From NCBI GenBank assembly GCA_001570385.1, contig BBYL01000036.1, positions 1 through 64,000 on the forward strand: a stretch of 64,000 bases of DNA, given 5' to 3'. Made by a program: the position numbers and the translations under genes. Every line of letters starts with the position of its first letter. Within the stretch, counting starts at the first letter, position 1. Shown here one piece after another: positions 1 to 64,000 of this stretch. Below the pieces are notes generated by a model. That model saw only the letters and a program-made list of their open reading frames with translations, had not been told where the DNA came from and did not search any database. This stretch comes from Microtetraspora glauca (lineage in GTDB: Bacteria; Actinomycetota; Actinomycetes; Streptosporangiales; Streptosporangiaceae).

Positions 1-54
1 GTGTTAAGCACGCCGCCAGCGTTCGTCCTGAGCCAGGATCAAACTCTCCAAACA
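1..54 (-). rRNA. rrs: 16S ribosomal RNA, 5' end only
   Basis: The reverse complement of positions 28-47 is the universal 27F primer site (AGAGTTTGATCCTGGCTCAG). By E. coli numbering this puts the mature 5' end near position 54. The rest of the gene lies off the left edge. The gene is read leftwards, in the same direction as valS. Confidence 0.97.
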
Positions 55-200
55 ATGTCTTCGAGTTCTCCTGGCCAACATTCAACATGAATGTCAACCA
101 AAGGAATCCATCCCCCCACACCCGAAAGCGCAGGATAGGACGGGGTTGTGCATCATGCACTGGCTTTTAGCACACTGTTGAGTTCTCAAGAAACGGACGC
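55..200 (-). promoter_or_regulatory. rRNA operon leader with conserved actinobacterial antitermination/processing element
   Basis: On the minus strand this transcribed leader contains, at about 171-193, the sequence TTTCTTGAGAACTCAACAGT, an element found just upstream of 16S genes across actinobacteria and linked to the boxB-boxA antitermination region. Nearer the gene, 78-84 and 88-94 form a 7-bp stem with a 3-base loop (ACATTCA/TGAATGT), probably part of the processing stalk. The element is recognised from memory of such leaders; its exact role is inferred. Confidence 0.7.
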
Positions 201-282
201 GACCACCATCACCTCAGACTCGAAACCGAGCCATCCGCTCCGGAGCGTTTACGCTTCGTTTTGTTTTGTTCTTACTTTCGCT

Positions 283-311
283 ATTCTTTCAGGCCGCCCG
301 ATCCGTGTCAA
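283..311 (-). promoter_or_regulatory. Candidate rRNA operon promoter
   Basis: Read on the minus strand there is a perfect -35 box TTGACA (306-311), a 17-base spacer and a -10 like AAGAAT (283-288). It sits about 230 bases upstream of the 16S 5' end inside an unusually AT-rich patch. Other promoters between here and valS are likely, as actinobacterial rRNA operons often have several, but I could not place them. Positions 312-648 hold no gene; the only notable structure is a 14-base perfect palindrome at 611-624, a weak candidate for the valS terminator. Confidence 0.55.
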
Positions 312-648
312 ACCGTCCCATTTCGGAACACTTGACCCGAACCCTGCAACCCGAGAGGAATCGCAGCCGCCCCGTCTCCGGGGCAACCCCTCCAACGTAC
401 TGGCCTTCCGCAATCCTGTCGAATTACGCCAGGACAATCGGAATTCCGATCAGAGAGAGGAGATACAGGAACCGTAGCACTCATTTCCCCGAGGGGAGTG
501 AGACGCGCCGGTGAGCCCTGCGAGAGAGAACTTTACCAGCCCGCGGGACCGGCCGCGCACATCTGAGGCAACTTGGGAGTCTTTCCCACTCCAGCGTCAC
601 TCAAACCTGCGCGGGCCGGCCCGCTGCGGAACCTAGCTGTCGCGGAGC

Positions 649-3228
649 CTAGCTGGGGAGGGCGGCCAGCTGGGCCTGGAGGCGCGCGATGTCCTCCTCG
701 GCCTGGGCGGCCCGGCTGCGCACCTTCGCCACCACGTCCTCCGGCGCCTTGGCCATGAACTGCTCATTGCCGAGCTTCCCGGTCACCTGGGCGTGCTCCT
801 TGCGCGCTGCGGCGAGGTCCTTCTCCAGGCGCTTGCGCTCGGCGACGACATCGATGGCCCCGGCGGTGTCGATCTCGACGTCGACGGGTCCCACGGCGAT
901 GCGCGCGGTAGCGGTGAAGGTCTCGCCCGGCGCGTCCAGGCGCAGCAGCGCCCGGATGGCCCCTTCATGCGGGGCGAGCGCCGTACCGGCAAGGTCCAGT
1001 CGGGCGGCCACTCTCTGACCGGGCTTGAGCCCCTGGTCCGAGCGGAATCTCCGCACTTCGGTGACCAGCTCCTGGAGAGCGGCGATTTCTTGCTCGGCTC
1101 CCGGATCGGCCAGGTCGGGCACCGCGACCGGCCAGTCGGCGACGACCAGCGACTCCCCTCCCGCCAGCGCACGCCACAGTTCCTCTGTCACGAACGGAAC
1201 CAGCGGATGCAGCAGCCGAAGCAGAGCGTCGAAGACGTGGCCGAGAACACGCTTGGTGTTCTCGGCGACCTCCCCGCCCTGGGATATCTGGATCTTCGCG
1301 AGCTCGACGTACCAGTCGCACACCTCGTCCCATGCGAAGTGGTACAGGACATCGGAGATCTTGGCGAACTCGAAATCCTCGAAGGCGGCGTCCACGGACG
1401 CGATCACGGCTTGCAGCCGGGACAGCACCCAGCGGTCCGCGGCGGTGAGGTCGGACGGCAGGCCGTCCACGACCGCGCCGTTCATGAGCGCGAACCTGGT
1501 CGCGTTCCAGATCTTGTTGCAGAAGTTGCGCGACCCGCCCGCCCAGTCCTCGCTGATGGCGACATCGGATCCCGGGTTGGCACCGCGCAGCAGGGTGAAC
1601 CTGGTGGCGTCGGCGCCGTATCGGGAGATCCAGTCGAGCGGATCGACCACGTTTCCGAACGACTTGGACATCTTCTTGCCGAACTGGTCGCGCACCATGC
1701 CGTGCAGCGCCACCGTACGGAACGGCGGCTGCCCGTCCATCGCGTACAGACCGAACATCATCATCCTGGCGACCCAGAAGAAGAGGATGTCGTATCCGGT
1801 GACCAGGACGGACGTCGGATAGAACCGCTTCAGCTCCGGTGTGGCCTCCGGCCATCCCAGCGTGGAGAACGGCCAGAGGCCGGAGGAGAACCAGGTGTCG
1901 AGCACGTCAGGGTCCTGGACGTAACCGGCGGGAGGCTCGTCGTCCGGCCCCACACACACGACCTCGCCCTCGGGGCCGTACCAGACGGGGATGCGGTGCC
2001 CCCACCACAGCTGGCGTGAGATGCACCAGTCGTGCATGTCGTCGACCCAGTCGAAGTAGCGCTTGGCCAGCTCCGGCGGGTGGATCCGGGTCCGGCCGTC
2101 CCGCACGGCGTCTCCGGCGGCCTTGGCCAGCGGCGAGACGTTGACGAACCACTGCAGCGACAGCCGCGGTTCCACCACGGTCTTGCAGCGTGAGCAGTGG
2201 CCGACGGAATGCAGGTAGGGCCGCTTCTCCGCGACGATCCTGCCCTGCTGGCGCAGCGCGGCGACCACCGCCGGCCGGGCCTCGAACCGGTCCAGTCCCT
2301 GGAAGGGACCGTGGGTGGTGATCACACCGCGCTCGTCCATGATTGAGATCGAGGGCAGCGAGTGGCGGCGGCCGATCTCGAAGTCGTTGGGGTCATGGGC
2401 CGGAGTCACCTTGACCGCGCCCGTCCCGAAGAACGGGTCGACGTGCTCGTCCGCCACGATCGGGATCTGGCGTCCCGTGAGAGGAAGCTCCACCAGCCGC
2501 CCGACGAGGTGGGCGTAACGTTCGTCCGACGGGTTGACCGCCACCGCGGTGTCGCCCAGCATCGTCTCGGCCCGGGTCGTGGCGACCACGATCTCCGTTT
2601 CGTCCGAGCCGTACCGGATCGAGACGAGCTCTCCCTCGTCGTCGCTGTGCTCGACCTCGATGTCGGAGAGAGCGGTGAGGCACCGCGGGCACCAGTTGAT
2701 GATGCGTTCGGCGCGGTAGATGAGCCCGTCGTCGAAGAGCTTCTTGAAGATGGTCTGGACGGCCCGGGAGAGGCCCTCATCCATGGTGAAGCGCTCGCGT
2801 GACCAGTCCACGCCGTCGCCGAGCTTCGTCATCTGGCCGAGGATGCGCCCGCCGGACTCTTCCTTCCACCGCCACACCCGGTCGACGAACGCCTCGCGAC
2901 CCAGGTCGTGGCGGGACAGGCCCTCCTTGGCGATCTCGCGCTCCACGACGTTCTGCGTGGCGATGCCGGCGTGGTCCATTCCGGGGACCCACAAGGTCTC
3001 CAGGCCGCGCATCCGGGCCCGCCGGGTCAGCGCGTCCTGGATCGAGTGGTCGAGGGCGTGCCCCACGTGCAGCGAGCCGGTCACGTTCGGCGGCGGAAGC
3101 ACGATGCTGTACGGCTCACGCCCGCTGCCCGGGTCCGCGGTGAAGAAGCCTTCCGATACCCAGCGTTCGTAGCTACGGGTCTCGACGTCGGCGGGTGCGT
3201 ACTGGGTTGGCAGTTCAGGCGTTGTCAC
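649..3228 (-). CDS. valS: Valine--tRNA ligase (class Ia)
   Basis: Charges tRNA-Val with valine in the cytoplasm and edits mischarged threonine. The HIGH-type motif appears as HVGH at about residues 54-57, KMSKS at about 519-523, and the connective editing domain lies between them. A C-terminal coiled coil (about the last 65 residues) is typical of ValRS. I placed the start at GTG 3228 because the family begins just before [13 protein letters not shown]; a GTG at 3270 would add 14 residues and neither has a clear ribosome-binding site. Length about 859 residues is normal. It lies upstream of the rRNA operon on the same strand. Confidence 0.96.
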
Positions 3229-3309
3229 GGTGACCAATTCTATGGCCGTCCGTATCCGTGCCCACGCCACTACGTGCAGTCCGAGGCCGTTCAGCCTCCG
3301 GAGGCCGGA

Positions 3310-4593
<1,284 letters not shown>

Positions 4594-4738
4594 CCCAGAT
4601 ACTCCTTTGCGTGGGACCGCCCTGCTGACGCGGTCAGTTCCGTCCGCCACCCGCTCTGACTCGGTGCGAAAACGTCATCCCGCTCAGGTATCGACGTTAC
4701 CGTCTCCTGGACCCTCAGTGAGCCCCCTGGCGGTGAGT

Positions 4739-4777
4739 CGCACCGGAACGTGCCCAAATGGGCACCGTTCCGGTGCG
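4739..4777 (-). terminator. Strong hairpin after clpP2
   Basis: Positions 4739-4750 pair perfectly with 4766-4777 (12 bp), and 4751-4756 pair with 4759-4764 inside, leaving a 2-base loop and a single bulged base. There is no T-run on either side. The hairpin begins 10 bases after the clpP2 stop and 145 bases before clpX. It is best read as a U-less actinobacterial terminator or an RNA processing and stability element. Confidence 0.6.
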
Positions 4778-4787
4778 TTCGACTTCC

Positions 4788-5450
4788 TCAGGAAGCGATC
4801 GCCGCGGCGCGCTTCTTCCGCGTCGGGATGATGTCGTCGACCAGCCCGTACGCCTTCGCCTCTTCGGCGCTGAGAATCTTGTCGCGCTCGATGTCCCTGC
4901 GGACGTCGTCCGGCGCCTTGCCCGAGTGCCTCGCGAGAATGTCCTCGAGCAGCTCACGCATGCGCAGGATCTCGCGGGCCTGGATCTCGATGTCACTGCC
5001 CTGGCCGCCGCCCTCGGTGGACGGCTGGTGGATCAGGACACGGGCGTTCGGCAGCGCGAATCGCTTGCCGGGCGTGCCACCGGCGAGCAGCACCGCCGCG
5101 GCGGACGCCGCCTGCCCGAGGCACACCGTCTGGATCTCCGGACGGACGAACTGCATCGTGTCGTAGATCGCCGTCATCGCGGTGAACGACCCGCCCGGCG
5201 AGTTGATGTAGATGCTGATGTCCCTGTCGGGATCGAGCGACTCCAGGGTGAGCAACTGCGCCATGACGTCGTTCGCCGAGGCGTCGTCGATCTGCACGCC
5301 GAGGAAGATGATGCGGTCCTCGAACAGCTTGTTGTACGGGTTCATCTCCTTCACGCCGTACGTCGTACGCTCGACGAACGAAGGGATGATGTAACGGCCG
5401 TTGATGTCTCCCGGCCGGATCAGCTCATTCACTTCGGTAGCTCCACTCAT
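4788..5450 (-). CDS. clpP2: ATP-dependent Clp protease proteolytic subunit (second copy, ClpP2)
   Basis: Serine peptidase subunit of the mixed ClpP1P2 tetradecamer. The catalytic triad is intact: Ser116 in GQAASAAA, His141 in LIHQPS and Asp190 in ERDKILS. The [13 protein letters not shown] form of the nucleophile loop resembles mycobacterial ClpP2. Its ATG overlaps the clpP1 stop by 4 bases (ATGA, 5447-5450), so the two are translationally coupled, fitting 1:1 assembly. The basic C-terminal tail (RKKRAAA) is typical. Confidence 0.96.
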
Positions 5451-6091
5451 GAGACGGCGCCCTCAGAGGGCACCTGCCGTGCGCTACGCACGACGTGGTC
5501 GATGAAGCCGTAGTCCTTGGCCTCCTCGGCCGTGAACCAGCGGTCACGGTCGGAGTCGCGCTCGATCTGGTCGAGCGGCTGGCCGGTGTGGAACGCGATC
5601 CGCTCGGCCAGGGTCTTCTTCACGTAGAGCATCTGCTCGGCCTGAATCGCGATGTCGGCCGCGGTGCCGCCGATGCCGCCGGACGGCTGGTGCATCATGA
5701 TGCGGGCGTTGGGCAGCGCGTACCGCTTGCCCGGCGCCCCGGCGCAGAGCAGGAACTGGCCCATGGAAGCGGCCAGACCCATCGCGACCGTGCACACGTT
5801 GTTCGGCACGTATTCCATCATGTCGTAAATCGCCATGCCGGCCGTCACCGAGCCGCCAGGGGAGTTGATGTACAGCCAGATGTCCCGGTCCGAGTCGTCC
5901 GCGGCAAGGAGCAGCAGCTCGGCGCACAGCCGGTTGGCGACCTCGTCGTTGACCTGGGTGCCGAGCACCACGATGCGCTCACGGAGCAGCCGCTGGTAGA
6001 GCTGGTCCTCGAGGCGGAACGAACCGTTCTCACGGCCGCGCGACTCAGGGCCGAAGCTCGTGGGCTGAAAGAAGGTCGGCGGGCTGGTCAC
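5447..6091 (-). CDS. clpP1: ATP-dependent Clp protease proteolytic subunit (first copy, ClpP1)
   Basis: Partner subunit of ClpP2. The triad is Ser109 (LAASMG), His134 (MMHQPS) and Asp183 (DRDRWFT). The GTG at 6091 is preferred because GGAAGG lies 7 bases upstream and the protein then starts [11 protein letters not shown], normal for actinobacteria; upstream ATG codons would add up to 35 basic, low-quality residues. Length 214. Order tig-clpP1-clpP2-clpX follows the conserved actinobacterial locus. Confidence 0.95.
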
Positions 6092-6235
6092 AGCGTCACC
6101 TTCCGATGCGTCGAAGTCGATTGGCTTTGCTTGTGACCTTAACGCGCGGCGTCGACAGCTCATGCCCCCTCGCGCTGCTGTTCGCTGACGGCGCATGGGC
6201 GGGAGGGCCGACGGAGCCGTACTGCGGGGACGCCA

Positions 6236-6267
6236 GACCCCCGCCGCGCCGGAGCGTGACGGGGGTC
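6236..6267 (-). terminator. Candidate tig terminator
   Basis: GACCCCCG at 6236-6243 pairs with CGGGGGTC at 6260-6267, with a 16-base GC-rich loop, starting about 25 bases after the tig stop. There is no T-run. It is a moderate candidate for ending tig transcription before clpP1. Confidence 0.4.
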
Positions 6268-6291
6268 GGGTCGAGCTTTGCGGGCAGGTGC

Positions 6292-7659
6292 CTACTCGGC
6301 GGACTCCTCGTCCTCCGGGCCACCCTCCTGCTCGGGGTTGAGCTCGGCGTAGATGGCCTTGATGTCCACCTCGTTGCCGGCCTCGTCGGTCACCTTGGCG
6401 GCGTCGCCGACGACCGTCTTGGCCTTCTCGCGGACGATCTCCATCATGGCCAGCGTGAGCTGGTCGTTGTCGGCGAGGTGCTGGGCCAGGGTGTTCGGGG
6501 CGACACCGAGCTGCATGGCGCGGCGCACCACGAAGTTGGTGAGCTCCTGCTCGCTGACACCGATGTCCTCGGCCTTGACGATCTTGTCGAGGACGAAGCC
6601 CGCCTTCAGCGCCTTGGCGGAGTTGGCCTCGAACTCGGCGAAGCGCTCGTCCTCGGTCGTCTGGTAGAGACGGAAGTACGCCTCGCGGCTCAGGCCGCTC
6701 TCGGCGATCTGGTGCTCGAGGTTGTGCTTGCGCGAGTCGATCTCGGCCTTGAGCGCGCTCTCCGGCAGCGGGATGTCGATCTGGTCCAGCAGGGCGTCGA
6801 GAGCCTTCTCACGGCTCTGCATGACCTGCTCGATCAGCTTGTTGCGGCGGGCCTGCTCGCGGATGCTGTCCTTCAGCTCGTCCAGCGTGTCGAACTCGCT
6901 GGCCAGCTGGGCGAACTCGTCGTCCAGCTCGGGCAGCACCTTCTCCTTGACCGACTTCACGTTGATGATCACGTCGGCCTCGTCGCCGGCGTTCTCGCCG
7001 CCGACCAGGGTGGTGCGGAAGGTCTTCTCCTCGCCTGCGGACAGCCCCTCAAGGGCGTCGTCGAGGCCCTGGAGCACCGAACCGGCGCCGACCTCGTACG
7101 ACACGTCCGACGCCTGCTGCTCGTCGAGGTTCTTGCCGTCGATCTCGGCACGCAGGTCCATGACGACGTAGTCGCCGCGCGCGGCGGCACGCTCCACGCC
7201 GGTCAGCGTGGCGAAACGCTGGCGCAGGGCGTCGAGCTGGGTCTGGATGTCCTCGTCGGACACCTCGGCGACGTCGACGACGACCTCGGTCCCGTCGTAC
7301 GCCGGGACGTCGAAGGCCGGACGGATGTCCACCTCGGCGGTGAACTCGACCTGCGAGCCGTCCTCGATCTTCGTGACCTCGATCTCCGGCTGGCTGACCG
7401 GGAACACGTCGGTCTCGTCCACGGCCTGGCCGTACAGCTTGGGCAGGGCGTCGTTCAGCGTCTCCTCGAGAACCACCGCGCGGCCGAAGCGCTGCTCGAT
7501 GATCCGGGCGGGCACCTTGCCGGGGCGGAAGCCGGGGACACGCACCTGCTGGGCGACCTTCTTGTAGGCGGCTTGCAGGCTCGGCTCGAGCTCCTCGAAC
7601 GGCACCTCGACGGTGAGCTTCACCCGGGTCGGGCTGAGCTCCTCGACAGCGGTCTTCAC
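6292..7659 (-). CDS. tig: Trigger factor, ribosome-associated chaperone and peptidyl-prolyl isomerase
   Basis: Binds at the ribosomal exit tunnel and shields nascent chains. The N-terminal ribosome-binding signature GFRPGKVP is at about residues 44-51. An FKBP-type PPIase domain follows (about 160-245, YVVMDLRAEIDGK to GEEKTF), then the long helical C-terminal chaperone arms. The acidic C-terminus (EQEGGPEDEESAE) is typical of actinobacteria. Start GTG 7659 has AAGGAG 8 bases upstream; longer starts read into non-homologous sequence. Length 455. The 7660-7857 interval holds its promoter region and nothing else I can name. Confidence 0.96.
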   Translation of the reverse strand: MKTAVEELSPTRVKLTVEVPFEELEPSLQAAYKKVAQQVRVPGFRPGKVPARIIEQRFGRAVVLEETLNDALPKLYGQAVDETDVFPVSQPEIEVTKIEDGSQVEFTAEVDIRPAFDVPAYDGTEVVVDVAEVSDEDIQTQLDALRQRFATLTGVERAAARGDYVVMDLRAEIDGKNLDEQQASDVSYEVGAGSVLQGLDDALEGLSAGEEKTFRTTLVGGENAGDEADVIINVKSVKEKVLPELDDEFAQLASEFDTLDELKDSIREQARRNKLIEQVMQSREKALDALLDQIDIPLPESALKAEIDSRKHNLEHQIAESGLSREAYFRLYQTTEDERFAEFEANSAKALKAGFVLDKIVKAEDIGVSEQELTNFVVRRAMQLGVAPNTLAQHLADNDQLTLAMMEIVREKAKTVVGDAAKVTDEAGNEVDIKAIYAELNPEQEGGPEDEESAE

Positions 7660-7857
7660 GGGGTGGTCTCCTTGATCAAGCATTTGGTGATCGCGGGCGC
7701 GCCAAGCACGGCTACCGCGGCACGTTACGCGCGCCGCGCCCACGTGAGCGGCACGAAGCACCGCCGCCTTGGCACGACCCTCTGGGCAGGCTCCACTGTG
7801 GCGGGTGTCCAGCGCCAAGGTGCAGTCTAGAGCAGAGACACACCTAGGAGCGACTGA

Positions 7858-8724
7858 TCACAGGTCGAGCATGATCTGTCGCAGCATGCCGGTGGTCTCG
7901 TCGGGAGTCGTACTGACGGCGCAGAGTCGCTCCATGACCTCGCCGTATCGATCGACTTCATCCCGTTTGTCCAGGTAGAGCGCGCTGGCGAGTTGCTCGA
8001 CATAGACGATGTCGGGCAGGTCCGCGTCATAGAACCGCAGGATGCTGAACGCGCCGCCCTCCGCGGCGTGTCCCCCGAAGCTGAACGGCATTATCTGGAT
8101 CGTGATGTTGGTCTGGTTCATCAGGTCGATCAGGTGCTGGAGTTGGCCCCTCATGACCTCGATGCCGCCGATCGGACGGCGCAGGGCCGCCTCGTCGATC
8201 ACCGCCCAGAACATCGGACCCCTGTCGCCGTCCAGGACGCGCTGACGCCCCAGCCGGAGATCCACCCGACGGGCGATCTCCTCGGGAGCGGCTCCGACCG
8301 CGCCCGCGGTGATCACGGCTCGCGCGTATTCCTTGGTCTGGAGCAGGCCGGGCACGAACTGCACCTCATAGGTGCGGATCCGCGTCGCCGCCTCCTCCAG
8401 CCCGACGTACGCCTGGAACCAGGTCGGCAGCACGTCGTTGAAGCGGTGCCACCAGCCGGGCTCGTTGGCCCGCTCCAGCAGGTCCATGACCGCGGCCCGC
8501 GCCTCGGGCTCCTCCACGCCGTAGAAGCTGAGCAGGTCGGCGACGTCGCGCTCCTTGAACCCGACCCGGCCGAGCTCCATCCGGCTGATCTTGGATTCGG
8601 AGCCGCGGATGAGGTCGCCCGCCTCGTCACGCGTGATGCCCTTGTTCTCCCGCAGTTTGCGAAGCTGGGAACCGAGGAGGATTCGAAGCGCCGTAGGCCC
8701 GGAGCCCGGCTGGGTCTGTGTCAC
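7858..8724 (-). CDS. XRE-family regulator with DUF5753 domain
   Basis: An N-terminal helix-turn-helix (about residues 15-70, LRKLRENKGITRDEAGDLI) is followed by the DUF5753 effector-like domain (about 95-280) found in the very large actinobacterial WhiJ-like/Scr1 family. Members control development or antibiotic production and are often paired with a small DUF397 protein and a HATPase. Here a HATPase is divergent and no DUF397 protein is seen. GTG start with GGGAGG just upstream. The specific regulon is unknown. The 8725-8989 interval carries clustered TGCAC half-sites. Confidence 0.88.
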   Translation of the reverse strand: MTQTQPGSGPTALRILLGSQLRKLRENKGITRDEAGDLIRGSESKISRMELGRVGFKERDVADLLSFYGVEEPEARAAVMDLLERANEPGWWHRFNDVLPTWFQAYVGLEEAATRIRTYEVQFVPGLLQTKEYARAVITAGAVGAAPEEIARRVDLRLGRQRVLDGDRGPMFWAVIDEAALRRPIGGIEVMRGQLQHLIDLMNQTNITIQIMPFSFGGHAAEGGAFSILRFYDADLPDIVYVEQLASALYLDKRDEVDRYGEVMERLCAVSTTPDETTGMLRQIMLDL

Positions 8725-8861
8725 GGCGCCTCCCTCTCACTCGAAGCGTGACATGCGCCGAGGGCAAGATCTGGACGACACCTCAGCCCACACAGTGTCA
8801 CCACTTCCAGCCACGATGACAAGGTCTGACCCGTGTGTCGCCCCGGAAAGCGTCGTGTGCT

Positions 8862-8954
8862 GCTGCACGAGGCAGTTGCACGTGCATTTGGGTCTTGCAG
8901 GGGCCGGTCAGGTGTCCCATCATGGCGTAGTGCATATTGGGCTAATGGTGCACT
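8862..8954. promoter_or_regulatory. Cluster of TGCAC/GTGCA half-sites in a divergent promoter region
   Basis: Five copies of TGCAC or its complement GTGCA lie in about 90 bases between the XRE gene and the HATPase gene. Two of them form a perfect 10-bp palindrome TGCACGTGCA (8877-8886). Two others form an inverted repeat AGTGCA (8929-8934) / TGCACT (8949-8954) with a 14-base gap. The density is what is seen; binding by the neighbouring XRE protein is inferred. Confidence 0.5.
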
Positions 8955-8989
8955 GACGTCAAAAGCGGCAAGCGGGAGGTACGGGCAGG

Positions 8990-9466
8990 ATGTTGGAGAA
9001 GCCCATGCCCTCCGCCCAGTTACCCCGCCGGAGCGTCGGAGAGCTGCTGCGGTCCGCGGGCGAGGCCGACACCGCCATCTGCCCCCTCGGCCCGCAGGCC
9101 GACTCGGTGAAGACCGCCAGAGACGTCACCCGCTCGACTCTCGACGAGTGGGGCCTCTCGGAACTGTGCGACGACGCCGCTCTCGTCGTGTCCGAGCTGG
9201 TGACCAACGCCGTGCGCTACGCCCTGTATCCGGGCAAGGGCGCCGACGAGCGGCCGATCACCTTGACGCTGGTCCGCCTTTCGGCGGACATCCTCCTGGC
9301 GGTGGCCGATCCCAGCGATGAGGTTCCCACCCCCAAGGAACCCGACTTCATCTCCGAGCACGGCCGGGGCCTCTACATCGTGGAGACGTACAGCCAGGCG
9401 TGGGGCTGGGACGCGCTGGACAACGGCGGCAAGGCCGTCTGGGCCCTCTTCCGCACAGCCCACTGA
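8990..9466 (+). CDS. HATPase-domain protein (anti-sigma/RsbW-like kinase family)
   Basis: A single GHKL ATPase domain of the RsbW-like type fills the protein (158 residues). The N-box is in ELVTNAVRYA (about 70-79), the G1 box in VADPSDE, and a G2-like segment in HGRGLYIVE. Such proteins either phosphorylate anti-anti-sigma factors or act as partners of DUF5753 regulators in Streptomyces-like bacteria. Two starts are possible: ATG 8990, with GGGAGG somewhat far upstream, and ATG 9005, with TTGGAG well placed. The target is not visible nearby. Confidence 0.85.
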   Translation: MLEKPMPSAQLPRRSVGELLRSAGEADTAICPLGPQADSVKTARDVTRSTLDEWGLSELCDDAALVVSELVTNAVRYALYPGKGADERPITLTLVRLSADILLAVADPSDEVPTPKEPDFISEHGRGLYIVETYSQAWGWDALDNGGKAVWALFRTAH

Positions 9467-9642
9467 TCCGGAACCGCCGCGCGGGACGTGCGGCGCGACG
9501 GCGCGGTCAGCGACGAAGTCCGCGAACCGGCGATCGCCGTCCACATGCCTTCGCCCCTCCTGAGTCCGGTCACATCCCGGACGGACTCGGGGCCGGATGG
9601 TGAAATCCCATGGAATCTCATCAGAGCGGACAGGCCGGGACA

Positions 9643-9685
9643 TAAAGAGAGGCCCAGGCTCCCGCGAGCGGGATGACCTGGGCCT
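9643..9685 (-). terminator. Terminator of the tRNA-Gly transcript
   Basis: 9650-9658 (AGGCCCAGG) pairs perfectly with 9677-9685 (CCTGGGCCT), enclosing a second small GC stem. On the minus strand the stem is followed by TCTCTTTATG. It lies 11 bases past the tRNA 3' end and could also stop the plus-strand HATPase transcript. Confidence 0.7.
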
Positions 9686-9695
9686 TCATCATGAG

Positions 9696-9766
9696 AGCGG
9701 ACGACGGGAATCGAACCCGCGTAGCCAGTTTGGAAGACTGGGGCTCTACCATTGAGCTACGTCCGC
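9696..9766 (-). tRNA. tRNA-Gly, anticodon TCC
   Basis: The cloverleaf folds with acceptor stem GCGGACG/CGTCCGC, a T arm ending GGTTCGATTCC and anticodon loop CTTCCAA (anticodon TCC). Length 71 with discriminator T; CCA is not encoded, as usual in actinobacteria. Confidence 0.95.
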
Positions 9767-9855
9767 GCGCGCCGGTCTCCATCTGGTCTAGACTTCATCC
9801 GGTCGTCAGGGCGTAAGCGTACCGGAGTTCCGGAGCGCTCGCGCAACCGACGCCG

Positions 9856-9929
9856 CGGGGCGTGGCGCAGCTTGGTAGCGCGCTTGCTTTGGGAGCAAGA
9901 AGTCGCAGGTTCAAATCCTGTCGCCCCGA
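9856..9929 (+). tRNA. tRNA-Pro, anticodon TGG
   Basis: Acceptor stem CGGGGCG/CGCCCCG, D arm GCGCAGCTTGGTAGCGC, anticodon stem CTTGC/GCAAG with loop TTTGGGA (anticodon TGG), and T arm with GGTTCAAATCC. Length 74 with discriminator A; no encoded CCA. It faces away from tRNA-Gly, with 89 bases between them. Confidence 0.95.
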
Positions 9930-10039
9930 CTCTCTGACCAGCCAGAAGGTCGATCTCCGAAATCGGGCCTTCGAGCTCCCTCTACCCTTCCCCTCCTAAC
10001 GTTCGCGAGCAGCGATCGACGCCACCGAGGAAGCCTCGG

Positions 10040-10729
10040 TTACCAGGGAAGCTGACCCTCCTCCGAGCTGAACGTGCCGGTCGGGCCGTCTCCGGTGAGG
10101 GTCGCCATCCGCACCGCCACCGCCGCGCCTTCGGCCGCCATACGGGTGCCGGTGTGGCCGGTCAGGTCGGTGGCGCAGTGGCCGGGGTCGACGGCGTTGA
10201 CCAGGATGCCGGACTCGCTCAGCTCGTTCGCGTAGAGGACCGTCAACGCGTTGAGCGCGCTTTTCGCCGAGTTGTAGGCCAGCATCCGCCACTCGGCGTT
10301 GAGGCCCTCCCTCGCTGAGGTGAGGGCGACCGAGGCAAGGCGGGTCGTCATGTTGACGATCCTGCCCTCGCCGGACGCCCGAAGCAGCGGGATCATCGCA
10401 TGGGTGACCGTGACGACGCCGAACACGCTCACCTCGTAAGTGATCCGCATGTGCTCGCCCGTCGCGTCCGCCGGGGACACGCCGAAGTCGCCGCACACCG
10501 CGGCGTTGTTGACCAGCACGTCCAGCCGCCCGAACTCCTCACCGATCGTCTTGGCCGCGTTCGCGGCCACCGCCGCGTCGGTGACGTCGAGCAAAACGGG
10601 ACGGGTGCCTTCGGGGGCATGGCTCTCGTCGCGTACCCCGGCGAACACGGTCATCCCCTGCTCTGCCAGCTGCCGGGCGATCTCCCTGCCGATACCGCGT
10701 CCCGCCCCGGTTACCAGTGCGATCTTCAC
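10040..10729 (-). CDS. Short-chain dehydrogenase/reductase (SDR)
   Basis: Classical NAD(P)-dependent SDR of 229 residues. The cofactor motif TGAGRGIG is at about 8-15, NNAA at about 77-80, and the catalytic YxxxK (YNSAK) at about 145-149; the C-terminus follows the 'VDPGHCATDLTG' pattern. The substrate cannot be read from sequence. GTG 10729 is preferred because AAGGAGG lies 7 bases upstream. It is divergent from a luciferase-like oxidoreductase across a tandem repeat. Confidence 0.9.
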   Translation of the reverse strand: MKIALVTGAGRGIGREIARQLAEQGMTVFAGVRDESHAPEGTRPVLLDVTDAAVAANAAKTIGEEFGRLDVLVNNAAVCGDFGVSPADATGEHMRITYEVSVFGVVTVTHAMIPLLRASGEGRIVNMTTRLASVALTSAREGLNAEWRMLAYNSAKSALNALTVLYANELSESGILVNAVDPGHCATDLTGHTGTRMAAEGAAVAVRMATLTGDGPTGTFSSEEGQLPW

Positions 10730-10791
10730 AGTCCATCCTCCTTGTAGCGAAGGCGCACAGTCTGGGAGCAGCCGCTTGGAAACGACCAAAG

Positions 10792-10855
10792 GGGCACTTG
10801 GATCATCGGCCAGCCGGGAACAAGGGCACTTGGATCACCGGTCGGCCGGGAACAA
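10792..10855. repeat. Two tandem 32-bp repeats in a divergent promoter region
   Basis: Copies at 10792-10823 and 10824-10855 abut exactly and differ at 3 of 32 positions. Each starts GGGCACTTGGATCA and ends GCCGGGAACAA. They lie between the SDR start (10729) and the LLM oxidoreductase start (10884). A regulatory role is inferred only from position. Confidence 0.8.
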
Positions 10856-10883
10856 CGGTGGCCCCGGCCCGGTTCTGGCGGGC

Positions 10884-11774
10884 ATGGGTGACTATGGCAG
10901 GGAAGTCGAGTTCGGCTACTTCCTCGTTCCGAACGTCGACGACCCCCTGATCGAGACAGCGAAGACCGCCGACCGGCTCGGGCTCGACCTGCTCGGCGTG
11001 CAGGACCATCCGTACCAGAAGCGGTATGTGGACACTTGGACGCTGCTCAGCGTCATCGCCGCCGGGACCGAGCGGATCAGGGTGTTCCCCGACGTGGCCA
11101 GCCTTCCGCTGCGGCAGCCCGCCGTCCTCGCCAAGGCCGCGGCCAGCCTCGACCTCCTGAGCGGCGGGCGGGTCGAGCTCGGTCTCGGCGCCGGGGCGTT
11201 CTGGGACGCCATCGAGGCGTACGGCGGGCCCCGGCGCGCCCCGAAGGACGCCATCGGCGCCCTGGAGGAGGCCGTCTCCGTCATCAGGGCGGTGTGGAGC
11301 GCGGGCTCCAACCTGCGGGTCGACGGCGTCCATTACCGGCTCAAGGGCGCGAAGGGCGGGCCCGCCCCCGCTCATCCGATGGAGATCTGGCTGGGCGTCG
11401 GCGGACCCCGTGCCCTCGCGCTCACCGGGAGGTTGGCGGACGGCTGGCTGCCCTCGTCGAGCTGGGCTTCGCCGGAACGGCTGCCTGAGCTCAACGCCCG
11501 CATCGACGAGGCGGCCGTCGCGGCGGGACGCCGGCCTCAGGAGATCCGCAGGCTCTACAACGTCAACGGCACGATCACGGACGGCTCCTCGGAGGGGTTC
11601 CTTCACGGTCCGGCCGACCAGTGGGCGGACGAGCTGACCGACCTCGCCGTCGCCTACGGCATGGACACCTTCGTCTTCTGGGGTGAGGGTGATCAGGAGA
11701 TCCAGCTCAGAAGGTTCGCCGAGGAGGTGGTGCCCGCCGTACGGGAGCGGGTCGCGCTCGAACGCGGCGAGTGA
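10884..11774 (+). CDS. LLM-class flavin-dependent oxidoreductase (luciferase-like)
   Basis: A TIM-barrel monooxygenase or F420/FMN-dependent reductase of 296 residues. The family is recognised from VEFGYFLVPN at the N-terminus, the loop DVASLPLRQPAVLAKAAASL and the LSGGRVELGLGAG segment (about residues 90-105). The F420 versus FMN choice and the substrate are unknown. ATG 10884 has only a weak ribosome-binding site (GGCGGG). The open frame continues upstream but that part is antisense to the SDR and lacks homology. Confidence 0.88.
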   Translation: MGDYGREVEFGYFLVPNVDDPLIETAKTADRLGLDLLGVQDHPYQKRYVDTWTLLSVIAAGTERIRVFPDVASLPLRQPAVLAKAAASLDLLSGGRVELGLGAGAFWDAIEAYGGPRRAPKDAIGALEEAVSVIRAVWSAGSNLRVDGVHYRLKGAKGGPAPAHPMEIWLGVGGPRALALTGRLADGWLPSSSWASPERLPELNARIDEAAVAAGRRPQEIRRLYNVNGTITDGSSEGFLHGPADQWADELTDLAVAYGMDTFVFWGEGDQEIQLRRFAEEVVPAVRERVALERGE

Positions 11775-11868
11775 TCACGCGGCTTCACCGTCATCTGGCA
11801 AACGGCTGAAATGCGGCGGATCTTCTCTTTACGATTCGGGGACATCTTCTGCCTCCCCGGAGAACGGA

Positions 11869-13602
11869 TTGAACCGCAACTGCCTAATCAAGGACCCCTC
11901 CCAGGAGAACCAGTCCGCGTGGCGCCGGAGCAGTGCGGTCTCGGCGAACGAGCGGCTGACCTTCCTGAACGAGGCCAGCCGCCGGATCGGCACCACGCTG
12001 GATCTCGCGGAGACGAGCCGCGAGCTCATGGACGTCACCGTTCCGCGCTTCGCCGACACCGCGGAGATCCTGATCCAGGACCGGCTGGTCGTCGACGGTG
12101 AGTTCCCGTCCCGGCCGCTTGACGACACGGCGCTGGTACGGCGGGTGGCCCTCGGCGTGGCCGACGACGATCCGCACGAGTGGGTACGGGCGATCCCGCT
12201 CGACGAGGTGACGGTCTATCACCCGACACTTCCCCAGGCCCAGTGCATGGCGACCGGCAAGCCGCTCATGTACCCCCAGCTGGATCCCGACACGGCGCGG
12301 CTGATCGGGCTCGGCTTCGGCCGCGAGACGCTCATCGCGAAGCTCCTCATCGGTGCCTCCTTCCTCGCCGTCCCGCTGAGCGCGCGCGGCCGGGTGCTGG
12401 GATGCGCGGTCTTCACCCGGCGGCCGGGCGGCCCCGCGTTCGAGGAGCAGGACGTCGCCGTGGCCGAGGAACTCGCCGCGCGTACGGCCGTCTGCATCGA
12501 CAACGCCCGCCTGTACACGCGCGAGCGCCGCACCGCGCTGACGCTGCAGAGCAGCCTCCTGCCCGCCGACCTGCCCCAGCCGCTCGGCATGGAGATCGCC
12601 TCCAGGTATCTCCCCGCCAGCGACCTCATGGGGGTGGGCGGCGACTGGTACGACGTGATCCAGCTGCCCGGATGCCGTTCCGCCCTGGTCGTGGGCGACG
12701 TCATGGGGCACGGCACCAGGGCCGCCGCGACCATGGGCCAGCTCCGCACGGCCGCTCGCACGCTGGCCAGCCTCGACCTCTCTCCCGACGAGGTCCTCTT
12801 CCGGCTCAACCTGATGAGCCAGGACCTCGACCCGACGCAGATCGCCACCTGTGTGTACGCGGTGTACGACCCGATCACGCGGAACTGCTCGATCGCCAGG
12901 GCCGGGCACGTGCCTCCCGTCCTGATCCATCCGGACCGTTCCACCGAGATCATCGAGATGTCCCCGGGCCTGCCGCTCGGCATCGGCAGCGAGCCGCTGG
13001 AGACGCGTGAGCTGACGCTCCCGGCCGGCAGCGTCCTCGCTCTCTACACCGACGGACTGGTGGAGAGCAGGCGCAGGGACATCGACGCGGGGATCATGGC
13101 GTTGCGCCACCTGCTCGCGGGGCCGCTCCAGGACCTCGAGGACATGTGCGACGTGACGATCAACAGCCAGCGTCCCGGGCACGAGCGTGACGACATCGCC
13201 CTGCTGCTGGCCCGGGTACGCGATCTCGACCCCGACGAGATGGCGTCCTTCCCGCTGTCCGACGATCCCCGGTTCGTCCGCACCGCCCGCAGGTTCGTAC
13301 GGAGCACGCTCGCGGCGTGGGGGCTCGCGAGCCTCGCGGACACCACCGAACTGATCGTCAGCGAGATGGTGACCAACGCGCTCAAGCACGGCTGGCCCCC
13401 GATCGAGCTGCGTCTGCTGCGCGGCCGGACGCTGGTGTGCGAGGTCTCGGACGGCTCTTCCACGGCCCCCGCGCCGCGCTCCCCCTCACCGGACGACGAC
13501 ACCGGGCGCGGCCTGCTGCTGATCAAGCGGTTCGCCTACCGGTGGGGAACCCGCCCGACGCCGCAGGGAAAGATCGTCTGGGTCGAGCAGCACCTCCCCT
13601 GA
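11869..13602 (+). CDS. GAF / SpoIIE-type PP2C phosphatase / HATPase fusion protein
   Basis: A three-domain regulator of about 577 residues: a GAF-like sensor (about 20-210), a PP2C-type SpoIIE phosphatase (about 215-440; metal-binding motifs GGDWYDV, VGDVMGHG and YTDGLVE), and a C-terminal RsbW-like HATPase (about 455-575; SEMVTNALKHG and GRGLLLIKRF). It thus combines the phosphatase and kinase arms of a partner-switching pathway controlling a sigma factor. No anti-sigma antagonist is adjacent. TTG 11869 is chosen because GGAGAACGG precedes it; no ATG or GTG lies in frame nearby, so the start is uncertain. Confidence 0.88.
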   Translation: MNRNCLIKDPSQENQSAWRRSSAVSANERLTFLNEASRRIGTTLDLAETSRELMDVTVPRFADTAEILIQDRLVVDGEFPSRPLDDTALVRRVALGVADDDPHEWVRAIPLDEVTVYHPTLPQAQCMATGKPLMYPQLDPDTARLIGLGFGRETLIAKLLIGASFLAVPLSARGRVLGCAVFTRRPGGPAFEEQDVAVAEELAARTAVCIDNARLYTRERRTALTLQSSLLPADLPQPLGMEIASRYLPASDLMGVGGDWYDVIQLPGCRSALVVGDVMGHGTRAAATMGQLRTAARTLASLDLSPDEVLFRLNLMSQDLDPTQIATCVYAVYDPITRNCSIARAGHVPPVLIHPDRSTEIIEMSPGLPLGIGSEPLETRELTLPAGSVLALYTDGLVESRRRDIDAGIMALRHLLAGPLQDLEDMCDVTINSQRPGHERDDIALLLARVRDLDPDEMASFPLSDDPRFVRTARRFVRSTLAAWGLASLADTTELIVSEMVTNALKHGWPPIELRLLRGRTLVCEVSDGSSTAPAPRSPSPDDDTGRGLLLIKRFAYRWGTRPTPQGKIVWVEQHLP

Positions 13603-13695
13603 GCCGCTTTCTTGACCCGCCCTTTCCCGGTTCGGCGCGATCCCGGGGGTATTTTCCCCGGAAGACACCTGCCGTACGGGACGGGGAGCAGTGGG

Positions 13696-14391
13696 GTGAG
13701 CGACGCGGGCGAGCACACCGAGCAGCTCCGTCCGCGCGGGCAGGTCGCGGCGTCGCACCGGCCGTGCCGTCATTTCGCGTCCGCGGTCGCGATCATCCTC
13801 ATCGCGCTGGGCTGCGGGCTCGCGCCGGTCGCCCTGGTGGCCGTGTGGACGGCGAGCGAGGTGTGGAGCGTCGACGAGGCGGCCGCCGCGCTCGAACAGC
13901 GGGGCCTTCCGATGGATGTCGACGTGAAGCTGGCCCACGTCCGGAGCCTGGTCGATGAGAAGATGCCGCGGCTGTCTCGCAGCGCTGTCTATCAGGGCCT
14001 GTGGATCGATGCCGGCAGGGTGGCGCGCAAGGGGCTGCGGGCGATCACTTCCGGCCGGTTCGCCTACACCTCGGTCGGCTGGATCATCCCCGTGGCTTCG
14101 GGGGCGTCGCTCGCCGCGGGGTTCCTCCTGGCGCGCAGCCGCCGCCGGGCCGCGCTGGGCGCGGGGCTGGGCGTCGCCGTCTGCACCCTCGCGCTCGCGG
14201 CGGTCTTCTCCGTGGCCAGGAGCCTCTACATGAGCACAGTCGCGTCGCACGGGCTCGATCTGGTCGCCGCCGAGCAGTACTTCGACACCATGACGCGGTT
14301 CCCCGACATCGGGCTGCGCGGCCTCATGGTCCTGGGCCTGCTGACGGCCGCCGCCGCCGACTTCCGCCCGTGTCGTCGCCGCGCGGCGTGA
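13696..14391 (+). CDS. Four-helix membrane protein of unknown function
   Basis: 231 residues from GTG 13696, with GGGGAG 8 bases upstream. Four hydrophobic segments are visible at about residues 28-52, 130-152, 156-183 and 205-222. A hydrophilic loop of about 75 residues lies between the first two (DEAAAALEQRGLPMDVD...), probably extracellular. I do not recognise the family. It follows the phosphatase by 93 bases and may be co-transcribed. Confidence 0.7.
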   Translation: MSDAGEHTEQLRPRGQVAASHRPCRHFASAVAIILIALGCGLAPVALVAVWTASEVWSVDEAAAALEQRGLPMDVDVKLAHVRSLVDEKMPRLSRSAVYQGLWIDAGRVARKGLRAITSGRFAYTSVGWIIPVASGASLAAGFLLARSRRRAALGAGLGVAVCTLALAAVFSVARSLYMSTVASHGLDLVAAEQYFDTMTRFPDIGLRGLMVLGLLTAAAADFRPCRRRAA

Positions 14392-14478
14392 CCGGCAGGA
14401 GGAGGGCTACCGGCAGGCCGGAGTGACAGGAGGTCACCGGCACGTGCCCGCCGGAGCCGACCAGCAGACGCTGCTCCT

Positions 14479-14500
14479 CGCCGCCCACCTGTGGGCGGCG
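14479..14500 (-). terminator. Perfect GC hairpin between two convergent genes
   Basis: CGCCGCCCAC (14479-14488) and GTGGGCGGCG (14491-14500) form a perfect 10-bp inverted repeat with a 2-base centre. It lies 8 bases past the stop of the tiny minus-strand gene and 88 bases past the plus-strand membrane protein, so it may terminate both. Confidence 0.55.
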
Positions 14501-14508
14501 CCGGTCGG

Positions 14509-14586
14509 CTAACGCCCGGTGGGCCGCTTGCCGTGGTTCGCCTGCTTCTTCTTCCGTGCCTTCGACTTGCGCGCTCTCTTGCCCAT
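14509..14586 (-). CDS. Ribosomal protein bL37-like, 25 residues
   Basis: The 78-base frame encodes a 25-residue, extremely basic peptide that begins MGKRARKSKARKKK and continues QANHGKRP before the end. The pattern K/R-rich stretch followed by ANHGKRP matches the short actinobacterial large-subunit protein bL37 first seen in mycobacterial ribosome structures (family knowledge). AAAGG lies upstream of the ATG. It is monocistronic, followed by a strong hairpin. The resemblance is from memory, not a search. Confidence 0.72.
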   Translation of the reverse strand: MGKRARKSKARKKKQANHGKRPTGR

Positions 14587-14681
14587 GCGGAACCGCCTTT
14601 CGTCGTACGGCTAGCGCCCCCACTCTTCATCACCACACCAGGTGCCGTATAGCGCGCCACTCATATCACCATGATTCAACA

Positions 14682-14709
14682 TTGACGCCCGCTCCATGTG
14701 GCATAATTT
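14682..14709 (+). promoter_or_regulatory. Promoter of the DeoR-galT unit
   Basis: TTGACG (14682-14687), a 16-base spacer and TAATTT (14704-14709) lie in an AT-rich patch 27 bases before the DeoR start. Overlapping it are TCAACATTGA and two TGTTG direct repeats (14710-14725), possible autoregulatory operator elements. Confidence 0.5.
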
Positions 14710-14735
14710 GTTGGAATCTGTTGATTGGAGCGGTG

Positions 14736-15539
14736 ATGCTTGCCCAGCTACGGCAGCAGGCGATTCTTGAGCGGGTCCGCAGGACCGGCGGCGTACGCGT
14801 CGCCGAGCTGGTGCGGGATCTCGGCGTCTCCGACATGACCATACGCCGAGATCTGGAGGCCCTCGCGGACCGCGGACTGGTCGAGAAGGTCCACGGAGGC
14901 GCGACGATCGTCGGCGCGGGATCGACGGAGGAACCCGGGTTCACCGCCAAGTCGGCCCGTCAGCAGGCCGAGAAGGAGGCCATCGCCCGCCACGCCGCGC
15001 GTCTCGTCCGGCCGGGCAGCTCGGTGGCCCTGTCGGCCGGAACCACCACGTGGACCTTCGCGCACCATCTGACCGACGTGCCCGAACTGACCGTCATCAC
15101 CAACTCGCTCAAGGTCGCGGACGTGTTCCACCGCGCCGGGCGGCCCGACCAGACCGTGGTGCTGGTCGGCGGCGTACGCACCCCTTCCGACGCGCTGGTC
15201 GGGCCGGTCGCGGTCGCGGCGATCCGCTCGATGAACGTCGACATGCTGATCCTCGGCGTCCACGGGATGAGCGTGAAGGCCGGGTTCACCACGCCCAACC
15301 TGCTGGAGGCCGAGACCGACCGCGAGCTGGTCGGGGCCGCCCAGCGCCTCGTCGTCCTGGCCGACCACACCAAGTGGGGCACGATCGGCATCAGCACGAT
15401 CGCCCGCCTGGAGCAGGCCGACGTCGTGGTCAGCGACACCGGCCTGTCCGGCGAGGCCCGCGCGGCGCTGTCGGAGCACGTGGGCGAGCTGGTGCTGGCG
15501 GATCCCGGCGCCGACGAGCGGGAGGCACCGGCCCCGTGA
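14736..15539 (+). CDS. DeoR/GlpR-family sugar-responsive repressor
   Basis: An N-terminal DeoR winged helix-turn-helix (about residues 5-60; RVAELVRDLGVSDMTIRRDLEAL is the signature) is followed by a sugar-phosphate sensor domain (about 75-235; SAGTTTW, TNSLKVA, ADHTKWG). ATG 14736 has TTGGAG upstream; length 267. The galT start overlaps its stop (GTGA), so it is probably the local repressor of galactose catabolism responding to a sugar phosphate (inference). Confidence 0.92.
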   Translation: MLAQLRQQAILERVRRTGGVRVAELVRDLGVSDMTIRRDLEALADRGLVEKVHGGATIVGAGSTEEPGFTAKSARQQAEKEAIARHAARLVRPGSSVALSAGTTTWTFAHHLTDVPELTVITNSLKVADVFHRAGRPDQTVVLVGGVRTPSDALVGPVAVAAIRSMNVDMLILGVHGMSVKAGFTTPNLLEAETDRELVGAAQRLVVLADHTKWGTIGISTIARLEQADVVVSDTGLSGEARAALSEHVGELVLADPGADEREAPAP

Positions 15540-16627
15540 AGCGCACGATCACCCACCTCGCCGACGGTCGGGAGCTGTTCTACTACGACCGGCGGGACGA
15601 CGCGGACCGCGGCGCTGTCGATCCGCGCGAACTACCCCCGCGTCCACGCGCCTCGCAGATGCGCTACGACCCGCTGATGGACGAATGGATCACCATCGCG
15701 GGGCACCGCCAGACCCGGACGCACCTGCCCTCCCCCGACGAGTGCCCGCTGTGTCCGGCCCATCCCGGTTCGGAGATCCCCTCCGACTACGACGTCGCGG
15801 TCTTCGAGAACCGCTTCCCCTCGTTCAGCTTCTCAGGGGACGGTTCCACGGGGGGCGACCCCTTGGGAGGCGGCTTCGCCGATCCCGGCGGGTTGAGCGC
15901 GGCGCGGCCCGGGGTCGGGCGGTGCGAGGTGGTCTGCTTCACGTCCGACCACGACGCGTCCTTCGGCTCGCTGAGCGCGGCGCAGGTCGAACTCGTCATG
16001 GAGGCATGGGCCGACCGCACCGCCGAGCTGTCCGCCCTTCCGGGCGTCGAGCAGGTCTTCTGCTTCGAGAACAGGGGCGCGGAGATCGGCATCACCCTCC
16101 CCCATCCTCACGGCCAGATCTACGCCTATCCGTACGTCACCCCGCGTACCCGCCACATGCTCGGCGTCGCCTCGCGGCACAGGGGCGGGAACCTCTTCGC
16201 CGACGTGCTGGCCGCCGAGCGGACGGGTCCCCGCGTCGTGGCGTCCAATGAGCACTGGACGGCGTTCGTCCCGGCCGCCGCCCGCTATCCGTTCGAAATC
16301 CACGTCTACCCGCACCGGCGGGTGCCTGACCTGCCCGCGCTGGACCCGGACCAGCGCGCCGCGTTCGGGCCGCTCTACACCGGGGTGCTGCGCCGGCTCG
16401 ACGCGCTGTTCGGCGTGGCCATGCCGTACGTCGCGGCCTGGCATCAGGCTCCGGTGACCTATCGGCGCGATCTCGCCTACCTCCACCTCCAGCTGTTCAG
16501 CATCCGGAGGGCGCCGGACAAGCTCAAGTACCTGGCCGGATCGGAGTCCGCGATGGGGGCGTTCGTCAACGACGTGGCCCCCGAGGACGCCGCCCGGATG
16601 TTGCGTGAATATCCGATAACGAGTTGA
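15536..16627 (+). CDS. galT: Galactose-1-phosphate uridylyltransferase
   Basis: Leloir-pathway enzyme swapping UMP between UDP-glucose and galactose-1-phosphate. The HIT-like active-site loop is LPHPHGQ (about residue 185), with the nucleophile His in the HPH pair, and CPLCP near residue 71 supplies zinc ligands. GTG 15536 overlaps the DeoR stop by 4 bases; length 363 is normal. galE and galK, often next to galT in actinobacteria, are not in this window. Confidence 0.94.
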   Translation: MKRTITHLADGRELFYYDRRDDADRGAVDPRELPPRPRASQMRYDPLMDEWITIAGHRQTRTHLPSPDECPLCPAHPGSEIPSDYDVAVFENRFPSFSFSGDGSTGGDPLGGGFADPGGLSAARPGVGRCEVVCFTSDHDASFGSLSAAQVELVMEAWADRTAELSALPGVEQVFCFENRGAEIGITLPHPHGQIYAYPYVTPRTRHMLGVASRHRGGNLFADVLAAERTGPRVVASNEHWTAFVPAAARYPFEIHVYPHRRVPDLPALDPDQRAAFGPLYTGVLRRLDALFGVAMPYVAAWHQAPVTYRRDLAYLHLQLFSIRRAPDKLKYLAGSESAMGAFVNDVAPEDAARMLREYPITS

Positions 16628-16684
16628 TCACTACTGGATTGCAACTTTGAGTAGCAATGATCCGGGCTTTACCACTACTATCCA

Positions 16685-16866
16685 TCGCACCGGCTGCCAC
16701 AGCCGGTGCGCCTAATCCCGGGCGCCTCGCCCGGGAGCCGGGGACCCACGACGTTGTGGCGATCCATCCCCCGTTTCCGGGAACGGTCGCCGTGCACCTG
16801 GGGTGAAGGCACGCCAGTGCCAGGGCTCCTCCAGCCCGAACCCGTCAGCTAACCCGGTCGGCAGAT
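16685..16866 (+). promoter_or_regulatory. Cyclic di-AMP riboswitch (ydaO-yuaA class)
   Basis: The conserved core is easy to read: AGCCGGGGACCCA near 16736-16748, GGGGTGAA near 16800, then AGGGCT, CCCGAACCCGTCAGCTAACC and GGTCGGC up to 16862. Two strong leading hairpins (16687-16709 and 16718-16736) are present. In actinobacteria this class sits upstream of cell-wall hydrolase genes and turns them off when c-di-AMP is high. The coding region starts about 20 bases after the aptamer, so control may act on both termination and the ribosome-binding site. Confidence 0.92.
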
Positions 16867-16881
16867 GGAGAGGAGTGGGCT

Positions 16882-17826
16882 CTGCCCCGCGCGTTTCCGG
16901 CGGCCGCCGCGGCTCTGGCCGCGGCTGCCCTCGTCTTCGGTACGGCCTCAGGGGCTCACGCCGCTCCCAAGCCGAGCGAGAGCCAGCTCAGGAAGCAACT
17001 CGCCGAGCTGCGCACGAAGGTCGACAAGCTGATCGCCGACTACAACGCCAAGCGGGTCGAGCTCGCCAAAGCGCAGGAGTCCGAGAAAGCGGCCAAGGAG
17101 CGGCTGGCCAAGGCGGAATCCGACTTCGAGGCGGCCAGGCAGCAGATGATCAGCATCGCCGGCGTGCGTTATCAGACGCATGACCTGGGCCTGCTCGGCA
17201 CTGACCTGCGGAACTCCGCCGTACTGACCCAGATCCAGGACGAGCAGGCCGTACTGGTCTCGCAGGTCGCCGCGCTCACGAAGGAGCGCAAGGCCGCAGC
17301 CGACGCGGCGGCGGCCCTGATCGAGCAGATCAAGACGCGGTCGCAGGAGGTCGCCGGGCAGCGCAAGGCCGCCGAGAACCTGATCGACGACATCAAGAAG
17401 AAGCTCGACCAGCTCATCCCGATCGCGCCCGGGAAGCTCGCCGGCGGCGGCTGGGCCCCGGAACTCCCCTCCGGCGGCGACAACATCACGCCCCGGACCC
17501 GCCTGATGAAGGCGGAGGTCGGTAAGCACTTCGATCTGCGCTACACCGTCGGCTGCTACCGCGTGGACACCTCGGGCGAGCACCCGCTCGGCCGGGCCTG
17601 TGACTTCATGATGAGCTCGGGCGGCTCCATGCCGAGCCCGGGCATGAAGGCCCTCGGCGACAGCCTCGCCGTCTGGGCCATCAAGAACGGTTCCAAGCTG
17701 GGTGTGAAGTACGTGATCTGGCAGCAACGGATCTACAACCTCGGCAGCCCCGGGTGGCGCACCATGTCCGATCGCGGCGGTATCACCGCGAACCACTACG
17801 ACCACGTCCACATCTCGATGTACTAG
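16882..17826 (+). CDS. Secreted coiled-coil peptidoglycan hydrolase-like protein, apparent CTG start
   Basis: Sequence shows a signal peptide (about residues 1-28, cleavage after GAHA), a long coiled coil (about 30-160) and a C-terminal domain with HPLGRACDF and HYDHVH. These resemble zinc-peptidase ligand patterns of M15/ARB-07466-like wall enzymes. The frame is open from 16807 but holds no ATG, GTG or TTG before 17146, which would delete the signal peptide and half the coiled coil. CTG 16882 lies 6 bases after AGGAG and starts the signal peptide exactly. The c-di-AMP riboswitch directly upstream supports a wall-remodelling role. The activity is inferred. Confidence 0.82.
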   Translation: MPRAFPAAAAALAAAALVFGTASGAHAAPKPSESQLRKQLAELRTKVDKLIADYNAKRVELAKAQESEKAAKERLAKAESDFEAARQQMISIAGVRYQTHDLGLLGTDLRNSAVLTQIQDEQAVLVSQVAALTKERKAAADAAAALIEQIKTRSQEVAGQRKAAENLIDDIKKKLDQLIPIAPGKLAGGGWAPELPSGGDNITPRTRLMKAEVGKHFDLRYTVGCYRVDTSGEHPLGRACDFMMSSGGSMPSPGMKALGDSLAVWAIKNGSKLGVKYVIWQQRIYNLGSPGWRTMSDRGGITANHYDHVHISMY

Positions 17827-17894
17827 ACGCTGCCGGCGGCCCCCTCGGCTCCGCGCCGCCGCACCGGGAGTGCCGCTGAGCGGCCCGCGCCGCC

Positions 17895-18815
17895 TCAGGC
17901 GAAGAATCGCGTCAGATGCTTGACGACCGTTTCCGGTTGTTCTTCGGGGATGTAGTGGCCACTGCCCGGAACTTCGACCACCTCGACGTCGGTCCCCTTG
18001 TTCGCGAGCACCTGCCGCAGCAGCTGATAGCCTCCCTCCCCGCCTCCCATGGCCAAGATCGGCACGGTCACCGGACCATACGTCTTCTCATCCGCGATGT
18101 CCTGCCCGAAGGCCCGGTACCAGGCATTGCCGGCCCGGATCGCGTCCACGGTGGAGTAGGCGTGGGCGTAGACGTCGCGGTCGCGGTCGCTGATGGCGCC
18201 GGGATCGTCGATCAAGTAGTCGCACATCCAGTCGATCAGGTGGCGTGACCGGCCGGCGAGCAGGCGTTCAGGCAGGCCGGGAACCTGATTGAACGCGAAC
18301 CACCACAGGAAACGTCCGGGACCCGCATGGATGTCGCCGTCGATCTGCTGACGCCCGGGGCGCGGCAGCAGGGAATAGTCGTAGAACCGGTCGTCAGGGT
18401 GAGCGATGTCCAGCAGCGCGATCCGCCGCGTGCTCGCGGGATGATTGGCCGCGAAGGCGTAGGCGACCATCCCGCCGATGTCGTGCCCGGCGATGTTGAC
18501 GGCATCGTGGCCGAGATGGCGCATCAGCGCGTGGATGTCGCCCGCCATCGTCTTCTTGTCATAGCCGGAGGTGGGCTTGTCCGAGCCGCCCATCCCCCGC
18601 AAGTCAACGGCGATCACTCGATAGCGCTCCGCCAAGGGCGGCATGATCTTGCGGAACTCCCACCAGGTCTGCGGCCACCCGCCCAGCAGGACCAGCGGCT
18701 CACCCCGGCCACCGATCACATAGTGCAGGCGGATCCCGTTGACGTCGGCATGGCTGCTGACGAACCCGCCCTCCAGCGAACGGGCCAGCTCCACGTCAGA
18801 TGCTGCTTGCGACAT
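17895..18815 (-). CDS. Alpha/beta hydrolase, epoxide hydrolase/dehalogenase-like
   Basis: 306-residue alpha/beta-hydrolase. The nucleophile elbow is GHDIGG (about residue 104), so the nucleophile is Asp as in epoxide hydrolases and haloalkane dehalogenases, and the catalytic His is in GSGHYIPEEQPE. The oxyanion segment GGWPQTWWEF has Gly where most relatives have His in HGxP. ATG 18815 has GGAG upstream. It follows the LLM oxidoreductase gene by 39 bases and is probably co-transcribed, suggesting joint breakdown of a small organic compound (inference). Confidence 0.87.
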   Translation of the reverse strand: MSQAASDVELARSLEGGFVSSHADVNGIRLHYVIGGRGEPLVLLGGWPQTWWEFRKIMPPLAERYRVIAVDLRGMGGSDKPTSGYDKKTMAGDIHALMRHLGHDAVNIAGHDIGGMVAYAFAANHPASTRRIALLDIAHPDDRFYDYSLLPRPGRQQIDGDIHAGPGRFLWWFAFNQVPGLPERLLAGRSRHLIDWMCDYLIDDPGAISDRDRDVYAHAYSTVDAIRAGNAWYRAFGQDIADEKTYGPVTVPILAMGGGEGGYQLLRQVLANKGTDVEVVEVPGSGHYIPEEQPETVVKHLTRFFA

Positions 18816-18854
18816 GAGATCTCCAAAGCGAACGCACAAAGGATCATGGTCACG

Positions 18855-19712
18855 CTACCGGGGCAGGCCGAATTTCTCAGCGAATGCGGACAGTTCCTCA
18901 CGTTGCTCGTCCGGTTCGGTGACGGCGGTGTTCACGACGATGCGGGTGACCCCTTGGGCGGCGAGTTCCTCGACCCGCTCGACGGGTACGTCGATGGAGG
19001 CGAAGCGGGTGTATTCCAGCGCGTCCGGGTCCCGGCCGGCCTCCGCGGCGCTGGAGCGAACGAGCTCCCACTGAAGGGCGCGCTCCTCCGCGTCCAACGC
19101 ACCACCGGGGAAGTACCCGTCGCCCCGGTGCCCGGCCCGGCGCGCGGCCGCCCGGCTCGATCCCCCGATGTGGATAGGCAGCCGTGTCACCTGGTGCGGC
19201 TTGGGGAAGCTGACCAGCTTCTCGAAGGAAAAGAACTCGCCGGCGAAGCTGACGCCGTCCTCTCCGCCGGCCCACAGTAGGCGCAGCACGTCGATCGCCT
19301 CGTCGGCGCGGCGGCCGCGGGTGGCGAAGTCGACGCCCACCGCCTGTGCCTCGCCAGGAAGGCCTCCCAGCCCTACGGTCAGTAGCCGCATCCTGCCCCT
19401 GGACAGCACGTCTATGGTGGCCAGGCGCTTGGCGAGAATCACCGGATGGTGGTAGGGCAACAACAGCACGCCGGTGCCGAACAGGATCCGTTCCGTGGCC
19501 GCGGCGACGAAGCTCAGGCAGTCGAGTGGATCGACGTAGGGCAGCGTGGGCGGCAGCTCGTACGGCCCCACAGCAGCGCCGGGATACAGCACGATGTGCT
19601 CGGGCAGATAGAGCGACTCGAAGCCGCACTCCTCCACGAGCTGGGCAAAGGCCACGATCTTGTCGGGGTCGACCCCGAAATAGGGCGTGCTGTAGCTGAC
19701 TCCGAACTTCAT
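18855..19712 (-). CDS. LLM-class flavin/F420-dependent oxidoreductase
   Basis: 285 residues with the luciferase-like fold: MKFGVSYSTPYFG at the N-terminus, GVLLLPYHHPVILAKRLATI (about 90-109), LSRGRMRLLTVGLGGLPGE (about 113-131), and a C-terminal YTRFASIDVPVER. The HHP motif resembles the F420-dependent subgroup. ATG 19712 is preferred with AAGGAA 8 bases upstream. It is the first gene of a likely two-gene unit with the hydrolase at 17895-18815. Confidence 0.88.
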   Translation of the reverse strand: MKFGVSYSTPYFGVDPDKIVAFAQLVEECGFESLYLPEHIVLYPGAAVGPYELPPTLPYVDPLDCLSFVAAATERILFGTGVLLLPYHHPVILAKRLATIDVLSRGRMRLLTVGLGGLPGEAQAVGVDFATRGRRADEAIDVLRLLWAGGEDGVSFAGEFFSFEKLVSFPKPHQVTRLPIHIGGSSRAAARRAGHRGDGYFPGGALDAEERALQWELVRSSAAEAGRDPDALEYTRFASIDVPVERVEELAAQGVTRIVVNTAVTEPDEQREELSAFAEKFGLPR

Positions 19713-19955
19713 CGTGTGGTTCCTTCGCATCGTTGACACCGCGGCTTCCGGAGCGGCACAGCGGATCGTAAAACCTTGACCCTGACGTCAGGGCAAATGC
19801 GTGGCGGCTCGGGTGAGCCCTCTGGGCCGCGCGCCTCGCCACGGCGGGCGTGCGGCTCTTCGGCCGGCCCGCTGTCCTTCGGATGGGGCGAAGGCAGACG
19901 AGAGATCAGGACAGGGACGAGTGCGCGGGTTCGCCGAGAACCGTCAGGAAGTTTG

Positions 19956-20249
19956 ATGATGGGCCGCATGCGGTACTTTCGCCGACCCTGGATGGAGTCG
20001 CGCGGGGATGAGTACGACAGTTGGGGCGCCTGTCTCTACTACCTCGCCGCTGATGACCAAGGCGACGTGCACGAGCAGATCGAGGTGTACGCCAACGGAA
20101 ACGCTATTGCGTACGACCATGAGCATGATGAGGACAGATTCGGCTTCCTGACATATGCCACGCTGGATCTTGACGAGTTCGCGCCGTATGAGATCGCCGA
20201 GCGGGAGTTCCGCGACGACCTAACCCAATACCGCCCGATGAACCGCTGA
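19956..20249 (+). CDS. Small acidic protein, possibly DUF6881-like
   Basis: 97 residues, rich in Asp/Glu/Tyr, with an alternating beta-rich pattern (QIEVYANGNAIAYDHEHDEDRFGFLTYATL split by short turns). The layout resembles the DUF6881 family; this is from memory and not certain. ATG 19956 has AGGAAG upstream, and ATG 19959 or 19968 are alternatives. It stands alone between two minus-strand genes. The 20250-20348 interval shows only a short direct repeat AGGGCACAT. Confidence 0.6.
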   Translation: MMGRMRYFRRPWMESRGDEYDSWGACLYYLAADDQGDVHEQIEVYANGNAIAYDHEHDEDRFGFLTYATLDLDEFAPYEIAEREFRDDLTQYRPMNR

Positions 20250-20348
20250 GGTGTCAGGGCACATCTAGGGCACATGAGTGCGAAACGATGAAAAGCGGCA
20301 AACGCCTCCCAGGTCCGCTGGGGCCGGCTTCTGGCCTGCGTCGAGGAC

Positions 20349-20927
20349 TTACCACCGCGGAACGGCCGCGAACACGCCGCGCGCAGCCGTTCCGTCTGGC
20401 CAGGTCCACCCGGCGACGAGGTGTCCGGACGACCCGTCCGCGTCCTCGACCGGCCGTAGGACGCGGTTGACCCGCACCTCGATCCCGTCGGCAGGGCCGA
20501 TTCCGTGCACGGTGACGGTCAAGTCCGGGGTGTCGCTCTTGCTCTGGTGCTGCGGCATCGCCTCGCCGCGCAGGAGCGCGCGCAACTGCGCCATCACCAC
20601 CGGGTCGTGGACACCGTCATAGATCCACCGAAGGCCGAGCACCCCATGCTCAGAGGTGCCGATCAGCGCCTCGCCGGGGACGCCCTCCAGAGCCGCACCG
20701 CGATAGCTCATCGGCACCAGGTACGCCACCGGCTCCTGCCCGGTGGTGTCCACCACGACCATGAGCTCGATCCCGACCTCACCCTCCGGATCGTCCAACC
20801 GGAACCCACCGGCCTTGGCCAGCTCGGGCGTTCCCGCGTCGCCCGCATACCAGCTCTGCTTCGGCAACCACTCGGTGAGCAGCTCCAGCTTGGTGGGCGT
20901 CATGGTGGTGTGGTGGATGCTGGCCAT
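20349..20927 (-). CDS. Stand-alone maltokinase N-terminal cap-like domain protein
   Basis: 192 residues beginning MASIHHTTMTPTKLELLTEW and containing LAKAGGFRLDDPEGEVGIE and TSEHGVLGLRWIYDGVHDPV. This is the fold that caps actinobacterial maltokinases (Mak N-cap), here without the kinase domain; such free-standing versions are common in actinobacteria and of unknown role. ATG start with GAGGG 8 bases upstream. 20928-21104 contains no gene I can support. Confidence 0.78.
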   Translation of the reverse strand: MASIHHTTMTPTKLELLTEWLPKQSWYAGDAGTPELAKAGGFRLDDPEGEVGIELMVVVDTTGQEPVAYLVPMSYRGAALEGVPGEALIGTSEHGVLGLRWIYDGVHDPVVMAQLRALLRGEAMPQHQSKSDTPDLTVTVHGIGPADGIEVRVNRVLRPVEDADGSSGHLVAGWTWPDGTAARGVFAAVPRW

Positions 20928-21104
20928 GCGAATTCCCTCACGCGGTGGGTCTGGGCCTGTCCCCTAACGAACTGTGATCGACCTTATAGGTAACGGCGGT
21001 GCGTCCCGAGCGGGGGTGAGTGACGGATGGCCGGGTGGTCGCGTCATAACGCCGCTCGACCGCGCCTCACGCCGGGCCGGGCGTGAGGGCGGCGAGTCGA
21101 CCGG

Positions 21105-22409
21105 TCAGCCGGACAGGCGGATGGGGTTGACCAGGTCGGCGTAGACCAGCAGCCCGCCCATGACCAGCAGCAGGGCGGCCATGGCGTACGTGAGCGGCAG
21201 TGCCTTGGCGACATCCACGTACCCCGGCATGGGCCGGCGGCTGATCCGCGCGAAGCCGCGCTTGATCCCCTCCCAGAGACCGCCGGCGATGTGGCCGCCG
21301 TCGAGCGGGAGCAGCGGGATGAGGTTGAACATGCCGACCGCGAGGTTCAGCCCGGCGAGCAGGTTGATGAAAATGATGATCTTGTTTTCCAGCGGCGCCG
21401 ACGACGCGGCGATCTCGCCGCCGAACCGGCCCGCGCCGACGATGCCGACCGGCCCGTTCGGGTCGCGCTTCTCCCCGGAGAATGCCGCCTGCCAGACACC
21501 CACCATCTTCTTCGGGATGTTGACCATGGCGACGGCGGTGCGCTGGGTGAAGTCCCACATCTGGGTGACGACGAAGCCCGGCCCCTGCTTCTCGATCACC
21601 ATGGTCGGAGCGACGCCGAGGAAGCCGACGTTCTTCTCGATCTTGCTCGGGTCATCGACAGACGGGCGGTCCTGCGCGATCAGGTCGACGCCGACCGTGA
21701 TCTCCTTCCCGCCCCGGACCACGCCCAGGTCGGTACGGCCGGCGCCGTGCGCGCGGATCAGCGCGGTGGCCGCCTCCCAGGTGCTCACCCGCGTGCCGCC
21801 GACGGACGTGATGCGGTCACCGGGAAGCAGCCCGGCCTTGGCCGCCGGGGTCACCGGGTCGCTGGGACGGCATTCGCGCTGCTCGGTCTGGGTGGCCGGG
21901 ACCACGCACTGGGACACCGTGGACACGACCGGCTTGGACACCTGGACGCCGAAGCCCATGAAGACGATCGCGAAGAGCGCGAAGGCCAGGACGAAGTTCA
22001 TCGCCGGGCCGCCGAACATGATGATGACCTTCTGCCACCAGGGCTTGCGGTAGAAGACGCGGTACTCGTCGCCGGGGCGGATCTCCTCCGAGGCGACGGC
22101 CCTGGCGTTCTCGATGAGACCCTGCCACGGCCCGGTCGAGACGCTGCGCAGCTTGGTCGGGTCGTCGTTCGGCCGGGGCGGCAACATGCCGATCATGCGG
22201 ATGTATCCGCCGAACGGGAGCCACTTCACGCCGTATTCGGTCTCGCCGCGCCTGCGGGACCACATCGTGGGGCCGAAGCCGACCATGTACTGCGTGACGC
22301 GGACGCCGAAGATCTTGGCGGGAACGAGATGCCCGATCTCGTGCAACGCGATGGAGAGGAGAAGCCCTCCGAAGAGGACAAGGAATCCGGCTAAGAATAG
22401 CCAGTTCAT
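21105..22409 (-). CDS. Site-2 intramembrane metalloprotease (RseP/Rip1-like)
   Basis: M50B zinc protease of 434 residues. HEIGH at 23-27 inside the first membrane helix provides the zinc ligands, with the third (LDG) in LLPLDGGH near residue 370. A PDZ domain is in the middle (about 190-270, LLPGDRITSVGGTRV). Additional helices lie at about 120-145 and 405-425. It cleaves membrane-anchored anti-sigma factors or signal remnants. In many actinobacteria this gene lies between dxr and ispG; here neither is adjacent. Confidence 0.92.
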   Translation of the reverse strand: MNWLFLAGFLVLFGGLLLSIALHEIGHLVPAKIFGVRVTQYMVGFGPTMWSRRRGETEYGVKWLPFGGYIRMIGMLPPRPNDDPTKLRSVSTGPWQGLIENARAVASEEIRPGDEYRVFYRKPWWQKVIIMFGGPAMNFVLAFALFAIVFMGFGVQVSKPVVSTVSQCVVPATQTEQRECRPSDPVTPAAKAGLLPGDRITSVGGTRVSTWEAATALIRAHGAGRTDLGVVRGGKEITVGVDLIAQDRPSVDDPSKIEKNVGFLGVAPTMVIEKQGPGFVVTQMWDFTQRTAVAMVNIPKKMVGVWQAAFSGEKRDPNGPVGIVGAGRFGGEIAASSAPLENKIIIFINLLAGLNLAVGMFNLIPLLPLDGGHIAGGLWEGIKRGFARISRRPMPGYVDVAKALPLTYAMAALLLVMGGLLVYADLVNPIRLSG

Positions 22410-22484
22410 CAGCGCGTACCCCCGTGGAGGAGAAGGTTTCTTTCCCTGCGTTGCCTTTTTGAGGGTAGCCCACCGTCCCCGCCG

Positions 22485-23597
22485 TCAGGGGCGCCAGATC
22501 AGGACGAGGGCACAGTCGTCGTTATGCCCAGCCGACATGGAGTTGACGAGTTGCCGGGCGCCTTCGCGGTATCCGGTGGGCAGCAGCCGTTCGGCCTCGC
22601 CGAGCAGGCGGTCGAGGCCGGCGTCGATGTCGCGACCCGGCTGCTCGATCAGCCCGTCGGTGTAGAGCATGAGCGCGTCGCCCTTGCGCAGCACCCCGCT
22701 GTCAGGCTCGCAATGGAGGTCGGGCACCACGCCGAGCACCACACCCTTGGCCGTGGCGACGTGCCAGGTGCCCGTTCCCGCGTCGAACTTGACCACGGGC
22801 GGGTGGCCCGCGGAGGTGATGACGTACTCCCCCGTGGACAAGTCGAGGCTCAGGTGGGCGGCGGTGACGAACCCCTCGTCGCCGCGCTGCCGGTGCAGGT
22901 AGGTGTTGCACGCGTGCAGGAAGTCGTCGACGGAGCCGAGCAGCCCTCCGAAGGTGCCGGAGAGCATCAGCGCGCGGGTCCCGGCGTCCACGCCTTTGCC
23001 CGAGACGTCGACGACCGCCACCTCCACCCGGTCGCCCTGCCGTACGGACACCACGAAGTCACCGCCGAAGGACGAGCCCCCGGCCTGCTTGAGCACGACC
23101 TTGCCGCCCCAGTGCTTGGGGAGGTGGGGCAACTCGCTCTGCCGCTTGAGCCGGTCACGGAGTTCCAGCAGCATCGCGTCGCCGCGCAGGCCCTGGACGC
23201 CGAGCTTGCCGCGGGTACGTGCCATGATCCAGGCGAGCACCGCGGTGAAGCCGGCGGTGATGAGCGTCCCCGGCCCGAGCTGCATGACGCCCCCGGCCAC
23301 CGCCATGTAGGCGAGGGAGGCGACGACCGCGCAGAGCAGGACGCCCAGGCTACGCAGCCGGAGCTGGAGACCGCCGACGAGCATCACGGGCACCAGCAGG
23401 GCGGGCGAGAACCAGTGCGCGGAGACCTCGACGTCGAGAACGCCTATGAGCAGCGTGGCGACGACGAGGATGATCAGGCGGTGGCGATCCTTCGACGAAC
23501 TCTTCCTTAGAACGCGGACAAGCGGCACCAGAAGCGGCACACGCACCAGCAACGCACGGAGCCGTGGAGGGATGAGCGGCGCCCGACGGGAACTCAT
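22485..23597 (-). CDS. Membrane-anchored SpoIIE-type PP2C phosphatase
   Basis: About 130 N-terminal residues form four hydrophobic helices (about 40-130). A PP2C/SpoIIE phosphatase domain follows (about 160-370) with GGDFVVSV, VVDVSGKGV, YTDGLIE and a final GHNDDCALVLI carrying metal-binding Asp residues. It probably dephosphorylates an anti-anti-sigma factor in response to a membrane signal. It is the second phosphatase of this class in the window. No cognate anti-sigma gene is adjacent. Confidence 0.9.
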   Translation of the reverse strand: MSSRRAPLIPPRLRALLVRVPLLVPLVRVLRKSSSKDRHRLIILVVATLLIGVLDVEVSAHWFSPALLVPVMLVGGLQLRLRSLGVLLCAVVASLAYMAVAGGVMQLGPGTLITAGFTAVLAWIMARTRGKLGVQGLRGDAMLLELRDRLKRQSELPHLPKHWGGKVVLKQAGGSSFGGDFVVSVRQGDRVEVAVVDVSGKGVDAGTRALMLSGTFGGLLGSVDDFLHACNTYLHRQRGDEGFVTAAHLSLDLSTGEYVITSAGHPPVVKFDAGTGTWHVATAKGVVLGVVPDLHCEPDSGVLRKGDALMLYTDGLIEQPGRDIDAGLDRLLGEAERLLPTGYREGARQLVNSMSAGHNDDCALVLIWRP

Positions 23598-23718
23598 GAT
23601 GACCTCGACTGTATCCGCCCGTCGGCGATGAGGGCAGCCACTTGACCAATGCCTAGATCACTAAGCACGGAGGGATATTCGCTGGCCCTCACCCTTTACA
23701 CGCTCCTACTGTGAGCGG

Positions 23719-24966
23719 GTGACTGTCCAGATTCGTCCCATCACAGAGTCCGAATGGCCGGCATTCGCCACAGTCGATCGGGAGTCCTTCAACTCCCCCC
23801 TGTCTCCCGACCAGCATGATCGGTTTCGGGAGTTCCTCGAGCTGGAGCGCTCGCTGGCCGCCTTCGACGGAGACCTGATCGTCGGCGCCACCGCCGTGGC
23901 CAGCCTCACGATGACGGTGCCCGGCGGTCCCGTGCCGGTCGCCGGGGTCACGGCGGTCGCGGTGCTGCCCTCGCACCGCCGCAGGGGGATCCTGACCTCG
24001 CTGATGACCCGCCAGCTGAACGACGTGCACGAGCGCGGCGAGTCCGTCGCCGCCCTCTACGCCTCCGAGGCGGCCATCTACGGCCGCTTCGGGTACGGCA
24101 GGGCCGCCGACAACCTCTTCTTCCACATCCCGACGCACCGCTCGGCGTTCGTACGCGACGCGCCGGTGGACCCCTCCCTCCGTGTGCGCCTCGCCGTACC
24201 CGCCGAGGCCGCCCGCGCCGACGTGGAGCGGGTCTTCGAGGCGGTACGGACGACCCGGCCGGGCCTCTACGCGAGGTCCGACGCGCGCTGGCGTCTCGAC
24301 GTCCTCGGCGACGAGGAGTTCCAGCGCAGGGGCGCGGGCCCGCTGCGCTGCCTGATCGTCGAGGACGACTCCGGGCCGCGGGGCTACGCCCTCTTCCGCG
24401 TCAAGGGCGGATGGACCGACCACAACGTCCCCGACGGCGAGGTCCTGGTGAACGATCTGTTCGCCACCGATCCCGCGGCGTACGCGCTGGTGTGGCGCAG
24501 TGTGCTGGACCGGGACCTGTGCGTCCGGCTGCACGCGTGGGGCCGTCCGGTGGACGATCCGCTCATGCATCTCCTGGCCGAGCCCCGGCAGTTGAACGCG
24601 GGCTGGCTGGACGACCTCTGGATCCGGCTCGTGGACGTCGGCCGGGCGCTCGCCGGGCGCGCCTACGCCGCGCCCGTGGACGTCGTGATCGAGGTCGAGG
24701 ACCGGCTGTGCCCGTGGAACGCGGGTCGTTACCGGCTGGTCGCGAGCCCGGGGCCGGTCACCGGCAAGGCGTCCTGCGAACGGACCGGCGACCCCGCCGA
24801 CCTGACCGTGCCCGTCGCCGCGCTCGGCGCCGCCTACCTGGGCGGACGGCCGCTTCTCGCCGTGGGGGCCGCGGGGCTGGTCACCGAGCACAGCGAGGGC
24901 GCGCTGCGCGAGCTGTCCACCGCCATGTCGTGGGAGCCTCGCCCATGGGGCAGTCTCATCTTCTAG
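23719..24966 (+). CDS. Eis-family GNAT N-acetyltransferase
   Basis: 415 residues with the Eis tripartite layout: an N-terminal GNAT domain (about 1-140; acetyl-CoA loop VLPSHRRRGILTSLM), a second degenerate GNAT domain, and a SCP2-like C-terminal domain. The chain ends in Phe (WGSLIF), whose terminal carboxylate serves as catalytic base in Eis. Mycobacterial Eis acetylates aminoglycosides at several positions; the natural substrate here is unknown. GTG start with a weak ribosome-binding site. Confidence 0.9.
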   Translation: MTVQIRPITESEWPAFATVDRESFNSPLSPDQHDRFREFLELERSLAAFDGDLIVGATAVASLTMTVPGGPVPVAGVTAVAVLPSHRRRGILTSLMTRQLNDVHERGESVAALYASEAAIYGRFGYGRAADNLFFHIPTHRSAFVRDAPVDPSLRVRLAVPAEAARADVERVFEAVRTTRPGLYARSDARWRLDVLGDEEFQRRGAGPLRCLIVEDDSGPRGYALFRVKGGWTDHNVPDGEVLVNDLFATDPAAYALVWRSVLDRDLCVRLHAWGRPVDDPLMHLLAEPRQLNAGWLDDLWIRLVDVGRALAGRAYAAPVDVVIEVEDRLCPWNAGRYRLVASPGPVTGKASCERTGDPADLTVPVAALGAAYLGGRPLLAVGAAGLVTEHSEGALRELSTAMSWEPRPWGSLIF

Positions 24967-24975
24967 GCTTGCCGC

Positions 24976-25137
24976 ATGGCGCTGCAGAGCTTGCAGATCA
25001 CGGCGGTCATCGCGATGCGGGCACGGGACGTGTCCCGTCCCACGGATGAACAGCAGGAGGCCGCCGAGCGGCGCCTCCTGCGCGACGAGATGCCGCGGCG
25101 CGAGGTGCGCCGCGGCAAGGAACGGCCGGGGGAGTAA
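24976..25137 (+). CDS. Small arginine-rich protein, 53 residues
   Basis: An ATG-started frame of 54 codons ends 6 bases before the convergent rpiB stop. It begins MALQSLQITAVIAMRARDV and has a charged helical tail rich in Arg and Glu. Third codon positions are mostly G or C, as in real genes here. It lies 9 bases after the Eis-like gene, so would be co-transcribed. No family recognised; could be chance. Confidence 0.45.
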   Translation: MALQSLQITAVIAMRARDVSRPTDEQQEAAERRLLRDEMPRREVRRGKERPGE

Positions 25138-25143
25138 CGCCGG

Positions 25144-25644
25144 CTACGGCAGCGGCGGCAACTCGCCCGTCGTCTCATAGTCGGACAGCTGGGCGATCCT
25201 GCGGGCGTGCCGCTCCGCGCCCGTGAAGGGCGTGGAGAGGAAGATCTCGACGAAGCGCACCGCGTCCTCCACGGGGTGCATCCGGCCGCCCAGGCTGATC
25301 ACATTGGCGTCGTTGTGCTCGCGGGCCAGCTTCGCGGTGTCGTCGTTCCAGGCGAGGGCCGCGCGGATGCCGCGAACCTTGTTGGCCGCGATCTGCTCGC
25401 CGTTGCCCGAGCCGCCGAGCACCACGCCGAGGCTGCCCGGATCGCCCGCCACCCCCTGGGCGGCGCGCAGCACGAACGCCGGATAGTCGTCCTCGGCGTC
25501 GTAGACGAACGGACCGCAGTCGACCACCTCGTGGTTCTGCTCCTTCAACCAGGAGACAAGGTGGTTCTTGAGCTCGTAGCCGGCATGGTCGGCACCGATG
25601 TAGACACGCACCCCCTCAGTCTCGCAGGTGCTCGCCGGAGACAT
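25144..25644 (-). CDS. rpiB: Ribose-5-phosphate isomerase B
   Basis: Interconverts ribulose-5- and ribose-5-phosphate. Family signatures: VYIGADHAGYELKNHL, CGPFVYDAEDDYP and GGSGNGEQIAANKVRGIRAA, with the phosphate-binding loop, then NVISLGGRM. The ATG at 25644 has GGAGG 10 bases upstream; the family norm would be the GTG at 25611 (RVYIGADH), so either is possible. The 87 bases to the divergent def gene hold both promoters. Confidence 0.93.
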   Translation of the reverse strand: MSPASTCETEGVRVYIGADHAGYELKNHLVSWLKEQNHEVVDCGPFVYDAEDDYPAFVLRAAQGVAGDPGSLGVVLGGSGNGEQIAANKVRGIRAALAWNDDTAKLAREHNDANVISLGGRMHPVEDAVRFVEIFLSTPFTGAERHARRIAQLSDYETTGELPPLP

Positions 25645-25731
25645 GACTCAGGGGCCTCCACTAAAGTAACAACCGATCACCCCCGTGACTCCTTACCGGG
25701 ACGACGCGGAGGCCGACAGACCAGGAGAGTC

Positions 25732-26220
25732 ATGCGCGAGATCCGTTATGTGGGCGACCCCGTCCTGCGCACCCCGGCCGAGCCGGTCACCGACTTCGAC
25801 CGAGAGCTGCGCCGCCTCATCGACGAGATGTTCTCGGTGATGTACATGGCCGACGGCGTGGGCCTCGCCGGCCCCCAGATCGGCGTCGGCAAGCGGCTCT
25901 TCGTCTACGACATCAGCAACCGCAAGGGCCATGTGGTGAACCCCGAGCTCACGATCGACGACCCCGAGGAGGTCGTCGAGGAGGAGGGGTGCCTGTCCGT
26001 TCCCGGCAGGGAGACCGGCAAGCCGCTGTACGCGCCGACCGCCAGGGCCGCCGGTGTCACCCTGCGCGGACTCGACCGGCTCGGCCGGCCCGTGACCGTC
26101 AAGGCCCGCGGCATGCTGGCCCGCTGCTTCCAGCACGAGTTCGACCACCTCAACGGCCTGCTCTACGTGGACAGGCTGCCCAAGGACGACCGCAGGAAGA
26201 TCCTCCTGCAGACCCCCTAG
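25732..26220 (+). CDS. def: Peptide deformylase
   Basis: Removes the formyl group from nascent N-terminal Met. All three motifs are present: [10 protein letters not shown] (about 43-52), EGCLSVP with the Cys metal ligand (about 87-93), and HEFDH with the two His ligands (about 131-135). 162 residues; AGGAG precedes the ATG. Its stop shares a CTAG with the convergent aldehyde dehydrogenase (26217-26220). Another copy elsewhere in the genome is common in actinobacteria. Confidence 0.95.
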
Positions 26221-27623
26221 AGCTGGATCGCCTTCGTCTCCAGGTACTCCTCGAGGCCGAGTTCGCCCATCTCGCGCCCGATCCCCGACTGCTTGTACCC
26301 GCCGAACGGCGCGAGCGGGTTGAACCTGCCCCCGTTGACGGCCACCTGGCCGGTCCTCAGCCTGCGCGCCACACCGAGCGCGCGTTCCTCGGTGCCCGCC
26401 CACACGGCCCCGGCCAGCCCGTACGGCGTGCCGTTGGCGATCTGGACGGCCTCGTCCTCCGAGTCGAAGGGAACGATCGCCAGGACGGGCCCGAAGATCT
26501 CCTCCTGCTCGATGGTCATGCCGGGCGCCACCCCCGCGAAGATCGTGGGCTCGACGTAGTAACCGCGTTCGAGGGGCGCGTCGGTGCCGCCGAGCACGAG
26601 GCGGGCCCCCTCTTCCTGGCCTCTGTTGATGTAGCGGATCACCCGGTCGCGCTGGGCGGCGGACACGAGCGGCCCGAGGCGGGTCTCCTCCGCGAAGGGG
26701 TCGCCCACTGTGTACGTGCGCGCGGCCTCGACCGCGAGCCGCACCGCCTCGTCGTACTGGTCCCAGTGGACGAGCATCCGGGTCCAGGCCGAGCAGGTCT
26801 GGCCCGAGTTGAGGAAGGCGTTGGCCACGCCGACCTTGACCGCGGCCTCCAGGTCGGCGTCGGGGAGGATGATGTTCGCCGACTTGCCGCCGAGTTCGAG
26901 CGCGACCCGCTTGACCGTCTCGGCGGCCAGCGCCGCGACATGCCGGCCGGCCCTGGTCGAGCCCGTGAAGGAGACCATGTCGACGTCCGGGTGGGTGACG
27001 AGCGCCTCGCCGACGACAGGTCCGTGCCCGCTCACCATGTTGAAGACGCCAGGCGGCAGGCCGACCTCGTGGAAGACGTCGGCCAGCGCGTACGCCGCGA
27101 GCGGGGCCACCTCGCTCGGCTTCAGCACGACCGTGCATCCGGCCGCCAGCGCCGGGGCGACCTTGCAGATCACCTGGTGCAGCGGATAGTTCCAGGGCGT
27201 GATCGCGCCCACGACCCCGGCGGGCTCCTTGACGATCAGAGAGTTGCCGATCCTCGACCGATCGAAGTCGTACTCCTCGGCAAGCTGGGCGTAGGTCGCG
27301 AGCACGCCGGCGGGCATCAGCGTCTGCACACGCAACGCGATCGGGTACGGCGCGCCCATGTCGGTGGCGATCGTCGTGGCCACCTGGTCGGCCCGTTCCC
27401 TCAGCAGCCCGGCGGCCGCCGCGAGGATCTTGCCCCGTTCGGCGGGGGGCGTACGGGACCAGGCGGGGAAGGCGGCACGGGCCGCGGCCACCGCCGGTTC
27501 GACGTCGGCCGGTGAACCGGCGGGGACGCGGTCGACGATCTCCTCGGTGGCGGGGTTGATCACATCGACCCCCTCACCCGAGGTGGACGAAACCCAGGCT
27601 CCGTTCACGTACAGCTGACGCAT
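26217..27623 (-). CDS. NAD(P)-dependent aldehyde dehydrogenase
   Basis: 468-residue ALDH superfamily member. Visible are [20 protein letters not shown], the Glu motif LELGGKSAN (about 248), the nucleophile Cys in [12 protein letters not shown] (about 280), and the C-terminal [13 protein letters not shown] and [13 protein letters not shown]. The substrate range is not predictable. ATG 27623 fits GATGAGG spacing better than ATG 27632. The 27624-27751 gap shows no gene. Confidence 0.92.
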
Positions 27624-27751
27624 GAACCTCATCCTTGCGCGAGAACAGTCAGGTAGTGAGGGTGCGCCCCCGGCGCGGCGTCCAGGCTAACGCGAAAGCA
27701 CAACAGAGCCTGACAAGGACATCAGAATCCGCATTACCCCGAAATATGAGG

Positions 27752-28372
27752 TCAGGTGAAGATCGGGTCGCGCGTACGGGACCGCTTGAGCTCGAAGAAG
27801 CCGTCCGTGCCCGCCACGAGCAGGACGCCGTCCCACAGCCGGGCCGCGTCCTCTCCCCGCGGGATGGGCGAGACGACCGGACCGAAGAACGCCACACCGT
27901 CGACGGCGATGATCGGCGTGCCGACCTCCTGGCCGACCAGCTCGATGCCCTCGTTGTGGGAGGCGCGGATCGCGTCGTCGAACTCCCCGGACTCCGTGGC
28001 CCCGGCGAGCTCGGGGTCCAGCCCCGCGGCCGTGAGCGACTCCGCGAAGGTGTCCGTCCACGTCTCCGGCCGCTTGCGCCTGCCCTCGTTGTGGAACCGG
28101 GTCCCGAGCTCGGTGTACAGGGCGCCGAGAACCTCGTCACCGTACTTCTCCGCGGCCGCGGCGAGCACCCGCACCGGCTCCATCGCCCTGCTGAGCTTCT
28201 CCCGGTACTCCTGCGGGATGTCCTTGTCCTCGTTGAGCACGGCAAGGCTCATGATGCGCCAGCGCGTCTCCACCGGGCGCAGCTTCTCCACCTCGATCAT
28301 CCAGCGAGACGTCATCCAGGCCCACGGGCAGAAGGGATCGAACCAGAAGTCGACGATCTTCCTGTCAGACAT
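27752..28372 (-). CDS. DsbA-fold protein, mycothiol-dependent nitroreductase (Rv2466c) homologue
   Basis: 206 residues following the Rv2466c pattern throughout: VDFWFDPFCPWAWMTSRW, MSLAVLNEDKDIP, VGTPIIAVDGVAFFGPVVS and a terminal FELKRSRTRDPIF. In M. tuberculosis the homologue is a mycothiol-dependent reductase that activates a nitro prodrug and helps against oxidative stress. The active site here is CPWA (about residues 18-21) instead of CPWC, so only one Cys is present, fitting a monothiol mechanism. ATG 28372 has AGAGG 8 bases upstream. Confidence 0.88.
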   Translation of the reverse strand: MSDRKIVDFWFDPFCPWAWMTSRWMIEVEKLRPVETRWRIMSLAVLNEDKDIPQEYREKLSRAMEPVRVLAAAAEKYGDEVLGALYTELGTRFHNEGRRKRPETWTDTFAESLTAAGLDPELAGATESGEFDDAIRASHNEGIELVGQEVGTPIIAVDGVAFFGPVVSPIPRGEDAARLWDGVLLVAGTDGFFELKRSRTRDPIFT

Positions 28373-28535
28373 GAACGAGCCTCTCACTGGGCAATGTGGT
28401 TGCATCGGTCCGTAACCGGAAACCGGATCTGGCTATTCCAGCGGGCGAATTGAAGGCGATTTTCGTCGTCATGGCATGGCAGGATCAGGTCATCCCCCCG
28501 CGAAGGCGCGGCGGGACGTGTGATGAGGAGCGGAT

Positions 28536-31100
28536 GTGGCAGGCAATCTGACCCGTGACGAGGCCCGGGAGCGCGCCCGGCTGCTGACCGTCCAGTCCTA
28601 CGCGGTCGAGCTCGACCTGACAGAGGGCGAGGACCGGTTCGAGAGCATCACGACGGTCCACTTCACCTCGAACCGGCCCGGGGCGGACACGTTCATCGAC
28701 CTGCACGGCGCGCACGTCAGGTCGGCCAAGCTGAACGGCGTGGCACTCGACGTGAGCACCTACGACGAGGAGAAGGGCCGTCTCCCGCTGCCGGGACTGG
28801 CGGAGCACAACGAGCTGCGCGTCGACGCCGACGCGTCCTACATGCGCACCGGCGAGGGCCTCCACCGGTTCGTCGACCCGGTGGACCAGAAGGTCTACCT
28901 GCACAGCCAGTTCGAGACGGCGGACGCCCACCGGATGTACGCCTGCTTCGACCAGCCCGACCTGAAGGCCACCTTCGAGCTGACCGTGCTCGCCCCCGCG
29001 GACTGGGAGGTCGTGTCCAACGGCGCGCCCGACTCCGTCGAGGAACTGGAGGCGCACGAGGGCCGTCACGGCGTGCTGCAGGCGTCCCGGCGGTGGCACT
29101 TCCCGCCCACGCCGGTCATGTCCACCTACATCACGGCTCTGATCGCCGGCCCGTACGCCGTGGTCCGTGACGACCACGACGGCATCCCGCTCGGCATCTA
29201 CGTACGCCAGTCCCTGGCCCAGTACCTCGACGCCGACAACATCTTCGAGGTCACCAAGCAGGGCTTCGACTTCTTCCACCGGGTCTTCGACGTCCGCTAC
29301 CCCTTCGGGAAGTACGACCAGCTCTTCGTGCCGGAGTTCAACGCGGGCGCGATGGAGAACGCGGGCGCCGTGACCTTCCTCGAGGACTACGTCTTCCGCT
29401 CGCGGGTGACCGACGCCATGGTGGAGCGCCGTGCCGAGACGATCCTGCACGAGATGGCCCACATGTGGTTCGGCGACCTGGTCACCATGCGCTGGTGGGA
29501 CGACCTCTGGCTGAACGAGTCGTTCGCCACCTACATGTCGGTCCTGTGCCAGGCCGAGGCCACCCGCTGGGGCCAGGGCGCGTGGACCACCTTCGCCAAC
29601 GTCGAGAAGGCCTGGGCCTACCGGCAGGACCAGCTCCCCTCGACGCACCCGATCGCCGCCGACATCCCGGACATGCAGGCCGTCGAGGTCAACTTCGACG
29701 GCATCACGTACGCCAAGGGCGCCTCGGTGCTCAAGCAGCTCGTCGCCTACGTCGGCCTGGACAACTTCCTCTCCGGGGTCCGCGACTACTTCAACGAGCA
29801 CGCCTGGCGCAACACCTCCCTGCAGGACCTGCTCTCGGCCCTGGAGCGCACCTCCGGCCGCGACCTGTCCTCCTGGTCGAAGGAGTGGCTGGAGACCTCC
29901 TGGGTCAACACGCTGCGCCCGTCCTTCACGACCGACGACGAGGGCCGGTTCCTCACTTTCGACGTGCTGCAGGAGGCTCCGCAGGAGCACCCCACGCTCC
30001 GCTCGCACCGGGTCGCGATCGGCCTCTACTCGATGGCCGACGGCGTGCTCACCCGCACCAACCGGGTCGAGCTCGACGTGGTCGGCGCCCGCACGGCCGT
30101 CCCCGAGCTGGTCGGCGAGGTCCGTCCCGACCTGGTCCTCGTCAACGACGACGACCTGACCTACGCCAAGATCCGGCTCGACGAGCGGTCGCTCGAGACC
30201 CTCATCAACGGCGGCATCACCGCGTTCACCGACTCGCTGCCCCGCGCGCTGTGCTGGTCGGCCGCGTGGGACATGACCCGCGACGCCGAGATGGCCACCC
30301 GCGACTACGTCAAGCTGGTCGTCTCCGGGATCGACTCGGTGAAGGACATCACGGTCGTGCAGGCCGTGCTGCGCCAGGCCCGCCTCGCCGTGCAGCAGTA
30401 CGCCGACCCCGCGTGGATCGAGGAGGGCCTCACCGAGCTGGCCACGGCCCTGCGCGGCCTGATCGCCTCGGCGGCACCCGGTTCGGACCACCAGCTCGCC
30501 TACGTCACCGCGTTCACCTCGGTGGCCACCTCCACCGAGGACCTGGCGTTCGTCAAGGGCATCCTGGACGGCACCGCCACCCCCGAGGGGCTCGCGGTCG
30601 ACGCCGACCTGCGCTGGACCCTGACGCACTCCCTGGTCTCGGGCGGCGTGCTCGACGCCGCGGACATCGACGCCGAGCTCCAGCGGGACGCCACGGCCAA
30701 GGGCGAGCGCTCGGCCGCGATGTGCCGGGCGGCGATCCCGACGCCGGAGGCCAAGGCCGAGACCTGGTCGGCCATCACCGGCGGCACCCTGAGCGGCGCC
30801 GTGCTGCGGTCCACGATCGCGGGCTTCATGGACCCGGCCCACGTCGAACTGCTCGAGCCGTACGGCGAGAAGTACTTCGACGAGGTCGGCCGCATCTGGA
30901 AGTCCTGGACGTCCGACAGCGCCCAGAACTTCGTGATCGGCTGCTACCCGGCCATGCTGATCCGACCGGAGACCGTGGCGCGGACCCAGGACTACATCTC
31001 CGCGGACCAGCCGCCGCACGCCCTGCGCCGGCTGGTCCTCGAAGGTGCGGACGGCATCAGCCGGGCGCTGCGCGCCCGCGCGAAGGACGCCTCCGCCTGA
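28536..31100 (+). CDS. pepN: Aminopeptidase N (M1 zinc metallopeptidase)
   Basis: 854 residues. The exopeptidase motif GAMEN is at 271-275, and the zinc site HEMAHMWFGDLV with a following NESFA Glu lies at about 305-328. A C-terminal ERAP1-like helical domain fills the rest. It trims N-terminal residues from peptides in the cytoplasm. GTG 28536 has GAGGAG 5 bases upstream. A strong terminator follows the stop. Confidence 0.96.
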   Translation: MAGNLTRDEARERARLLTVQSYAVELDLTEGEDRFESITTVHFTSNRPGADTFIDLHGAHVRSAKLNGVALDVSTYDEEKGRLPLPGLAEHNELRVDADASYMRTGEGLHRFVDPVDQKVYLHSQFETADAHRMYACFDQPDLKATFELTVLAPADWEVVSNGAPDSVEELEAHEGRHGVLQASRRWHFPPTPVMSTYITALIAGPYAVVRDDHDGIPLGIYVRQSLAQYLDADNIFEVTKQGFDFFHRVFDVRYPFGKYDQLFVPEFNAGAMENAGAVTFLEDYVFRSRVTDAMVERRAETILHEMAHMWFGDLVTMRWWDDLWLNESFATYMSVLCQAEATRWGQGAWTTFANVEKAWAYRQDQLPSTHPIAADIPDMQAVEVNFDGITYAKGASVLKQLVAYVGLDNFLSGVRDYFNEHAWRNTSLQDLLSALERTSGRDLSSWSKEWLETSWVNTLRPSFTTDDEGRFLTFDVLQEAPQEHPTLRSHRVAIGLYSMADGVLTRTNRVELDVVGARTAVPELVGEVRPDLVLVNDDDLTYAKIRLDERSLETLINGGITAFTDSLPRALCWSAAWDMTRDAEMATRDYVKLVVSGIDSVKDITVVQAVLRQARLAVQQYADPAWIEEGLTELATALRGLIASAAPGSDHQLAYVTAFTSVATSTEDLAFVKGILDGTATPEGLAVDADLRWTLTHSLVSGGVLDAADIDAELQRDATAKGERSAAMCRAAIPTPEAKAETWSAITGGTLSGAVLRSTIAGFMDPAHVELLEPYGEKYFDEVGRIWKSWTSDSAQNFVIGCYPAMLIRPETVARTQDYISADQPPHALRRLVLEGADGISRALRARAKDASA

Positions 31101-31128
31101 TCGCGGATCCGCCTGCCGGTTCGACGTA

Positions 31129-31160
31129 GAAAGGCCCCGGCCTCACCGCCGGGGCCTTTC
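31129..31160 (+). terminator. Intrinsic-type terminator after pepN
   Basis: GAAAGGCCCCGGC (31129-31141) pairs perfectly with GCCGGGGCCTTTC (31148-31160) around a CTCACC loop, 28 bases after the pepN stop. The descending arm ends in CTTTC, the short T-run usual in this GC class. Confidence 0.85.
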
Positions 31161-31298
31161 GCGTGCGTGCCGCGGGCGGGTGGGTGAAAGCCCGGCGCAA
31201 GCGCGGTGCAAGCCGCCGGGGGTGACATTGCGAAGTCGAGCCGTTTACAGCGCGGCGAGCCGCGTCTACCGTGTGCCCGACCCCCCAGGAGGCCCTCC

Positions 31299-31850
31299 GT
31301 GATCACGCTCATCGTCGTCGCCGTCGTGGCCGTGCTGCTCGTGCTCGCCGCGATCTCCCTCTACAACGGCCTGGTCAGGAAACGCGGCGCGGTCGACAAC
31401 GCGTGGGCTCAGGTCGACGTGCAGCTCAAGCGCCGCCACGACCTGATCCCCAACCTCGTCGAGACCGTCAAGGGATACGCCTCGCACGAGCGGCAGGCGC
31501 TCGAAGCCGTGGTCGCGGCGCGTTCGCAGGCGGTCGGCGCCCAGACACCCCGTGAGCAGGCGGCGGCCGAGAACGCGCTCTCCGGCGCGTTGAAGAGCCT
31601 GTTCGCGCTCGCCGAGGCCTACCCCGACCTCAAGGCCAGCCGGAACTTCTCCGAGCTCCAGGAGGAGCTGTCGGACACCGAGAACCGCATCGCCTACTCC
31701 CGGCAGTACTACAACGACGCGGTCCTCACCTACAACAACGCGATCCAGACGGTCCCGGCCAACATCGTCGCGGGCATGACCGGATTCGCCGCCCGCGAGT
31801 ACTTCCAGGCCCCCGGCGATGAGCGCGGCTCCGTCCAGGTGCGGTTCTAG
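31299..31850 (+). CDS. lemA: LemA family membrane protein
   Basis: 183 residues: one N-terminal transmembrane helix (about 4-25) and a helical extracytoplasmic-type LemA domain with VDNAWAQVDVQLKRRHDLIPNL and ISYSRQYYND-like segment (IAYSRQYYNDAVLTYN). Role poorly known. GTG 31299 has AGGAGG 6 bases upstream. It is followed 2 bases later by a DUF2207 gene, the frequent LemA-DUF2207 pair. Confidence 0.92.
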   Translation: MITLIVVAVVAVLLVLAAISLYNGLVRKRGAVDNAWAQVDVQLKRRHDLIPNLVETVKGYASHERQALEAVVAARSQAVGAQTPREQAAAENALSGALKSLFALAEAYPDLKASRNFSELQEELSDTENRIAYSRQYYNDAVLTYNNAIQTVPANIVAGMTGFAAREYFQAPGDERGSVQVRF

Positions 31851-31852
31851 CC

Positions 31853-33271
31853 ATGCTCCCCTGGCTGGCCGCAGCGGCGGCCGTCGCGCTCTGGCTGCTG
31901 CTCCTGGCGGCGCTGGCCGTCGCCACCCGCAACCCCGACGTCGTGCCGGTCCCGCCGACCGCCGAGCTCGCCGCGCACTCCCCCGCCGTCGTCGACCTGA
32001 TCACGGGCGACTGGCGGTTGTGCGACGAGGCCACCTCGGCCACGCTGCTCGACCTCGCCGCCAGGGGCGCCGTACGGATCGAGGAGATCGGCCCCGAACT
32101 CTCCCTCGTACGGCTCCGCCGCGACCCCGGCGACCTGAGGCCGTACGAGAAGCTCGTCTACGACCACGTCCGATCACTCGCCGTCGACGGCGTGGTGGCG
32201 ACCGGCGCGCTCGCCGAGGGCTCGCGGAACCTCGGCCGGTGGCGGAAGAGCTTCCGCAAGAAGGTCATCGCGGAGGCCAGGGCCGAGGGCCTGTCCCGAT
32301 CCCGGTGGAGCAGGGCGCAGGCCGTGCTGCTGACCGCGGCGGCGGCCGTACCCGCTGTGGCGATCGCCGTCGCCGTGACGGTGAGCGACAAGGAGCACGA
32401 CGGCGGGCTGGGCGCGGGCATCCTGGCCTTCGGCGCGCTCGTGGCGCTGATGGGCCGGCTCAACGGCGAGCGCGGGACGCGGCGCGGCGCCGAGGCCGCG
32501 GGACAGTGGCTGGGCGTGCGCGAGCATCTGGCCGGCACCGGAAGGTTCTCCGAGCAGCCCGCCGCATCGGTCACGATCTGGGGCAGGCACCTCGCCTACG
32601 CCGCGGCGCTCGGCCTCGCGCCGCGTGCCGTGACCAGTCTCCCGGTCAGCGTTCCTGCGGACGACAGGCGCGCCTGGTCCGACTACGGGGGCATGTGGCA
32701 CGTGGTGGACGTCCGCTACCCCCGGCGCCTGCTGTGGGCGAGGGAGCCGCTGCCGATGTTGTTCTACGCTCTGGTCGCGGGCTTCTTCGCCGGGTTCTGG
32801 ACCTGGATCGTGCTGCTGGTCCTGTCCGCCCTCGACCTGTGGCCGGACGCGCTCGTCCAGCCCGGGTTCCTCGCCGTCGGCGCCGTCGTGGCGGGTGTAC
32901 CCCTGGTCTACGCGATCATGGACCTTACCGGGAAGGCCGAGATCCAGGGCCAGATCGTCCGGCTCCGCCGGTTCCAGGCCGGCACCAAGGGCAACAACGA
33001 CCCCAAGTACGCCTACTGGTGCGCGATCGACGACGGCCGGGCTCGCGAGGTCAAGGCGTACGGGATCAGCGCCGCCATGTGGCATCCCCTCTCGGAGGGC
33101 GAGAAGGTGCGCGCCCGCGTCGGCAGGAAGCTCGGCTGGATCGACGCTATCGAGGTCGTCGAGCGTTCCCGGCTGCATGGGACGGCCAGGTACGACGACA
33201 CCGGAGAGCACCGGATCGACGCGCCGGAGAACCTCGGAGAGGTCCGGATCTTCGACACCGGACAGGAGTGA
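31853..33271 (+). CDS. DUF2207-type membrane protein
   Basis: 472 residues with a first helix at 3-25, a cytoplasmic segment with a winged-helix-like stretch (ATLLDLAARGAVRIEE, about 62-80), helices at about 155-200, and a second pair at about 300-360. The C-terminal 110 residues are soluble. DUF2207/YciQ proteins usually carry a large N-terminal extracytoplasmic domain; that part is missing here, so this is a short form. Starts 2 bases after lemA; operonic. Confidence 0.78.
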   Translation: MLPWLAAAAAVALWLLLLAALAVATRNPDVVPVPPTAELAAHSPAVVDLITGDWRLCDEATSATLLDLAARGAVRIEEIGPELSLVRLRRDPGDLRPYEKLVYDHVRSLAVDGVVATGALAEGSRNLGRWRKSFRKKVIAEARAEGLSRSRWSRAQAVLLTAAAAVPAVAIAVAVTVSDKEHDGGLGAGILAFGALVALMGRLNGERGTRRGAEAAGQWLGVREHLAGTGRFSEQPAASVTIWGRHLAYAAALGLAPRAVTSLPVSVPADDRRAWSDYGGMWHVVDVRYPRRLLWAREPLPMLFYALVAGFFAGFWTWIVLLVLSALDLWPDALVQPGFLAVGAVVAGVPLVYAIMDLTGKAEIQGQIVRLRRFQAGTKGNNDPKYAYWCAIDDGRAREVKAYGISAAMWHPLSEGEKVRARVGRKLGWIDAIEVVERSRLHGTARYDDTGEHRIDAPENLGEVRIFDTGQE

Positions 33272-33296
33272 CGGCGGCCCATGAGAAGGTGATTCG

Positions 33297-34271
33297 GTGA
33301 AGTCGGCCAGGGACCTGTTGATCGCGCTCGCGCAGCGGTATTCGTTCGGTGATGTGGGAGCGCTGGTCCCCGAGGTGCTCGGTCCGGGTGAGGTCACCGA
33401 CGCGGTGGCCTCCGTCTGCGAGTTCGGCCAGCGGTTGCTCACCCTGGACGCGGAGGACTTCGCCGACGGGAACGACGCCCGCAGCGTCCCCGGCGACCTG
33501 CGCCGCCGCGCCCGGGCCTGCCACATGCCACAGACGCCCCGCGAGCAGCCGCGCGGCGCCCTGGAGTCGCTGCGCCCCTCGTACGCGCTGCTCCTCGAAG
33601 TGATCGAGATCCGCTGGAGGCGGCGTGACCTCAGCGCCATGATCTCGGCGGTCCACATCGCCAGCGAGTACCTCCCCCTGCTCGCCTTCGAGCCCGCCCT
33701 CGGTCACGCGGGCGACCCCGTGCGCTGGCCCGAGGGGCTGCGCGCGCCGGGCAGCAGGTTCGGGTCGATCGGTGACCGGGACTGCGACCACACCCGATCC
33801 GAGCAGTCGGCGGTCGAGCGCTCGCTCCGCGTGGCGCTCGAACCCGGCCAGGGCTGGCGCGCCTACTTCGACCGGCAGCACAGCCAGGTCGCCGGCGCCC
33901 TCGCCACCTGCGTCGCCCGATGCCGCACACCCTGCACGGCCATGGACTGGGTGCCCGACCCGGACGATCTCGCGCTCCGTGCCCGCGTGGCGCTGGCCTT
34001 CGCCGACACCCCGCTCGTACGGCTGCGCCATGCGGCACCGGTCGGCCACGGGTTCGGCGTGCCGTCCCCCGAGGAGGTCCTGGACGCGTGGCAGCGCAGC
34101 CGCTCGGCGCTGGACAAGAACGACGTCGGTCACCGGGCCACCGAGGAGGACGGTTTCGCCCTGCCCGGCCTGCCGGCTCTGTTCTCCGCCGTCGCGGCCT
34201 CGCCCGTACGGCCGGCCACGCTGCTGGCGGACGTGTCGGCCCACCTGGTGAAGCTGCTCGAGGAGCGCTAG
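33297..34271 (+). CDS. Hypothetical soluble protein
   Basis: 324 residues with no membrane segment and no motif I recognise. It is mostly helical by composition, with two Cys pairs (CVARCRTPC around residue 203). It begins 25 bases after the DUF2207 stop on the same strand, so it is probably the third gene of the lemA unit. It shares a CTAG with the convergent DUF5130 gene at its stop. Function unknown. Confidence 0.75.
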   Translation: MKSARDLLIALAQRYSFGDVGALVPEVLGPGEVTDAVASVCEFGQRLLTLDAEDFADGNDARSVPGDLRRRARACHMPQTPREQPRGALESLRPSYALLLEVIEIRWRRRDLSAMISAVHIASEYLPLLAFEPALGHAGDPVRWPEGLRAPGSRFGSIGDRDCDHTRSEQSAVERSLRVALEPGQGWRAYFDRQHSQVAGALATCVARCRTPCTAMDWVPDPDDLALRARVALAFADTPLVRLRHAAPVGHGFGVPSPEEVLDAWQRSRSALDKNDVGHRATEEDGFALPGLPALFSAVAASPVRPATLLADVSAHLVKLLEER

Positions 34272-34633
34272 ACCCGCGCGGCGCATTCCGCGAGGCCGGC
34301 GATGCCGGTGACGAGACCGCCGGCGAGGTCGCCCGCGCCGAAGGCGCCCACCATGGAGACGGCCACGAGGCGGCACTCGCCGTCCGGGATGAACCTCCTG
34401 GCCCGCTCTCCCGTCACGATCTCCAGGCCATGGTCGTTCACGTCCACCATGATGAGCACGGCCCGCTCGGCGACCTCGCCCAGCGCTGCGTGGAGCCGTT
34501 CGGCGTACTCCCGCCTCGGACCTTCCGCCGGCCCGATGTAGACGGCGAAGCGCAGCCCGGTGCGGGCTTCGGCGGCCTTCAGCGCGGCTCGGATGTCGTC
34601 GTTCTGCATTGAGGTCAGCGCCCGCACGGCCAT
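34268..34633 (-). CDS. DUF5130 family protein (TPM-like)
   Basis: 121 residues: a helical start (DDIRAALKAAEARTGLRFAVYIGP), a region ERLHAALGEVAERAVLIMVDVND and VSMVGAFGAGDLAGGLVTGI. This matches the actinobacterial DUF5130 pattern, a relative of TPM domains; role unknown. ATG 34633 overlaps the upstream gene's stop as ATGA, so it is coupled to the small membrane protein. A GTG at 34639 is possible but less likely. Confidence 0.78.
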   Translation of the reverse strand: MAVRALTSMQNDDIRAALKAAEARTGLRFAVYIGPAEGPRREYAERLHAALGEVAERAVLIMVDVNDHGLEIVTGERARRFIPDGECRLVAVSMVGAFGAGDLAGGLVTGIAGLAECAARV

Positions 34634-34947
34634 CACCACCCCGCGGAGGCGCCACCGGTATGGGCGCGCGGCTCCGCGGCCCTGGCCAGTGCCCTCCAGT
34701 GGACGTCGGTGGACGGCAGCCAGTGCGGCGGCCGACCGGTGAGCACGAGGATGGAGGTGTCGGCGCCGTGCTCGGTCTTCCCGGGGCCACCGAACCAGAC
34801 CACCCCGTCCGAGGCGCTCCGGCTCCTGGCCGGGCGCCCGAGCGCGAGGACCAGCACGGTGATCAGCAGGAACAGTCCCATCGACACCCCGATGAGGAAT
34901 CCGGCGATCTGAAGCGCACTGTGCACCTCATCAACGTAACTCCGCAC
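34633..34947 (-). CDS. Small single-pass membrane protein
   Basis: 104 residues with one strong helix at about 12-37 (LQIAGFLIGVSMGLFLLITVLVLAL) written here only to mark its position, followed by a soluble tail rich in His and Trp. It is coupled to DUF5130 by an ATGA overlap. The start is uncertain; GTG 34947 lacks a clear ribosome-binding site and another GTG lies 7 codons in. Function unknown. Confidence 0.6.
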   Translation of the reverse strand: MRSYVDEVHSALQIAGFLIGVSMGLFLLITVLVLALGRPARSRSASDGVVWFGGPGKTEHGADTSILVLTGRPPHWLPSTDVHWRALARAAEPRAHTGGASAGW

Positions 34948-34977
34948 GTGAGAGCGGGTCGAGCCGCCCTCGGCGTG

Positions 34978-36399
34978 TTACCAGATCGGCGGGCGGCGCT
35001 CGCCCCAGAAACCTCCTACGGACGCCTCGATCTGGGCCGAGAGCGAGATGAGCGTCCCCTCGTCGCCGAACCTGCCGGCCAGCATCACGCCGATCGGCAG
35101 GCCATCCGGCGTCCAGTACAGCGGCAGGTTGACCGCCGGCTGCCCGCTGATGTTGTACGGGGCGGCGAACGGCGCGAAGCGCTTCATCCGCTCGAAGGTC
35201 TCCTCCGGCGTGTCCACGTCCTCGAACCAGCCCACCGGGGCCGGCGGCCGGGTGACGGTGGGCGTCAGCACGGCGTCGTACTCATCGGTGACGAGCAACG
35301 CGAAACGGGTGGCGAGCTGCAGGGCGGACTGCGCCTTGAGGAAGTCCGGCGCCGGGGTCGCGAACCCGCGCTCCCGCAACCACGCGGTGAGCGGGCGCAG
35401 CCGGGACTCCATGCCCTCGGCCACCGGGTGCATGCAGGCGAACGTGAACCACATCTTCACGAACTCGGGCACCACGTCGGGGCCGAACGGCGGCGCGATG
35501 TCGACCACCTCGTGTCCCAGCGACTCGAGAACCGCCGACGCGCTCTCGTACGCGGCCAACACCTCCGGGTGCACGTCCGCGTCGGGCACGACCGGGGTGG
35601 CGTATCTCGCGATCCTCAGGCGGCCCGGGTCGGCGCCGACGTAGGCCGCGAAGGAACCGCGCTGCGGCGGCGGGGCCCAGTACAGGTCGCCGGGATTGTT
35701 GTGGGCCATCACGTCCAGCAACGCCGCCGCGTCGGCGACATTTCGAGAAATGGGGCCATTGGTGGAGAGGCCCGCGAGGTCGGGGATGATCGGCGCGAAC
35801 GATATGCGGCCCCGGGTCGGCTTGATGCCGTACAGGCCGCACACCGAGGCGGGGATGCGGATGGAACCCGCGCCGTCACTGCCCTGCGCCGCCGGGGCGA
35901 GACCCGCCGCGACCGCGGCGGCCGCGCCCCCGCTCGACCCGCCGGCCGACCGCGACAGGTCCCAGGGTGTACGCGCCGGCGGGCTCACGGCGGTCTCGGT
36001 GTAGCACGGCAGCCCGAACTCGGGCGTGCTCGTCTTGCCCAGCATGATCGTGCCGGCCTCGCGCAGCCGCTCGACGACGCTGTCGTCCACGGGCGCGGTG
36101 AAGCCCTCATAGGCGGCGGAGCCGAAGAAGATCGGCACGTCCTTCACCAGGTTGAGGTCCTTGATGGGGATCGGCACGCCGAGGAACGGGGGCGGGTCGG
36201 TGGACTCCAGGACCCGCGCCTCCTGCTTGCGCGCCTCGTCCAGAGCACGGTCCGCGGTGAGGGTGACGAAGGCGCCCACCTCGCCGTCCAGCCGATCGGC
36301 TCGCTCCAGATAGTGCTCGGTGATCTCGACCGGCGACAGTTCCCGGGTTCGTACGGCTGCCGCCTGCTCCAGCGCAGTAAGATCGTGAATGTGGGCCAC
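34978..36399 (-). CDS. Amidase (amidase-signature family)
   Basis: 473 residues. The Ser-cisSer-Lys triad is visible: Lys in PIPIKDLN (about 80), the Gly/Ser-rich loop SAGGSSGGAAAAVAAG (about 153-168) and the nucleophile in DGAGSIRIPAS (about 177-187). It hydrolyses an amide of unknown identity. GatA is excluded because the GatB/GatC partners and its typical signature are absent. GTG 36399 is chosen for homology at AHIHDLTALEQAAA; the ribosome-binding site is poor. Confidence 0.9.
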   Translation of the reverse strand: MAHIHDLTALEQAAAVRTRELSPVEITEHYLERADRLDGEVGAFVTLTADRALDEARKQEARVLESTDPPPFLGVPIPIKDLNLVKDVPIFFGSAAYEGFTAPVDDSVVERLREAGTIMLGKTSTPEFGLPCYTETAVSPPARTPWDLSRSAGGSSGGAAAAVAAGLAPAAQGSDGAGSIRIPASVCGLYGIKPTRGRISFAPIIPDLAGLSTNGPISRNVADAAALLDVMAHNNPGDLYWAPPPQRGSFAAYVGADPGRLRIARYATPVVPDADVHPEVLAAYESASAVLESLGHEVVDIAPPFGPDVVPEFVKMWFTFACMHPVAEGMESRLRPLTAWLRERGFATPAPDFLKAQSALQLATRFALLVTDEYDAVLTPTVTRPPAPVGWFEDVDTPEETFERMKRFAPFAAPYNISGQPAVNLPLYWTPDGLPIGVMLAGRFGDEGTLISLSAQIEASVGGFWGERRPPIW

Positions 36400-36532
36400 T
36401 ACCGAACGGTAGGCCCGCGGCGCGAAGATATCTAGAGACGATACCCATCTGTCGGGCCCGCCAATCCGATGAAGCCAGCCACAAAAGTATGAACCACCCA
36501 ACACTAGGCAACCCGCCGAGAGCTCAACTACC

Positions 36533-37363
36533 GTGAGTGATGTGGATACCGGCCTAGCGCCAGAAGACGGTCACGATACGTCACCGATCTGGGTGAGTGA
36601 CCAGTCGTCAGAGCGACCCTCGACGCAGCCTGAAGCTCCTGCGTCCACATACGCCCCGGTGGAGCGGGCCTCGCTGAAGAGTCTCGTCCGGCAGCCCCAA
36701 TACCACCACCTTCGGCGGCGCGCTCTGATCGCCCTCGCCGCCGGTGTGGTCGTCGGGTTCCTGCTCGGCGGCTGGCGCATCGGGCTCACCGCCGCCATCG
36801 TCGCAGCCATCGCCGACACCGCGTACCGCGCGAGGAGCGTTTCCTCCGTGCCGGCGTGGCGGCGTCCCTCGGCGGCGGAGCGGCGCACCGAGGCCCAGCT
36901 CAAACGGCTGGAACGCGGCGGTTACCGCACGCTCCACGCCCGCGCCGTCCCCGGCAGCGACGCGCAGATCGACCATCTCGTGATCGGCCCGACCGGTGTG
37001 TACGCCGTCGACTCCGAGAAGTGGGACAAGCGGCTGCCGGTTCGGGTGCAGTCGCACCGCAAGCTGTTCCATGGGCCGTTCAACCAGAAACCGCGTCTCG
37101 ACGAGGCGCGCTGGGAGGCGTCCCAGGCCAGCGAGCTGATCGGCAAGGCCCTCGGCCGCGAGATCCAAGTGGTCCCCTCACTGGCGATCTACGGGCCGGC
37201 CATCCCGTGGCGGATCCTCAACGTGCGCGAGGTGGACGTCTTCTCCGGCAGCCTGGTCCGCAAGTGGATCACCAAGCGGGAGAAGTCCCTCACGACGGCG
37301 GAGATCGAATCCATCTACCGGGCCGCGGAGCGCGTCCTGCCCGCCCGTTATCCGGAGAGCTGA
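36533..37363 (+). CDS. NERD-domain membrane protein
   Basis: 276 residues: a Ser/Pro-rich N-terminal 45 residues, a double membrane helix at about 65-102, and a C-terminal nuclease-related NERD domain (about 125-225; AQIDHLVIGPTGVYAVDSEKW is diagnostic). NERD domains resemble Holliday-resolvase-type nucleases, though enzymatic activity is often unproven. The membrane anchor before the domain is a common actinobacterial arrangement. Divergent from the amidase. Confidence 0.85.
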   Translation: MSDVDTGLAPEDGHDTSPIWVSDQSSERPSTQPEAPASTYAPVERASLKSLVRQPQYHHLRRRALIALAAGVVVGFLLGGWRIGLTAAIVAAIADTAYRARSVSSVPAWRRPSAAERRTEAQLKRLERGGYRTLHARAVPGSDAQIDHLVIGPTGVYAVDSEKWDKRLPVRVQSHRKLFHGPFNQKPRLDEARWEASQASELIGKALGREIQVVPSLAIYGPAIPWRILNVREVDVFSGSLVRKWITKREKSLTTAEIESIYRAAERVLPARYPES

Positions 37364-37429
37364 GGGTCAGGTTTCCCCGGCGGCGGCCGTACCATTTGAG
37401 GACTCACTGTCTTCGATGGGAGCGACGTC

Positions 37430-39268
37430 ATGCCAGCCCTCAGGTCTCGTACGGTCACACACGGCAGAAACATGGTCGGTGCCCGGGCCCTGCTCCGGGC
37501 GACCGGTGTAGCCGGGAGTGACTTCGGGAAGCCCATCGTCGCGGTGGCCAACAGCTTCACGCAGTTCGTCCCCGGCCATGTCCATCTGCGCGAGGTCGGC
37601 GACGTCGTCGCCGCCGCGGTGCGCGAGGCCGGGGCCATCCCCCGCGAGTTCAACACGATCGCGGTCGACGACGGCATCGCGATGGGCCACGGCGGCATGC
37701 TGTACTCCCTGCCCTCGCGCGAGCTCATCGCCGACGCGGTCGAGTACATGGTCAACGCCCACTGCGCGGACGCGCTGATCTGCGTCTCCAACTGCGACAA
37801 GATCACCCCGGGCATGTTGCTGGCCGCCTTCCGGCTCAACATCCCGACGGTGTTCGTCTCCGGCGGCCCGATGGAGGCCGGCAAGACTCCCGGCCGCAAG
37901 CTCGACCTGATCGACCCGATGATCGCCGCGGCCGACGACAGCGTGAGCGACGAGACCCTCCTCGAGATGGAGGAGAACGCCTGCCCGACCTGCGGCTCCT
38001 GCAGCGGCATGTTCACCGCCAACTCGATGAACTGCCTCACCGAGGCGATGGGCCTGGCCCTGCCGGGCAACGGCACGACCCTGGCCACGCACAAGGCGCG
38101 CAAGGCCCTGTTCGAGGAGGCCGGCCGAACGGTCGTCGAGATCGCCCGGCGCTACTACGAGCAGGACGACGAGTCGGTGCTGCCGAGGAGCATCGCCACT
38201 CGCGACGCGTTCGAGAACGCCATGGCCCTCGACGTCGCCATGGGCGGCTCGACCAACACGATCCTCCACCTGCTCGCCGCGGCCCGCGAGGCCGGTGTGG
38301 ACTTCGGCCTCAAGGAGATCAACGAGCTCTCGCTGCGGGTGCCCTGCCTGTGCAAGGTCGCTCCCGCGACCGCCAAGTACCACGTCGAGGACGTGCACCG
38401 CGCCGGAGGCATCCCCGGCATCCTCGGCGAGCTCGACCGGGCCGGGCTGCTGCACCGCGACGTGCACAGCATCCACGCCTCCTCGCTCACCGATTACCTC
38501 TCCGCCTGGGATCCCACGTCTCCCGACGTCCGCGAGGACGCGATCGAGCTCTGGCACGCCGCACCCGGCAACGTCCGCACCGTCAAGGCGTACTCGCAGG
38601 ACGCCCGGTGGGACTCGCTCGACCTCGACCGGTCCGAGGGCTGCATCCGCGACGCCGAGCACGCCTACACCAAGGACGGCGGCCTCGCCGTCCTGTACGG
38701 CAACGTCGCCCCGGACGGCTGCATCGTGAAGACGGCCGGCGTGGACGAGTCGATCTGGAGGTTCTCCGGCCCCGCCGTCGTGTTCGAGTCGCAGGAGGAC
38801 GCCGTCGACGGCATCCTCACCGGCAAGGTCACCGCCGGTGACGTGGTCGTCATCCGGTACGAAGGCCCCAAGGGCGGCCCGGGCATGCAGGAGATGCTCT
38901 ACCCCACGAGCTTCCTCAAGGGCAAGGGCCTCGGCAAGGCGTGCGCGCTGATCACCGACGGCCGTTTCTCCGGCGGCACGTCCGGTCTGTCCATCGGCCA
39001 CGCCTCTCCGGAGGCGGCCGAGGGCGGCGTCATCGCCCTCGTCGAGAACGGCGATCTCATCGAGATCGACATCCCCGGCCGGTCCATCGAGCTGAAGGTG
39101 GCCGAGAGCGACCTCGCCGCCCGTCGCGAGAAGCTGCTCGCCGATCTCGGCGGCTACCGTCCGCGTGACCGCCAGCGCCCGGTGTCCGCCGCGCTCCAGG
39201 CTTATGCCGCGCTGACGACCTCGGCCTCCACCGGCGCCTCGCGCGATCTCTCGCAGCTCTCGCGCTAG
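37430..39268 (+). CDS. ilvD: Dihydroxy-acid dehydratase
   Basis: Third common step of valine, leucine and isoleucine synthesis, with an Fe-S cluster. The cluster ligands are in [10 protein letters not shown] (about residue 117-126) and [14 protein letters not shown] (about 185-198), and [10 protein letters not shown] marks the substrate pocket. 612 residues. A 16-bp stem terminator follows, so it is monocistronic. Confidence 0.96.
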
Positions 39269-39300
39269 GGCCGCGTCAGGTCATCACCGCTCACGTTCAT

Positions 39301-39338
39301 CCGAAGGGGATCGAGGCGACCACCTCGATCCCCTTCGG
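39301..39338 (+). terminator. Strong terminator after ilvD
   Basis: A perfect 16-bp stem (39301-39316 with 39323-39338) with a six-base loop CGACCA, 33 bases past the ilvD stop. No T-run follows. Stem arms start CCGAAGGGGATCGAGG. Confidence 0.8.
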
Positions 39339-39438
39339 CGTTCAGTGACCGGCTGTACGGGGTCTCTTGGGAGGTACATTCCCGTCGCCGCCGACAACGC
39401 GTTCGAAAAATGTCGGTCCTGAGATCTAAAATTCTGGT

Positions 39439-39921
39439 ATGGCCAACGTCATTAGGAACACCGGATCCCTGACGACCGCAGAGCTCGCCGCACTGGCCCT
39501 GTCCCTGGCCCACCTCGGGGCCGGCCCGCAGTCCGTCACCGCCCGCCGCGGGCTGCGCCACGCGTTCCAGCACCTCGACCTGGACGACGACGTCATCGCC
39601 ACCACCCTGACCACCCTGACCACCCCGCTCGCCACCGACGTCGCCAGGCGCGCGCGGGTGATCGCCAATGCGATCACCGCCCGACTGGTGATCCGGATCC
39701 AGTACCACGACGCCGCCGGACGGATGACCACGCGCGACATCGAGCCGGTCACCTGCCTGGCGCACCGCGACTACTGGTACCTCGTGGGCTGGTGCCGCAT
39801 GCGCGGTGGGATCCGGGCGTTCCGGTTCGACCGCATCGTCGCGGTCGAGCCCACCGACCTCCCCTCCCGCCCGCACCTTCCCGAGCGGTACCTCCCGTTC
39901 CAGCGCCGCAAGGCGGCGTAG
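39439..39921 (+). CDS. Single WYL-domain protein
   Basis: 160 residues. The C-terminal two-thirds is a WYL ligand-binding domain (about 80-155): LVIRIQYHDAAGRMTTRDIEP, RDYWYLVGWC and FRFDRIVAVEPT. The N-terminal 70 residues are helical and lack the helix-turn-helix usually attached to WYL regulators. Preceded by an AT-rich stretch (39408-39436). WYL domains often sense nucleotides or nucleic acids; this one may be a fragment of a regulator or a free sensor. Confidence 0.8.
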   Translation: MANVIRNTGSLTTAELAALALSLAHLGAGPQSVTARRGLRHAFQHLDLDDDVIATTLTTLTTPLATDVARRARVIANAITARLVIRIQYHDAAGRMTTRDIEPVTCLAHRDYWYLVGWCRMRGGIRAFRFDRIVAVEPTDLPSRPHLPERYLPFQRRKAA

Positions 39922-39927
39922 GGCCGG

Positions 39928-40137
39928 TCAGCCGCAGCAACCGCCACCGCAGCAACCGCCGCCGCCACCGCTGGGACGCGGGGCGGCGGCACCGCCGGTG
40001 ACGGCGACGGTGGAGAGCAGCTTCACCGTGTCCTCGTGCCCGGAGGGGCAGGACGCCGGGGCGTTCGCCTCGGCCATGGGCCGGTTCAGTTCGAAGGTCG
40101 ATCCGCAGGCACGGCAGCGATAGTCATAACGAGGCAT
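39928..40137 (-). CDS. FmdB-type zinc ribbon protein with a Gly/Cys tail
   Basis: 69 residues. The N-terminal 40 form the FmdB/regulatory zinc ribbon (YDYRCRACGSTFELNRPM, with later CPSG as third ligand site). The last 13 residues are only Gly and Cys (GGGGGCC GGGCCG), an odd cysteine-doublet tail that could bind metal. The family role is unclear. Convergent with the WYL gene, 6 bases apart. Confidence 0.85.
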   Translation of the reverse strand: MPRYDYRCRACGSTFELNRPMAEANAPASCPSGHEDTVKLLSTVAVTGGAAAPRPSGGGGGCCGGGCCG

Positions 40138-40158
40138 GCCCGTAGCGTACGGCCTCGA

Positions 40159-40608
40159 TCAGGCGGTGGTGTCGAGCCGGGTCAGCGCCTGGACCAGCGG
40201 CCGCAACTCGGGCAGATCGGACGCCTCGTCGAGCGCCTCGCGCAGCGCCCTGTCATGGGTCGAGCGCGCGTCGGCGAGCAGCCTCCGGCCGGCCTCGCTG
40301 ACCTCGGTGTAGATGCCGCGCCGATCCGTGTCGCAGAGATAGCGGGTGAGATACCCCTGGCCCTCGAGCCGGGACACCAGACGCGTCGTCGCGCTCTGGC
40401 TCAGGACCACCGCGTTCGCGAGCTGCTGCATGCGCATGTGCCAGCCGTCCTGCCGGGCGAGCACGTCCAGCACGGTGTACTCGCTGACCCCCAGCCCGTG
40501 TCCTGCCTGCAGAGCCCGCTCGATGCGGCTTTCCAGCCGGGCGTGCAGCGCCGCCAGAACGCGCCAGCCCTGCGCGCGGGCCTCCACGGCGTCATCCGAG
40601 ATCGCCAT
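40159..40608 (-). CDS. MarR-family transcriptional regulator
   Basis: 149 residues with the MarR winged helix: MQQLANAVVLSQSATTRLVSRLEGQGYLTRY (as two shorter parts around residue 65-90) and the wing DTDRRGIYTEVSEAGRRLL. ATG 40608 has GGGAGG 6 bases upstream; the longer frame is spurious. It is divergent from an MFS exporter and probably represses it through the palindromes between them. Confidence 0.92.
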   Translation of the reverse strand: MAISDDAVEARAQGWRVLAALHARLESRIERALQAGHGLGVSEYTVLDVLARQDGWHMRMQQLANAVVLSQSATTRLVSRLEGQGYLTRYLCDTDRRGIYTEVSEAGRRLLADARSTHDRALREALDEASDLPELRPLVQALTRLDTTA

Positions 40609-40654
40609 CCTGCGCCTCCCTTCCCGTTGCCGCCGTCCCGAATATAGCCCACAA

Positions 40655-40702
40655 CGACAATAGCCCGCGTTTGCAAATATCAGGCGCATGCAATTATTGT
40701 CG
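40655..40702. promoter_or_regulatory. Nested inverted repeats between marR and MFS
   Basis: An outer pair CGACAATA (40655-40662) / TATTGTCG (40695-40702) encloses an inner pair TTGCA (40671-40675) / TGCAA (40689-40693). The inner left part and outer right part also match a plus-strand promoter (TTGCAA, 18 bases, TATTGT at 40695-40700). A MarR dimer binding here would block both divergent promoters (inference). Confidence 0.55.
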
Positions 40703-40737
40703 GCGCCTGTACTTGTCGCACGGCACTGGAGGGCCTC

Positions 40738-41925
40738 ATGCCACTCGCCCTGATCGCGCTGGCCATCGGCGCGTTCGGCATCGGCACCACGGAATTCGTC
40801 ATCGCGGGCGTGCTGCCCGACGTCGCGGCGGACTTCCACGTCACGATCCCCGTGGCCGGGTATCTCATCTCCGGGTACGCGCTGGCCGTCGCCGCGGGCG
40901 CCCTGCCGATGACGGTCCTGGGCACCCGGATGCGGCGCAAGCACCTGCTCCTCGCCCTGATGGCGATCTTCATCGTGGGCAACGCGCTCTCCGCGCTCGC
41001 GCCGACGTACGGGATCATGCTGGCCGGCCGGATCGTGGCGGCTCTCACCCACGGGGCCTTCTTCGGAGTCGGCTCCGTCGTCGCGGCCGACCTGGTCCGG
41101 CCGGACCGGCGCGCCAGCGCCATCGCGCTGATGTTCACCGGCCTCACCCTGGCCAACGTCATCGGCGTCCCCATGGGGACCTTCATCGGGCAGAGCTTCG
41201 GCTGGCGTGCCACCTTCTGGGTCGTGACCGCGCTCGGCGTCCTCGGCCTGATCGGCATCTCGGTGCTCGTTCCCAGCGGCCGGCGGCCGGAGACGGCCCG
41301 CGTCGGCGCGGAGCTCGCCGCGTTCCGCAATCCCCAGGTGTGGCTGGCGGTCGCGGCCACCGTACTCGGCTTCGGTGGCGTCTTCGCCTCGTTCACCTAC
41401 ATCGCGCCGATGATGACGGAGGTCGCGGGGTTCTCCGAGGGCGCGGTGAGCTGGTTGCTCGTGCTCTTCGGGGCCGGACTGGTGATCGGCAACCTGCTGG
41501 GCGGGCGGCTCGCGGACCGGGCGCTGATGCCGAGCCTCTACGGCACCCTCGCGGGTCTCGCCGTGGTCCTCGGGATCTTCACCTTCACGTCGCAGGCACG
41601 GATTCCCGCCATGATCACGATCTTCCTGCTCGGCGGATTCGGCTTCGCCACGGTCGCGCCACTCCAGACGCGCATGCTCGACAACGCGAGGAGCGCGCCC
41701 ACGCTCGCCTCCGCGGTGAATATCGCCGCCTTCAACGTGGGTAACGCGCTGGCCACCTGGCTCGGCGGGCTGGTCATCGCCGCCGGGCTCGGCTACACGG
41801 CACCCAACTGGGTCGGCGCCCTGCTCGCCGCGACCGCGCTCGGCGTGGCCGTGATCTCCGGGCTGCTCGACCGCCGCGCCACGGCGGTGACCGGCATCCG
41901 ACGGCGCGAGGCCCAGCCCGTCTGA
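40738..41925 (+). CDS. MFS drug/sugar exporter (DHA1-type)
   Basis: 395 residues with about 12 hydrophobic segments and the first-helix signature GAFGIGTTEFVIAGVLP typical of the DHA1 AraJ/Cmx-like subgroup. RPDRRASAIAL follows helix 4. It probably exports a small molecule, and expression is likely under the divergent MarR protein. ATG 40738 has GGAGGG upstream (CTGGAGGGCCTC). Confidence 0.92.
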   Translation: MPLALIALAIGAFGIGTTEFVIAGVLPDVAADFHVTIPVAGYLISGYALAVAAGALPMTVLGTRMRRKHLLLALMAIFIVGNALSALAPTYGIMLAGRIVAALTHGAFFGVGSVVAADLVRPDRRASAIALMFTGLTLANVIGVPMGTFIGQSFGWRATFWVVTALGVLGLIGISVLVPSGRRPETARVGAELAAFRNPQVWLAVAATVLGFGGVFASFTYIAPMMTEVAGFSEGAVSWLLVLFGAGLVIGNLLGGRLADRALMPSLYGTLAGLAVVLGIFTFTSQARIPAMITIFLLGGFGFATVAPLQTRMLDNARSAPTLASAVNIAAFNVGNALATWLGGLVIAAGLGYTAPNWVGALLAATALGVAVISGLLDRRATAVTGIRRREAQPV

Positions 41926-41936
41926 GCCCCGGGCCG

Positions 41937-42764
41937 TCAGCGGAAGCGGAGACTGGCGTAGTCGGCCACCCGCTTGTAGCCCAGCGCCTGGTAGACGGAA
42001 TTGGACCGTGGGTTGGCCAGGTCCGCGAACAGCAGAACCTCGGTGGCCCCCTCGTCCAACGCCTTACGGGTGACGGCGTGCGTCACGGCCGCGCCGTATC
42101 CCCTGCGGCGCAGCGCCGGCGGGGTGTAGACCGGTCCCACGCGTGACATTCCGGCGATGGGCGCCGAGACTCCGGCGAGCGAGACGGGACGGCCGCCGTC
42201 CTCCCAGAACATGAGCTCGTTCCTGTTGATCCTGGCGGAGACGACGGGAGTAGGATCGGCCGCCACGTTCACGTCGGCCTCCTCCTGGAACTCCCGGAAC
42301 CATTGAGCCGCCAGCGGCGCGTCGGCGGCGACTGCCGTACGGGCGACTCCGGGAACGGAGGGCGGGACGAGGGAACCGAGCCGGTAGAGGCGCTCGGACC
42401 GGCGGCCCCGCTCCGGCTCCCACCAGGCTCGGGCGAACGCCTCCGCCTGGTCGAGGGGACCGGTGACGCCCGGCAGCGATCTGCCGAGGGCGATCAGCTC
42501 GGTCGCCAGCGACGGAAGGGCGTCCAGGGGCACGACGCCGAGCAGCAGCGGATAGGGGGCGGTATGGATGACCGCCCCCTCCACGGAGCCGCCCTCGGTG
42601 CGCCACGCCATGAGCGGATCCTCCGAGAACTGGCCGCTCCGCACACCCCGGAGCACGGTCAGCAGGACCGTGTTGCGCACCGGGTCACGGAGCAGCCAGG
42701 GCTCGGCTGCCGCCGCGTACACCTCCGCGTCGGCGGTGAACGTCCAGGTCGGGCCGTCGATCAT
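41937..42764 (-). CDS. GNAT-family N-acetyltransferase
   Basis: 275 residues. The C-terminal half is a GNAT domain: VGPVYTPPALRRRGYGAAVTHAV is the acetyl-CoA pyrophosphate loop (about 218-240), followed by LFADLANPRSNSVYQALGY. The N-terminal half is a variable domain. Substrate unknown. It lies 12 bases beyond the HNH gene on the same strand. Confidence 0.88.
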   Translation of the reverse strand: MIDGPTWTFTADAEVYAAAAEPWLLRDPVRNTVLLTVLRGVRSGQFSEDPLMAWRTEGGSVEGAVIHTAPYPLLLGVVPLDALPSLATELIALGRSLPGVTGPLDQAEAFARAWWEPERGRRSERLYRLGSLVPPSVPGVARTAVAADAPLAAQWFREFQEEADVNVAADPTPVVSARINRNELMFWEDGGRPVSLAGVSAPIAGMSRVGPVYTPPALRRRGYGAAVTHAVTRKALDEGATEVLLFADLANPRSNSVYQALGYKRVADYASLRFR

Positions 42765-42776
42765 CCGGATCCGGCG

Positions 42777-43286
42777 TCAGGCGGCGGATTCGGCGAGGTA
42801 GGGCGCCCACTGCGGATCACCGTCGAGCTGTGCTCCGATGAGCCGCCAATGGGCGCCGCGTGGCACCACCGGGGCGACGCGCAGCGTCCACCCCAGGTCC
42901 TCCAGCAACCTGTCCGCCTTGCGGTGGTTACACGGCATACACGAGGCGACGCAGTTCTCCCACGTGTGGGGGCCTCCCTTGGAGCGCGGGATGACGTGGT
43001 CGATGGTCTCCGCGCGTTGGCCGCAGTACGCGCAGCGGAAGTCGTCCCGCCGCATGAGCGCGGCCCGCGTGAGCGGGATACGGGACCGGTAGGGGATGCG
43101 GACATAGCGTCTCAGCCGGATCACGGACGGGACGTCGAGCGTGCGGGACGCCGAGCGGAGCACGGCGCCCCGGCCGTCCCGGTGCACGACCTCCGCCTTG
43201 TCCCGCAGGACCAGGATGACCGCCCGGTGCAGGGACAGCGTGGTGAGCGGCTCGTAGGTGGCGTTGAGAAGGAGTACTTGGCGCAT
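42777..43286 (-). CDS. HNH endonuclease
   Basis: 169 residues: an actinobacterial N-terminal domain (VLLLNATYEPLTTLSLHRA) and an HNH nuclease core with CAYC (about 91-94), the catalytic IDHVIPRSKGG (about 100-110), NC, and a second zinc pair CMPC with NHRKADR. This single-copy family is widespread in actinobacteria and cyanobacteria, not tied to phages or introns; role unknown. Confidence 0.9.
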   Translation of the reverse strand: MRQVLLLNATYEPLTTLSLHRAVILVLRDKAEVVHRDGRGAVLRSASRTLDVPSVIRLRRYVRIPYRSRIPLTRAALMRRDDFRCAYCGQRAETIDHVIPRSKGGPHTWENCVASCMPCNHRKADRLLEDLGWTLRVAPVVPRGAHWRLIGAQLDGDPQWAPYLAESAA

Positions 43287-43602
43287 CAGCCGACCTCCGT
43301 CGCCATCTCGGGAGCCGGGATGAGATGGCGCGGGAGCACAGCTGTGCGCCCTGGTTGTGGTCCCGTCGGTTGGGACCCGGGTGCTTCCGTCACAGGGACC
43401 TCCGCCGGACGGTCCAGCGGATGGTCACCACGGCACCGCCCTCCACCAAAGTGTGGCCTTTGCTGCGGCCCATCCGCCACCCCATAAAGCGCGAGCGAGG
43501 TTCACGATTGGGACGCCTGTTGCTGTTTATCCCCTTTCGGGGCTCTTTTTACTCCCGCCGAGCCGCACGCTCCTGTCGGCGACCTGCCTTAAAGTGCGAG
43601 GC
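43287..43602. other. Intergenic region between HNH and prolyl oligopeptidase genes
   Basis: No supported gene in 316 bases. A small hairpin CCCC-TTTC-GGGG followed by CTCTTTTT at 43531-43550 looks like a short intrinsic terminator or attenuator ahead of the peptidase gene; the stem has only 4 bp. A minus-strand frame of 64 codons here is Pro/Gly/Arg-rich and unlike a real protein. Confidence 0.5.
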
Positions 43603-45660
43603 ATGACCCGACAGCCCTACCCACCCGCCCAGCGTGACGACATCGTCGATGACCTGCACGGAACCTCCGTCCCCGACCCGTACCGCTGGCTGGAGGACGC
43701 GGACGATCCGGCCACCAAGGAGTGGCTGGACGCGCAGGACGTCCTCTTCAAGAGCACAGAGCTTCCGGGCCGCGAGGCCTTCCGCGAGCGTGTCGCCGCG
43801 CTGCTGAAGTCCGGCTCGGTCGGGCCGCCCACGTGGCGCGGCGACCTGCGGTTCTTCATGCGCCGCACCCCGGAGCAGGAGCACGCCGTCCTGTACGTCG
43901 CGGACGAGCGGGGCGAGCGGGCGCTGCTCGATCCGATGGCGCTCGACGCGTCGGGGCTGACAACGCTGGACTCCTACCAGCCCGACAAGGAGGGCCGGCG
44001 CCTCGCGTACCAGATCTCGGTCGGCGGCGACGAGGAGTCGCGGCTCTACGTGATGGACGTCTCGACCGGCGAGGTCATCGAGGGCCCGATCGACCGGTGC
44101 CGCTACTCCCCCGTCGCGTGGCTGCCCGGCGGTGAGGCGTTCTACTACGTGCGCAAGCTGGCTCCGTCCGAGGTCCCCGAGGGCGAGGAGCAGTTCCACC
44201 GGCGCGTCTACCTGCACCGGGTGGGCACCTCACCCGACGACGACGTGCTGATCTTCGGTGACGGGCTGGAGAAGACGAACTACTACAACGTCTCGGTCTC
44301 CCGTGACGGACGCTGGCTGACCGTCTCCGCGTCCCGCGGCACGGCCCCGCGCAACGACCTGTGGGTGGCCGACCTGTCCACCACGCCGTACGACGCGCCC
44401 GAACTGGTCACCGTCCAGGAGGACGTCGACGCGCAGACGGGCCTGTACTTCGGCCGCGACGGCCGGCTGTACGTCTTCACCGACCGTGACGCGCCGCGTG
44501 CCCGGATCTGCGTGACGTCCCCGGAGACCCCCGCGTTCGAGAACTGGCGGGACCTCATCCCCGAGGACCCCGAGGCCGTGCTCTCCGACTTCGCGATCCT
44601 CGACGACCTGAACGAGCCGGTCATGCTCGTCGGCTGGACCCGGCACGCCATCTCCGAGATCTCGATCCACTCGCTGGAGACGGGCGTCCGGATCGGCGAG
44701 GTGCCGACCCCGGGGCTCGGCTCCATCGGCGGCATCACCGAGCGGCCCGAGGGCGGCCACGAGGCATGGTTCTCCTACACGGACAACACCACGCCCCCGA
44801 GCATCCGCCGGTTCGACGCGCGTACGGGCGAGACGACGCTCTGGGCCGCCTCGCCGGGGGCGGTGGAGGTGCCCTCGGTCACCACCGAGCAGGTGGTCTA
44901 CCGGTCCAAGGACGGCACCGAGGTCCACATGCTGGTGATCTCCCGTGACGGTTCCGGCCCCCGGCCCACCATCCTGTACGGCTACGGCGGCTTCGGGATC
45001 ACCATGACCCCGGGCTACTCCGCGGCGATCCTGGCCTGGGTCGAGGCTGGCGGGGTCTACGCCATCGCCCAGCTGCGCGGCGGCGGGGAACAGGGCGAGC
45101 AGTGGCATCGTGACGGCATGCTCGGCGACAAGCAGAACGTCTTCGACGACCTGCACGCGGCGGCAGAGCACCTGATCGCCACCGGCGTGACCACAGCCGA
45201 CCGGCTCGGGATCTCCGGGGGTTCCAACGGTGGTCTCCTGGTCGGGGCCGCGCTCACCCAGCGGCCCGAGCTGTACGCCGCCGTGGTCTGCTCCGCACCG
45301 CTGCTGGACATGATCCGCTATGAGAAGTTCGGGCTCGGCGCGACCTGGAACGTCGAGTACGGCTCCGCGGACGTGCCGGAGGAGTTCGGCTGGCTCTGGG
45401 GCTACTCGCCGTACCACCACGTCCGTGAGGGGGTCGCCTACCCCGCGACGCTGTTCACGGTCTTTGGCTCCGACACCCGGGTCCACCCGCTGCACGCCTG
45501 GAAGATGGCGGCGGCGATGCAGCACGCCCAGGCCGCCGATCGGCCGGTCCTGCTCCGCAACGAGACCGAGGTCGGGCACGGCGCGCGTGCGGTGAGCCGG
45601 TCCGTCGAGCTGGTGGCGGACCAGCTCGCCTTCCTGGCCCGGCACACCGGGCTGGTCTGA
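43603..45660 (+). CDS. Prolyl oligopeptidase (S9A serine peptidase)
   Basis: 685 residues. An N-terminal cap plus seven-bladed propeller (about 1-410) precedes the alpha/beta-hydrolase domain. The nucleophile is in GISGGSNGGLLVG (about residue 535), the Asp in FGSDTRVHPLHAW, and the His in EVGHGARAV. Cuts short peptides after proline. Cytoplasmic, with no signal peptide visible. ATG 43603 has GCGAGG close upstream. Confidence 0.95.
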   Translation: MTRQPYPPAQRDDIVDDLHGTSVPDPYRWLEDADDPATKEWLDAQDVLFKSTELPGREAFRERVAALLKSGSVGPPTWRGDLRFFMRRTPEQEHAVLYVADERGERALLDPMALDASGLTTLDSYQPDKEGRRLAYQISVGGDEESRLYVMDVSTGEVIEGPIDRCRYSPVAWLPGGEAFYYVRKLAPSEVPEGEEQFHRRVYLHRVGTSPDDDVLIFGDGLEKTNYYNVSVSRDGRWLTVSASRGTAPRNDLWVADLSTTPYDAPELVTVQEDVDAQTGLYFGRDGRLYVFTDRDAPRARICVTSPETPAFENWRDLIPEDPEAVLSDFAILDDLNEPVMLVGWTRHAISEISIHSLETGVRIGEVPTPGLGSIGGITERPEGGHEAWFSYTDNTTPPSIRRFDARTGETTLWAASPGAVEVPSVTTEQVVYRSKDGTEVHMLVISRDGSGPRPTILYGYGGFGITMTPGYSAAILAWVEAGGVYAIAQLRGGGEQGEQWHRDGMLGDKQNVFDDLHAAAEHLIATGVTTADRLGISGGSNGGLLVGAALTQRPELYAAVVCSAPLLDMIRYEKFGLGATWNVEYGSADVPEEFGWLWGYSPYHHVREGVAYPATLFTVFGSDTRVHPLHAWKMAAAMQHAQAADRPVLLRNETEVGHGARAVSRSVELVADQLAFLARHTGLV

Positions 45661-45675
45661 CCGGGAGGGCCGGGG

Positions 45676-46524
45676 CTACCTGGGGAAGATGACGGTCTTG
45701 TGGCCGTCGAGCAGCACCCGATGCTCGGCGTGCCACCGGACCGCCCGGGCCAGGGCCTGGCGTTCGAGGTCCCGGCCGATCGCGGCGAGGTCGTCGGGTG
45801 AGTGGGTGTGGTTGACCCGCGCGACCTCCTGCTCGATGATCGGCCCCTCGTCCAGGTCGTGCGTCACATAGTGCGCGGTCGCGCCGATCAGCTTGACGCC
45901 GCGCGCGTAGGCCTGGTGGTACGGCTTCGCGCCCTTGAAGGACGGCAGGAACGAGTGGTGAATGTTGATCACTCGTCCGGCCAGCTTGGCGCACAGGTCC
46001 TCCGAGAGCACCTGCATGTAGCGGGCGAGCACCACCAGGTCGGCCTGATAGTGATCGACCAGGGCGAGGATCTCCGCCTCCTGCCGCGGCTTGGTCTCCG
46101 GCGTGACCGGCAGGTGGTGATAGTCGATCCCGTACGACTGGGTGAGCGGCCGCAGGTCGGGATGGTTGGAGGCGACGGCGACGATCTCGATGTCCAGCAG
46201 CCCCGAGCGCGCCCGGTAGAGCAGGTCGTTGAGGCAGTGGTCGAACTTGCTGACCAGCACCAGCACCCGCGGCTTGACCGCCTGGTCGAACAGCTGGAGA
46301 TCCATGCCGAACTCCGGGGTCAGCGCGGCGAAGGCCGTACGCAGGTCGTCGAGGGGAAGACCACCGGTGAACTGGACGCGCATGAAGAAGCGGTTGGCGA
46401 CAGGGTCGCCGAACTGCTGGCTCTCCGTGATGTTGCAGCCGTGCCGGGCGAGCAACCCGGAGACGGCGGCGACCACTCCGGGGCGGTCCGGGCAGGAGAG
46501 GGTCAGCACATAGTCAGCAGTCAT
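45676..46524 (-). CDS. purU: Formyltetrahydrofolate deformylase
   Basis: Hydrolyses 10-formyl-THF to formate and THF, balancing one-carbon pools. An N-terminal ACT domain (about 1-80, LTLSCPDRPGVVAAVSG) is followed by a formyltransferase fold with the active-site pattern NIHHSFLPSFKGA, GATAHYV and DLDEGPI (His and Asp). 282 residues, normal length. Confidence 0.95.
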   Translation of the reverse strand: MTADYVLTLSCPDRPGVVAAVSGLLARHGCNITESQQFGDPVANRFFMRVQFTGGLPLDDLRTAFAALTPEFGMDLQLFDQAVKPRVLVLVSKFDHCLNDLLYRARSGLLDIEIVAVASNHPDLRPLTQSYGIDYHHLPVTPETKPRQEAEILALVDHYQADLVVLARYMQVLSEDLCAKLAGRVINIHHSFLPSFKGAKPYHQAYARGVKLIGATAHYVTHDLDEGPIIEQEVARVNHTHSPDDLAAIGRDLERQALARAVRWHAEHRVLLDGHKTVIFPR

Positions 46525-46593
46525 GCCTTGATCCTTGGGTTCTTTGGCGCTCTCGCCTCGAACTGAGCATGATACCGCTCGTCGGGCGGCGGC

Positions 46594-48585
46594 TCAGTTC
46601 TCCACCTCGGCGGCGGGTTCCGTGGTCGGGTCGAGCTCATGTGCCCGCGCCAGGTCGGCCTTCGCCTCGTCGAACCGGCCCAGGTCACGCAGGGCGATGG
46701 CCCGGTTGGCGTACAGCGCGGGGTCCTCCTCCAGCTCGATGGCCCGCGTCAGGTCCGCCACGGCGCCTTCGAGGTCACCGGTCTGGTAGCGCAGGATCCC
46801 CCGGTTCGCCCAGGCGCCACCGATCGCCGGATCCCGCGCCACCGCCGCGTCGAACGCCGCGCGCGCCTCGGCGTACCTCCCGGCGGCGGTCTCGATCTGG
46901 CCCAGCACGCCGTGCAGATGCGGGTTGCCGGGATCGATCTCCAGGCCGGCTTCGACGTCCCGCCGAGCCGCCTCGTGCTCGTCGAGCATCGCCAGGACAC
47001 CCGCGCGGTTCACGTAGGCGTCCAGGAAGACGGGGTCCAGCTCCAGCACGTGGTCCAGATCGGCGCGGGCACCATCCAGCTCGCCGCAGGACAGGTGCAG
47101 CTCGGCCCGGTTGTAGTACGCCTCCGGAAGGGGCGGGCTCACCCTGATCGCGGTCTCGTAGTCGGCGAGCGCGTCGTCCGGCCGGCCCATGGCGAGCAGC
47201 AGGTTGCCGCGGTCCAGGTAGTGGTCGGGGAAGCCGGGATCGATCGCGATGGCCCGATCGAAGTCCCGTAGAGCGTCGGCGTTCCGGCCGGACCGCGCCA
47301 GGAGCTGGGCCCGGTTGGCGAAGAGGACCATCCGGTGCAGGGGATGCGCCTCCGGCGGCAGATCCCGCTCGGCGAGTTCGATCGCCGACTCCACCAGGCG
47401 CATGGCCTCCTCGATCCGGCCCTGCCGCAGCTCGATCAGCGCGCGGCCGTTGCGGTCGAAGCCGAGCTTGAACGCCCTCTCCCGGCGATCGGGCAGCAGC
47501 GCCGACACCGCGATCGCCTCGTTGATCCACCCCGTGGCCCTGCCGAGGTCACGCCGTGCCGGGTCGGGGTCGCGCGCGTCGAGCATGGCCGTGCCGTACG
47601 CGGCCGCGGCGTGGACGGCGGGGTCCACGCTGGTCCGCCGGGCGGACTCGTAGAGCTCGAACGCCTCGTCGCGGCGGCCGAGCCCGGCCAGCGCGGTGGC
47701 CGTACGGTGGGTGAAACGCCACCAGAGGTCGGAACCCGGCGCGGCCAGGCGGAGCCCGCGCGGGCCGAGCTCGGCCACGGCGTGCAGGAACCCCTCGCCG
47801 ACGCAGTGGTCAACCGCCGCCCACAGCGCGGACACCGCGGCGTCCTGATCGCTTCCCCGTTCACGGTGGTACGGCACCGCACCCAGCAGGTGGTCGTCGG
47901 AGAGTTCGGCCGCCCTCCGATCGTGTGCCCTGGCCCGGTCGCTGGGTGGCAGCGCCAGATAGGCCGCGTACGCCTCCGGATCGTCCGTGGTGCCGTCCGA
48001 GGCGATGTAGTCCTCGGGCGGCCCGTCCACCGGAGGCGCGGCCCTCAGGACGAGTTCCTCGCTCCACCTGACGGGCGGCTCCGGAGCGCCGAGCGCCACG
48101 ACGAGGTCGGGGACCCTGCGCATGAGGACGGCCAGCAGTTCACGGTCGGTGGGGTCGGCCTCATGCATGTTGTCGACGCGCAGCGCGCCAGGCCCCTGCA
48201 GACAGTCCCTCACGAACTCGGCGATGCCGTTGGCGAGGCGCAGCGTCCGGCGGGGGGCGGGCACCAGGATCCGCTCGTCCTCGTGCAGGCGCGCGCCGAT
48301 GGACTCCTCGCGGGCCCGCACGAGTCGCCGCAGATCGGGAGCGACGGCCCGGATCTCTACGCTGTGCGCGGCCACCAGGTCCGGGAAACGCTCCAGCGCG
48401 GCCGGGACGAGTGCGCGCAGCACCACGCCACCGATGGTGTACGGCCCGCGCAGCCGTCGATGCCCGTTGATCACGGGCGCCACGGGCGAAGGCAGTTCCA
48501 GGGCCTGGAGGGCGGCCAGGCGATCGCGGGAAAGTGTCCCCCGAACCCAGATATGGCGGGAATTCCGCCGGGGGTTCCCCGTCAC
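46594..48585 (-). CDS. TPR-repeat protein with pseudo-ATPase N-terminal half
   Basis: 663 residues. Residues about 25-185 contain LRVDNMHEADPTDRELLAVL followed by DLVVALGAPE, which resembles the Walker B/sensor region of STAND or LuxR-type ATPases, yet no GxxxxGKS P-loop is present; GHRRLRGPYTIGG stands near where one would be expected. From about 280 on it is a superhelix of tetratricopeptide repeats (YYNRAELHLSCGELDGA and ALYANRAIALRDLGRFDEA are typical units). GTG 48585 overlaps the 24-residue peptide stop (GTGA). A frame from 48711 is longer but non-homologous. Function unknown; likely a peptide-binding scaffold (inference). Confidence 0.8.
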   Translation of the reverse strand: MTGNPRRNSRHIWVRGTLSRDRLAALQALELPSPVAPVINGHRRLRGPYTIGGVVLRALVPAALERFPDLVAAHSVEIRAVAPDLRRLVRAREESIGARLHEDERILVPAPRRTLRLANGIAEFVRDCLQGPGALRVDNMHEADPTDRELLAVLMRRVPDLVVALGAPEPPVRWSEELVLRAAPPVDGPPEDYIASDGTTDDPEAYAAYLALPPSDRARAHDRRAAELSDDHLLGAVPYHRERGSDQDAAVSALWAAVDHCVGEGFLHAVAELGPRGLRLAAPGSDLWWRFTHRTATALAGLGRRDEAFELYESARRTSVDPAVHAAAAYGTAMLDARDPDPARRDLGRATGWINEAIAVSALLPDRRERAFKLGFDRNGRALIELRQGRIEEAMRLVESAIELAERDLPPEAHPLHRMVLFANRAQLLARSGRNADALRDFDRAIAIDPGFPDHYLDRGNLLLAMGRPDDALADYETAIRVSPPLPEAYYNRAELHLSCGELDGARADLDHVLELDPVFLDAYVNRAGVLAMLDEHEAARRDVEAGLEIDPGNPHLHGVLGQIETAAGRYAEARAAFDAAVARDPAIGGAWANRGILRYQTGDLEGAVADLTRAIELEEDPALYANRAIALRDLGRFDEAKADLARAHELDPTTEPAAEVEN

Positions 48586-48656
48586 CCCTTGTGAATCACA
48601 CTCGACGTTCCGGTGAGCCGCACCGTGCCGGGCTTGCGGACAATGATCTTTTTCAT
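48582..48656 (-). CDS. 24-residue basic peptide coupled to a TPR protein
   Basis: The frame begins MKKIIVRKPGTV, continues with RLTG and ends SSVIHKG. It has four Lys, two Arg and no acidic residue. AGAGG lies 4 bases before the ATG, and the stop overlaps the GTG of the TPR gene by 4 bases, a strong sign of translation. It follows the GNAT gene by 71 bases, with a possible weak promoter (TTGCGG, 16 bases, AATACT). No known family. Options are a RiPP precursor, a signal peptide-like ligand of the TPR protein, or a regulatory leader peptide. Confidence 0.6.
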   Translation of the reverse strand: MKKIIVRKPGTVRLTGTSSVIHKG

Positions 48657-48727
48657 CGTGCCTCTTTTCCGTGACAAGGCACAAGTATTGGCACAAAACG
48701 GTAATCCGCAAGGCCCGGCAGGGTGGT

Positions 48728-49231
48728 TTATCTGATTAGTTGCGGCGAAACAACAGGAGTAAGGTATTTCTCTCCATAAAGCACCACGCTGCCGCCGCGA
48801 TCCTCACGCCGGACCTCGCGCCAGCCGTACTTCCGGTAGAGCTCGATGGCGGCGCCCTGTTGCAGGGTGGTATCCCCGCGCAGGAGGGAGTAGCCCAGCT
48901 CGCGGGCGCGTTCCTCCAGCCGTTCCAGGATCATCGCGCCGAATCCGCGGCGCTGGAACTCCGGATGGACCCGGAGCCGGCACATCTCCACGGTCTCGTC
49001 GTCGATGCGGCGCAGGCCGCCCATCGCGACGATCCGCCCGCCGGGCTCCTCGCCGACCAGGAACTCGCCCCGGTCGACGATGTACACCGCGTGGATTCGT
49101 GGGAAGTCGTCGTCGTAGTAGACGCCGTCACCCGGCGCCAGGCCGACCTGGGCGAGGCTGATCTGGTGCAACGCCCAGACCTCGTCCAGGTCGGACCAGC
49201 GGTATCGCCGGATCCGGAGCTTCCCCGTCAC
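48728..49231 (-). CDS. GNAT-family N-acetyltransferase
   Basis: 167 residues: a single GNAT domain with LRVHPEFQRRGFGAMILERLEE split at the acetyl-CoA loop (about 95-105), then LGYSLLRGDTTLQQGAAIELYRKYGW. GTG 49231 overlaps the XRE-TPR stop by 4 bases (GTGA), so both are translated together. Substrate unknown; it could modify the nearby peptide or a small molecule. Confidence 0.9.
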   Translation of the reverse strand: MTGKLRIRRYRWSDLDEVWALHQISLAQVGLAPGDGVYYDDDFPRIHAVYIVDRGEFLVGEEPGGRIVAMGGLRRIDDETVEMCRLRVHPEFQRRGFGAMILERLEERARELGYSLLRGDTTLQQGAAIELYRKYGWREVRREDRGGSVVLYGEKYLTPVVSPQLIR

Positions 49232-50823
49232 GTCTGCTGCCTGTCCTGCTCGGCGATCGTGGCGACCTCGCTCATGTCCAGCTGGGCGGGAAGGAGGCAT
49301 TCGCGGTACGAGGCCAGTGCGGGGCTCTCGCCGTACTTCGCCTGGACCGCCTTGAGCAGGTCGTACGCCGGGCGCATCACCAGCTCGGTGCGATAGTCCC
49401 GCTCGATCGCCTCGATGGCACTGCGGCCCATGTCGAGCGCCTCCTCGACCTCGCCCTCGATCAGGCGGCACTGGGCGCGGTCGAACCGGATCAGGGTCTG
49501 GTCGAGCAGGTCCTCACCGGAGTATTTGCCGAGCGCCTGCTCCAGGATGAGGTCGGCCTCCAGCGTCTGCCCCAGCTTGACCAGGACGTCGCCCTGGTAG
49601 AAGTAGAGCTGGCGCTCGGTGTAACCGAAGGCCGGGTCCTCCTGGTCGTTGCTGCTCATCTGCGCGAACGCCGACCTGGCCCGGGTGAGCGCCCGTTTGG
49701 CCTGGTCGACGACGTCCTTCTTCGCGCCGGTGCTGCCGGCCATCATGGCCAGTGCCCTGGCCTCGACGACCGGCGCCATCGTCCTTGCCGCGCAGGGGGT
49801 CTGCCCGGCCATGTCCCGGCTCTTCTTGGCCAGCGTGAGGGCCTCACGCGGGTCGCCGTAGTAGAGCGGGACCAGCGCCTCGCGAGCGGTCACCCAGGCG
49901 CGCAGCGCGCGGTCGCCCGTCTCGTCCGCGGCGGTGCGGCCGGTGCGGAAGAAGGACCGGGCCATGCGGTGGTCGCCCAGGTCGATCATGATCATGCCGC
50001 AGAGCCCGGAGAGCTGCGCCGTCATGCGGCACAGCCGTTCCTGCACGTCCACGGGCTGGCGCCGCTCCATCGCCTTGCGCACTGTGGAGTACTCCAGCAG
50101 CACGTCGCAGAGCAGGCGTAAGGGTGGCGTGTTCATGTACTGCCTGCCGAAGCCGGTGGTCGTTTGCTCCCACTGGTCCAGCATGGCGGGCGAGACGGAG
50201 GCCGAGGCCATCGTCTCGTCCATGTGCCGTCGAATGTTCTCCACCGCACCGAGCACCTGGTCGTTCAGCGTCACACCGCCGGTGCCGGCAAGGAGCTTCA
50301 GCAGCGTCCTCCGTAGCACGTTCTCGTCCTCCTCGCCCCCGTCCGCGGAAGGGCTGCCGCCGTCCGGCTGTATCCACAGCTCACGCACATTGGGGGAAGT
50401 GTCAGGTATTCCCTCTTCGAAGTCGCAGCCGCGGACCGTGCCGGGCATGCCGTGGCCGTGGCCACAGATGCACGGGCCCTCGTAGCCGAGAGCGGCCGGT
50501 TCCACCCGGTAGACGGAACACAGGTAGTGGAGGTACTCCGGGCCGGGCTTCTTCAGCCCCGACTCGTAGGCGGACAGAAGTGTCTCGCCGATCCCGGGGA
50601 CGGACTTGCCGTCCCGCTCGAAGAGCGCCCGTACCTGTTCGATCACATCCGCGAGTGCGATGCCGTTCGACAGGCGGTGCGCTTTGATCTTGGTCGTGCC
50701 GAACTTCGGTCCACACGCGATGTGGATCTCGTCGGCGATCAGAGCCAAGCCTCGCCCGGCGGCCAGGCCTCGGGCCCGGACCTGCCGTGCGATCTCTGTC
50801 TCCCTGTGCTGCCTGCCGGACAT
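49228..50823 (-). CDS. XRE-type regulator with TPR domain (NsdA-like)
   Basis: 531 residues. The N-terminal 110 residues form an atypical XRE helix-turn-helix (IGETLLSAYESGLKKPGPEYL is recognition-helix-like), followed by a Cys/His segment CICGHGHGMPG (about 121-131), a linker, and a C-terminal TPR-like repeat region (about 200-510). The layout matches the Streptomyces NsdA class of repressors of development and antibiotic production. ATG 50823 with GAGAGGGG upstream. First gene of a unit of four on the minus strand. Confidence 0.87.
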   Translation of the reverse strand: MSGRQHRETEIARQVRARGLAAGRGLALIADEIHIACGPKFGTTKIKAHRLSNGIALADVIEQVRALFERDGKSVPGIGETLLSAYESGLKKPGPEYLHYLCSVYRVEPAALGYEGPCICGHGHGMPGTVRGCDFEEGIPDTSPNVRELWIQPDGGSPSADGGEEDENVLRRTLLKLLAGTGGVTLNDQVLGAVENIRRHMDETMASASVSPAMLDQWEQTTTGFGRQYMNTPPLRLLCDVLLEYSTVRKAMERRQPVDVQERLCRMTAQLSGLCGMIMIDLGDHRMARSFFRTGRTAADETGDRALRAWVTAREALVPLYYGDPREALTLAKKSRDMAGQTPCAARTMAPVVEARALAMMAGSTGAKKDVVDQAKRALTRARSAFAQMSSNDQEDPAFGYTERQLYFYQGDVLVKLGQTLEADLILEQALGKYSGEDLLDQTLIRFDRAQCRLIEGEVEEALDMGRSAIEAIERDYRTELVMRPAYDLLKAVQAKYGESPALASYRECLLPAQLDMSEVATIAEQDRQQT

Positions 50824-51161
50824 CCCGGCCCCTCTCTCGCGGTCGGCCGCGCATTGCCGATCGCGTGTCCCGAAGGGTCCTCATCTGCTGACGCAGCGTA
50901 ACGTGTCTGTCGCGCTGCGACTACACATGAATGATGGACCAGAATTTGCGCGGCCAGGACAAGCGCTTGAACGTGCTGACTAAGGATCGTCCCTCAGCAG
51001 GTGGTTTTCTTCAACCTGCTTGGGGGTTTGCCTATCCGCTGAGACGGCCGGCCTCGTTGACCCGTTCATGCTTGGTGAGTCATCTTGACCCACCGGGACC
51101 GAATGTGCGGGGACACTCACCCGGCGCATCGGCTCAGTCGAACCCCAAGGAGGACACCGAA
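50824..51161. promoter_or_regulatory. Divergent intergenic region of the XRE-TPR unit
   Basis: 338 bases without a supported gene. Two features: a 7-bp stem AGCAGGT (50996-51002) / ACCTGCT (51014-51020) with an 11-base T-rich loop, and a weak plus-strand promoter TTGACC (51057-51062), 18 bases, CATCTT. It should carry the promoters of both the XRE-TPR gene and the small acidic gene at 51162. Confidence 0.4.
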
Positions 51162-51422
51162 GTGGAGGAGGACGATTTCCAGCGCCTGGAACTCCTGGTA
51201 TCCGAACTCGACTCTCGCGGCCTTCTCGCCCGGGTCGTGCGCACCCAGTCCGGCCGCCCCTTCGTACGGGTGATCAATCCGAACGCCACGAGCCTCGCCG
51301 AGAACGTCGTGTGCAGGGCCGCGGACTACTGGTGGTCCTGGGGAGAGCGGATGCACCGGGCGGACGACCCGGCCGGTGCGGCGCGCAAGGTCGCCCGAGT
51401 ACTCGCCGCGGTGAGTGAATAG
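51162..51422 (+). CDS. Small acidic protein of unknown function
   Basis: 86 residues beginning EEDDFQRLELLVSELDSRGL and containing SGRPFVRVINPNATSLAENVVC and a Trp-rich YWWSWGERM. It looks like a compact alpha/beta protein. GTG 51162 has a strong AAGGAGG 8 bases upstream, which decides the start; the longer frame from 50931 has no such site. Similar small proteins sit next to XRE-TPR regulators in relatives (recollection), so it may be a co-factor of the regulator. Confidence 0.78.
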   Translation: MEEDDFQRLELLVSELDSRGLLARVVRTQSGRPFVRVINPNATSLAENVVCRAADYWWSWGERMHRADDPAGAARKVARVLAAVSE

Positions 51423-51535
51423 CGCACCGCGGCTGCGCGGGGCCGGCGGAGTGCACGGTGCGGAGCGGCCCGTGAGGCCGGCCGTGGAGACACGGCTCGC
51501 CCGGGACGCTGTGCACCCCCGGCCCCCACATCCTC

Positions 51536-51721
51536 GTGTACGGCAGGCGCGGCCGTACACGACATGCCGCCGCCCGGTCCGGCCGCACAGGCCGGACCGG
51601 GCGGCCATCGAGGGGGATCCCCTCCCGGAGAACGGCACGGCGCGCGCGTCCGGGTGCGCGCGCCGGCCCTGCCGTACGTCGCAGTGAAAGCCCCGCCCGT
51701 TCCTTCGCGATCGGGCGGGGC
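51536..51721. other. Run of five GC-rich hairpins between two genes
   Basis: The gap 51423-51824 holds five stem-loops in 186 bases: 51536-51543/51553-51560 (8 bp), 51569-51584/51590-51605 (16 bp perfect), 51610-51615/51619-51624 (6 bp), 51638-51647/51656-51665 (10 bp) and 51690-51699/51712-51721 (10 bp). The last has CTTTC after it on the minus strand. One terminator would do for the upstream gene, so this may be a structured RNA or a stacked bidirectional insulator. No coding potential is convincing. Confidence 0.65.
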
Positions 51722-51824
51722 GATCCGCCTTCCCCGGCGATGTGACGGCGGCCGGTTCGGTCTGCAGAATGAGTTAGGTTTACCTGCCCGTTGCCGACCG
51801 AACCGATCCGGGGGGATCCACCTC

Positions 51825-52835
51825 GTGTTCCCGTACGCGCCCACTCCGACGCCGTCCCCGACGGGCGACTTTCTCGACACGATGGAGGACTCGGCGACCG
51901 CGTTGAAGGAGGCATGCAAGAGCGGCAAGGGCCTGACCTGCTCGATCCTCAACGCGTCCTTCCCCGACGGGGTGTACCCCTGGGTTCCGCTCGTCGCCGG
52001 GATCATCGATGCCCTGCTCACCCTGTGCCTGATCCTCGCCGTCGCTCTCGTGGTACGAAGCGTCGCGCACCGGCTCATCACCCGGGTGACCCTGCGGGCC
52101 AGTGAGGGCGTCCTGCCGGAGCGACTCAGGAACAGGTCGCTCAACTCGAGCGAGGCGAGCACCGCGATCCTCACCGAGCGCCGCAGACAGCGCGCCGAGA
52201 CGATGGGCTCGGTGCTGCGGAGCCTGTCCTCGGTCGTGATCCTCGGCACGGCCGCCCTGATGATCCTGTCCAATCTGGGCATCGAGCTCGCCCCTCTGCT
52301 CACCAGCGTCGGCATCATCGGCGTCGCGGTCGGCTTCGGCGCGCAGGAGCTGGTCAAGGACTTCATCGCCGGCATGTTCATGCTGCTGGAGGACCAGTAC
52401 GGCGTCGGCGACGTGATCGACACCGGCGTCGCGACCGGCACCGTGGAGGCCGTCACCCTGCGGATCACCAGGATCCGCGACGCCGACGGCAAGGTGTGGT
52501 ACGTACGCAACGGCACCATCAGCCGGGTCGGCAACGAGTCCCAGGGCTGGTCGCGGGCCGTCCTCGACGTGCCCGTGCCGTACGAGGCGGACATCTCGGT
52601 GGTGCGCGAACTGCTCAAGGACGTGGCCGCCACTCTGTGGGAGGACCCGGAGTACCGCGACGTCCTGCTGGTGGAGGAGCCCCAGGTCTACGGCCTGGAG
52701 CAGATCTCCGACAAGGCCGTCATCTTCCGGATCAGCGTCAAGACCGCTCCCGCTCAGCAGTCCGACGTGGCGCGCGAGCTGCGCATCCGGATCAAGCGGG
52801 CGTTCGACGAGAAGAGCATGGTCTTCGCCGGCTGA
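51825..52835 (+). CDS. MscS-type mechanosensitive ion channel
   Basis: 336 residues. Helices are at about 48-75 and 135-165, with the pore helix in GVAVGFGAQELVKDFIAGMFMLLEDQYGVGDVI (about 165-190, seen as two parts), then a beta domain (VRNGTISRVGN) and C-terminal cage. It releases solutes on hypo-osmotic shock. GTG 51825 has GGGGGGA 8 bases upstream. An AT-rich spot near 51770 (GAGTTAGGTTTACC) may be its promoter. Confidence 0.93.
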   Translation: MFPYAPTPTPSPTGDFLDTMEDSATALKEACKSGKGLTCSILNASFPDGVYPWVPLVAGIIDALLTLCLILAVALVVRSVAHRLITRVTLRASEGVLPERLRNRSLNSSEASTAILTERRRQRAETMGSVLRSLSSVVILGTAALMILSNLGIELAPLLTSVGIIGVAVGFGAQELVKDFIAGMFMLLEDQYGVGDVIDTGVATGTVEAVTLRITRIRDADGKVWYVRNGTISRVGNESQGWSRAVLDVPVPYEADISVVRELLKDVAATLWEDPEYRDVLLVEEPQVYGLEQISDKAVIFRISVKTAPAQQSDVARELRIRIKRAFDEKSMVFAG

Positions 52836-52869
52836 ACCTACTGGCGGGTAACTGGCCTAGGCTGAAGCG

Positions 52870-53238
52870 GTGACAACCTTCTACGAGGCCGTCGGAGGCG
52901 AGGACACGTTCCGGCGGCTCGTCCACCGGTTCTACGAAGGCGTCGCCGAGGATCCGGTGCTGCGCCCGATGTACCCCGAAGACGACCTCGCGGGGGCCGA
53001 GGACCGGCTGCGCATGTTCCTCATCCAGTACTGGGGCGGCCCCAACACCTACAGTCAGGAACGCGGCCATCCGCGGCTGCGCATGCGGCACGTGCCGTTC
53101 GTGATCGGCGAGGCGGAACGGGACGCTTGGCTGAAGCACATGGACGACGCGGTGCGCTCGCTGGAGCTCGCCCCCGAGCACGAGGAGCAACTGCTGCGCT
53201 ACCTCGTCTACGCCGCGCACAGCATGATGAACGCATAA
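52870..53238 (+). CDS. glbO: Group II truncated haemoglobin
   Basis: 122 residues. [17 protein letters not shown] is the group II CD/E signature with Tyr at CD1; RHVPF carries the proximal His; DAWLKHM supplies Trp G8. These heme proteins bind oxygen and handle nitric oxide. Close to the GH13 gene (29 bases) but functionally unrelated. The GTG start lacks a clear ribosome-binding site. Confidence 0.94.
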
Positions 53239-53267
53239 CCCGCGCGGCCGCGGGGCAGCGATGAGGC

Positions 53268-54806
53268 ATGCGTGAAACCCCCTGGTGGCATGACGCCGTC
53301 GTCTACGAGATCTACGTCCGCAGCTTCGCCGACTCCACGGGTGACGGGATCGGCGACCTGGCCGGCATCCGGGCCCACCTGCCCTACCTCGCCGACCTGG
53401 GCGTCGACGCGATCTGGCTGACGCCGTTCTACCGCTCCCCCATGGCCGACGGCGGCTATGACGTCGCCGACTATCGTGACGTCGACCCGCTCTTCGGCTC
53501 GCTGGACGATTTCGACGACCTGGTGGCCGACGCGCACGACCACGGACTGCGGCTGATGGTGGACATCGTCCCCAACCACAGCTCGGCGGCCCACCCATGG
53601 TTCCAGAAGGCCCTCAACGCGCCGGAGGGGTCACCCGAGCGGGATCGGTACATCTTCCGGTCCTCCCCCGCCGGACGCCCCGGCACGGAGCCGAACAACT
53701 GGCTCTCGGTGTTCGGCGGACCCGCGTGGACCCGCCTGCCGGACGGCCAGTGGTACCTCCACCTCTTCGCACCGCAACAGCCTGATTTCAACTGGAACAA
53801 CCCCGAGGTGCGGGAGGACTTCCTCACCACCCTGCGGTTCTGGCTGGACCGCGGCGTGGACGGCTTCCGTATCGACGTCGCGATGGGCCTGCACAAGGCC
53901 GAGGGACTGCCCGACACCACGATCGGATTCGGTGCCCGGTCGCCGATCTGGAGCCGTCCCGAGGTGCACCAGGTCTACCGCGAGTGGCGCGAACTCCTCG
54001 ATTCCTATCCCGGCGAGCGCGCCGCCGTGGGCGAGGTCTGGACGGATTCGGCCGAGGACCTCGCCCTCTACGTACGCCCGGACGAACTACACCAGAGCTT
54101 CAACTTCGCCTGGCTGGAGGCGCCCTGGTCGGCCACCGCGTTCCGCGCCGTCATCGACGCCACGCTCACCGCGATGCCGGCTCCGACGTGGGTGTTGTCC
54201 AACCACGACGTCGTACGGCACACGACGCGCTACGCCGAGGGGGCGGCCCCGTCGGCCGGACTGGCCCGAGCACGCGCCGCCCTCCTGACGATGCTTTTCC
54301 TCCCCGGGTCGGCATATCTCTACCAAGGGGAGGAATTAGGGCTAACTGAGATAAAGGACCTTCCCCCCGAAGTTCGCCAGGACCCCGTCTTCTTCCGGAC
54401 ACAAGGGGCGATGCCCGGCAGGGACGGCTGCCGCGTCCCGCTTCCCTGGTCGGGCACCGCCCCGCCGTACGGGTTCGGGCCGGGCGGGACATGGCTGCCG
54501 CAACCCGCGCACTGGGCCGGGCTGACCGCCGAGCGGCAGACGGCCGACCCCGACTCCACTCTGTGGTTCTATCGCAGGGCCCTGGCCGCCCGCCGTACCC
54601 TTCGCGGCACCTTGCCGGACACGGTCACCTGGCCGGACTCCCCCGCGGACGCCCTGTTCCTGTCCCGAGGGCGGCTGATCTCCGCCCTCAACTGCGGCAC
54701 CGAGCCGGTACGGCTCCCGCCCCACGACCGGGTCCTGATCTCCAGCGGCCCGCTGGACGGCGCCCTGCTGCCGCCGGATACGGGGGCGTGGCTGCTGCGG
54801 GACTGA
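53268..54806 (+). CDS. GH13 alpha-glucosidase/oligo-glucosidase
   Basis: 512 residues. The four GH13 regions are visible: DIVPNHSS (region I, about residue 103), DGFRIDVAMG with the nucleophile Asp (about 198-207), GEVW with the acid Glu, and LSNHDVVRH (region IV). The start WWHDAVVYEIYVRSFADSTGDGIGDL is typical of cytoplasmic alpha-glucosidases. A TTA codon at 54336 sits in a short low-GC patch with CTA and ATA codons. Confidence 0.93.
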   Translation: MRETPWWHDAVVYEIYVRSFADSTGDGIGDLAGIRAHLPYLADLGVDAIWLTPFYRSPMADGGYDVADYRDVDPLFGSLDDFDDLVADAHDHGLRLMVDIVPNHSSAAHPWFQKALNAPEGSPERDRYIFRSSPAGRPGTEPNNWLSVFGGPAWTRLPDGQWYLHLFAPQQPDFNWNNPEVREDFLTTLRFWLDRGVDGFRIDVAMGLHKAEGLPDTTIGFGARSPIWSRPEVHQVYREWRELLDSYPGERAAVGEVWTDSAEDLALYVRPDELHQSFNFAWLEAPWSATAFRAVIDATLTAMPAPTWVLSNHDVVRHTTRYAEGAAPSAGLARARAALLTMLFLPGSAYLYQGEELGLTEIKDLPPEVRQDPVFFRTQGAMPGRDGCRVPLPWSGTAPPYGFGPGGTWLPQPAHWAGLTAERQTADPDSTLWFYRRALAARRTLRGTLPDTVTWPDSPADALFLSRGRLISALNCGTEPVRLPPHDRVLISSGPLDGALLPPDTGAWLLRD

Positions 54807-54808
54807 CG

Positions 54809-55267
54809 TCAGTCCTCGACGGAGAAGCGCTTCAGGTAGGCGAGTTCGTCCTCGGTGAGCCTGCGGGGACGGGCGCCCGCGACGTCGTAGGCGACCATCA
54901 CCGACCGCGCCCGGACGAAGACCTCCTCGTCGTCCTTGATCTCGTAGGCGAGGGTGAACCGCGACGGCCTGATCTCGGTCACCCAGGTCTCCACCCGGAC
55001 CGGGTCCGGCCGGAACGTCAGCGGACGGCGGTAGTCGATCTCGTGCCGGGCGACCACCAGACCCTGATGGGAACGGCCGCCCTCACGGACGGGGTCCACG
55101 AACAGCATGCCCAGCCGGGCGTCTTCGAGGTAGTCGAAGAACCGCACGTTGTTGACATGGCCGAGGCTGTCGATGTCCGCGAAGCGGACCTGGCGGTGGA
55201 AGACATGTCGACGATCGGCAGGAGGGACAGCACGACCGGCGCCGTCGGAGAGAGGTTGTCCGGACAC
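54809..55267 (-). CDS. Acyl-CoA thioesterase (4HBT hotdog fold)
   Basis: 152 residues. The hotdog signature FADIDSLGHVNNVRFFDYLEDAR (about 30-52) has the Asp and HVNN of the 4-hydroxybenzoyl-CoA thioesterase group. It hydrolyses some acyl-CoA. Convergent with the GH13 gene, 2 bases apart. The 20-residue N-terminus may be shorter; the start is uncertain. Confidence 0.9.
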   Translation of the reverse strand: MSGQPLSDGAGRAVPPADRRHVFHRQVRFADIDSLGHVNNVRFFDYLEDARLGMLFVDPVREGGRSHQGLVVARHEIDYRRPLTFRPDPVRVETWVTEIRPSRFTLAYEIKDDEEVFVRARSVMVAYDVAGARPRRLTEDELAYLKRFSVED

Positions 55268-55337
55268 ACCGGAAACCGTATTCCACCCGCGAACTCCGCC
55301 CGCGGGCGGGGGTCGCGGCGGCGCCGGCCGGACGCTT

Positions 55338-57002
<1,665 letters not shown>

Positions 57003-57033
57003 GTCTCCAAGGGTAGTGGCACCCACGGCAGCT

Positions 57034-58329
57034 TCAGCCGGTGATTTCGTCCCCTGAGCGGGGTGGAGGGGCCGTCGGGCGCGCGGGCAGGCAGATGCGG
57101 TCCCGGCCGAGCTCCTTGGCCCGGTAGAGGGCGAGGTCGGCGGCGGCGAGCAGCTCGATCAGGTCGTGGCCGTGCATGTTCATGACCGCCACCCCGGCCG
57201 AGATCGTCACGGTGACCATGGCGTGGTCGGCGGGGACCGCCATGCGGCCCACTCGGGAGCGCAGCCGCTCGGCCACCCGCCTGGCCTCGGTGACGTCGGC
57301 GCGCGGCAACAGGATCACGAACTCCTCGCCGCCGAACCGGCCCACGACGTCGTAGTCGCGCAACTGGTTGCGCAGCGTGGCGGCGACCCCGATCAGCACC
57401 TGGTCGCCGACGAGGTGGCCGTAGGTGTCGTTGACCCGCTTGAAGTGATCGATGTCGACGATGAGCAGCGCGAGCGTCTCACCGGTGCGCCGGGCGCGGA
57501 CGATCTCGGTGTCGGCCTCGCGCTGCCAGGCCGCGGCGTTGAGCAGCCCGGTCTTGGGGTCGGTGCGCGCGGCGGCCTGCAACTGGGCGTGGAGCAGGCT
57601 GCGCTGCAGCAGCACGACTGGCGGCAGGGCGAGCAGAAGCAGGGCCAGGTTGAGTCCGCACGCGATGGCGACCGTGACGCCCAGGCAGAGCTCCACCGTG
57701 TCGAGCAGCGCGCTCTCGCGGTTCCAGACGAACTCACGCCACCGGGTGTCGGGATCGGCGGTCCGCACGGCGACGGCGATGAGAGCCGTGTTGAGGATCG
57801 TGAACATCGCGGCGCAGGCCACCGCCGCCACGATGGGCAGCGCCCGGCCGCTGGACAGCTCGGCGGGCACGGGTATCCACGCGTGGAACGCCACCGAGGC
57901 GGCGCAGGCCGCCACGCCGATCGCCGCGGCGCTGAAGACCCTGCGGTAGGCCACCGTGGCGCGGACGCGCACCTGCAAAAGGATCTGCAGCGGGATGGGG
58001 GCGAGCAGCGCGTACAGCGGCGGGAGAAGCAGCACGACCGGAAGCCACCAGGCCGACAGCAGGTCGCGGGACACGCCGGCCGGCATGCCCAGCCGGCGTG
58101 TGGCCTCGATGCAGACGGCACCGCACCCCGTCAGGGCGGCGAACGCGGCGACGTCGGAGATGTGGAAGGTCGTGACCGACAGGAGATACGCGATCGCGGC
58201 CAGGTCCAGCGCGACGATGCCGCAGAAGTAGGCCATGAGGGGACGGCGCTGACCCAGCAGGGGCCACCGACCGCGCCGCGAGGGCGATCCGTCCCGCGGT
58301 GTGGCCGAGGTCTGGCTAGGCGCCGTCAT
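57034..58329 (-). CDS. Membrane diguanylate cyclase (GGDEF)
   Basis: 431 residues: about six hydrophobic helices (about 30-250) of a MASE-like sensor, then a GGDEF domain (about 265-415) with GRFGGEEFVILLP, the GGEEF active site. The I-site RxxD is at RNQLRDYD just before it. Makes cyclic di-GMP, which in Streptomyces-like bacteria delays sporulation through BldD. No EAL or HD-GYP domain. ATG 58329 has GGGGAG 5 bases upstream. Confidence 0.92.
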   Translation of the reverse strand: MTAPSQTSATPRDGSPSRRGRWPLLGQRRPLMAYFCGIVALDLAAIAYLLSVTTFHISDVAAFAALTGCGAVCIEATRRLGMPAGVSRDLLSAWWLPVVLLLPPLYALLAPIPLQILLQVRVRATVAYRRVFSAAAIGVAACAASVAFHAWIPVPAELSSGRALPIVAAVACAAMFTILNTALIAVAVRTADPDTRWREFVWNRESALLDTVELCLGVTVAIACGLNLALLLLALPPVVLLQRSLLHAQLQAAARTDPKTGLLNAAAWQREADTEIVRARRTGETLALLIVDIDHFKRVNDTYGHLVGDQVLIGVAATLRNQLRDYDVVGRFGGEEFVILLPRADVTEARRVAERLRSRVGRMAVPADHAMVTVTISAGVAVMNMHGHDLIELLAAADLALYRAKELGRDRICLPARPTAPPPRSGDEITG

Positions 58330-58650
58330 CCCGTCTCCCCACGCATCCCTGCACTGTCTCCAGCGTCTCACGATGTGTAACACAATAGTTGCGGAGTGTG
58401 CGTCACGCGACGGGAACCGCTACCTTGGGCAGTCGGGCTGTCCGGGTGTCCGGACGGACTCACGAGGTAACCGCTCCTTCACGAGGGGGCCGTGTGGGAA
58501 GGGAGCAGCCATGGTGCGGGGTGTGACCTGGACCTGACGAGGGTGCTCTTGCAGCGACGCGGATGTCGCCATCGGCCGATCCCCGGACGTTCCTTGTTGG
58601 GGCACCGGCCCTGTACGGCCGATGCCCTCCCCGCCAGTTGACTCTCCGCG
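58330..58650. other. Intergenic region between diguanylate cyclase and SSB
   Basis: 321 bases with no supported protein gene. An eight-codon frame ATG...TGA (58511-58537) follows GGGAGC but there is no plus-strand gene after it. The region should hold the cyclase promoter (near 58360-58400, with an AT-rich CACAATAGTTG) and the SSB terminator. No clear long stem was found. Confidence 0.4.
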
Positions 58651-59307
58651 TCACGCGGCCAGCGTCTCGGACACGGTCTCCACCGGCCACGGCGCGTACT
58701 CCCCCGACCCCGGCGCCATGTCACCCGGCGCCATGTCACCCAACGCCTTCTCACCAGACGGCGAGCGGTCCTCCGCGTGCGCCGCGGCATCGTCCGGCCG
58801 CGGGGCCTCCTCACCCGAGCGGGATCCGGCTTCGTCCGCATGCGGCGCCTGCTCGCTCAAGTGCTGGACGGCTCTGAGCTCCCACTCGCGGGTGGTTTCC
58901 TCCATGCCGCGGCGTTCGGCGGCGCTGGGCATCGCCGCGAAGGATCGAGCGGGTTTCTCGAAAGTCGCGATGCCCCATTTGAGGTCATGCCCGACCGAGG
59001 TGGCCTCGATCTCCGCCCAGAATCGCTGCTCGCCCTGCCGGTCCTCGAACTGCTTGATGCGGAGCCTGCCGTACACGACCAGCGGGTGGCCCTTGCGCAC
59101 CGACTGGGCGACGTTGTCGGCGAGAGCGCGGTAGCAGCGGACCATGTAGTAGGTCGTGTCCTCGGTGGTCCACGTCTGGGTCTGCCGATCGAGCACCCTG
59201 CGGTTGACCGCGAGCCGCAGCGTCGTCGCCCGCGAGCCGTCGGGGAACTGGTACTGCCGGGGGTCGGCGGCGACGTTGCCGCTCAGCGTGACGTAGATGT
59301 CGCTCAT
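58651..59307 (-). CDS. Single-stranded DNA-binding protein, SsbB-like
   Basis: 218 residues: an OB-fold SSB domain (about 1-115; YVTLSGNVAADPRQYQF, TTYYMVRCYRALADNVAQSV, RIKQFEDRQG) followed by a long acidic, Ala/Pro-rich tail. The canonical acidic tip DDIPF that recruits repair proteins is missing; the chain ends ETLAA. This looks like the second SSB of actinomycetes, used in chromosome segregation at sporulation in Streptomyces. ATG 59307 has GGGAGG 6 bases upstream. Confidence 0.88.
   Translation of the reverse strand: MSDIYVTLSGNVAADPRQYQFPDGSRATTLRLAVNRRVLDRQTQTWTTEDTTYYMVRCYRALADNVAQSVRKGHPLVVYGRLRIKQFEDRQGEQRFWAEIEATSVGHDLKWGIATFEKPARSFAAMPSAAERRGMEETTREWELRAVQHLSEQAPHADEAGSRSGEEAPRPDDAAAHAEDRSPSGEKALGDMAPGDMAPGSGEYAPWPVETVSETLAA
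58712..58741 (+). repeat. 15-bp tandem repeat in the SSB tail
   Basis: GGCGCCATGTCACCC occurs twice head-to-tail (58712-58726, 58727-58741), with a degenerate third copy after. In the protein it gives GDMAPGDMAPG. Length variation is likely between strains. Confidence 0.85.
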
Positions 59308-59442
59308 CAGGTGCCTCCCAGGTCCGGACCCTCGCCGGACACCGGGACTCACTCTGACCGGCCCCCGCCCGATCCCCCGCCGCCGAATTTGGTTCTGTGG
59401 ACAACCGGCGGCCTGGGGACGACTCGCCGCGGTCGCGTCCGG

Positions 59443-61074
59443 CTACTTCCGGGACGCGGCGGCCACGGCTCCGAAGTAGTCGTTGTAGCGCCGCAGCTCG
59501 GTCTCGACGGGCGCGATCACCATCTCCTCGGCCACGGTGGACACCCGGCGGCGCATGTCCTTCTCCAGGCGGTCCCGCTCGTTCGCGGCCCCCAGGACGA
59601 CGAAGTTCCTGCTCGCCATGCCGGAGAGCGCGCCCAGGCCGAGGACGCTGGCGATCATCAGCGCGAGCCACGGCAGCACTCCGACGTCACCGAGGATCTC
59701 CGCCGGCGCCTTGCCCAGGTCGAGCACGCCGTACGCGAGGATCGACCCGGCCCAGGCGACTCCCGCGACGAACAGCACGACGAGGAGGTACTGCCAGATC
59801 TTGAGCAGCCACCACCAGCCGGGCACCCGGTCAAGAGGCGGGGCGATCTGGGACAGTTCATCGGAAAGGGTCGCGGGCAACTGGGCGGAACGCGACCGTG
59901 CCGCGTCGCGCACGCCCGCCTGCCAGACCTCCGGCATGCCCGGGGTGAGCCCGTCCGCCAGAGCCTGCACGGCGTTGTCCACCTCGGCGGGCTGCGCGCT
60001 GACGGCGCTGCCCACCAGGCTGCGGATCTCCTCCTTCACGTCACCGAGCCGCAGGCTGCTCAGCGGGTCGGGCCGCAGCCTGGCCGCCCATCGCGCGTAC
60101 GGCCAGCCGACCCAGTCGACGGAGCGGACGCCGTACACGTTCTCCATGGCCTCGCCGAGTGCGGAGACGCCGACCGCGTCGCACAGGGCGTCGATCAGCC
60201 CCGCGCGGCGTGCGTCGTCGACGACGGGCTCGACGCGCGGAATGTCGGAGACGTCCTTGGCCAGGGGCACCATGAGCCGGTCGAGATCCGCCTCCAGCCG
60301 CTGGAAGGCCGCGCGGCGGGCGGCGACCGACTCGGCGAGCACGGCCTTGAGATCGTCGACGCCGTCCCCCGTGAGGGCGGAGGTCACGACCACCCGCGGG
60401 CCGCCGACGCCTTCGTCGGCGAGCAGCTCACGCAGGTCGGCCACGCAGATCTCCCGCTCCTCGGGAGTCAGCCGGTCGGACTGGTTCAGCACGAAGACCG
60501 TCACCGCGTCGTGCCCGGCGAGCTCGGTGACGTAGCGCCGGTGCACGGAGGCGTCCGCGTACTTCTGCGGGTCGAGCACCCACACCACCAGGTCGGAGAC
60601 CTTGATCAGACGGTCGGCCTCGGTGTCGGTGAGCGCCCGGATCGAGTCGTGGTCGGGCAGGTCGAGCAGGATGAGCCCGTGCAGCGGGCTCTCGCCCTTG
60701 TCGAGCGCGCTGGCGCGGGCGAAGCGGTGGCGCCACTGGATCTGCAGCCAGTCCAGGAGCGGCCCGGCGCCGTCCAGGCCCCACACGCAGGCGTGGGTGC
60801 GCGCGGTGGTCGGCCTGCGCACTCCGGTGGGTGACAGCTCCAGACCGGAGACGGAGTTGAACAGGGACGACTTGCCGCTGCCCGTGCCTCCGGCGAGCGC
60901 GACCACCGTGTGGTCCGGGGAGAGCCTGAGCCGGTCGCCCGCGCGTACGAGCAGTTGGGCGCTCTCGGTGAGCGACGCCTGGTCGGCCCGGCCCGTGCCC
61001 AGCTCCACGATCCGCGCGAGGGCGGCGAGCCGGGCCCCCAGGGCGTGCTGGACGTCGGTGATGCTGGCAGTCAT
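59443..61074 (-). CDS. Membrane-associated Era/YfjP-like GTPase (dynamin-like partner)
   Basis: 543 residues. G1 is GGTGSGKSS (62-70), G3 is DLPDHDS and G4 is NQSD; a long helical segment follows, and two membrane helices lie at about 420-455 and 470-495. Its ATG overlaps the upstream GTPase stop (ATGA, 61071-61074). Streptomyces has an analogous pair, DynA/DynB, which act in sporulation septation; by position this is the second of such a pair (inference). The N-terminal part of the longer frame (61075-61965) is out-of-frame overlap with the neighbour. Confidence 0.88.
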   Translation of the reverse strand: MTASITDVQHALGARLAALARIVELGTGRADQASLTESAQLLVRAGDRLRLSPDHTVVALAGGTGSGKSSLFNSVSGLELSPTGVRRPTTARTHACVWGLDGAGPLLDWLQIQWRHRFARASALDKGESPLHGLILLDLPDHDSIRALTDTEADRLIKVSDLVVWVLDPQKYADASVHRRYVTELAGHDAVTVFVLNQSDRLTPEEREICVADLRELLADEGVGGPRVVVTSALTGDGVDDLKAVLAESVAARRAAFQRLEADLDRLMVPLAKDVSDIPRVEPVVDDARRAGLIDALCDAVGVSALGEAMENVYGVRSVDWVGWPYARWAARLRPDPLSSLRLGDVKEEIRSLVGSAVSAQPAEVDNAVQALADGLTPGMPEVWQAGVRDAARSRSAQLPATLSDELSQIAPPLDRVPGWWWLLKIWQYLLVVLFVAGVAWAGSILAYGVLDLGKAPAEILGDVGVLPWLALMIASVLGLGALSGMASRNFVVLGAANERDRLEKDMRRRVSTVAEEMVIAPVETELRRYNDYFGAVAAASRK

Positions 61075-64000
61075 CGTGCGACCTCGAGGTTGTACGTCGC
61101 CTGGTACAGGCGGGTGGCTGCTGCCTCGTCCGGGATTCCCGCGCCGTCGAGCGCGTCCACGTACCGCAGGGTCTCCTCGTCGAAGACCATGCCGATCCGC
61201 GCGCGCAGGTCGCTCCGGGCCTTCGCGCTGATGCTCCGCAACGACTCCGCGCCGAGGAGCCCGCGCAGCAGCCGCTGCGGCAGCGCGCCGGTCCCCGGCC
61301 CGGACGACACATCCGTGGTGCCGTATCCGAGCAGACCCACCGTGAAGATCAGGGCGAGCGACTCGACGTCGAAGGAGACGAGCCGCGCCACCGACCGCTT
61401 GGTCACGCCCTCGGTTCTGATCAGCTCGGTCACGTGGTCCTGCCAGGCGCCGATCGCGTGCGAGGTGCGCTGCACGGCGTCGTCGGAGGAGCGGCCGAGG
61501 CCCGGGGTCAGGGCCAGCCGGTCGCCCGCGCCCGCGCGCTGCCGCCAGCGCGCGACGACCTCCTCCGCGGCCCGCTGACCAGCAGAGTTGATCATGCTTT
61601 CGAGCGCGGTCCTGATCGCCTCTCTGAGTGCGCGCAACCGCTGCGGCCCCCGCGGGTTGCCCTTGCCGCCCCTGCGGAGCTGCAGGGTACGGATCAGGTC
61701 GCCGGATCCCGCGAAGTCCTGCCAGCGGGCCAGCACCTCGCCACGGAGCAGCGAGCCGTTCCTGGTGGCCTCGTCGATGTCGGCCAGCGCGCCCATGTAG
61801 GCGGCGTCCACGTCGGAGCGCAGATCGGCGCGCAGCGCCACCTGCGTTTCCAGATGCCTGGCCAGGGCGGGCACCCGGGTCCTGAAGCTGTCCAGGACGC
61901 CGTTCAGGGTCGCCTTGACGGCCGCCGCCCGCCGCTCGTCGTCCACGGAGAGGTCGGCCAGCCACATGCGCAGCTCGGTGACCTCCTTGTCGGGAAGCCG
62001 CCCGTCGGTGACCGCCGTCTCGTTGATCACGAACCGCACGGCGTCGGCAAGGCCGTACTCGTCGAGCATCCGGCCGAAGTGCTTCACGATGACGTCACGG
62101 GACTTCGCCGGCACCCGGGAGAGCACGATGACCAGGCGCGCGCCGCGTTCCTTGGCCAGCCGCAGCAGGTTCCACGAGGGCGCGTCGGCGTACCGGGACG
62201 CGGTGGTCACGAACACCCACAGGTCGGCCGCGTCGAGCATGCGGTGGGCGATCTCGTGGTGCTCCTCGACGACCGAGTCGATGTCCGGCGTGTCGAGCAG
62301 CGCCACGCCCGGCGGAAGCCGTTCGGTGGTGGACAGCACGATGCTGTCCACGCCCGCGCCCTTGGCGGGCCGGTCCAGCCGGGTCAGCCCGCCGAGCAGG
62401 TCACCCTCGGCGAACCACTCGTGGTCGTCGGGGTGGCAGACGAGCACCGGCGTTCCGGTGGTGGGGCGGCGTACCCCCGTCGCGCTCACCCGCTGTGCGG
62501 CGAGCGTGTTGACCAGGGTGGACTTGCCCGCCCCGGTGGAGCCCGCGATGACGATCAACGCGGGGGCGGTGCTCATGTGCACGCGCGGGATGACGTAGTC
62601 CTCGAGTTGGGCGAGCACCGCGGCCTGCGCCTTACGGGCCTCCTCCGCCCCCGGCACGTCCAGGCCGAAGTGCAGGTCCTCGACCGCCACGCGGAGCTGG
62701 TCGAGCGACTCCGTCAGCGCCGCGGACACCGGATCCGGCAGCGGGACCGCGCGTACCCGGCCCTCCGGAGCCTCCTCCGGCTCGTCCTCGGCGTACTCGG
62801 TGTGCGGGTCGTACCCGCTGTTCTCGGTGGACTCAGTGGTCTCGGTGGACCCAGCGCGCTCCGTGTGACCGGCCCGCTCGTCGTCCGAAAGGTCGTCCGG
62901 CCCTTCAGCGGTCTCCTGGAGGTCGGTGGGTGCTCCAGGCTCCTCGATCGCCTCGCGCCACTCGACGTCCTCGGTGTCGTCGACGTTCCCGGGCTCGGCC
63001 GCGACCAGGGCGACGTCGATCTCCTGGACGGCTTCGGTGTCCGGGGGGACTTCGGTGTCCTCGACCTGTCCGGTCCACCCGTCGGTCCCGAACCGCCCGC
63101 CCTCTTCCGGCCGCTCGACGTCACGGAGGACATCCGGGGCATCGAAGACGTCGGCACTGCCGAAATCGTGGGGCTCGACGCCCTCAGCGTCCGGTTCGCG
63201 GGTGTCGGCGCCGATCGCGTCGGTACCGGACACGTCGATGCCGGTCAGATCCGTGCCGGTCGTGCCGGACTCGCCGGAGTCGCCGGAGTCGCCGGGCGTA
63301 GGCTCGGCGCCTTCGTCCGGGTTTCCCTCGTGTACGGCGGCGCCGCCGGCGCTCACCACATGTTCGGCGCCCGCCGCGTACCCGATCTCCTCGACCGCGC
63401 TCGCCTGCGCGGCGTCGTCCGGCAGTTCGGCGTCCTGCGGGTGATCGGCACGCGCGGGCGGCTCGGTGCCCGGGTCGTGCGGGGCGCCGTCGACCGTGCT
63501 CACCGCGGGTTCGGCGTCGTCCCCGATGGTCGCCTCGGACGTGCTCTCGATGAGCGCGCCTTCCGCCGCGTCACCGTGGTCGCCTTCCGGGTCCGTGGGT
63601 ACGGCGCCCACACCGGAGTCGGCCGGCGCACCGGGCTCGGCGGGAGTGTCCGGCATCCCGACGATCTCGGAACCGGTGTTCTCGCCGCTCGCGGCCTCTT
63701 CACCGCTCGCGGGTTCCTCGGCGACGCTCTCGTCGATCGCGTGAGGCGCGTCGGCGGGGGCGGACGCCCTGGCCGGGTCGGACGACCTGACCGCGCCGAA
63801 GGCGTCCCATCCGGGAACGTCCTCGGCCACGGCGGCGAACCCGGCGCTCACCACCTCGGCCGGGTCCGGAACGTCGGCGGCTCCGGGCGCGGCGACGCCG
63901 TCCCGCACGGCGCTCGAAGCGGGTCTGGGGGCGAAGGCGTCCCATTCCGCCGAATCCTCCGGCCGCTTGCGCGTGGAGGCGGCATCCCAGAGCGAGCCCC
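61071..64000 (-). CDS. Dynamin-like GTPase with very long acidic tail (5' end off window)
   Basis: The frame is open to the right edge, so the start is not in the window; at least 976 residues are visible. The first ~430 are disordered and rich in Glu, Asp, Ala and Gly, with a recurring WDA motif (LWDAAS, EWDAFAP, GWDAFGAV) near the N-terminus. A GTPase domain follows with GSTGAGKSTL, LDTPDIDS and a hydrophobic G-domain core, then a long helical stalk. It is coupled to the downstream GTPase. A GTG at 63908 would truncate it; upstream codons read as continuous protein. Confidence 0.85.
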   Translation of the reverse strand, partial: GSLWDAASTRKRPEDSAEWDAFAPRPASSAVRDGVAAPGAADVPDPAEVVSAGFAAVAEDVPGWDAFGAVRSSDPARASAPADAPHAIDESVAEEPASGEEAASGENTGSEIVGMPDTPAEPGAPADSGVGAVPTDPEGDHGDAAEGALIESTSEATIGDDAEPAVSTVDGAPHDPGTEPPARADHPQDAELPDDAAQASAVEEIGYAAGAEHVVSAGGAAVHEGNPDEGAEPTPGDSGDSGESGTTGTDLTGIDVSGTDAIGADTREPDAEGVEPHDFGSADVFDAPDVLRDVERPEEGGRFGTDGWTGQVEDTEVPPDTEAVQEIDVALVAAEPGNVDDTEDVEWREAIEEPGAPTDLQETAEGPDDLSDDERAGHTERAGSTETTESTENSGYDPHTEYAEDEPEEAPEGRVRAVPLPDPVSAALTESLDQLRVAVEDLHFGLDVPGAEEARKAQAAVLAQLEDYVIPRVHMSTAPALIVIAGSTGAGKSTLVNTLAAQRVSATGVRRPTTGTPVLVCHPDDHEWFAEGDLLGGLTRLDRPAKGAGVDSIVLSTTERLPPGVALLDTPDIDSVVEEHHEIAHRMLDAADLWVFVTTASRYADAPSWNLLRLAKERGARLVIVLSRVPAKSRDVIVKHFGRMLDEYGLADAVRFVINETAVTDGRLPDKEVTELRMWLADLSVDDERRAAAVKATLNGVLDSFRTRVPALARHLETQVALRADLRSDVDAAYMGALADIDEATRNGSLLRGEVLARWQDFAGSGDLIRTLQLRRGGKGNPRGPQRLRALREAIRTALESMINSAGQRAAEEVVARWRQRAGAGDRLALTPGLGRSSDDAVQRTSHAIGAWQDHVTELIRTEGVTKRSVARLVSFDVESLALIFTVGLLGYGTTDVSSGPGTGALPQRLLRGLLGAESLRSISAKARSDLRARIGMVFDEETLRYVDALDGAGIPDEAAATRLYQATYNLEVAR

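Follow-up and report, generated by a model that had tools for sequence, protein, structure and literature searches.

A conserved 24-codon peptide gene overlapping a TPR-protein gene in Microtetraspora glauca, and its relatives in actinomycetes

Introduction

Peptide-TPR systems of the RRNPP type have been described for Bacillota, to judge from the available parts of the sources (PMC10075063, PMC9765709), and actinobacterial signals are stated to be typically small molecules in the accessible portion of one of them (PMC10075063). For daptides, the sections at hand describe MpaP, a fusion of an RRE with a site-2 protease, as well as a leader motif (ELExMEAP) and a C-terminal Thr (PMC10036551). 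EpeP, TglG and TmoG are the M50 proteases of epipeptides and pearlins, according to the accessible part of PMC10885120. Neither 'M50' nor 'TPR' is mentioned in the part available of a source on RREs (PMC12710340).

The locus described here lies in a stretch of 64,000 nucleotides from Microtetraspora glauca, called the window in this text. It contains a 24-codon gene that overlaps the start of a gene for a large TPR protein. Genes of fewer than 30 codons usually fall under annotation limits, so that only the TPR gene of such a pair would be noticed, as an orphan. The 24-codon ORF is confirmed as a real gene. It is conserved within a family of soil bacteria, where its neighbour is nearly always the gene of one large helical-repeat protein. 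The elements of the pair are the following:

48582..48656, minus strand: 24-codon peptide gene, product MKKIIVRKPGTVRLTGTSSVIHKG, then TGA
48661..48665, minus strand: ribosome-binding site AGAGG, with a 4-nt spacer to the ATG
48582..48585, minus strand: GTGA overlap of the peptide stop TGA (48584-48582) with the TPR-gene start GTG (48585-48583)
46594..48585, minus strand: gene for a 663-residue TPR protein (Pfam TPR families), an N-terminal alpha/beta domain followed by a TPR superhelix

The peptide gene and its signals

Translation of the minus strand from 48656 to 48582 gives MKKIIVRKPGTVRLTGTSSVIHKG*, and the 5' flank of the gene reads GGAAAAGAGG-CACG-ATG, in which AGAGG occupies 48665-48661. 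The coordinates 48582-48656 given in a preliminary description of this DNA are thus exact, the strand, which had been left unstated, being minus. The ribosome-binding site announced there is this AGAGG, 4 nt 5' of the ATG, and the 4-base GTGA overlap with the next gene joins the peptide gene to the 663-residue ORF and is itself conserved. The lower local GC content also holds, with 0.56 for the 75 nt of the gene vs 0.694 for the window, a value as low being reached in 2.7% of 75-nt windows. Among the matches listed, a loose ribosome-binding pattern precedes 111 of the 120 pattern-found relatives (see below) that have enough upstream sequence.

The window peptide has a His at position 22, ends with Gly and contains neither Cys nor Tyr. 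No hydrophobic secretion stretch was seen by inspection of its 24 residues (no predictor was run), and five peptides of the family, scanned with Pfam and NCBIfam, matched no family there. A scan for sigma-70 promoters between 48560 and 48800 found none, and Rfam gave no match between 46000 and 51000. The sequence TTGTGCC occurs twice within the 71-nt gap (48657-48727) 5' of the peptide gene, and AATACTTGTGCC is seen again upstream in several relatives' loci; each could be a regulatory site.

Conservation and selection

At E<=0.01 the peptide matches 62 places in 48 of 198 genomes, its own included. In its own genome it matches a paralogue at E 1.4e-3, and the further peptide-TPR pairs there number two in all, MKKVVVHKPGTVQLSGQASAKHHA (contig C10) and MRKMTIRRKSTLRLLSGARRLWIEWCW (C8), each of which precedes a gene related to the window TPR gene. 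Stop codons or frameshifts in close relatives had been named beforehand as what would refute the gene. No stop lies inside the match at any of the 62 places, and there is one frame-broken copy (L094, genome G095), where the match is limited to residues 8-24, the first half is out of frame and the TPR gene was not found. Since this copy is broken and also without TPR gene, it is more likely a single decayed copy than an argument against the family.

In 35 distinct coding sequences ending in IHKG, diversity at codon positions 1, 2 and 3 is.14,.13 and.39, and it reaches.66 in the 75 nt upstream (ungapped) vs.21 within the gene. The sequences for this comparison and for the first dN/dS test were picked by their IHKG end, so that the amino acids of these four codons are fixed by construction. 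The corrected dN/dS is 0.18-0.20 (37 distinct IHKG-ending sequences), and codons 2-20, left free by the sampling, give a pN/pS of 0.31, corrected to 0.20, with the same number of sequences. When 24-residue ORFs are chosen by their first nine residues, codons 10-24 give 0.54, corrected to 0.40 (59 sequences, paralogues mixed), and His22 is present in 59/59. The comparison of dN/dS across homologues, proposed in the preliminary description as a check, thus yields a corrected value of about 0.2, which speaks for selection at the amino-acid level.

Of the 35 distinct IHKG-ending coding sequences, 34 have GGG as last codon and all have TGA as stop, and in the same set GGG is used for Gly10 in 3/33 and for Gly16 in 5/35 (Fisher p 1.9e-18 for the enrichment at the last codon, related sequences being treated as independent). 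Because GGG at codon 24 preserves the GTGA, both the translational coupling and the peptide sequence appear, from these sequence comparisons, to be under selection. The earlier claim of a genuine gene of fewer than 30 residues is therefore supported by the homologues in 48/198 genomes, the paralogues and the selection. The preliminary description was right about the reality of the gene, but it missed the paralogous pairs and the wider RRE-protease family, and it offered no function.

A wider peptide family

Loci found through related TPR genes gave peptides such as MKKIKIRKAGPVRLTAAACSIYKNVS, followed by a protein of about 420 residues and then by the TPR gene. The DNA pattern M-K-K-[IVM]-x-[IVM]-[RHQ]-K-[AP]-G-xxx-L-[TS] was then scanned over one genome per species, and returned at least 121 matches in at least 117 stretches. 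This is no census, and conservation at the pattern positions is by construction: 11 of the first 15 peptide positions are fixed or limited by the pattern, so that only positions 5 and 11-13 are free to show conservation. The 80 source titles among the matches listed are all actinomycetes.

Classified by the first peptide of each locus, the matches listed comprise 24 loci of the window type (IHKG), 14 of a KH type ([AP][KR]H) and 79 remaining ones. Cys and Tyr, which were not a selection criterion, occur in the core of 68/68 distinct peptides of this remainder (Cys/Tyr type) among the matches listed. Position 22 is Tyr in 49/68 of them and His in 22/22 distinct IHKG and KH peptides, within the same matches. 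Within the limit set by the pattern, the Cys/Tyr relatives listed have a constant leader and a variable core; they align to the window peptide without gaps. The C-terminal core of the window subtype is nearly fixed, even across genera. The start shared across the family is MKKIxVRKxGxVRLT. Having the conserved first half, and a TPR gene of the shared type linked to it, the window peptide meets the criteria for the family, and on this evidence from sequence it is assigned to a larger actinobacterial family of small peptides. This wider family is apparently undescribed. Its motif strings are absent from the literature searched, which leaves out most subscription journals, so absence from print is not shown.

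Some variants of these loci can be mentioned. Tandem precursors, in two or three copies, are present at L184, L219 and L265. A divergent third pair (L010, about 2144-2227, on contig C8 of the own genome; L106; L107; L108) has a shorter TPR protein and a peptide of the form M[RK]KMTxRRxxxLRLLSGARRLW[IF]EWCW (AVRLLSG in L107), whose aromatic C-terminus is almost fixed. The KH-type pairs L103, L109, L112 and L113 stand directly 3' of smc- and ftsY-like genes, named by eye.

Linkage to the TPR gene

By tblastn counts, a related TPR gene is found downstream at 55/62 peptide places. Seen from the TPR side, a family peptide is near 33/34 TPR places (31 by script, L021 and L108 by eye), the sole exception being L096 in genome G019. 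Loci picked by the peptide pattern alone and then filtered for at least 1.8 kb of downstream sequence have the TPR gene downstream, among the matches listed, in 21/21 IHKG, 11/13 KH and 56/56 Cys/Tyr cases. Without this room filter the figures for the matches listed are 24/24, 12/14 and 58/79, many stretches ending before the TPR position. The spacing between peptide and TPR gene ranges from overlap to more than 100 nt, and is about 1.4 kb where the protease gene intervenes.

The exceptions are of several kinds. G019 has a single peptide gene (L095), intact and with AGGAGG, without TPR gene downstream, and a single TPR gene (L096) without upstream peptide; these are the only ones found there. 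That this genome keeps both genes unlinked fits action in trans. A chance match had been considered for the G019 peptide (contig C7) and was ruled out, the peptide gene being intact. At L110, L187 and L241 the peptide lacks this TPR gene and lies 44-115 nt 3' of another gene, of the TPR_12 type, on the same strand; L110, at 44 nt, is one of the seven places without TPR gene in the 62, and L187 and L241 come from the pattern set. Another of the seven is L055, where the stretch stops at a contig edge 471 nt past the peptide. L114, L144, L155 and the frame-broken L094 have a peptide with no TPR gene found downstream. Three of these show an altered C-terminus or frame (IHTGWRAASD, IHEG, and a broken first half in L094), but L155 (RHTGG) departs little from the family, so that a dependence of the peptide's conservation on the TPR partner is only suggested by the sequences.

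The TPR partner

The model of the window TPR protein has a pLDDT of 94.7 and matches the superhelix of O-GlcNAc transferase (1w3b) with Z 21.6 and 6.1 A over 379 residues. The structural second look barely tested the N-terminal domain, for which Pfam gives AAA_16 at E 0.0057, below cut-off. In the GPYTxxG loop of this domain the would-be Walker A lysine is replaced by G, A or S in 42/42 rows. Of the 27 Pfam families matched by the protein, the 25 listed include no DNA-binding domain. The TPR part alone matched TIGR04510 ('peptide modification system cyclase') in NCBIfam; with E 1.6e-6 and 27 bits against a cut-off of 400, this assignment was rejected.

Several Asn residues are strongly conserved: Asn379, 424, 492 and 627 are invariant in 42 rows, Asn355 is present in 41/42 and Asn526 in 37/42. 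In the window model Asn492, 526 and 627 occupy position 6 of a first TPR helix, a position which we take to line the groove of O-GlcNAc transferase and to hold the peptide backbone there. As far as a model can tell, this pattern suits an extended peptide ligand, but it does not show one. TPR grooves with conserved Asn are common, and the pattern is partly a generic TPR feature and no proof of this ligand.

Neighbouring genes

Two further genes lie upstream of the pair:

48728..49231, minus strand: GNAT acetyltransferase, a conserved upstream neighbour of the window-type locus
49228..50823, minus strand: NsdA-family TPR-like regulatory protein, likewise a conserved neighbour and regarded as context (NCBIfam NF053720, E 1.1e-43, 150.3 bits vs cut-off 75)

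The GNAT cluster (C5) is found at 15 of at least 117 loci and the NsdA-like cluster (C2) at 19, all of the window type in both cases; an NsdA-like gene also lies about 6 kb from the KH locus L116. The GNAT gene is probably context and not part of the peptide-TPR pair. Elsewhere, an old-yellow-enzyme-like gene stands after or near the cassette in L083-L087 (Pfam was run on one), and among the matches listed flavin-reductase-like genes are near 12/79 Cys/Tyr loci and SARP-like regulators, recognised by eye, near 14/79.

The RRE-protease of the relatives

The protein of about 420 residues lies between peptide and TPR gene in 56/56 Cys/Tyr loci with room, among the matches listed, and in 76/79 such loci without the room filter. 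It is absent from all window-type (0/21) and KH (0/13) loci with room among these matches, and no RRE protein is encoded in the window locus. L092 was considered as a protease remnant and ruled out, the ORFs between its peptide and TPR gene being unrelated and on the opposite strand.

A model of the relatives' protein (pLDDT 87.8) has an N-terminus of three strands and three helices, and residues 1-75 match the leader-bound RREs of lasso peptides, TbiB1 (Z 9.2, 2.5 A) and TfuB1 (Z 8.6). The membrane part matches the site-2 proteases SpoIVFB (Z 7.2) and mjS2P (Z 5.1). HExxH is invariant in 17 protease rows, and there is also an invariant Asp-Gly motif. The protein is accordingly predicted, from models, to be a fusion of an RRE with a site-2-type protease. 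The RRE part of this prediction depends on a VIA-align second look at 75 residues. The scores of the protease half are within the range of common arrangements, and its reading leans on the HExxH and Asp-Gly motifs. Two proteins scanned gave no Pfam or NCBIfam match above cut-off, the weak profile matches being PqqD (NCBIfam, E 0.067) and, for one of the two, PF02163 (M50, E 0.066). A sequence search of the PDB returned a single weak match (TfuB1, E 0.68), and Foldseek with the whole model gave none at E<=0.001.

A ThiF-family gene (E 4.8e-49), a remote RRE-protease-like gene and an MFS-like gene (by eye) are grouped at L099:4064-10248, about 147-153 kb into contig C10 of the own genome. With an RRE-protease-like gene, if a remote one, next to a ThiF-like gene in this genome, the peptide could still be processed in trans. 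The KH-type pair L111 also has a ThiF-family gene (E 5.6e-44) and, by eye, an MFS-like gene nearby.

The TPR tree and the direction of change

The unrooted tree of TPR proteins has 78 rows; 4 of 65 rows were omitted for being shorter than 560 residues, and 17, the window included, were added by hand. The IHKG and KH rows, together with L092, form one protease-less clade (SH-aLRT support 100) among the Cys/Tyr rows, and the rows closest to the window are from Microtetraspora. Group C, also without protease, stands on a long branch apart from this clade, so that the protease may have been lost on two occasions. The families represented by Cys/Tyr rows are Streptomycetaceae, Micromonosporaceae, Pseudonocardiaceae, Nocardiaceae, Frankiaceae and Streptosporangiaceae; the IHKG and KH rows are from Streptosporangiaceae only. 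The simplest reading is a loss of the protease in a Streptosporangiaceae lineage, a direction that is inferred, the tree being unrooted.

Proposed function and alternatives

We put about an even chance on the following proposal: the peptide, which goes back to a precursor processed by a protease, acts inside the cell as a ligand or subunit of the TPR protein coupled to it. There are no data on binding, expression or translation. According to this proposal, the ancestral cassette would have encoded a peptide with a Cys/Tyr core, recognised by the RRE part of a fusion with a site-2-type protease. The lineage of the Streptosporangiaceae would have lost this protease and the Cys/Tyr residues and kept the TPR partner. 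The 24-residue peptide would now be translated first, the GTGA overlap coupling to it the translation of the TPR protein. Bound to its partner within the cell, the peptide would lie stretched out in the concave groove with its Asn lining, and act as an activating or inhibiting ligand or as a permanent subunit. Direct binding, the groove as its site and any effect on the partner are inferences, as is the absence of processing.

The features of the relatives could also indicate a RiPP precursor, whose first 15 or so residues would be a leader and whose C-terminal 9 or so a core, which enzymes from other loci of the genome would modify and release. The gap-free alignment to relatives whose first half is conserved and whose Cys/Tyr core varies (68/68 distinct, among the matches listed), the two or three tandem precursors of L184, L219 and L265, the predicted RRE-protease of the relatives, and the ThiF-family and MFS-transporter-like (by eye) genes near the KH-type L111 are in favour. 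However, the RRE-protease occurs in 0/21 window-type loci with room among the matches listed, and G036 has a window-type peptide but no RRE-protease match at E<=1e-30. The window subtype moreover lacks Cys and Tyr and hardly varies at its C-terminus, where a diversifying product would, and we consider this explanation unlikely. Export, re-import and sensing of the peptide by the TPR protein, as in RRNPP logic, would agree with the adjoining genes, which is the two-gene layout of RRNPP systems in the accessible parts of PMC10075063 and PMC9765709, with a site-2-type protease, the class of Eep, intervening in the relatives, and with SARP-type regulators (by eye) near 14/79 Cys/Tyr loci among the matches listed. 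It is hard to reconcile with 24 residues in which inspection finds no hydrophobic secretion stretch, with a C-terminus nearly invariant across genera, with the lack of a recognised exporter beside the window locus, and with the lack of a DNA-binding domain in the TPR protein, as far as the 25 listed of its 27 Pfam families show; such a signal seems quite improbable to us.

The retention of the GGG-TGA overlap in 34/35 sequences is what a cis-acting leader ORF would require, in which translation alone matters and loads ribosomes onto the TPR start codon. Selection, however, acts on the amino acids, and the peptide is retained about 1.4 kb from the TPR gene or with no TPR gene following, including the unlinked pair of G019, which leaves little room for this explanation. 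Short ORFs are common, but a chance ORF, already refuted by occurrence in 48/198 genomes, paralogues, selection and TPR linkage, deserves practically no credence. Whether the peptide signals to, switches or stabilises its partner is undecided; the product is functional and travels with TPR proteins, most likely as ligand or subunit.

Comparison with known systems

Somewhat tentatively, and with less than even confidence, we propose that Actinomycetota possess an undescribed ribosomal-peptide system made of a precursor of 24-37 residues (MKKIxVRKxGxVRLT and a Cys/Tyr core), an RRE-site-2 protease and a TPR protein of degenerate-STAND type. Streptosporangiaceae would have a simplified form with two genes, where the peptide stays uncut and serves as an inherent ligand of the TPR protein, so that a regulatory pair of peptide and TPR protein would exist beyond Bacillota. 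If true, protease-linked Cys/Tyr precursors and the bare two-gene module would be the ends of a natural series that allows the role of every part to be tested, and the sequence would give access to a sizeable set of small-precursor genes in Streptomyces and other antibiotic producers.

The NsdA-family protein encoded two genes upstream is not the partner of the peptide, which is a different protein. With daptides, as described in the available sections of their source, the relatives of the window peptide share short precursors, sometimes several, adjoining a predicted N-terminal RRE joined to an intramembrane site-2 protease. However, the window peptide has neither ELExMEAP nor a C-terminal Thr and starts with MKKIxVRKxGxVRLT, and no gene of the MpaB, MpaC, MpaD or MpaM type was recognised by eye in 26 neighbour clusters of at least 5 loci among the matches listed. 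The constant partner here is the TPR gene, and the window locus lacks the RRE-protease fusion. The M50 proteases of epipeptides and pearlins, so far as their source is accessible, are likewise membrane enzymes acting on a small ribosomal precursor, as is predicted for the relatives, but the relatives' enzyme bears a predicted RRE and the window locus has no such enzyme. From RRNPP systems, within the accessible parts of the sources, the window differs in that its peptide gene is upstream and overlapping and shows no secretion stretch, and in that its TPR protein has a different N-terminal domain, with no HTH found. It resembles them in its basic arrangement, a short peptide gene that adjoins the gene of a TPR protein.
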